This document shows, piece after piece, positions 1-25,003 of a stretch of 25,003 bases of DNA. Below the pieces are notes generated by a model. That model was not told the origin of the DNA. It made no database searches and saw only the letters and a program-made list of their open reading frames with translations. The stretch lies in the IMG/VR virus record IMGVR_UViG_3300021964_000491, positions 1-25,003 of that record; one strand, written 5' to 3'. This DNA comes from a virus. Made by a program: the position numbers and the translations under genes. Each line of letters starts with the position of its first letter. Within the stretch, counting starts at the first letter, position 1.

Positions 1-216
1 AAAACTGAATAATCCAATATTTGCTCCTATATCATAGAATACTTTATTTTTTTCAAACTGTGAAATCCACCATAAAGTGTCTGGTTCCTTTGTGTAAGTT
101 GCCATCCACCGCATCTTTTCATGATCATTACTATATAACGCACGAATAGGTTTTCCGGGACCGTATTCGATATCAAGAGATTTACCTCGATCAAAACCTG
201 CTTTATGCCAACTCAT
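1..216 (-). CDS. FkbM-type SAM-dependent methyltransferase, N-terminal part (cut by window edge)
   Basis: The reading frame starts at ATG 216-214 and stays open for 72 codons to the left edge, so only the N-terminus is present. A GGAG ribosome site lies 8 bases upstream. Residues 59-71 read VFYDIGANIGLFS, the SAM-binding motif I typical of FkbM-family O-methyltransferases, which often methylate sugars or secondary metabolites. The first 50 residues are the usual divergent lead-in. It is the first gene downstream of a 172-base structured gap, and lies on the same strand as the glycosyltransferase/methyltransferase cassette, separated from it by five small or lipid-related genes. A sugar substrate is inferred from the family and context only. 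The start and frame are secure; the family call rests on a single motif. Confidence 0.75.
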   Translation of the reverse strand, partial: MSWHKAGFDRGKSLDIEYGPGKPIRALYSNDHEKMRWMATYTKEPDTLWWISQFEKNKVFYDIGANIGLFSF

Positions 217-388
217 GACTACTCCAATAGGGTGGGTCTTTCTAATGAGGGCGCCCTATAATTTCCCACCAGCGTCTTAATTTTAGAGTCGTTTACTGGC
301 TTAACCGCGTTATGTCGCTCGACTATATGGATTAGCAAAGACACATCAACTGAGAGAGGAGCGAGACAGGAGCGCCTTTGCTAAACTT
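217..388 (-). other. Structured non-coding gap and leader of the FkbM-type gene
   Basis: This is the longest non-coding stretch in the window and contains no ORF with a plausible start. Three pairings can be drawn on the minus strand. A 9-bp stem joins TTAGCAAAG (384-376) and CTTTGCTAA (340-332). A 5-bp stem joins 324-320 and 291-287. A 6-bp stem GGTGGG/CCCACC (270-265 with 236-231) encloses the palindrome AGGGCGCCCT (257-248) and ends just upstream of the GGAG at 225-222. No U-run follows any stem, so it does not look like an intrinsic terminator. No tRNA T-loop consensus was found on either strand. It may be a structured 5' UTR or a small RNA; this is inference. Confidence 0.45.
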
Positions 389-640
389 TTAGAGGTGTTC
401 AACCTCAATTCCGAATTCTTTTTGACCTTCGTGTTTATCAGTAGCATGATTATAACCACTATTATAATATGTACAGATATTAATAACCTCGATACCAGCA
501 TTCTTATAATCTTCTCGCATTAGATTAAAATAGAATGATAGATCATCGCCAGACCAATCTGTAATAGGATGAGTGGTATATTTTGATCCAGCAATTTTAG
601 AGGTTTCGGCACCCTCACCAAGCCTTACAATGTTTGTCAT
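389..640 (-). CDS. Hypothetical small protein (83 aa)
   Basis: I do not recognise this family. The 83-residue product is acidic and soluble, with no signal peptide or membrane segment. It has an aromatic middle (residues about 29-45) and a His/Glu-rich end. The ATG at 640 overlaps the stop of the upstream gene as TAATG, and GGAG lies 8 bases upstream, so it is translationally coupled to the 116-aa gene and shares the promoter at 1022-1050. It is the last gene of that short unit before the structured gap. It is probably an early accessory gene; function unknown. Confidence 0.7.
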   Translation of the reverse strand: MTNIVRLGEGAETSKIAGSKYTTHPITDWSGDDLSFYFNLMREDYKNAGIEVINICTYYNSGYNHATDKHEGQKEFGIEVEHL

Positions 641-990
641 TACGCACTCTCCAGAATACCACTACGTTCATTCTCCAACCGAATTACTTTACAAGCAGCT
701 TCAAGCTCAGCTTCAAGCTCCTCATCAGTCCATTCAGTGAGATTCATGCTACGAGCGTAGCCTTTGCTATAAGCATCAGCTACAGCATAGTAGACACTCT
801 CCTCGAGCTCAATGCGCTTGTACTCTTGAAGAGTACCCGTAGGCACACGCTCAGACCAATATTCGGTCTCAGACGGGTGTGGCATCATACCCATGAAGCA
901 ACCAGGTTGCTTGCTGTATTCTTCAGCTTCTCTGCGCTGATCCATGATAAAGTCATGAAGTGCACCTGACATGATATAAAGTTTTTCCAT
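640..990 (-). CDS. Hypothetical protein (116 aa), first gene after the promoter at 1022-1050
   Basis: This is a 116-residue, strongly acidic protein of unknown function. The second half (residues about 60-110) is rich in Glu, Ala and Leu and probably helical or coiled coil. There are no membrane segments or recognised catalytic motifs. The start at 990 is well supported by AGAGGAG 7 bases upstream and by a sigma70-type promoter about 32 bases upstream. Its leader is almost identical to that of the 61-aa gene at 10514-10699. It is followed by a coupled 83-aa gene. Position behind a strong promoter suggests early expression, but this is inference. Confidence 0.72.
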   Translation of the reverse strand: MEKLYIMSGALHDFIMDQRREAEEYSKQPGCFMGMMPHPSETEYWSERVPTGTLQEYKRIELEESVYYAVADAYSKGYARSMNLTEWTDEELEAELEAACKVIRLENERSGILESA

Positions 991-1036
991 AATTTAGCTC
1001 CTCTTCAATTTTGATAGGTCTATTCTACCATAAAAA
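991..1036 (-). repeat. Duplicated promoter/leader, copy 1
   Basis: Plus-strand 991-1005 is identical to 10700-10714 (15 bases), and 1015-1036 is identical to 10721-10742 (22 bases). The two blocks are separated by 9 unlike bases here and by 6 in the other copy. The repeat covers the -10 element, the transcript start and the ribosome site AGAGGAG up to the start codon. It is a direct repeat in the same orientation, in front of two unrelated small genes. Confidence 0.85.
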
Positions 1037-1050
1037 ATCAGCTTTGTAAA
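1022..1050 (-). promoter_or_regulatory. Sigma70-type promoter, TTTACA-17-TAGAAT
   Basis: On the minus strand the -35 box TTTACA is at 1050-1045. A 17-base spacer ending in ATGG follows, and the -10 box TAGAAT is at 1027-1022. The TGG immediately before the -10 makes it an extended -10 promoter. Transcription should begin near 1015, leaving a leader of about 25 bases with AGAGGAG before the ATG at 990. Confidence 0.8.
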
Positions 1051-1070
1051 CCCTAAAAACGCACTTTTTT

Positions 1071-1328
1071 CTAATTAATTGGATAATAATTAGTTAAATT
1101 CATCCATTGATCCCACATATCTGCATACATCTCTTCTTCGTCAACATGTATCGATACATCTTTAATTTTTTCAATATTATCTATGTAAGGTTTTAATACT
1201 TCGCATAATGTTCTAAAATGTTTCAGCTCTGACATTTCAGAAATCTGTTGAAGTTTAGAAATATTAGGATATAGCACTATGTGTGAATTATCATCAAGCT
1301 GTACTTTCAGATAATACTTCTTTTCCAT
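1071..1328 (-). CDS. Hypothetical small acidic protein (85 aa)
   Basis: The family is not recognised. The 85-residue protein begins with a likely beta-rich segment (residues 1-22). A helical middle and an acidic stretch near residues 63-70 (HVDEEEMY) follow, then a Trp-containing tail. There is no membrane or signal sequence. Its start at 1328 lies inside the end of the desaturase gene (35-base overlap), and a weak AAGGT is about 13 bases upstream, so it is probably coupled to the desaturase and ends that transcription unit. A role tied to the desaturase is possible but unsupported. Confidence 0.65.
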   Translation of the reverse strand: MEKKYYLKVQLDDNSHIVLYPNISKLQQISEMSELKHFRTLCEVLKPYIDNIEKIKDVSIHVDEEEMYADMWDQWMNLTNYYPIN

Positions 1329-2130
1329 TAACTAACTTTTTACCTTTAATTTCAATGACACCTATTTTACCTAAGAATTCCATAAACCTCGATGAATAAT
1401 CCAACCAACCTGGATTAAAACTATATGCATATGGTTTAGCATGATGTTCTTCGTGATACATGCCCTCTGGATCTCCAAAAGATAGAACCCACAAATACCA
1501 TGGAATACTACGAGTTTTAGCTTTCGTTTTATGGGCATACGCATCGATAACCCCTAATCCATGAAATTCTAAACAAGATGCTGCAGCTAAAACACTAAGA
1601 CCTTCTATACCAAAGAGAAGGATAATTAGAGACCACAATGCAAAAGCAATTGTTTTAGGATAAAGACTAAATATCCATAAATGTTTATAATTTTTCAATA
1701 AGTCAATATATATTTTTCTATCAAGTTGATCTTTACTTACAGTTGCACCCCATAGATGGAAATGTGCAGCAAACATACCAATCTGTGATGGACTATGTAA
1801 ATCTAATTCATCGTCTAAATGATCATGGTGTAATCTATGCGCAATTGCCCATTCGATAGGACCAGTTGGAAACATATGTCCAGAAACTGAAAGATACGAA
1901 GTTAACAGCATATCAACTGTTTTACTTTTAAATTTCCAGTGACCGTGGGAAATACCTTTATGTAAAAATGAAGAAACTGTAAAAGCTTGTAGTTGAAATA
2001 AACCAAATGCAACTGCTAATAGCCAGTATGATGCATCTACGTAGATGCTATTGTAAAAAAAATATATAGTCAATGCATGAGTTGCTATTGCTATAAACAA
2101 TCTTTCTGGATATTGTAAAAATTTAGGCAT
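1294..2130 (-). CDS. Membrane fatty acid desaturase (delta-9/DesC-like)
   Basis: This is a 278-residue integral membrane di-iron desaturase that would introduce a double bond into acyl chains of membrane lipids or acyl-CoA/ACP. All three histidine boxes are intact: HKGISH (57-62), HRLHH (98-102) and HEEHH (226-230). Hydrophobic segments near 12-30, 35-55, 160-175 and 176-190 fit the four-helix topology. The length is that of bacterial DesC-type enzymes, slightly short. The start at 2130 overlaps the upstream stop by 8 bases, and GAGGAG sits 8 bases upstream. It is co-transcribed with a SprT-like gene and a small acidic protein. It looks functional and would act as an auxiliary metabolic gene altering host membrane fluidity. 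The exact substrate and regiospecificity cannot be read from sequence. Confidence 0.9.
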   Translation of the reverse strand: MPKFLQYPERLFIAIATHALTIYFFYNSIYVDASYWLLAVAFGLFQLQAFTVSSFLHKGISHGHWKFKSKTVDMLLTSYLSVSGHMFPTGPIEWAIAHRLHHDHLDDELDLHSPSQIGMFAAHFHLWGATVSKDQLDRKIYIDLLKNYKHLWIFSLYPKTIAFALWSLIILLFGIEGLSVLAAASCLEFHGLGVIDAYAHKTKAKTRSIPWYLWVLSFGDPEGMYHEEHHAKPYAYSFNPGWLDYSSRFMEFLGKIGVIEIKGKKLVNGKEVLSESTA

Positions 2131-2542
2131 TTGTGTACTCCTCGAATAATTCCTCTTGTAGTCTATACGCTTCTTCTTCCCATGGTAACTTCATATATTC
2201 ATCAACTGTAGTAAACATACAAATCCAATCTTCGCCTTTCCATTTTTTAATCAGGCCTTTATCAATAAGTTCTTTACGAGCGTGCTGTTTCACGTGAACC
2301 ATCTCATGGAATATAGCAGTAACAAAATCTGCATAATCTATACCAGATTGTATTTCTATTTGATAAGTACGTGGATCAACACATAAACAATAACCATCAA
2401 CCTTATCTTCAATCTTCAGTATTTCTAAACTAATATCTAGTGTGCGCATACGTGGCATCAATTTTTGTATAGCAAAATCGATGGCTTTTTCTGCAGCTTT
2501 TCGCTCTACTATCGTACCACCATTTATCTCGATTAAATTCAT
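2123..2542 (-). CDS. SprT-like zinc metallopeptidase-fold protein
   Basis: This 139-residue protein carries the zinc-binding motif HEMVH at 79-83 within FHEMVHVKQHARKEL, the pattern of SprT-like/small zincin families common in phages. A conserved PWEEEAY segment (120-126) probably supplies the third metal ligand or a structural turn. It lacks the C-terminal Zn ribbon of full SprT/Spartan. Proteolysis of DNA-bound or virion proteins is possible, but no substrate is evident. The start at 2542 lies only about 7 bases from the -10 box at 2549-2554, and no ribosome site precedes it, so the message would be leaderless. The next in-frame ATG (codon 29) would delete conserved N-terminal sequence. The desaturase start overlaps its stop. 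Confidence 0.78.
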   Translation of the reverse strand: MNLIEINGGTIVERKAAEKAIDFAIQKLMPRMRTLDISLEILKIEDKVDGYCLCVDPRTYQIEIQSGIDYADFVTAIFHEMVHVKQHARKELIDKGLIKKWKGEDWICMFTTVDEYMKLPWEEEAYRLQEELFEEYTNA

Positions 2543-2548
2543 GGTATT

Positions 2549-2577
2549 ATTATACCATATTTATAATCAACTGTAAA
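2549..2577 (-). promoter_or_regulatory. Extended -10 sigma70-type promoter inside the end of the GT42-like gene
   Basis: On the minus strand TTTACA (2577-2572) is followed by a 17-base spacer ending in ATGG and then TATAAT (2554-2549). The -35 box lies in the last codons of the upstream gene. The predicted transcript start is near 2542, the A of the next ATG. The spacer also contains TATAAATA (2565-2558), identical to the T4 late promoter -10, which could give a second start with a short leader. Which is used cannot be decided by eye. Confidence 0.78.
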
Positions 2578-3175
2578 CTTGTATTTCTACGTTTTTAGGG
2601 ATTTTAAATTTGATGGCTGAATGCTTATGATGTAATATGAACTTTGTATCTTTAAACCGCGGATCTCTAAACATATTCATCCAGATTGGTCTCCAGTTAT
2701 TGATAAGACGATTATTATTTAAATTGCCGCGATCAGAATTAATTACAAGGTCTGTATAGCTTCTCATATTAAAATCAAATATGGCATCGAATCCCCACAT
2801 ATTAATCTCTGTAGCCTTCAGTTTTTCAGCTGCATAGTACACCGCCATATGACCACAATTAAAGTCTGTATAGTTGGGTGCATATTTAGGAATCTTAGTA
2901 TAGAACTCTTTAATGTGGTGTGCAATCCTCATATGAAATTTTGGATTCCTACTGCAATATTCTTTAGGACGTGCACCAACTATCCATTCACCACCAAGCG
3001 TTACTTCTCCCTTATCAATAGCTTTCATCATTTTAAAATCTACAATGCAAGTAGCATAAGCCTTTACCTCGAACGGAGGAATATTGCATGTCAGTTTCAA
3101 ACCTTTACGTCGTTCTTTTTGATAATAAGCTACGCTATCACCGTTACCAATCACATGTACAACACGATCAGCCAT
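2567..3175 (-). CDS. GT42/DUF115-like sialyltransferase-fold protein
   Basis: This 202-residue protein opens with a strand and the turn VIGNGDS (8-14). It also has a helix-strand unit at 106-130 containing CGHMAVYYAA and ending INMWGFD. Both features resemble the CMP-sugar-binding core of GT42 sialyltransferases and DUF115/MptE-like proteins, whose second unit ends in ...GxD. A HHKH cluster at 182-185 could hold a catalytic His. It lacks the longer C-terminus of CstII. It lies last in the glycosyltransferase run, overlapping the upstream stop by 8 bases, with AGGAG 8 bases before the ATG. Transfer of a nonulosonate or other sugar is inferred, not shown. A non-enzymatic Rossmann-like role is possible. 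Confidence 0.6.
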   Translation of the reverse strand: MADRVVHVIGNGDSVAYYQKERRKGLKLTCNIPPFEVKAYATCIVDFKMMKAIDKGEVTLGGEWIVGARPKEYCSRNPKFHMRIAHHIKEFYTKIPKYAPNYTDFNCGHMAVYYAAEKLKATEINMWGFDAIFDFNMRSYTDLVINSDRGNLNNNRLINNWRPIWMNMFRDPRFKDTKFILHHKHSAIKFKIPKNVEIQVYS

Positions 3176-3836
3176 TCATCATACTCCTAATAACTTCGTT
3201 ACCCTTTGCACCTGTCCAGTGCATTACTTTGATCTTTCCTTTGTAGTCATCAAGCTCAGTTTGTAATCTCATAACATTATACTCGTTTGGCAAAGGATTA
3301 ATCCATGTCAATTGAGTAATAGGATTCAACATGCTATGTAAAACTTCTTGATCACCAACTACTGGATTCATTCGTGTACTATCTACCCATAAATGTAGGA
3401 TAGGTGGTTTATCGATAAAACCCACAACTCCAGAATTGTACCATACTTCTCCTCTTCTTTTTGTCCATGGTTTATCTTCAACCATATTCAATTTATTTGG
3501 TGCCAACTTATCAAAGATGTCATCAATATTTGCTCTGATTTCACAATCAGTGTCAATCCATACTGTGGCCCGAGATGGGCAATGTAACATTGATTGCGGT
3601 TTTAAGAACCACCCGTTCAGTTTGTCTTGATCATCATTTTGCATATTCATTACTGATTCAACAGCAGGATGGTGAATAGCTTTATTACGCATATCTTCTG
3701 ACATGCCAAAATCAGTAACTATCAACTTTGTTTTATGATTTAGACTATGGAAAGTATCTAAGAAAAATGGTAACTGCCACTCAGTTTTCTCATCGCAACC
3801 AGTTAAAAAAACTTTATCAAACATTTTCGATTGCAT
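3168..3836 (-). CDS. GT8-like (GT-A fold) glycosyltransferase
   Basis: This is a 222-residue nucleotide-sugar glycosyltransferase of the GT-A fold. The metal-binding DxD is DTD at 95-97 (VWIDTDCEI). The acceptor-side signature YNSGVVGF is at 133-140, GDQE at 161-164, and a C-terminal HWTGAKG near 209-215 resembles the HxxGxxK end of GT8 enzymes. Three in-frame ATGs are possible (3848, 3836, 3824). I chose 3836 because GGAG stands 6 bases before it, while the others lack a site; this gives a 20-base overlap with the preceding GT25 gene. It is soluble, with no signal or membrane segment. Donor and acceptor are unknown. Confidence 0.78.
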   Translation of the reverse strand: MQSKMFDKVFLTGCDEKTEWQLPFFLDTFHSLNHKTKLIVTDFGMSEDMRNKAIHHPAVESVMNMQNDDQDKLNGWFLKPQSMLHCPSRATVWIDTDCEIRANIDDIFDKLAPNKLNMVEDKPWTKRRGEVWYNSGVVGFIDKPPILHLWVDSTRMNPVVGDQEVLHSMLNPITQLTWINPLPNEYNVMRLQTELDDYKGKIKVMHWTGAKGNEVIRSMMNG

Positions 3837-4467
3837 ATGTTTCTCCATAACGATGTTTAGCTTGACACCCAGCTTCTTGTTGTATAGTAGTAAAGTTATC
3901 TGCAGCGATACAAATCCACGGATAATATTCTTCTAGCCATGGAAAGTTCTTTGTATTCATGAATACGTCAGTAGAACCAGGAGAAGTCTTTGCGGTTTCG
4001 ATCATCTCTTTTGCGCCTTCTGGTTTTACGATATAGCCATGAGCTCCACCTAAATAAGGTTTTTGAATTAGAGGCATAACTCCTACATCAACAGGCGTAT
4101 TAAATTTCCCGTATGATGGTTTAGAGAATGTCAATACTTTATCGAATTCAAGATTATCTGGTAAAGAACCAGTCATAACAGCATCATGTTCAAAGATGAT
4201 TACAGGCTCATCGATTTCAATACTGTGTTCCCACAAAGACATATGAGAGCAGAACGCTGCCATACAATTTGCAGTTCTAGAATAGATCTCGTTAAACGGG
4301 TCGAGAGGGATACCCTTTTTTTCAAGGATATGATGTGGTTTATCTTGCGGAGTAATAGCTTTCCATTGTTGTACATCTAATCCGTATTTTGCTGCAGATT
4401 TAATACATTTCTTCGAAGCTTGCACAGATCCTTCGTGCGATAATATAGTAATAACAAAAGCTTTCAT
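3817..4467 (-). CDS. GT25-family glycosyltransferase, copy 3 of a tandem trio
   Basis: This 216-residue protein opens with MKAFVITILSH, nearly the same as its two upstream neighbours. It carries the GT25 metal/donor motif FEHDA (E93-H94-D95) and a later GAHGYIVKPEGA block, matching the LPS beta-galactosyltransferase (LgtB/LpsA) family. GT25 enzymes usually add galactose or glucose to LPS or other glycans in the cytoplasm. The ATG at 4467 was preferred over 4473 because it aligns with the paralogs and has GGA 6 bases upstream. It is translationally coupled to the preceding copy. It has diverged far from its sisters, so donors or acceptors probably differ. Confidence 0.8.
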   Translation of the reverse strand: MKAFVITILSHEGSVQASKKCIKSAAKYGLDVQQWKAITPQDKPHHILEKKGIPLDPFNEIYSRTANCMAAFCSHMSLWEHSIEIDEPVIIFEHDAVMTGSLPDNLEFDKVLTFSKPSYGKFNTPVDVGVMPLIQKPYLGGAHGYIVKPEGAKEMIETAKTSPGSTDVFMNTKNFPWLEEYYPWICIAADNFTTIQQEAGCQAKHRYGETYAIENV

Positions 4468-4469
4468 TT

Positions 4470-5165
4470 TCATTCCGTTGTTGTTGATGGTAAACCTTGA
4501 ACCATAGTGTAAAACTTTTTCGTAACACCCATTTTTTTAACCAATTGCCTGCACATGATAGCATCATTTGGCCACAGCCCATATTCTTCTACGGCCTCAA
4601 TAACAGCTGTAGCTCCAGCAGGTTTAATTATATATGCGCTGTTACCAGCAAGCCCTTGTGGTATTTCAAACGAATCGATATGCGGTATAGGTGTGATAGG
4701 CTTTGTCGCTTTCTTAATTCTCTCTTTAAATAACCTTGCTTTACGTGTTGCACCGATAGGATCATTTAATCCGACGATATTATAACGAGAATCTAATATA
4801 TATTGTGGATCCAATTTATGCATGAATTTAGCATCGTGTTCTAATACAAGAATAGGTTCATTGCTATTCTGGCATTTTTGCCATAAAACATAATGACTCA
4901 ATGCGCATGCCATACGAGCTAATGGATCTTGAGTTCTATATGCAGATAATGTAAGACCAGATTTTAGGTCACGTACTTGGCCTTCCCATGGATAATTCCA
5001 CTCTAAGCCATATTCGTTCATGACATCACCGACGTCTACAGGTGTACAAGCTTCGAACTTCTCTATTTTGAAATCGTTCTTTACATGTTCTGATGATGCA
5101 ATACAATTATCAGCAGCACTCTCTGAAAGTGCATGTCCTAAGATCGTGATCACATAAGCCTTCAT
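4470..5165 (-). CDS. GT25-family glycosyltransferase, copy 2 of a tandem trio
   Basis: This 231-residue paralog of the flanking genes begins MKAYVITILGH. It has EPILVLEHDA with E109-H110-D111 as the metal/donor motif and GNSAYIIKPAGATAVIEA in the acceptor half. The order and spacing match GT25 LPS-type glycosyltransferases. It contains an insertion near residues 55-80 relative to copy 3. It starts as TAATG over the stop of copy 1, with AGAGGT before it, and its own stop overlaps the region of the next start, so the three are expressed as one coupled unit. The enzyme appears intact. Sugar and acceptor are not deducible. Confidence 0.8.
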   Translation of the reverse strand: MKAYVITILGHALSESAADNCIASSEHVKNDFKIEKFEACTPVDVGDVMNEYGLEWNYPWEGQVRDLKSGLTLSAYRTQDPLARMACALSHYVLWQKCQNSNEPILVLEHDAKFMHKLDPQYILDSRYNIVGLNDPIGATRKARLFKERIKKATKPITPIPHIDSFEIPQGLAGNSAYIIKPAGATAVIEAVEEYGLWPNDAIMCRQLVKKMGVTKKFYTMVQGLPSTTTE

Positions 5166-5854
5166 TATAAACCTCTACTTGTTTTTAAGTTTTTTCCGTT
5201 AAAACCAAAATATTCTGGTGATGCATATTCTATATTTACATTCTTACCATTGATAAAGAAATCGCTCTGATCCCACCCGTTTTTATATAGTGATTCTAAT
5301 AACCTATTTGCACCAGCTGGAGTAATAGCATATGACGCAGTTCCCGGCATTAAGCAACCGCCTTCCCAAATATTCTCTTGCCAATATCTAAAGTTATAGT
5401 TTAATTCATGGATTTCTGTATAACCTGTTTTCTTATATTCGAATGGACCAAATTTTTTACCAACGTTTCTATTATTAGCTTTCGCTGAATTGATATTCAA
5501 TACTAGTACTTCTTTGAAATCTGCATTATCCCATTTTCTCTTAGCAAGAGCATCATGTTCTAATACTATGATAGGCTCATTACTCTTTACACATTCATTC
5601 CACAGTCGAACATGATTCATAAAACAAGATTTCTTGGTAAAATATTTGTGTATATTCTCGCCTTTAAAATTATAAGCTCGGCTCGGTTCCATGACGTCAA
5701 ACTTCCAGATCTTCTCTGCTTCGTATAGCGTATCAGGAGTTGTGCCACTAAAGTATTCAACATTATAGCCATGCAGTAAGGCTGAATTCATACACTTCTC
5801 TGCTTGTTCTTCAGATTTTGTATGACCTACGATTCTAATAACAAATGTTTTCAT
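5165..5854 (-). CDS. GT25-family glycosyltransferase, copy 1 of a tandem trio
   Basis: This is a 229-residue GT25-like enzyme. It opens MKTFVIRIVGH. It has EPIIVLEHDA with E99-H100-D101, then GTASYAITPAGANRLLES, the same two signature blocks as its downstream copies. The segment between the blocks is longer and rich in Asn, Lys and aromatics. The start at 5854 overlaps the stop of the upstream methyltransferase as ATGA, with no clear ribosome site, so reinitiation is likely. The three copies have diverged strongly, suggesting an old duplication and different specificities within one glycan pathway. Confidence 0.8.
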   Translation of the reverse strand: MKTFVIRIVGHTKSEEQAEKCMNSALLHGYNVEYFSGTTPDTLYEAEKIWKFDVMEPSRAYNFKGENIHKYFTKKSCFMNHVRLWNECVKSNEPIIVLEHDALAKRKWDNADFKEVLVLNINSAKANNRNVGKKFGPFEYKKTGYTEIHELNYNFRYWQENIWEGGCLMPGTASYAITPAGANRLLESLYKNGWDQSDFFINGKNVNIEYASPEYFGFNGKNLKTSRGL

Positions 5855-6408
5855 TTTCTAAACACACACAACGAGTCAAAGTTTTCTAATACAATCTTAT
5901 CTATCGATCTCAATCCGCTGCCTTCAGCTAAACCAAGTAAATCATCATAAGTTAATTCTAATGGATCAGTATATTTAGATCTATTATTATCGCCCATAGG
6001 CAACTCTATAAACAATGTTCCAATATGTGTTAGCTGTTCACTCCACGTTTTCATACATTTTACTGGATCATAGCTATGATCGAACGAATTAGAGTATACA
6101 ATATCAAAATGGTTAATCCAATCTTTGTTTTCTTCATGAAAATCATGCTGTACAGTCATAGGAAACTGTGATGCAGTATGAGATATCTCAGTGCCTATAA
6201 CATAAGCATCTGAATATTTCTGAGTAAAGTATCGTTGCTCTGTTGCATTTCGAGTACCGTGACATAAAATGTTATTTGCAGCCGGTACAATGCTGTGAAT
6301 AAGATCAATCGTTGATTCTCTTACCCATACTTTCTTTAGCTTACGAACGTTAGCTTCAGTTTGAGCCTTCACATACTCTTCATATGATTTATATTTCCAG
6401 ATCTTCAT
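5851..6408 (-). CDS. Class I SAM-dependent methyltransferase-like protein (185 aa)
   Basis: This 185-residue protein has a class I methyltransferase layout. A degenerate motif I, CHGTRN, lies at 49-54 after a strand. An acidic-loop strand VIGTEIS (70-76) follows, then FDIVYSNSFDHSYDP (101-115), which corresponds to motif IV of Methyltransf_11-type enzymes, and a strand THIGTLFIELP at about 127-137. Motif I is not the classic GxGxG, so SAM binding is probable but not certain. It is coupled by ATGA overlaps to both neighbours, a second methyltransferase and the first GT25. Methylation of a sugar or glycan intermediate is inferred from the cassette. Confidence 0.68.
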   Translation of the reverse strand: MKIWKYKSYEEYVKAQTEANVRKLKKVWVRESTIDLIHSIVPAANNILCHGTRNATEQRYFTQKYSDAYVIGTEISHTASQFPMTVQHDFHEENKDWINHFDIVYSNSFDHSYDPVKCMKTWSEQLTHIGTLFIELPMGDNNRSKYTDPLELTYDDLLGLAEGSGLRSIDKIVLENFDSLCVFRK

Positions 6409-7016
6409 TTCTTATCATTATATACCGCTTCTTTACGATCAACCCTTTTGATAACAGTATATCCTACTCGGTGAATGTAATGATCAACAACTTGCCATTT
6501 TTGTTCAATCTGTGTGATATAGTTTGCAATCACAGGAAATAAACCATGAGTATTCTTATATTCTGCTGTATCATGGAACACAATGTACTTACGCACATGA
6601 GGTGCATGCATCTGCAATTCTTTAGCCAAATGTGGAGCTTTATGTAATGAATCAATGTGTAATACATCACATGGTTCTACACCAGCTGGATCATGACTTG
6701 ACTGTTCTCTGTATTCAAAGTCGATATTATTTTCTTCAGCATATTTTTCGAAGTGTTTTTGGTGTGGTGTAAAAAATTGTGGTTGTACATCAACACCAAT
6801 AAGTTTTTTAGGTTTAGTGAATAGTAATGCTGCGAGAGTACCACCTTGACACACACCAATCTCTTTTACGATATCTGATCCTTCTTCACTTGCACATTTA
6901 GTAAGTGCTTTATGGTGTTCTAAGTATTCTTGACTATGTGCACCAGCTTGAAGTCTACAAATCTCGCTATAGAATTCATGGATGTCTTTACAATATGTAA
7001 GATCTGGTTTAATCAT
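6405..7016 (-). CDS. Class I SAM-dependent methyltransferase (Methyltransf_24-like)
   Basis: This is a 203-residue enzyme with motif I EIGVCQGGT (52-60), post-I strand LIGVDVQP (72-79), DVLHIDSLHK (117-126) and FHDT (147-150). This is the order seen in Methyltransf_24 and cephalosporin-hydroxylase-like O-methyltransferases. ATG 7016 was chosen because it overlaps the sulfotransferase stop as ATGA and has GGAG 9 bases upstream; an upstream in-frame TTG at 7031 is less likely. With the next gene it forms a methyltransferase pair inside the glycan cassette, consistent with capping or decorating sugars. Substrate unknown. Confidence 0.76.
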   Translation of the reverse strand: MIKPDLTYCKDIHEFYSEICRLQAGAHSQEYLEHHKALTKCASEEGSDIVKEIGVCQGGTLAALLFTKPKKLIGVDVQPQFFTPHQKHFEKYAEENNIDFEYREQSSHDPAGVEPCDVLHIDSLHKAPHLAKELQMHAPHVRKYIVFHDTAEYKNTHGLFPVIANYITQIEQKWQVVDHYIHRVGYTVIKRVDRKEAVYNDKK

Positions 7017-7702
7017 TGTGTTAGTCTCCAATAGTTTTTAGTTGCACCTGTATCAAAATCAAATCCAAATGCATCAATATCCTTCTTATACCAATCAGCA
7101 ATAATTTGAATAGTTTGTGGTGTGTATAGATCTTTGTATGATCCTTTATTTAATCCTGTAACATTACGTGCTCTAGTCATTTTTTTAAGACCAAAATAAC
7201 TGCACAAATCATCATTAAGATTTTCGAATCTCATTATATCACATCTGATGTTTTCTTTTTCATCTGTCACATAATCAAATTGCGGATACCAACCTCGTAC
7301 AGCTCTATGCCACATATACTCCATTCCACCCCATTTGTGCCTATCTTCTAAGAAATGCTCAAACGAATCAAGTGGGTGTTTTCCAGCTGGCTCTTTCTTT
7401 TCTACTTCGATAACCTTCTTAGCAAAGAAATATCGTGATACGACCCTATCCCACGGATTACGTATAATAGCAAATGCACCATGTGCTTCAATAAGACTGC
7501 GTTTACAATCTCTCCATCTTGCATGCTCAAACCCGTGATGGTCGTCAATGCTATTCATATGCTTAAGCACAGCTTTAGTATACTTCTCACTCTTATGTAC
7601 CGAAGGTCCAGCGGGCATGATAGATCCGCGTAGAGCATCAGAGTGTCTTACAGTCATACCAGCATTTTTAGGTATATGAATAAAAACCTTTTTAAGAAAC
7701 AT
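7013..7702 (-). CDS. PAPS-dependent sulfotransferase
   Basis: This 229-residue protein has both PAPS-binding signatures of the sulfotransferase family. The 5'-phosphosulfate loop is IHIPKNAGMT (8-17), and the 3'-phosphate motif IIRNPWDRVVSRYFF (79-93) has R81 and S89 in the expected places. The arrangement matches carbohydrate (Sulfotransfer_2, heparan/chondroitin-type) sulfotransferases. It would transfer sulfate from PAPS to a hydroxyl, here probably of a sugar, in the cytoplasm. There is no membrane anchor. It overlaps the upstream glycosyltransferase by 11 bases and the downstream methyltransferase by 4. The family is secure; the acceptor is not known. Confidence 0.85.
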   Translation of the reverse strand: MFLKKVFIHIPKNAGMTVRHSDALRGSIMPAGPSVHKSEKYTKAVLKHMNSIDDHHGFEHARWRDCKRSLIEAHGAFAIIRNPWDRVVSRYFFAKKVIEVEKKEPAGKHPLDSFEHFLEDRHKWGGMEYMWHRAVRGWYPQFDYVTDEKENIRCDIMRFENLNDDLCSYFGLKKMTRARNVTGLNKGSYKDLYTPQTIQIIADWYKKDIDAFGFDFDTGATKNYWRLTQ

Positions 7703-8477
7703 GTTTCATCAATTCCTCAATATTTTCGCCTTGATTAGGCAACTTATCCTTTAAGAAGAAGTGCACGAAATGCGACTTCAACATATCGTTATTACTTATA
7801 GCAGAATAAAGTGCGTTCCATTTCCAATTCAATCTTTGCACATTTACTTTATTCTTAGCAAACCAATAATTTAGTGTTATCTGATCTGATTGCCATTTTA
7901 ACGGACCAATACCATTGATAAAGTCTTCTAACATTGGTTGCGATAAAAACTTTTTAGGACTCATACCTTCGAGTTCAGATTTCATCTTAGATGAATTATA
8001 TAACATAACACCAGAATTAAAGAAGGAATATCCTGTCCGCGGTTTAAATTCCCAATCGAGTTTAAACATTTGAATCATACGAGAATATGCTGCAATCTTA
8101 TTAGCATATGCATCGTTTATAGGTAAATCACACTCATACACACTACTCACTGTAGATCCATCTGATTCAGCAAAAATATCTGGTGCTGTAGGTCGCACAT
8201 ATATGTCAGCATCAATCACACAGCATTGATCATACTTATAGAAATAATTAAACACATTTTCTTTCTCAAAGATAGGCATATAACCGTGTTTTTTCCAGCC
8301 ACCAGTTTTACCTTCTCTTTGATTCAAAAATGGATTAGGTGTAATTTTAAGTATAGGGACCTTTTGCACGATATAATCTGCACCGATACGATCAGCATAT
8401 TCTTTTACAGATTGCGTGCAATGATCATAAAGCCGTGATCTATTTCCTAGATATACTTGATATATTAGTTTACTCAT
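7692..8477 (-). CDS. GT-A fold glycosyltransferase, second of a paralogous pair
   Basis: This 261-residue protein opens MSKLIYQVYLG. It has the metal-binding DAD at 89-91 (CCVIDADIYVR), FFNSGVMLYN at 152-161, SDQITLNYW at 197-205 and a C-terminal HFVHFF (236-241). These resemble GT8-like or GT-A nucleotide-sugar transferases. It is an obvious paralog of the gene immediately upstream, with the same motifs in the same order throughout. The start overlaps that gene's stop as ATGA. It is cytoplasmic by sequence. Donor and acceptor unknown; the class-level call is firm. Confidence 0.78.
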   Translation of the reverse strand: MSKLIYQVYLGNRSRLYDHCTQSVKEYADRIGADYIVQKVPILKITPNPFLNQREGKTGGWKKHGYMPIFEKENVFNYFYKYDQCCVIDADIYVRPTAPDIFAESDGSTVSSVYECDLPINDAYANKIAAYSRMIQMFKLDWEFKPRTGYSFFNSGVMLYNSSKMKSELEGMSPKKFLSQPMLEDFINGIGPLKWQSDQITLNYWFAKNKVNVQRLNWKWNALYSAISNNDMLKSHFVHFFLKDKLPNQGENIEELMKHVS

Positions 8478-9271
8478 GATACCGTTTCAATCAAACTATT
8501 CATATTACTGGCATATGTACCCAATCTCGCAGATTGGAAGAAGTGCACAAAATGCGAATCTTTAACAAACTCCTCTTTGACACCACCAAAATTAGGGTTG
8601 TATAAACAGTTCCATTTCCAACTCAAATTCTTCACCGCCATACGTTCTTCTTTAATCCATGTGTTGAGCAAAGTTTGATCTGTGCTCCACTTCCATGCAC
8701 CTACACCATCAACGAATGGCTTAAATTCTGGTCTTCGTAAGAATTGATGCGGAGTTTGGCCTTTAATATATTTAGTAATGCTTTCATTCATTACCATCAA
8801 ACCCATGTTTATAAACTCAGCACCACTTTTCTTATCCCATTTCCAATCAACTTTGATTGACCGGTATTGTTCTTCAGAATAATTTTTGATTCGGGCTCTA
8901 TATGCGTTGGTGATAGGCATATCTCGTTCAGGTACACCACCAAAATCAAATCCTTTAGGCAATTCTTCAAAGATATTTGGTGCACCAGGACGAATCCATA
9001 TATCTGAATCGACAATGGCTATTTGATCATACTTAGGCCAGTATGAAAACGCATTTTCTTTTTCAAAGATAGGAAGAAATCCACCATACTTTTCCCAAGC
9101 TGATGGATGCCGATTTGTAGAGAACAAATCTGGTTTAATTCGCAAGACCGGTTCGCGCTGGATTACGTGATCAATGCCATATGTCTTACAATACTCTGCA
9201 ACAGAATTTGTGCAGTACTCATATAGTTTATTCTTTGATCCCAGGTATACCTGGTAAATCATCCTTTTCAT
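8474..9271 (-). CDS. GT-A fold glycosyltransferase, first of a paralogous pair
   Basis: This 265-residue protein opens MKRMIYQVYLGS and parallels its downstream neighbour. It has DSD at 88-90 (IAIVDSDIWIRPGAPNIF), FINMGLMVMN at 153-162, STDQTLLNTW at 196-205 and HFVHFF at 240-245. The pair looks like a tandem duplication followed by divergence. The start at 9271 has AGAGGT 5 bases upstream. It opens the glycan cassette proper, 8 bases after a small exported-protein gene, so the cassette is probably read from the promoter at 10728. The second Asn-Ser of the usual NSG is Asn-Met here, a mild change near the acceptor site. Confidence 0.78.
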   Translation of the reverse strand: MKRMIYQVYLGSKNKLYEYCTNSVAEYCKTYGIDHVIQREPVLRIKPDLFSTNRHPSAWEKYGGFLPIFEKENAFSYWPKYDQIAIVDSDIWIRPGAPNIFEELPKGFDFGGVPERDMPITNAYRARIKNYSEEQYRSIKVDWKWDKKSGAEFINMGLMVMNESITKYIKGQTPHQFLRRPEFKPFVDGVGAWKWSTDQTLLNTWIKEERMAVKNLSWKWNCLYNPNFGGVKEEFVKDSHFVHFFQSARLGTYASNMNSLIETVS

Positions 9272-9279
9272 GATAACCT

Positions 9280-9477
9280 CTAATAACGAAGTAGATAATC
9301 CCAGTCGCCTTCAATTCTTATGCAGACCCAATCTCTCTTCATGGTTCTAAATTCGTATTTAAACTCTTGTTCAGTTATAGCAACATAACAATCCGCTCTA
9401 CCATTATATGTATATACTTCTTCAGCCACCGGTGCACCGTTTACAACAGTGACCATGACTAACATCCACTTTACCAT
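9280..9477 (-). CDS. Small probable exported protein (65 aa)
   Basis: This 65-residue protein has a short basic-then-hydrophobic start (MVKWMLVMVTVV) and NGA near residue 15, like a minimal signal peptide. Two cysteines (30 and 52) could form a disulfide in the periplasm. It has several Trp and Tyr residues and no recognised domain. The start overlaps the EF-hand gene's stop as TAATG. It resembles in layout, though not clearly in sequence, the 73-aa gene at 19479-19700. Function unknown. Confidence 0.62.
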   Translation of the reverse strand: MVKWMLVMVTVVNGAPVAEEVYTYNGRADCYVAITEQEFKYEFRTMKRDWVCIRIEGDWDYLLRY

Positions 9478-9821
9478 TATTTTCTAGGCGGTGTTGGCTT
9501 TTTACCCTTCACTGCATCTGCGCCAAAGAAAGCGGCCACTAACACAGAAATAGAAACAAAATAAGTTGGTGCAATATCACTTATAAGTTGCGCCGCTTTA
9601 TCTTGTCCCATAATAGTTGTAACTAAAATAATTGCTGGATAGAGTAACATACCAAACAGTGCAAACCAAGTCATTTTTCTCATAGCATCACGTTGTGCAT
9701 CAGCATCTTCAAGTTCTTTACGTTTAAACTCGAGATGCATTTCAAGTTCTTCTGCAGATATATGCCCATCACCATTGGTGTCAGCATCATCCAAACCCTC
9801 GATTGTCTTCGTGTCTACCAT
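9477..9821 (-). CDS. EF-hand-containing two-helix membrane protein
   Basis: This 114-residue protein carries one canonical EF-hand loop, D14-T-N16-G-D18-G-H20-I-S22-A-E-E25. A charged helix (residues 28-50) follows, then two hydrophobic segments (about 51-71 and 84-101) and a basic Pro-rich tail. The start at 9821 was chosen because GGAG lies 7 bases upstream; longer forms up to 9908 lack a site. It overlaps the preceding gene by 35 bases. Calcium-dependent membrane association or gating is a natural reading. With two membrane helices and small size, a holin-like or superinfection-related role is possible, but it is not next to the spanins. Confidence 0.7.
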   Translation of the reverse strand: MVDTKTIEGLDDADTNGDGHISAEELEMHLEFKRKELEDADAQRDAMRKMTWFALFGMLLYPAIILVTTIMGQDKAAQLISDIAPTYFVSISVLVAAFFGADAVKGKKPTPPRK

Positions 9822-10014
9822 ACTCGTACTCCGTAATAATTGCTTCGGCAATTTCATATGCCTCTTGATAACCATTACGAAGTGAATTGGACTTATGGCC
9901 ATTTTCAATAAACCACTTAAGAGTATTTATATCAGAGCCCTGATGTTCGAGTTTAAAGTCTTCAGTTGTTTCTTCAAACCGCGTTCTTAATTTTAGTATT
10001 TCGCCAATTGACAT
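9787..10014 (-). CDS. Hypothetical small acidic helical protein (75 aa)
   Basis: The family is not recognised. The 75-residue protein is predicted mostly helical with alternating charge (residues 8-24 and 48-66) and has no membrane segment. The start at 10014 is supported by an excellent GGAGG site 5 bases upstream, and it overlaps the end of the nucleotidase gene by 22 bases. It overlaps the following EF-hand gene by 35 bases. It is part of the run from the promoter at 10728. Probably a real accessory gene of unknown role. Confidence 0.68.
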   Translation of the reverse strand: MSIGEILKLRTRFEETTEDFKLEHQGSDINTLKWFIENGHKSNSLRNGYQEAYEIAEAIITEYEYGRHEDNRGFG

Positions 10015-10517
10015 GCTTCCTCCAGTTCTGCAAATAAGTATTCTTCAAGATCGTCTTCATTTGCTTGGTAGCGAATACCGATACCACCAGCTTCATTCCA
10101 TCGTCTGATATTTTCAGGTTTATCATCGATGAGAATATTTGGTCTACGAGTCAAAGGACTGATAGCATACTTATGCTTGTTACCTGTGAAAATCATATTC
10201 TCAATCAACGGTGGAACAAACCCGTGTTTTTCTAACCAGAGTCTTTTCCAAAAAGATGAGTTATGATTATCACCACGAAGTGGAGAGGAACAGATACCCC
10301 ATTCAGTCTCTTCTTGCCAAGCCACTGTTTTGACATGATCTACAAGTTTATAAGATGTGTCAAAAGTTTCAAGTTGATAGAAGAAGTCTGTATTGGCGAG
10401 TTCTCTAAACTTAATCTCACGATCTTGGATAGACTTCCAGTGGCTTACACCATATCGTCTAGCAAGACCACCAAAGAAGTCAGCGATTACGCCATCCATA
10501 TCTAAGTATATTGTCAT
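9993..10517 (-). CDS. 5'(3')-deoxyribonucleotidase-like HAD phosphatase
   Basis: This 174-residue HAD-superfamily hydrolase has motif I DMDGV with the nucleophile pair D6/D8. A motif II-like CSSP lies at 76-79, a Lys-containing TGNKHK at 111-116, and motif IV ILIDDKPENI with D131-D132 at 128-137. Size and order match the NT5C family of 5'(3')-deoxyribonucleotidases found in many phages. It would dephosphorylate deoxynucleoside monophosphates and so adjust nucleotide pools, fitting the nrdJ elsewhere in the window. The start at 10517 overlaps the preceding stop as ATGA, with GGAG 8 bases upstream. All catalytic residues appear present. Confidence 0.82.
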   Translation of the reverse strand: MTIYLDMDGVIADFFGGLARRYGVSHWKSIQDREIKFRELANTDFFYQLETFDTSYKLVDHVKTVAWQEETEWGICSSPLRGDNHNSSFWKRLWLEKHGFVPPLIENMIFTGNKHKYAISPLTRRPNILIDDKPENIRRWNEAGGIGIRYQANEDDLEEYLFAELEEACQLAKY

Positions 10518-10699
10518 GCTGCTTCTCCCATATCAATTTCTACACAATGGCAAGCATCTTCTACTACTATGAGCATATTTTTCAAATGCCTACGTTCATC
10601 ACTTGTTAGTCGAGAGACTTCATCAAAGATATTTTCGACTGATGAATCAGTTGCAATATTAGCTAATACTGATTCTAAAACTTTATAACGATATTTCAT
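10514..10699 (-). CDS. Hypothetical small protein (61 aa), first gene after the promoter at 10728-10756
   Basis: This 61-residue protein is of unknown function and largely helical, with acidic patches and two cysteines (50 and 52). Residues 25-40 (EVSRLTSDERRHLK) are the most charged part. The start at 10699 is strongly supported by AGAGGAG 7 bases upstream and by the promoter, and its leader is a near copy of that before the gene at 640-990. The nucleotidase start overlaps its stop. Being first behind a good promoter suggests early expression. Confidence 0.72.
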   Translation of the reverse strand: MKYRYKVLESVLANIATDSSVENIFDEVSRLTSDERRHLKNMLIVVEDACHCVEIDMGEAA

Positions 10700-10742
10700 A
10701 ATTTAGCTCCTCTTTAATTATAGGTCTATTCTACCATAAAAA
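10700..10742 (-). repeat. Duplicated promoter/leader, copy 2
   Basis: This is the second copy of the leader described at 991-1036. Blocks 10700-10714 and 10721-10742 are identical to the first copy, with a shorter, different centre (10715-10720). It includes the -10 element and the ribosome site. The -35 boxes differ by one base (TGTACA here, TTTACA in copy 1). Confidence 0.85.
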
Positions 10743-10756
10743 GAGGCGTTTGTACA
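10728..10756 (-). promoter_or_regulatory. Extended -10 sigma70-type promoter, TGTACA-17-TAGAAT
   Basis: On the minus strand TGTACA is at 10756-10751. The spacer is 17 bases ending in ATGG, and TAGAAT is at 10733-10728. It lies in the 71-base gap between the exonuclease gene and the 61-aa gene. With no other promoter seen until 2549, it may drive the whole run from 10699 to 2567, including the glycan cassette. Confidence 0.8.
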
Positions 10757-10770
10757 TGCTTTTTTTTAAT

Positions 10771-11442
10771 TTATTTGAAAAAAAGTTGTCTTCGATCATA
10801 TTCCTTTTTGGTATCAAGTAAGAGATCTACGTAGTTGTCTCTATGCTCTTTGAATACCATTGGCTCATGGTCATCCACATCCATGATGATAACCGTATTG
10901 GTAATTGGCATACCACTACGTTCTTCAAACATGATAGCATAACCAGACATCTGTGCAAAGTAATTAGGGATCTTATCCTTTTTCTTTGGATATCGAGAAG
11001 TCTTAAAGTCTACGATAGAGGGAACGCCATCAAACTCAGCAATACAATCACATCTACCAGCAAGTCCAAGATGAGTACTATAAAGAGCAACCTCTAGGCC
11101 AAAGATCTTTCCGATCCTGTTATCTAGAATAGGCCGTAGATTTTGGAGTGATTGTTTAACGTGCGGCAAATATTCTGATGTATCTTCGTTGAGTAAGTAT
11201 TTCTCTATGATTGAGTGTACAGAAGTGCCACGACTTGCAGCTCTATGCCCAATTCGATTTGCCTGATCTTCGCCAACGCGTTTACGCCATGCTGCGATGG
11301 CCTCTTCGTTGATTATGCTAAGTACCGTTGTAATACTAGGAAACTTACTGCCGTCAGGAGCAACATAAGTGCGACCTGTTGGGCGTGTATCTGTATCCAA
11401 GTCATCATAACCGAGATCAATTGCTTCATGTGTAAACCTCAT
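10771..11442 (-). CDS. PD-(D/E)XK exonuclease (MGME1/RecB-like)
   Basis: This is a 223-residue nuclease. The motif order is RGTSVHSIIE (71-80, with H76), E117, GRCDCI with D132, the core DFKT (D145 and K147) and the helix residue Q164 in YFAQMSGYA. This is the layout of RecB/MGME1-like single-strand exonucleases, frequent in T4-like marine phages. It would process DNA ends in phage replication, recombination or host DNA breakdown. The start at 11442 overlaps the upstream stop as ATGA. It is the last gene of the unit read from the promoter at 12477. The active site appears complete. Confidence 0.85.
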   Translation of the reverse strand: MRFTHEAIDLGYDDLDTDTRPTGRTYVAPDGSKFPSITTVLSIINEEAIAAWRKRVGEDQANRIGHRAASRGTSVHSIIEKYLLNEDTSEYLPHVKQSLQNLRPILDNRIGKIFGLEVALYSTHLGLAGRCDCIAEFDGVPSIVDFKTSRYPKKKDKIPNYFAQMSGYAIMFEERSGMPITNTVIIMDVDDHEPMVFKEHRDNYVDLLLDTKKEYDRRQLFFK

Positions 11443-11675
11443 ATTTTTATTGTGTTTCCTTTACCTGAACCTTTTTTGACCTGACCTAGTAGATCTCTCC
11501 ACTCCCCACCGGCCCGGGAGACATTATCTTTAGTACCGCCATAACTAAAATTTGGACTTGATAATACCCTAATAAGATCAGGACTATTGTCTAATGTGTT
11601 TTGCAATTCATCATAAGAGCAAACTACATCCCATTGTTCTTGAGTTTTCATATCTTTTAGGGTATATGTTGGCAT
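11439..11675 (-). CDS. FmdB-like small phage protein without zinc cysteines (78 aa)
   Basis: This 78-residue protein begins MPTYTLKD, the start of the FmdB/zinc-ribbon family and of its many phage relatives. Only one cysteine (C19) remains, so the metal ribbon is absent. The C-terminal half has SYGGTKDN (44-51) and GEWRDLLGQVKKG (57-69), the usual G-x-W-x-D-x-L-x-x-(I/V)-K ending of these phage proteins. It is coupled to both neighbours (TAATG in front, ATGA behind) with GAAGGT before its start. Function in phages is unknown; a DNA-linked or assembly role has no support here. Confidence 0.7.
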   Translation of the reverse strand: MPTYTLKDMKTQEQWDVVCSYDELQNTLDNSPDLIRVLSSPNFSYGGTKDNVSRAGGEWRDLLGQVKKGSGKGNTIKI

Positions 11676-11884
11676 TAAACGATACCTTCATGCGGTGGAT
11701 TATGATCAAATCTTCCTACCGGATTCTTAAATTGTGTGGATCTAATTTCTTTTTGCACTTCGCGTACACGATGATTCATCCAACTAATAGCAGTACTTAT
11801 ATGTCCAGTATCTTGCGGTTCTAATTTACTCTTTGCATATGCAATTTCTTGATATAAAAAATCAAGTTTATCTAAGTTGTCCAT
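11675..11884 (-). CDS. Hypothetical small protein (69 aa)
   Basis: The family is unrecognised. The first two-thirds (residues 1-50) looks like two amphipathic helices, with repeated Leu/Ile spacing and high charge. The end is a Pro/His-rich tail. Translation is strongly supported, with a near-perfect AAGGAGGTG site 5 bases before ATG 11884 and a TAATG overlap with the upstream gene. A small helical binding or adaptor protein is possible; no function can be assigned. Confidence 0.72.
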   Translation of the reverse strand: MDNLDKLDFLYQEIAYAKSKLEPQDTGHISTAISWMNHRVREVQKEIRSTQFKNPVGRFDHNPPHEGIV

Positions 11885-12453
11885 TACGACACCTCCTTAA
11901 AATGTTGAAACCAACCAGGCTTAGCACGATTCTTTTCCCATGCCATCTTGAACCGCTCTTGTTTGGTTTGATAGAATGCACGATATGACAACACTGCGTT
12001 TTCTAACATGCACTCAGGATTAGCTTTCATAGCGAGTTTGAATGGAGTCATTTCGCCTTGAGGGATATTACGAGGAAGAGACCACAGTGGTGATTTCAAT
12101 AGACTCGAAGCATGGGTCTTTTGGAACCGGTATGAAAACTCGTCACATAAGGCTTCGAAGTGACGCCAATGCCACATATAGTTTTCTGATGATTCCATAG
12201 TCCAAACAGTACATGGATGCTTGTAGTGTACAGCTTTGTACAACACTTGATCCATTTCAGGATCATCAAACAAACGATAATGACGTACCATTCGTTTACC
12301 AGACTTTGATGGTCCAATCTGTACTGTACCATCTAGCATGCGATGAGCAGTCGACAACATTTGAGCAGACTCAACAACCATCTTTGGTACATGTTTATCG
12401 CACTGCATTTGAGCAGCCTTAATTGGATCTTCATCAAGAATAAAAATATTCAT
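11884..12453 (-). CDS. Conserved phage protein of unknown function (189 aa)
   Basis: This 189-residue protein has the N-terminus MNIFILDEDPIKAA, followed by QCDKHVPKMVVESAQML (17-33) and STAHR. I recognise this signature from conserved hypothetical proteins of many marine myoviruses and some bacteria. It is rich in His, Trp and Met, with HPCTVW at about 79-84 and clustered aromatics at 90-98. These suggest an enzyme or DNA-binding protein, but no catalytic site is established. The start has GAGGT 6 bases upstream and lies about 17 bases below the predicted transcript start of the promoter at 12477. Function unknown. Confidence 0.78.
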   Translation of the reverse strand: MNIFILDEDPIKAAQMQCDKHVPKMVVESAQMLSTAHRMLDGTVQIGPSKSGKRMVRHYRLFDDPEMDQVLYKAVHYKHPCTVWTMESSENYMWHWRHFEALCDEFSYRFQKTHASSLLKSPLWSLPRNIPQGEMTPFKLAMKANPECMLENAVLSYRAFYQTKQERFKMAWEKNRAKPGWFQHFKEVS

Positions 12454-12476
12454 ATTGTTACCTCATCGTTATTAGT

Positions 12477-12505
12477 ATTATACCAAATTTTTGAATTATT
12501 GTACA
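12477..12505 (-). promoter_or_regulatory. Extended -10 sigma70-type promoter, TGTACA-17-TATAAT
   Basis: On the minus strand TGTACA is at 12505-12500, and the 17-base spacer ends in TTGG. A perfect TATAAT is at 12482-12477. The -35 box overlaps the last codons of the QueC-like gene ending at 12496. The predicted start is near 12470, with GAGGT in the short leader of the 189-aa gene. Confidence 0.82.
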
Positions 12506-12999
12506 TAGCCAATTCTTTCGAAAGCCCATTGTTTTTCTTTACACTGGTCACATTCCATGCATTCATCTTTAGTAATATCATTAAGTTCACATGAATTAGT
12601 ATAATCTATGAGATGCATGATTTTATAATGCTGCATCCTACGAAGTACCTGATCTTTAGTCATATGTTCATACGGCATCTTAATCATACCATAAGATTTT
12701 ATTCTCTTAATATCCATATGATCAGGGTATTTAGTTGTACCAAAATATAAACTACTTAATCTTTTTTCTTGTATTACCTTGCCATATTGAATCATATATG
12801 TACTATTATTAGCATCTGGTATTAAGACATGTTCAACCCTTTTTCCAGTTATTTTTTCTAAAATGCTTATAACACGTTTAGCATATATTTTTGTATCTTT
12901 CCAATCAGCAGTTATAAAACATAAATCATTATGTTGCAGCATTAGTTCATATGCCAAACACGTAGAATCTATGCCTCCTGAAAATGCTAAACCTATCAT
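12496..12999 (-). CDS. QueC-like PP-loop ATPase, copy 2
   Basis: This 167-residue protein has the ATP-pyrophosphatase loop SGGIDST at 7-13 and four C-terminal cysteines, C137, C147, C150 and C153. The C-x9-C-x2-C-x2-C spacing is close to the zinc site of QueC, which makes preQ0 (7-cyano-7-deazaguanine) from carboxy-deazaguanine. The tail after the cysteines (KEKQWAFERIG) also follows the QueC pattern. It is about 60 residues shorter than E. coli QueC, mostly in the middle. ATG 12999 was chosen for the ATGA overlap with copy 1; an upstream ATG at 13020 is out of register with the PP-loop start. Substrate may differ from QueC. Confidence 0.78.
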   Translation of the reverse strand: MIGLAFSGGIDSTCLAYELMLQHNDLCFITADWKDTKIYAKRVISILEKITGKRVEHVLIPDANNSTYMIQYGKVIQEKRLSSLYFGTTKYPDHMDIKRIKSYGMIKMPYEHMTKDQVLRRMQHYKIMHLIDYTNSCELNDITKDECMECDQCKEKQWAFERIGYVQ

Positions 13000-13514
13000 G
13001 ATATTTGTTCTAAAGCCCACTTTCTCTCATTACAATGAAAACAAATATTGCAAACTGGACCAAACGGAATCGTGCACGATCTAGTCATATCTAATAATGT
13101 GTTAAAATTTGGTATCATTATTTTGCCAATGTAACATACTTCTGCTTTAGTCATTTTATAAAACGGAAATTTACATATAGTATTTTCTGATACTTCAATC
13201 ACTTCATCATGTGCTAATCTTTTTGTACTAGTACTATTGTCGACCTTAATTAACAAAGTATCACCGTAGTATAGTTCTTCGACTTCATTCCTTACACTAG
13301 CAATATAACCAACCCAAGTAGGAACACTTTTATCAGCATATATAAAGTTAGATCTTTGAATATTCAGATAATCTGTTATTGCATTTACTCGAGTCTCATC
13401 ACCTACATGTTCATCAACATGTGTATAAGGTATAACTTCATAATGAGTTGACAATAAAGCTGCTAGTATTGTGGAGTCTAAACCACCAGATAACGCTACG
13501 CCAACCTTCTTCAT
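12996..13514 (-). CDS. QueC-like PP-loop ATPase, copy 1
   Basis: This 172-residue protein has SGGLDST at 9-15 and the zinc-type cluster C147-x7-C155-x2-C158-x2-C161, ending in CNERKWALEQIS. The KMTKAEV segment (120-126) matches the conserved P-x-x-x-x-TKxE helix of QueC. It and the next gene are diverged paralogs. ATG 13514 is preferred over the upstream ATG at 13559, because the latter overlaps the -10 box and an AGAGGT lies 9 bases before 13514. A role in making a 7-deazaguanine for DNA or tRNA modification is the family expectation. No folE, queD or queE is present in the window to confirm it. Confidence 0.8.
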   Translation of the reverse strand: MKKVGVALSGGLDSTILAALLSTHYEVIPYTHVDEHVGDETRVNAITDYLNIQRSNFIYADKSVPTWVGYIASVRNEVEELYYGDTLLIKVDNSTSTKRLAHDEVIEVSENTICKFPFYKMTKAEVCYIGKIMIPNFNTLLDMTRSCTIPFGPVCNICFHCNERKWALEQIS

Positions 13515-13547
13515 ATGGGTACTACCTCTGCTCAAATGATAATATTT

Positions 13548-13575
13548 ATTATACCACATGGGCCGAGATAGTACA
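13548..13575 (-). promoter_or_regulatory. Extended -10 sigma70-type promoter for the QueC-like pair
   Basis: On the minus strand TATAAT is at 13553-13548, preceded by GTGG. The best -35 is TGTACT at 13575-13570 with a 16-base spacer, one shorter than its siblings. The expected start near 13541 gives a leader of roughly 27 bases with AGAGGT before ATG 13514. Confidence 0.7.
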
Positions 13576-13603
13576 CCGGTTTATTTTGTTTTAAGTGAGA
13601 TTT

Positions 13604-13828
13604 TTAGTTTAAACTTGGTAAGGGTAAATCACCAGTTTTTATTAGATTCAGTTGTTTTATCCGCCACATTCTTTCCATAACTCTTCGCCTACGCCTGTCT
13701 TTCTGTTTTCGTATTTTCAGCCAATTTTCGTTCATAAGATATAGTCTTATTCGTTTTTCTTTAACCTCTTGTTTTTTAATTTGCTGATACAGTTTCTTTT
13801 GTTTTAAGGGTTTGAGTTGTGGATACAT
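13604..13828 (-). CDS. Hypothetical highly basic protein (74 aa)
   Basis: This 74-residue protein is extremely rich in Lys and Arg, with a run DRRRRRVMERM at about residues 44-54, and is predicted helical. It has few acidic residues, so nucleic-acid binding is plausible. AGGAAG lies just before ATG 13828. It sits alone between the DUF6433-like gene and the QueC promoter, with 26- and 44-base gaps. No family is recognised. Low complexity leaves some doubt that it is a gene. Confidence 0.55.
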   Translation of the reverse strand: MYPQLKPLKQKKLYQQIKKQEVKEKRIRLYLMNENWLKIRKQKDRRRRRVMERMWRIKQLNLIKTGDLPLPSLN

Positions 13829-13854
13829 GTCTTCCTACTTGTAAGGGGTTAACA

Positions 13855-14274
13855 CTATTCACGGATGAGACCAGGAAATGCCTCCATAACAACATTTTTT
13901 GTGATGCCTTTTGGTGTTTCTTTATTGATCATCTTCACCAATAGTTTAGCATCTTCAGGATGAATGGCTTCAAGGATGCCAAGAAAAATCCTCTCTCTTT
14001 TGAATTGAGGTAATTCTGCAGCAGCTTTGCTACCTTTCACAAAGTAAATAAATTTAGTATTCTGTTTTAAGAGATTTGATGCAGCTGAATGCTCAGGTGA
14101 TGCTGTGTATGGTACCTCACCTTCTGGTAACCACCATTTTACAGTAGGATCAATAGATCCTCTCAAAACATCCTTTAGAGCCCATGTTTCGTTCTCTTTG
14201 AGGATGCGTACTTTATCAGCCTTAGATCGAGCTTTACCAGCTTCTTCTAATACTTCATAAACAAATTTTACCAT
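13855..14274 (-). CDS. DUF6433-like conserved phage protein (139 aa)
   Basis: This 139-residue protein matches, from memory, the DUF6433 family of T4-like marine phages. It has EVLEEAGKARSKADKV near the start (7-22), NETWALKDVLRGSIDPTVKW at about 28-47, and a C-terminal KGITKNVVMEAFPGL (122-136). It is soluble and helical with no catalytic motif seen. Its ATG overlaps the exonuclease stop as TAATG, with AGGAG 8 bases upstream. The frequent association of this family with replication genes suggests, without proof, a DNA metabolism role. Confidence 0.75.
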   Translation of the reverse strand: MVKFVYEVLEEAGKARSKADKVRILKENETWALKDVLRGSIDPTVKWWLPEGEVPYTASPEHSAASNLLKQNTKFIYFVKGSKAAAELPQFKRERIFLGILEAIHPEDAKLLVKMINKETPKGITKNVVMEAFPGLIRE

Positions 14275-15128
14275 TAAATAAACTCCTGTACGGATTCAAC
14301 CAACTGATTACATCTTTTATTTATAAGATAAGGAAATACGCTAGCCTTATTTTTCCATTGATCTTGAGTAGTAAATTCTTGAATGATATTATTTTTTAGA
14401 TCAGATGGAGTTTGAGAGAGATCAATTAGTTTTTCGTTTCGTTGATAGTTTCTATACCACGATGCGGCATATAATAATTCACCATCATTGAGATCTTCGA
14501 TAAGAGTATCGAGTTTTTTCTTTGATAGTGGTTTTTGTCTAGCACCGCTAATAAAGACATCATCAGCTGAAAGCACATTAGGTACTCCATCAGATGCGTC
14601 ACCACGCATGATATGTTCCATTAGAAATGCACGTGGATTTTTTTCTACTAGACTTTTCTTTTGTACTGGTGAAAACTGTGATACGTTGCCATATTTTTGC
14701 AACTGTACAAAATCTTTATCACCAGATATAATCATGATGTCTTCGTATGCACCAAATTCTTCGTTTGTATACTCTACGATAGTAGCAATGATATCGTCAG
14801 CTTCACAACCATCAATGTGTAGTACTTTATACGGGAAGTTTTCTTTGATCTCTTCGCGCACATTGTTCATGATAGTAAATGCAGCATCCCAATCAAATGT
14901 GGATTCTTCTCTGCCCTTACGACGATTGGCTTTATATTCTGGAAATACAGTCTTACGCCAATTATTTGGTCCATCACATGCAAGTACGAGTTCACCGTAC
15001 TTATCTTTGTATTTAGTCCTATACATGCGAAGGGTGTTAAGAATCATATGACGAATCATATCTTCTTCGTTTAGTTTTTGTACTGCGATGTTGGCTACTG
15101 CGATTGCACTAAAGTCGACTAATATCAT
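14274..15128 (-). CDS. rnh: 5'-3' exonuclease / T4 RNase H-like FEN-family nuclease
   Basis: This is a 284-residue flap-endonuclease-family enzyme. Metal-binding acidic residues appear in order: D5, D52 (ACDGP), E109/D111/D112 (GCEADD), GDKD at 136-139, and D177/D180 in RGDASDGVPNV. The last belongs to the helix-3-turn-helix region. Length and layout match T4 RNase H (about 305 aa), which removes RNA primers during lagging-strand synthesis. ATG 15128 was chosen because GGAG lies 6 bases upstream; the in-frame TTG at 15140 lies inside that site. It is the first gene of the unit read from the promoter at 15156. Confidence 0.85.
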   Translation of the reverse strand: MILVDFSAIAVANIAVQKLNEEDMIRHMILNTLRMYRTKYKDKYGELVLACDGPNNWRKTVFPEYKANRRKGREESTFDWDAAFTIMNNVREEIKENFPYKVLHIDGCEADDIIATIVEYTNEEFGAYEDIMIISGDKDFVQLQKYGNVSQFSPVQKKSLVEKNPRAFLMEHIMRGDASDGVPNVLSADDVFISGARQKPLSKKKLDTLIEDLNDGELLYAASWYRNYQRNEKLIDLSQTPSDLKNNIIQEFTTQDQWKNKASVFPYLINKRCNQLVESVQEFI

Positions 15129-15155
15129 TATATACTCCAATTATTATATAGGACT

Positions 15156-15184
15156 ATTATACCACTATTTTCCGTGGATGTACA
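15156..15184 (-). promoter_or_regulatory. Extended -10 sigma70-type promoter, TGTACA-17-TATAAT
   Basis: On the minus strand TGTACA is at 15184-15179, and the 17-base spacer ends in GTGG. TATAAT is at 15161-15156. It overlaps the last codons of the 43-aa gene at 15165-15296. The predicted start near 15149 gives a leader of about 20 bases with TTGGAG before ATG 15128. Confidence 0.82.
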
Positions 15185-15296
15185 TAAAAATTTTCACTTG
15201 ATAATCAAAAACTTTTGGATACATGTTAGGATCTACGAGTCTGTCACCCCAGTAATCAGTAAGTCTTTTGGTAAATGTTTCGAATGGATCTTGCAT
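15165..15296 (-). CDS. Small phage protein (43 aa) overlapping the GIY-YIG gene
   Basis: A 43-codon frame runs from ATG 15296 to TAG 15167-15165. Its product starts MQDPFETFTKRL and continues with DYWGDRLVDP (14-23), then a Tyr/Phe-rich tail ending MYIHGK. The balanced composition and the DYWGDRLVDP motif look like a real conserved phage peptide rather than chance. The frame overlaps the last 64 bases of the GIY-YIG gene in another register, and its own end holds the -35 and spacer of the exonuclease promoter. The start lacks a strong ribosome site (GAG about 8 bases upstream). Function unknown. Confidence 0.6.
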   Translation of the reverse strand: MQDPFETFTKRLTDYWGDRLVDPNMYPKVFDYQVKIFMYIHGK

Positions 15297-15664
15297 CCTA
15301 TGAACTCATTATAGTAATCGTCTCTTAATAAGACATCGTGATCAAATTGTAGCTTAGCTTCATAATAAGACATCTCACCTTTGGTACGACAGAGTTTTAG
15401 GATTTCTCTTTTGTAACTACTTTGCCCTCGCTGTTCAACGAGTACTTGAAGTTCTTTATTAGATCCATAATATTGTCGCCAGTCAGATTCGACTCGGGTT
15501 CTCTGTCTTCGTGATCTCTTGCTATTTTTTGGTAATATCTTCGGCCGCCAGAAGTTCTTCTTACCGATATATTTTTTATTTGTATCCAGTTCTGTGATAA
15601 CGTACACAAATCCCTGGTACTCATCTGGTGTTTCGTCGTAAGGTTGTTCATCATATAGCCACAT
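15233..15664 (-). CDS. GIY-YIG family endonuclease-like protein
   Basis: This 143-residue protein has the two GIY-YIG strands as GFVYVI (18-23) and KYIGKK (31-36). A basic segment follows (46-58, KNSKRSRRQRTRV), then W62-R63 with YYGS, E102 and N119, in the usual order of catalytic Tyr, Tyr, Arg, Glu, Asn. It is a stand-alone GIY-YIG nuclease, similar to small endonucleases seen in marine myoviruses. A homing or DNA-processing role is possible. ATG 15664 was chosen; a GTG at 15685 with GAGG 4 bases upstream is a real alternative that would add seven residues. It sits between nrdJ and the exonuclease gene. Confidence 0.75.
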   Translation of the reverse strand: MWLYDEQPYDETPDEYQGFVYVITELDTNKKYIGKKNFWRPKILPKNSKRSRRQRTRVESDWRQYYGSNKELQVLVEQRGQSSYKREILKLCRTKGEMSYYEAKLQFDHDVLLRDDYYNEFIGCKIHSKHLPKDLLITGVTDS

Positions 15665-15675
15665 ACAGTTATATA

Positions 15676-15750
15676 TTACTTGCACAGATCCTCATATTTT
15701 GTGCTATGTAACCGATGCTTTGATAAATCGTCGTGATTTACGTTAAACAT
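15676..15750 (-). CDS. Possible micro-protein (24 aa)
   Basis: A 24-codon frame from ATG 15750 to TAA 15678-15676 encodes a charged, His-rich peptide opening MFNVNHDDLSKH. It fills most of the gap between the 214-aa gene and the GIY-YIG gene, and its end overlaps the alternative GTG start at 15685. There is no clear ribosome site, so translation is uncertain. Without it, the gap from 15665 to 15766 holds nothing I can identify. Confidence 0.3.
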   Translation of the reverse strand: MFNVNHDDLSKHRLHSTKYEDLCK

Positions 15751-15766
15751 CTTTTGTAAGATTGTC

Positions 15767-16411
15767 CTAATCCATTGCATCTTCTTCATCCTTCGTCTTA
15801 TACTGCCATTCATCTGTATGGCCAACAGACCATTTTGGTTCAGTCTCTACTCTATAGTTTTGTGTACATACTTTAAAATCCGGTCTCAATAATTTATCAG
15901 GTACTAGGCTTGAATCTCTCCAAATCACACGATTATTTGGTTGTGCTGCAAACTGACCATTGTCAAGCTGTATGATATTAAAGCTTTTATGTTCTGGATC
16001 ATGCTCACTAAAGTTAATATCGATCGTAGACTTATCAGAGTGTGCGTTGTCAATTGTAAACAGATATTTACCTGGATGCATCTGTTTATCTTTGCCAAAA
16101 AACTCACATCTACTGAGTATAGGTTTTTCTACGACAGTTAAGTTGTAATCAAAGCAATCCCAAAGCTGCAGAACATCAAGAGGAAGATCACCATGATCTG
16201 TTCTCCAAACGAACGCTGACAAAGGAAGTTTATCGTATAGTGCTCCATATTCTGTAAGAAGTGTTTCAAAGTAAAGTGCCTTATATTGTGTTGATTTAAC
16301 CGATATCCATATACCTGGAGTATATTCTCCATGACCTCTTTCAAGGTCATAGAGGTATTCTTTTCTAACAAGAACATTTTGCGGTGGAAGTGGGTGTATG
16401 AGATATGCCAC
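15767..16411 (-). CDS. Conserved hypothetical phage protein (214 aa)
   Basis: The family is not identified with confidence. This 214-residue soluble protein has several Trp/Asp-rich strands (for example GIWISV at 33-38 and LWDCFDYN at 83-90) and a C-terminal acidic tail, and is probably beta-rich. It appears to start with GTG at 16411, which overlaps the stop of the zinc-ribbon gene as TAGTG. There is only a weak purine tract upstream, so coupled translation is likely. It belongs to the unit headed by nrdJ. No active-site motif was recognised. Confidence 0.7.
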   Translation of the reverse strand: MAYLIHPLPPQNVLVRKEYLYDLERGHGEYTPGIWISVKSTQYKALYFETLLTEYGALYDKLPLSAFVWRTDHGDLPLDVLQLWDCFDYNLTVVEKPILSRCEFFGKDKQMHPGKYLFTIDNAHSDKSTIDINFSEHDPEHKSFNIIQLDNGQFAAQPNNRVIWRDSSLVPDKLLRPDFKVCTQNYRVETEPKWSVGHTDEWQYKTKDEEDAMD

Positions 16412-16542
16412 TACGTATCCGCATATTCTAAGGGCTGTACATCAGCTCTTCGACCACATACAGGACAAAATTCTGGTTCCACATACCCGATAATGACTGA
16501 CTCATTATCGCATTCTTCACATTGTATTTGCCACTCACTCAT
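16411..16542 (-). CDS. Small zinc-ribbon protein (43 aa)
   Basis: A 43-codon frame from ATG 16542 to TAG 16413-16411 encodes a peptide beginning MSEWQIQCEECDNES, with a second pair in EFCPVCGRRAD. The four cysteines form C8-x2-C11 ... C26-x2-C29, a compact rubredoxin/zinc-ribbon knuckle pair. It starts as TAATG over the nrdJ stop and ends as TAGTG at the next start, so it is fully coupled to both genes. A metal-bound structural or redox role is expected; transcription-factor-like DNA binding is also possible. Coding is convincing despite the length. Confidence 0.75.
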   Translation of the reverse strand: MSEWQIQCEECDNESVIIGYVEPEFCPVCGRRADVQPLEYADT

Positions 16543-18758
16543 TAAAAATCAATCTCGCAAGCTCCGCCTGCGCATGCAGCTGCACCAATAGTATCTACCT
16601 CAGTAAACTTTTGTTCAGTTAGATCTTGTTTCCAATCTACTGGTTTTAAGTTTTGTTGGATTTTATTCCACTTATGTAGTAGATATGCATCTTTCAAACA
16701 ATGCTCTGCTTTCTTCAAATCTGCTTTGAAATAGTTATTTGCAAAGTTTTCGAAACGTCTGATCCAGTCTTTACGTGCACTATTTTCTGCAGACTCGAGA
16801 CTAATATCTAAACCAAATCCTTGTGCAGTTGAGCATGCATCCCATAGATTTGGAAATACTTTCATTGCATCAACTACCAAACCTGATGCAAAGATTGCAG
16901 CTGCGCCGTAGTCTTTGACCATTTGCTTTTCTGTAATGACACCCGTATTTGGAGCTTGGTTGTAGTCTTTATCTCCAGTTGGAGAGAGGAATGAAATGCC
17001 AGAAAAAGAGTATCGATTCTCGAATACATATTTTTCTACTTGATCCCAATCATCAACGATAATGGTATTTGAAACATTGTGACGAATACCTTTATCAGCA
17101 CACAACTCTTCATTTGTGCCTGCAGTTACCCAATGTTTATGTGCTTTTTTGACCAACTCAAGATGCTTTACACCGTGAAGTTCATCTTTTAAGTATGAAC
17201 CTTTCTTTGGTATAATAGGAAACGAAACAACGACATCAGTTCCATTTGCTGACCACACTGATTCTTCAACCATATATGGATTTGTCTTCATGATAGCTTG
17301 AGTAATCTCAGACTCTTTATTCATTTGAACATTTCTGATATACATTGAAGAGTGTTCGGCGTGGATCCCGCTAGCTGTTTGTAAGAGCACTGAAGCGTTG
17401 CCTGAAGGTTTAACGCAAGTAGTGCGAGCAGCAGCATTAATGCCGATAATTGCAGAAACTTCTTTGTTGATTTGCTTGACAATCTTTGCTCCTTTTTCTA
17501 AGACTTTCTCGTCAAATAATACCTTTGGATTATTCATCCATCCAGTAATTGACACGCCAAGCAATGCTTCGCGATCGAAGATCTTCTTTGATACTGGGCT
17601 CAAAAAGTTAAAGTCAGTGTACCCTGCTTGTAGGGTACCGAGGATAGACGCTGCACGGCATGCCTTATAAAAGTCTTCCTCGGTATGGCACATACCACCA
17701 TTGATCTCTGTCAAGTTACAACCTTGCCAGCCAGATTCTCCATCGAACTGAGGGAACATACCAATCTCCACACATGGGTTTGTGGTATGTTCTTTCGAAG
17801 TGGTAAAATAGAAACCTGGTTCACCAAAAGACTTGACTGAGTCCATGATCTTAGCAAACATTTCTGGAGTTGCTTCATCACGTACGATAACTGCACTGTT
17901 ATTCGAACGACCTCGTTGCGGGTTATCGATAAACCAGTTTCCAGTTTTTGCGGTCATCATCTCGTCATCTTCCGGAGAGAATAAACAAATGGTAGCTGAG
18001 CGCCGTACACCGCCTGAAAGGACAGCATCTGCAGCATGCATACAAATATCATATACTGTAATAGGTCTTAAGTCTTGTGCTTCCTTAGCGTCCATGACCA
18101 AGCCTTGTAACATGTACTCGATCTTATCGAGAGACTTACGCAAGCCTTCAGGACCAGGAGCTTTAAATCCACCTGAGATCTTAGCACCCTTTGGTCGAAT
18201 CTGAGATAGATCGAAAAATACACGCCGGCCTTCATATTCTGGGTATTTGCCACCGCCAACAAAGTATGAAGACAAAAGCACATCAAGTGCAGAAGCCCAT
18301 CCTTCGATAGAGTCCTCTACGATATAGCCTTTTGCTTGTTTAGTACGTTGTTGAATCTGCGGCAGTTTTCCGACGTGATGTTCTTGCACAGAAAAACCTG
18401 CACCAGCGCCACATAATAAAATATAAAAGTATTCGCCAAAAAATTCAGGACGATCAGCATAAGAAGACGTGCAATTGTACATACGCATTTGATGCTTCAG
18501 CAGTTGTTCACCGCCAAATTGTAAAGCGCGTTGGGCACCAAGAACGCGTTGTTCTTTATATGCTTGCTTGGCCTCATCGATATATGGTTGCAGCTTGTTT
18601 CCTTGTGCCTTATAGTTATCTTCGTGCATTGAGACGACACGGTCAACGGCCTCGTCCCAACTTTCGTAATTTCCAGTTTCTTCTTGGAAACGAGAATAGC
18701 CATCATAGAATTTTGTTTCGGACAAAAATTCTCTTGTGTCTACAAACTGCGTTTGCAT
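16542..18758 (-). CDS. nrdJ: Class II (adenosylcobalamin-dependent) ribonucleotide reductase
   Basis: This 738-residue monomeric-type class II reductase has the length of Lactobacillus leichmannii RTPR (739). It would convert ribonucleoside triphosphates to dNTPs using B12. Key residues are visible. C96 (YNCTSS) is the first redox cysteine. N327-P-C329-V-E331 holds the thiyl-radical cysteine and acid. C347 (QGCNLTE) is the second redox cysteine. C729-x4-C734 near the C-terminus is the reducing pair, in GAAACAGGACEIDF. A CVKPSGNAS loop is at 448-456. There is no intein and no frameshift. It follows a perfect TATAAT promoter, with GAGG before ATG 18758. It supplies nucleotides for phage replication and implies the host has or imports cobalamin. 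Confidence 0.93.
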   Translation of the reverse strand: MQTQFVDTREFLSETKFYDGYSRFQEETGNYESWDEAVDRVVSMHEDNYKAQGNKLQPYIDEAKQAYKEQRVLGAQRALQFGGEQLLKHQMRMYNCTSSYADRPEFFGEYFYILLCGAGAGFSVQEHHVGKLPQIQQRTKQAKGYIVEDSIEGWASALDVLLSSYFVGGGKYPEYEGRRVFFDLSQIRPKGAKISGGFKAPGPEGLRKSLDKIEYMLQGLVMDAKEAQDLRPITVYDICMHAADAVLSGGVRRSATICLFSPEDDEMMTAKTGNWFIDNPQRGRSNNSAVIVRDEATPEMFAKIMDSVKSFGEPGFYFTTSKEHTTNPCVEIGMFPQFDGESGWQGCNLTEINGGMCHTEEDFYKACRAASILGTLQAGYTDFNFLSPVSKKIFDREALLGVSITGWMNNPKVLFDEKVLEKGAKIVKQINKEVSAIIGINAAARTTCVKPSGNASVLLQTASGIHAEHSSMYIRNVQMNKESEITQAIMKTNPYMVEESVWSANGTDVVVSFPIIPKKGSYLKDELHGVKHLELVKKAHKHWVTAGTNEELCADKGIRHNVSNTIIVDDWDQVEKYVFENRYSFSGISFLSPTGDKDYNQAPNTGVITEKQMVKDYGAAAIFASGLVVDAMKVFPNLWDACSTAQGFGLDISLESAENSARKDWIRRFENFANNYFKADLKKAEHCLKDAYLLHKWNKIQQNLKPVDWKQDLTEQKFTEVDTIGAAACAGGACEIDF

Positions 18759-18796
18759 ACCTTGTACCTCATGTCTGATTGTTTAATAGATGTAGT

Positions 18797-18825
18797 ATTA
18801 TATATCATTTAGCTGAATTTGTAAA
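18797..18825 (-). promoter_or_regulatory. Sigma70-type promoter for nrdJ, TTTACA-17-TATAAT
   Basis: On the minus strand TTTACA is at 18825-18820, the spacer is 17 bases and TATAAT is at 18802-18797. Unlike its siblings it lacks TGG directly before the -10. The predicted start near 18790 gives a leader of about 32 bases. The promoter lies in the 114-base gap after the DUF1353 gene, marking the boundary between the late and early/middle regions. Confidence 0.82.
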
Positions 18826-18872
18826 CAGCCTGGGGTGATTTTATTATGATTATTAGTGAAAATATTTTTTCA

Positions 18873-19457
18873 TCATTTCAATTTCGCATTAACTTTACGA
18901 TGGCCATTCCAAGCAACAAAGCCACCGATACGTAATGCCCAGTATGCCAAGTTATTCAGGAAGTGAAATCCATTTTGTTCAATATTAATATCTTTAAAGA
19001 TTTGATCTGCTTTCCTTTGATCAATCTCACCCATAGTTGATTTCTTATCTGCCTTTAAAAGCGTAGCATATTTATATGCATAATCGTGTACCAGACCGCC
19101 CATTAAAAGAACACCAGTTGGTGATAACCATGTGTGTAAAAACTTAGGGATAGATGCACCATCAAATCTAAATCCTGCTGGGATTACATATTTTTCACCA
19201 TCAATTTCATATGACCAATCTTTAGCTACTTCCCAATGACGTGTACCTGTTAGCCACATCCATATTGCACTCCAAAAACCTTTACCAGCTGTTTCTATTT
19301 TAATAGGTTTTAGTTGTGGCATTTCGGTATATCTAAAGCCAATAATATCTTCATCTTGATCAACTCCTAATTTGTTGATTAACCACCCTATAATGATTAG
19401 TACTCCGACAACCGTAAATTGCCACCAAGCAATAAGTTGATCAATAATGAATTCCAT
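18873..19457 (-). CDS. DUF1353 membrane-anchored protein
   Basis: This 194-residue protein has one N-terminal membrane helix (about 14-31). A DUF1353 domain follows, with its hallmark PAGFRFDGASIPKF at 93-106, GVLLMGGLVHDYAY (115-128) and a second region near 140-160. DUF1353 proteins are common beside phage tail/lysis genes, often without the anchor, and their role is unknown; an envelope or peptidoglycan-linked function is suspected from location. ATG 19457 has GGAG 8 bases upstream. It is the last gene before the nrdJ promoter, and no convincing terminator separates them. Confidence 0.8.
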   Translation of the reverse strand: MEFIIDQLIAWWQFTVVGVLIIIGWLINKLGVDQDEDIIGFRYTEMPQLKPIKIETAGKGFWSAIWMWLTGTRHWEVAKDWSYEIDGEKYVIPAGFRFDGASIPKFLHTWLSPTGVLLMGGLVHDYAYKYATLLKADKKSTMGEIDQRKADQIFKDINIEQNGFHFLNNLAYWALRIGGFVAWNGHRKVNAKLK

Positions 19458-19478
19458 TACTCTGTCTCCTATCTTAAA

Positions 19479-19700
19479 CTAGTCTACAAACTCGACAATA
19501 GTGTAATAATCAGGATTTGCACTGATAAGCTCTAATCTTACTGTATCTTTTTTACAAGAATATCTACTACCCGCTTCCTTACCTACGTTGCGCTCAATCT
19601 TTCTCTTCACAGCCAAACATTCAGACAACGTAAAATGAGGTGTCCATTCTTTTGCTTCACCTCCAAGTGTCAAAAATAATACAAAAAGTGTTTCTACCAT
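19479..19700 (-). CDS. Small probable exported protein (73 aa)
   Basis: This 73-residue protein has a short hydrophobic start (METLFVLFLTLGGEA-like, residues 2-16) that could be a signal peptide, and two cysteines (C28 and C49) that could pair in the periplasm. The body is mixed helix/strand. It begins as TAATG over the stop of the preceding membrane protein gene. It resembles the 65-aa protein at 9280-9477 in length, export signal and two-cysteine layout. Sitting beside the spanins, it may act in the envelope; function unknown. Confidence 0.62.
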   Translation of the reverse strand: MVETLFVLFLTLGGEAKEWTPHFTLSECLAVKRKIERNVGKEAGSRYSCKKDTVRLELISANPDYYTIVEFVD

Positions 19701-20143
19701 TAGTGATTACCGTTCTTTTTCATTCCGTTAAGATCGGTAAACATATCCATCTGATCATTTCGTATCTTCTCAATCATTAGTTCAAGACCTTCAATTCTTT
19801 GTTTATAAAAGTCTAGTGTAAGTGCTTGTTGTTGATCAAACGGTGCTTTACCTGTTTCAATTTCTGTTGCCAGTTTTTCTAATTCACTAGCAAGATGTTC
19901 TATTAACATAAACTGTTCACTGTCTGCTGGAAGAGAACCCATTTCTCCTCTAGGCCACTTGATACGAAACTCTGTGTTCTGTTCTACATCAGAATTCATC
20001 ATCGTGTAGTTTGTTTCGATTGTGTTCAGACGCTCAACAATACCAAAATATGCCCACGTTGCAATTGATGTAACTGCAATCATGCTTATAATATTACGAA
20101 GTGGCAGTGCTACTTCTGTGCTATCATTTAATTTCGTCGGCAT
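19700..20143 (-). CDS. Conserved membrane protein with coiled coil, lysis-region
   Basis: This 147-residue protein has a single membrane helix near 19-36 (IISMIAVTSIATWAYFGI). A conserved FRIKWPRGEMGSLPADSEQF stretch at 59-78 follows, then a long helical C-terminus. The motif is familiar from hypothetical proteins next to lysis genes in T4-like marine phages. ATG 20143 was chosen because GGAG lies 7 bases upstream; a longer form from 20170 would only add a basic leader. It overlaps the o-spanin by 20 bases. Location suggests a holin or lysis-regulator role, but one helix with a large domain could equally serve the virion. Confidence 0.68.
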   Translation of the reverse strand: MPTKLNDSTEVALPLRNIISMIAVTSIATWAYFGIVERLNTIETNYTMMNSDVEQNTEFRIKWPRGEMGSLPADSEQFMLIEHLASELEKLATEIETGKAPFDQQQALTLDFYKQRIEGLELMIEKIRNDQMDMFTDLNGMKKNGNH

Positions 20144-20525
20144 TTTCTTTCTCCGTAACAGCTTTCTCATAATATACTATGATTTCTTTCTGCTGATTTA
20201 TATATCTTCGAAGGTCTGCAATATTAAGCGCTAGTAGCTCATAATCTCTCATACTTAACGCAACAAATGCTAGATCGCCATAGACTTCTTGAAATTCTTT
20301 GGCAAACTCTTCAAAATTGTCTTCTGTAACTACAAATACTCTTGTATCATTGAGCTGCAGTGGTTTCGGTCTGGCTACTGTTGGTATCTGGACTCTCTCT
20401 ATCTTGGTTACTACCTTGATCTCCGGTTCCGTCATCAGACGACTGCAACCACCGAGGAAGAGGGATGTCATTAGAATTACCAGTGTCGTCCATAAGACCA
20501 CGCCATAGTTTTGCTGACGCGCCAT
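20124..20525 (-). CDS. Outer-membrane lipoprotein spanin (Rz1-like o-spanin)
   Basis: This 133-residue protein starts with a signal peptide that ends in the lipobox LGGC (C27), so it should be lipidated and anchored in the outer membrane. The mature part is short, with a Pro-containing region (45-56) and helical segments. Its start lies inside the upstream i-spanin gene in another frame, a 179-base overlap typical of Rz/Rz1 pairs. AAGGA lies 8 bases before ATG 20525. It would pair across the periplasm with the neighbouring i-spanin for the last step of lysis, implying a Gram-negative host. Confidence 0.78.
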   Translation of the reverse strand: MARQQNYGVVLWTTLVILMTSLFLGGCSRLMTEPEIKVVTKIERVQIPTVARPKPLQLNDTRVFVVTEDNFEEFAKEFQEVYGDLAFVALSMRDYELLALNIADLRRYINQQKEIIVYYEKAVTEKENADEIK

Positions 20526-20850
20526 TCATTTTTCCTTCTAATACTTTAGAATCTTTCAGCGCTTCTACTACAAGATTAAGTTTACTGAGTTTTGTCCGCA
20601 ACTCATCACCATAAGCTTCTGCCTTCTGTAGATCTTGCTGTAAAGATTTGTTTAGAGATGCCATCTTCTCGATGTCACCCTTTAATGTCTCAACACTTTC
20701 AGTTGCAGTTTGCACCGCGACTTCGAGTTGAGCGTTATTTTCTCTGAGTGTGCTTATTGTATTCTGAGTGGTGTCATAATAATATTTCGCTCCATACCCA
20801 ATAACACCTAATATACCAATCACGAATACTAGGACATATATCTTTAACAT
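20347..20850 (-). CDS. Inner-membrane spanin (Rz-like i-spanin)
   Basis: This 167-residue protein has an N-terminal membrane helix (about 3-20). A periplasmic coiled coil (about 28-105) with regular Leu/Ala heptads follows, then a low-complexity Ser/Asp/Thr/Gln-rich tail, in part encoded opposite the o-spanin reading frame. This is the i-spanin architecture. The start at 20850 overlaps the preceding stop as TAATG with AGGA just before it. The odd composition of the tail reflects the second frame it shares. No endolysin is seen in this window, so it must lie elsewhere. Confidence 0.76.
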   Translation of the reverse strand: MLKIYVLVFVIGILGVIGYGAKYYYDTTQNTISTLRENNAQLEVAVQTATESVETLKGDIEKMASLNKSLQQDLQKAEAYGDELRTKLSKLNLVVEALKDSKVLEGKMNGASAKLWRGLMDDTGNSNDIPLPRWLQSSDDGTGDQGSNQDRESPDTNSSQTETTAAQ

Positions 20851-21038
20851 TATCCTATACCGTTATCTTCAATATATTTTCGAAAACGTTTTAGTAATAC
20901 AGGTAACTTATCTTTTTTTCTACGTCTATCATGCATAGTAGTAGTTTTCAAGCGTGGACCCATAGCTGTATCTGCCGGATTAGGAATCGCTGAAGTATTT
21001 ACTGTTGGTTCTTCTTTTATCTTTTTTATCTTACGCAT
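20850..21038 (-). CDS. Hypothetical small basic protein (62 aa)
   Basis: This 62-residue protein is rich in Lys and Arg at both ends, with a central segment NTSAIPNPADTAMGPR (14-29). A similar small gene type often lies next to tail-fibre genes in marine phages. It has no membrane segment. The start is TAATG over the adhesin stop, with only weak ribosome signal. A structural or assembly role is a guess. Confidence 0.6.
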   Translation of the reverse strand: MRKIKKIKEEPTVNTSAIPNPADTAMGPRLKTTTMHDRRRKKDKLPVLLKRFRKYIEDNGIG

Positions 21039-22102
21039 TATGCTACAAACGTCCCGTTACCTGTGAATGTGTAAATATTAAAGTTACCATCCTGAGTTGC
21101 TGTTACAGTGCCAGTAGTAGTCAGTGTTGATACTGTTCTTACAATGAGAACTCCATCACCACCACTTCTATCTGTTGATCCACTACCAACACCTCCTCCA
21201 CCTCCGCCTCCGCCGAGACCGTCGGTTCCTTTTGTAGCAGTTCCACCTACGTTATTAGCACCATTACCGCCACCACCGGATCCACCAGCACCAGCTCCAG
21301 CATTATGTGAACCACCGCCACCTCCGCCAGCATAAGTCACTGCTGCACCTGAAATAGAGTATGTTAATCCTGCACCACCGACTGATGTATTAGCACCATT
21401 ACTTGTATTGTTAGAAGCATTACCACCTGCTGCGCCTGCGCCGCCACCGCCTCCGGCTGGAGAGTTACCAATTTCTCGACCATAACCACCATCATTACCT
21501 TGTCCTGCTACACCAGCTCCACCAGTTAATATTGCTCCTCCAGTTGCAGCGTTAGCACCTCCACCGCCACCTGAACCACCAGCGCCACCTGCTCTACCCG
21601 ATCCGATAGCAGCCCCACCATCGCCGCGACCACCACCATTTGCGGTATAACTTACACCGGTCGCTGTAAGTGTTGTATTACCGCCAACGGTTGCAGATGC
21701 TCCGCCTTGACCAATAGTGACTGTATATGTTTTACCAGCATCAATCTCTAATGCAGAACCATTAGGTGTCTTTGCTTGTTCTGATCCATAATAAAGAAGT
21801 CCGCCAGCACCACCGCCGCCGCCTGAACCACCACCGCCACCAGCGACCATAAGAATTTCGGCAGTAACCAAACTATTTGTAGAGAACCGTCTATAGAATC
21901 TACCTTCACCGACGAATATAGCATTTGATGAACGAGAGAATATTAGATCTCCTGAATCGCCAGTAAGATCTGCACTTGGCAATAAACCATCTGAATCAAT
22001 AAATGTTACTGATGCACCAGTTGTAGCGTTGTCTAAGTTAGCAGCCTTTACATCACCGCTGCTAGTAATAAGATTTGCGAGTAATCGTGCTTTAGTTGAC
22101 AT
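21038..22102 (-). CDS. Glycine-rich tail adhesin, second copy
   Basis: This 354-residue protein opens with a short domain (1-75) that includes SDGLLPSADLTGDSGD (37-52). This resembles the virion-attachment lead of the neighbouring adhesin. Then come AEILMVAGGGGGSGGGGG (81-98) and a long Gly/Ala/Asn-rich region to about residue 315. The C-terminus reads NFNIYTFTGNGTFVA, the usual end of the Gly_rich_2/polyglycine family. Such domains fold as packed polyglycine-II helices and bind receptors, as in Salmonella phage S16 gp38. It is probably a receptor-binding protein on tail fibres. The DNA is a dense array of GGN codons. Confidence 0.78.
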   Translation of the reverse strand: MSTKARLLANLITSSGDVKAANLDNATTGASVTFIDSDGLLPSADLTGDSGDLIFSRSSNAIFVGEGRFYRRFSTNSLVTAEILMVAGGGGGSGGGGGAGGLLYYGSEQAKTPNGSALEIDAGKTYTVTIGQGGASATVGGNTTLTATGVSYTANGGGRGDGGAAIGSGRAGGAGGSGGGGGANAATGGAILTGGAGVAGQGNDGGYGREIGNSPAGGGGGAGAAGGNASNNTSNGANTSVGGAGLTYSISGAAVTYAGGGGGGSHNAGAGAGGSGGGGNGANNVGGTATKGTDGLGGGGGGGGVGSGSTDRSGGDGVLIVRTVSTLTTTGTVTATQDGNFNIYTFTGNGTFVA

Positions 22103-22112
22103 ATTTTAACTC

Positions 22113-23441
22113 TTACCAGGTTATTGAACCGTTTTGTTTGAAAATGTAATACTTATAGCCACCCGCAGTAAAGATATCTGGGGATCCTGTGGTAGATGTT
22201 GCAGCAACTAATCCTTCTGAATATCTGATAATTACAACTCCATCGCCTCCATCACCGCCGACTTTATGTGCTCCATCATAGCCACCGCCGCCGCCACCGC
22301 CGCCAGTGTAATCTGTCGCACTTGTACCAGCAATTCCATCACCGCCGTCTCCACCGCCACCGGTTGCGCCAGTACCACCAGCAGTTTTGGTAGCATTTAC
22401 ACCACCACCACCGCCTCCGGCAAAATAAACATCTGAACCAGAAACTTCACCAACTGAATATGTAGCTGCAGAGGATGCATCAATAATAGATGCAATTGCA
22501 CCTATACCACCATTTCCTCCAAAGTTATTATCAGCGTCTCCGCCAACGGCTCCAGCACCACCACCGCCGCCACCAGTATCACTAAATGCACCACCGCCAT
22601 CATTACCTTGAGCCGGTGTAGTTGATGGAGTATTACCTGTACCGCCAGTTGTAGTTGTAAATGCACTACCGCCGCCAGAAGCACCACTAGCACCCGTTGC
22701 AGAGGTTCGTGATCCACCTCCACCACCTCCTGCAGCTTCTAGTGAAGAAAAACTAGTTACACCACCACTAGTGCCAGGACTACCAGTCCCGGTCGATCCA
22801 GCGCCACCTGCACCGACTGCAATATTATACGTTACTGAAGTTGATATAGCCTGAGAAGAAAAATAACGATAACCACCGGCGCCACCACCACCGGCAACAC
22901 CCATGCCACCTCCACCACCACCGCCGACAAGGAGTAGTTCGATGGCTGTAACTGCAAATGCTAAGGTAACCGTTGCAGTTTTTGATGCAACATTTAACCC
23001 ATCACTTGCCTTTACTCTTAATGTAAATTCACCAGCATCTGCGCCATTTGTACTCGGTTGTAAAGAAAATGTACCATCTTCATGATTCACAATCGTAGCT
23101 TGTGTTTGATCTGCTGGATTAGTATCTGCTGAATATATGATAGGAAACCCTTCAGGATCTGACGCTAAGACTGTAACAGTGCTCGAATCGCCAGAAGATG
23201 ATAGCTGATATGTCGCATTTGGTTCTGTAGAAAAAACAGGAAAAGAATTACTTCCAGAATAAACTCTATCCCATTCTGATCCGTCCCATGTATACATTGC
23301 CTTTGTATTAGTGGCCCATCCGAAATCCCCGGCGGTGTTACCAGATAATGGCAATAATCCGGCAGAATCATAAGCGGTTACACCACCACCTGCTCCGGAT
23401 GTAGTACCTAAATTACTAGCAATTGTACGAGACTTACTCAT
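22113..23441 (-). CDS. Glycine-rich tail adhesin with Ig/cadherin-like domain, first copy
   Basis: This 442-residue protein has three parts. The first is an N-terminal attachment segment (1-65, with YDSAGLLPLSGNTAGDFG and WDGSEW). The second is a beta-sandwich region (about 70-160) resembling Ig/cadherin repeats found in phage adhesins. The third is a glycine-rich part from about 165 (ELLLVGGGGGGG) to 420, finishing IFTAGGYKYYIFKQNGSITW. It is a likely receptor-binding tail fibre or fibre tip. AAGGA lies 8 bases before ATG 23441. It shares layout with the next gene, suggesting duplication, but only this copy has the beta-sandwich domain. Confidence 0.78.
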   Translation of the reverse strand: MSKSRTIASNLGTTSGAGGGVTAYDSAGLLPLSGNTAGDFGWATNTKAMYTWDGSEWDRVYSGSNSFPVFSTEPNATYQLSSSGDSSTVTVLASDPEGFPIIYSADTNPADQTQATIVNHEDGTFSLQPSTNGADAGEFTLRVKASDGLNVASKTATVTLAFAVTAIELLLVGGGGGGGMGVAGGGGAGGYRYFSSQAISTSVTYNIAVGAGGAGSTGTGSPGTSGGVTSFSSLEAAGGGGGGSRTSATGASGASGGGSAFTTTTGGTGNTPSTTPAQGNDGGGAFSDTGGGGGGAGAVGGDADNNFGGNGGIGAIASIIDASSAATYSVGEVSGSDVYFAGGGGGGVNATKTAGGTGATGGGGDGGDGIAGTSATDYTGGGGGGGGYDGAHKVGGDGGDGVVIIRYSEGLVAATSTTGSPDIFTAGGYKYYIFKQNGSITW

Positions 23442-23450
23442 CTCTTTTCC

Positions 23451-23822
23451 TTATGCGTATGGTGAATCACCGAGTACATCTGCATCCCATGCAGCCTTGA
23501 GTTCCGCAATAGTTGTAGCATCCATAATTGCAGATGCCGCAGGTGCGTCACGAAGAGCGTTTTTCTTTGTTGCCGCTGCAGCTTTTGCAGTTGCATCATC
23601 GTCTTCGATAGCACGCATATACTTTACGTCTTCTGCTTCCAATAAAGGCTTACGAACCTCACGGATTTTGTCTTTAAAAATTGTTTTTGCTGTGTCAAGA
23701 TCTTCACTGATTACATCACCAGACAAAGACCAGGCACCACGGAAATGACGATCAGATGGTACTGTTACGTCAGCAGCATTTGCCTGATTACCATCCTTGT
23801 CAACGATATAAGTAGTTGCCAT
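23451..23822 (-). CDS. Tail-fibre assembly/XkdW-like protein
   Basis: This 123-residue protein has FRGAWSLSGDVISEDLDTAK at 27-46 and a helical middle with IREVRKPLLE (53-62). An ATKKNALRDAPA block (83-94) and an ending TIAELKAAWDAD follow. These are familiar from small tail-fibre assembly or chaperone-like proteins beside fibre genes in marine phages (XkdW/DUF4376-like). GGAG stands 7 bases before ATG 23822, and a T4-type late promoter box lies upstream. It is soluble and alanine-rich. It probably assists folding or attachment of the adhesins encoded next. Confidence 0.65.
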   Translation of the reverse strand: MATTYIVDKDGNQANAADVTVPSDRHFRGAWSLSGDVISEDLDTAKTIFKDKIREVRKPLLEAEDVKYMRAIEDDDATAKAAAATKKNALRDAPAASAIMDATTIAELKAAWDADVLGDSPYA

Positions 23823-23831
23823 TTTAATCTC

Positions 23832-24293
23832 CTAAGCAGCTTCTTTACTATTTATATTAGGATCTATCTTCCAAGCATTTCGCCACTCTCTCGTCTGAGG
23901 AAGTTGCTCTTTCTTACAGATGACCATCTTTGGTTTATTACCTTCATTCCATGTACGCCAAATATGTCTTGGAATGTCTTTCATAATCAAATACTCAATC
24001 GCCTCTTCTTCACTCATAGGAGGCATCGGTTCTGTTTCATGTAACATATAGCCACGAGTATGTTTCTTAAAATCTGGTTTCGCTTCATCATCAGCAAGCT
24101 CATGATATACCCACACAGGTGGAAGAATACCACCATACATTGCACACGCCATCCAATTTGGATCAGGCACAAGAACCTTTGCTGGTTCATCAACGTTATC
24201 TTCAAAGACAATACGATAGTCTGACTGATATGGTTCAAGGTTTTCCTTTGCCCAACACAGTCTGTCAAATAGTTTTAGTTTTTTCAATTCCAT
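23832..24293 (-). CDS. Hypothetical structural-region protein (153 aa)
   Basis: This 153-residue soluble protein is of unknown function. It is rich in Trp, Pro and charged residues, with NWMACAMYGGILPPVWVYHE at 46-65 as its most distinctive stretch. It has no signal or membrane segment after that check: the hydrophobic part is too short and broken by prolines. AAGG lies before ATG 24293, which is 3 bases after the preceding gene. Its final codons contain the late promoter box at 23849-23856. Location among tail genes suggests a late, assembly-related protein. Confidence 0.66.
   Translation of the reverse strand: MELKKLKLFDRLCWAKENLEPYQSDYRIVFEDNVDEPAKVLVPDPNWMACAMYGGILPPVWVYHELADDEAKPDFKKHTRGYMLHETEPMPPMSEEEAIEYLIMKDIPRHIWRTWNEGNKPKMVICKKEQLPQTREWRNAWKIDPNINSKEAA
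23849..23856 (-). promoter_or_regulatory. T4-type late promoter box TATAAATA
   Basis: The minus strand reads TATAAATA at 23856-23849, the exact T4 late -10. It lies 27 bases upstream of the tail-fibre assembly gene start at 23822, inside the last codons of the previous gene. No -35 is expected for this class. The expected start near 23842 leaves a short leader containing GGAG. In an AT-rich genome an 8-base match can occur by chance. Confidence 0.5.
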
Positions 24294-24296
24294 AAT

Positions 24297-24482
24297 TTAT
24301 ACCTTAGGATACTGTGTTTTTATTTCTGCTACTTTGGCTCGCCAGTTTGCTTCATCATCATATATCATATGAAGCTGATCTTGCCAACTACCTAATTGTT
24401 CCATATAAGCAGCTTGTCTTTTTGTAATTATAATTTGATTTTGTTCTGCAGAGTCGTTGCCAAAAGTATAATTATCAGACAT
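24297..24482 (-). CDS. Hypothetical small protein (61 aa)
   Basis: This 61-residue protein is helical and charged, with TKRQAAYMEQLGSWQDQLHMIYDD in the middle (20-43) and no recognised domain. It starts as TAATG over the stop of the structural gene, with GGAG 8 bases before. Similar short genes sit beside tail-fibre genes in many phages. Function unknown. Confidence 0.65.
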   Translation of the reverse strand: MSDNYTFGNDSAEQNQIIITKRQAAYMEQLGSWQDQLHMIYDDEANWRAKVAEIKTQYPKV

Positions 24483-25003
24483 TAGACTAACTCCTCTAAT
24501 TTATAGTATATGGATCCTCCGCGCGGACCTGCACCATGCGTAAATAGTATTTGTACAAAGACAGTATAGTAACCAAGATTTGTGCTAGCACCTGATGCTT
24601 GAACATTTAATGTTGAAACAAAATTGTTGTGAGTCCATGCAAAACTAGGGCCATTGCCATCACTGCTAGCATGCTGAGTACCATTACTTGGCGATGCACC
24701 GTTATAATCAATAGTACCTATTATATGTGTTGATCCATTACCTGTAGCATTTGTATGACCGCCAGCCCAACATATCCAATTCACTCTACCCCACACCTCG
24801 CTATTGCTTGGTACTGCATCATCAGCATTATCAAGCATTGTGTATCTAAGAATGTCTATACCGGTGTTTGCAGAAGGAGCTACATAAAAGCAGTTTTGAT
24901 ACATATACTGCTGTCGCTCTCTTAGAGTTTGTGTTGCGACACTACCAGTTAAATTGCTGCCAACTTGTACTAATCCACCTTTTCTTATTTGTGCTGCATT
25001 AAC
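24482..25003 (-). CDS. Phage structural protein, C-terminal part (cut by window edge)
   Basis: The frame is open from the right edge for 173 codons to the TAA at 24484-24482, so the true start lies outside. The visible sequence is rich in Gly, Asn, Ser and Thr, with aromatic strands (for example WGRVNWICWAGGHTN) and few charged residues. This is typical of beta-rich tail fibre, collar or decoration proteins. The ATG at 24904 is internal, because 33 sense codons with normal composition precede it. Its family was not recognised. Confidence 0.65.
   Translation of the reverse strand, partial: VNAAQIRKGGLVQVGSNLTGSVATQTLRERQQYMYQNCFYVAPSANTGIDILRYTMLDNADDAVPSNSEVWGRVNWICWAGGHTNATGNGSTHIIGTIDYNGASPSNGTQHASSDGNGPSFAWTHNNFVSTLNVQASGASTNLGYYTVFVQILFTHGAGPRGGSIYYKLEELV

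Follow-up and report, generated by a model that had tools for sequence, protein, structure and literature searches.

Organization of the cassette

The window analyzed here is a 25,003-base IMG/VR virus record, a fragment, and positions 2567–9271 of its minus strand hold ten adjacent intact open frames in which each pair of neighbors overlaps by 1 to 32 nt, in agreement with the ten coupled genes reported by a first-pass annotation. In order of transcription these are J, I, H, G, F, E, D, C, B, and A, and they encode seven glycosyltransferase-like enzymes, one PAPS sulfotransferase, and two methyltransferases; the title of that annotation counted six glycosyltransferases, although its own list gives seven. 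Below, J, D, C, B, and A are called frame genes and the genes between J and D interior genes. The features are as follows.

9924..9931 (−), candidate T4-type late-promoter octamer, TATAAATA, for a unit made up of the EF-hand gene and the cassette
9787..10014 (−), small upstream ORF (75 aa), with the octamer inside its coding region (translation, wobble analysis)
9477..9821 (−), protein with an EF-hand and a hydrophobic C-terminal segment (Pfam; start probably at an internal ATG)
9280..9477 (−), small ORF (65 aa) separating the EF-hand gene from J
8474..9271 (−), J, GT-A glycosyltransferase, frame gene (AlphaFold model, fold comparison, DxD)
7692..8477 (−), I, paralog of J, interior gene (41% identity to J)
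7013..7702 (−), H, PAPS-dependent sulfotransferase, interior gene (Sulfotransfer_2, phrog_3347, motifs)
6405..7031 (−), G, class I methyltransferase, interior gene (Methyltransf_24 just below cut-off)
5851..6408 (−), F, class I methyltransferase, interior gene (weak Methyltransf_31 and _11)
5165..5854 (−), E, GT25 glycosyltransferase, interior gene (PF01755, 45.4 bits)
4470..5165 (−), D, GT25 glycosyltransferase, frame gene (PF01755, 52 bits)
3817..4473 (−), C, GT25 glycosyltransferase, frame gene (PF01755, 44.3 bits)
3168..3848 (−), B, GT8-like glycosyltransferase, frame gene (glycogenin profile match, DxD, HWTGxKG)
2567..3175 (−), A, GT42/Maf (DUF115)-like transferase, frame gene (AlphaFold model, fold comparison)

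The EF-hand assignment comes from Pfam (E 9e-6), and this gene, which precedes J in many relatives, is often the first of the unit. Hydrophobic segments are absent from A–J, none of which contains a 19-residue stretch with mean hydropathy above 1.3. An FkbM-type methyltransferase said to lie nearby was not recovered when nearly all other genes of the window were scanned against Pfam and PHROGs. A fatty-acid-desaturase-like gene (1294–2130, minus strand) comes after the cassette and a metallopeptidase-like gene.

Enzyme families, folds, and motifs

The family assignments proposed earlier hold to different degrees. The three GT25 enzymes and the sulfotransferase stand above their Pfam gathering cut-offs (24 bits for PF01755; 36.9 against 22 bits for H and Sulfotransfer_2, PF03567), and H also matches phrog_3347 (E 4e-12). 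The two methyltransferases fall below theirs, G only slightly (Methyltransf_24, E 2e-5) and F with weak matches. In the window sequence, the PAPS-binding 5'-PSB and 3'-PB motifs of H read PKNAGM and RNPWDRVVS, and the strict patterns recur in 62 and 52 of 74 relatives, respectively; a sequence search of the PDB with H gave no match. The GT25 enzymes of LPS synthesis carry an acidic E-D-D metal motif, which may or may not be defining. The corresponding region reads EHD in nearly all members of the three cassette families (61/63 for D, 41/41 for C, and 17/19 for E).

Neither A, B, I, nor J has a meaningful Pfam match. The AlphaFold model of J (pLDDT 94.8) has its best fold match, at Z 17.2, in the A64R domain of PBCV-1, followed by UGGT and LgtC, all of them GT-A enzymes; J and I, at 41% identity, agree with the pair of paralogous GT-A transferases that had been described. 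For A, no family was found in Pfam at E 1, including GT42 and Maf (PF01973), and a sequence search of the PDB returned chance-level rows only. Its model (pLDDT 94.1) nonetheless lies closest to Maf (5mu5, Z 11.8), with the CstII sialyltransferase at about 10, above most others, while Foldseek by itself reached only E 0.02. Judged by its modeled fold, A works like GT42/Maf enzymes without belonging to either family by Pfam, which fits the earlier label of a GT42/DUF115-like enzyme. The GT8-like label of B is less secure, being carried by a weak match of its family profile to glycogenin (GT8; E 0.006) with no Pfam GT8 match. The key motifs, described as intact, are indeed widely kept, with DxD in 94 of 95 J relatives, GNG in all 43 A relatives, and DxD and HWTGxKG in 32 and 34 of 40 B relatives. 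Together with the sugar-nucleotide enzymes that replace interior genes in relatives, these families, folds, and motifs lend good support to the idea that the cassette builds and caps a glycan.

A fixed frame and an exchangeable interior

A DNA similarity search of 50,697 phage records returned nothing, and a protein search of the same scope with J gave no match at 1e-5. In contrast, 2.9 million uncultured viral contigs encode at least 176 relatives of H, 109 of J, and 560 of A. Uncultured marine T4-like phages often carry the cassette, which is almost missing from the 50,697 records, so that its description as unusual is apt for cultured phages and not for uncultured marine viral contigs.

To compare loci, we took 65 non-redundant ones, with near-identical loci removed, in which A is present with at least 9 kb upstream. 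Frame genes are seldom missing from them (C in 65, D in 64, B in 62, and J in 56), where the selection of loci by J, H, or A biases the presence of these three genes while leaving B, C, and D unbiased in both presence and order. The order J, D, C, B, A holds in 65/65 loci and B adjoins A in 61/65, a co-conservation far above chance. The first-pass annotation had named scattered homologs as grounds against its reading; the outer genes are instead kept together.

The frame is fixed, whereas what lies between J and D can be exchanged. H occurs in 31 of the 65 loci, G in 16, and I, F, and E in 9 each, and other loci have in their stead further methyltransferases, extra transferases, NAD-dependent epimerases, and nucleotidyltransferases, with a cytidylyltransferase, a HAD-nucleotidyltransferase fusion, and a RuBisCO-like protein among the further interior genes. 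In pairwise distances, A, B, and D track the phage backbone gene p461 (Spearman 0.58, 0.46, and 0.58), and H hardly agrees with any other gene tested (0.06–0.27); because the loci are related to each other, these correlations are descriptive only.

Some loci depart from this plan. The RuBisCO-large-like protein (PF00016, E 2e-24) lies inside the cassette of one phage (L028:11305–12369, plus strand), with a matching gene in a related phage (L055) and neighbors of unknown function. A second lineage (L113, L119, L138, and L148–L151) has J and a distant D without C, B, and A; in its loci there is also a DUF115/MptE-like gene, and a CMP-sugar synthetase-like domain is fused to RraA. In one phage that bears gp42 (G025, the contig of L282; 100464–101061), A is in two open pieces, as by a frameshift.

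A candidate late-promoter octamer upstream of the cassette

The T4 late promoter is TATAAAT (PMC3037559). In the window, TATAAATA lies at 9931–9924, between the nucleotidase gene and the EF-hand gene that precedes J. Of 61 non-redundant loci, 46 have the octamer no more than 250 nt upstream of the EF-hand gene, compared with 8 octamers in 450 kb inside J through A (66 loci). Counting against a promoter, the octamer lies within coding sequence, and 12 of 52 loci have a variant of it. A nucleotidase promoter had been proposed for the run of genes. This proposal did not hold up: the octamer lies beyond the end of the nucleotidase gene, none of 35 loci has it upstream of NT5C, and sigma-70-like matches are no more frequent than expected by chance. 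A matching octamer just after A (2558–2565) was dismissed as a site, as it is conserved in only 3 of 95 cases.

We rejected the notion that the octamer is an intergenic site, since it lies inside a conserved small gene, and its location within coding sequence required that wobble positions be compared before a constraint on the nucleotides could be accepted. In the three codons that cover the octamer, the wobble base is fixed (T in 44/45, A in 44/45, and T in 45/45) while the amino acids vary, and neighboring wobble positions are free. The isoleucine codon in the octamer is ATA in 44 of 45 loci against a share of 25.8% in these loci, and serine codons at the octamer are AGY in 13 of 13 against a share of 34%. 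This pattern of codon usage indicates that the octamer is held by a constraint at the nucleotide level.

In a cassette-phage relative of 152.7 kb (G001), the octamer precedes the genes for the tail sheath, portal, head protease, neck adaptor, and baseplate tube cap and is absent from the replication genes at 28–49 kb. This phage also encodes a gp55-like sigma factor (3e-20) and a gp33 co-activator (4e-27). The total number of octamers in G001 is not above Markov expectation, and the argument for a late promoter therefore rests on position and constraint. By these two measures, the octamer suggests that the cassette is expressed late.

Candidate acceptors of the glycan

We favor the reading that, in a T4-like marine myophage, the cassette serves as a unit for glycan assembly that is transcribed late and has a virion protein as its acceptor, and put its chances at about even. 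Host RNA polymerase, modified by the phage, would start at TATAAATA (9931–9924) and transcribe the EF-hand gene followed by the genes from J to A. A conserved core oligosaccharide would be the product of J, D, C, B, and A; the enzymes of the interior, in this window I, H, G, F, and E, could lengthen it and cap it with sulfate and methyl groups, and might be swapped between phages like serotype genes. We infer this division of labor between core and cap, and likewise the donor sugars. A surface protein of the virion would be glycosylated in the cytoplasm before lysis; such a protein is the most likely acceptor because the ten enzymes are soluble and are probably transcribed with structural genes. 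The best VIA structural match of J, an enzyme that glycosylates the PBCV-1 capsid, points the same way. However, a fold like that of J is also found in GT24, GT8, and further GT-A enzymes, whose targets are many, and many cassette phages also carry enzymes for DNA-base modification. Glycine-rich tail proteins were considered as the acceptor and set aside: they lie directly upstream of the EF-hand gene in two cases only, G036 and L109, which is too few.

Enzymes of the GT8, GT25, and GT42 types are typical of the synthesis and extension of the lipooligosaccharide outer core. The cassette enzymes could on that ground instead remodel the surface glycan of the infected host, either the lipooligosaccharide core or the O-chain, at the cytoplasmic face, and thereby block superinfection or keep progeny from sticking to debris. 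Late expression is compatible with such a target, and the glycosyltransferase islands of pelagimyophages have been proposed to modify the host O-chain (PMC7029224). Yet the cassette includes no membrane-bound initiating transferase, flippase, or gtrA-like protein, and the lack of hydrophobic segments in its enzymes argues against a gtr-type or flippase-dependent system; O-antigen conversion of the gtrA/gtrB type couples a transferase to polytopic membrane proteins, and A–J include none. Such remodeling would also require a whole core-building frame on top of that of the host. We regard a host surface target as unlikely, albeit the main rival to a virion protein.

A third possibility is that the glycan is built on modified bases of the phage DNA, starting from 5-hydroxymethylcytosine. 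Cassette phages for which enough sequence is available frequently have an enzyme that makes this base. Five cassette-phage records (G001, G002, G011, G014, and G015) and two further records selected by gp42 have a gp42-like dCMP hydroxymethylase with its catalytic Asp, TET/JBP enzymes occur in G004 and in phage C48C1 (for which we found no report in the open-access literature), and G002 has a relative of the T4 alpha-glucosyltransferase, which G001 lacks; G006 has a divergent TS-fold protein. The basic character of J, A, and H (median pI 8.8–9.0) also counted in favor of DNA. Seven isolated marine T4-like phages have neither a gp42-like nor a TET/JBP enzyme, and neither A nor J. DNA with 5-hydroxymethylcytosine was at first a strong candidate for a fixed acceptor and was weakened by G036, a near-complete genome of 141 kb found through the neutral marker p461. 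G036 has the frame, J and A included, without gp42 or TET (no match to phrog_160 or PF12851), so that an enzyme making 5-hydroxymethylcytosine is not present in every cassette genome. In the syntenic place, it has instead a set of the 7-deazaguanine type, GTP cyclohydrolase I (FolE; 5e-59) and a QueE-like protein (3e-46); QueD and DpdA were not confirmed in it by a PDB sequence search. Since the type of DNA modification seems to vary while the frame stays, a fixed hydroxymethylcytosine anchor is unlikely. The window itself has two QueC-like genes, and three long contigs with gp42 have neither A nor J. T4 DNA glucosyltransferases act during replication, at odds with the late expression suggested by the octamer. 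We consider a glycan on DNA bases quite improbable. With such an anchor unlikely and a late-promoter octamer in place, a virion protein is favored over the host surface.

Two further observations concern base-modification genes. The QueC-like genes of the window are adjacent PP-loop genes of the 7-deazaguanine pathway (12496–13559, minus strand), also present in the nearest relative (L002), and suggest 7-deazaguanine modification of DNA or tRNA in this phage. In G002, an uncultured marine phage, one stretch (L159:6286–10036, plus strand) holds a UDP-glucose dehydrogenase, the gp42-like dCMP hydroxymethylase, a dCMP deaminase, and the relative of the T4 alpha-glucosyltransferase.

If the acceptor is a virion protein, the late operon with its fixed core frame and exchangeable decorating interior could amount to a phage serotype system, in which a sulfated and methylated virion coat would differ between close relatives; this proposal is tentative and somewhat short of an even chance. 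It would be comparable to bacterial O-antigen loci, except that the virus particle would be coated. Common uncultured ocean phages would then cover their particles in self-made, strain-specific sulfated glycans, with effects on particle charge, adsorption, grazing, and recognition, and would offer a counterpart among prokaryotic viruses to the glycans of chloroviruses. With a fixed order, defined frame genes, and an octamer to go by, the idea is testable.

Comparison with known systems

Virus-encoded glycan assembly is a known kind of system. Enzymes encoded by chloroviruses glycosylate the capsid protein in the cytoplasm, and nearly all chloroviruses share a conserved core (PMC7826918); the cassette genes likewise encode soluble glycosyltransferases clustered with methyltransferases. 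PBCV-1 (A064R, A111/114R) shares virus-encoded glycosyltransferases, a methyltransferase, and cytoplasmic action; a conserved core chain with variable outer parts is a further likeness, which for the cassette is a proposal from its genes, and the A64R domain is the best VIA structural match of J. Unlike PBCV-1, the cassette belongs to a tailed bacterial phage, consists of separate small enzymes of other families, includes a sulfotransferase, and has a putative acceptor.

Pelagimyophages are also marine T4-like phages with several glycosyltransferases, GT8 prominent among them, that lie mostly in or near the tail-fiber island for host recognition or else form groups of two or three (PMC7029224). 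The cassette, by comparison, is ordered, has a fixed frame, and sits beside RNR and exonuclease genes, and pelagimyophage HTVC008M has no match to A or J. Mycobacterium phages bear glycans on the C termini of capsid and tail-tube proteins (Freeman et al. 2023, cited in PMC12619734), and phage-encoded glycosylation of virion proteins is what we propose for the cassette; the citing account in PMC12619734 describes no fixed-frame cassette with a sulfotransferase. Phage DNA hypermodification, by T4 alpha-glucosyltransferase or TET-linked transferases, shares phage glycosyltransferases with the cassette, and many cassette phages have base-hydroxylating enzymes. The cassette differs in having no fixed base-hydroxylating partner, as G036 shows, and in its late-promoter octamer. 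As far as searches of the open-access literature go, the frame-and-interior organization, the sulfotransferase, and the embedded late promoter are undescribed, and no report of phage sulfotransferases was found there.

In cyanophages S-PRM1 and S-8S56 (L417 and L418), GT25-region proteins are encoded beside 2OG-Fe(II) oxygenase genes, and that of S-8S56 also lies beside a tail-fiber-like feature. These neighborhoods suggest a hydroxylation-linked glycosylation of fibers.
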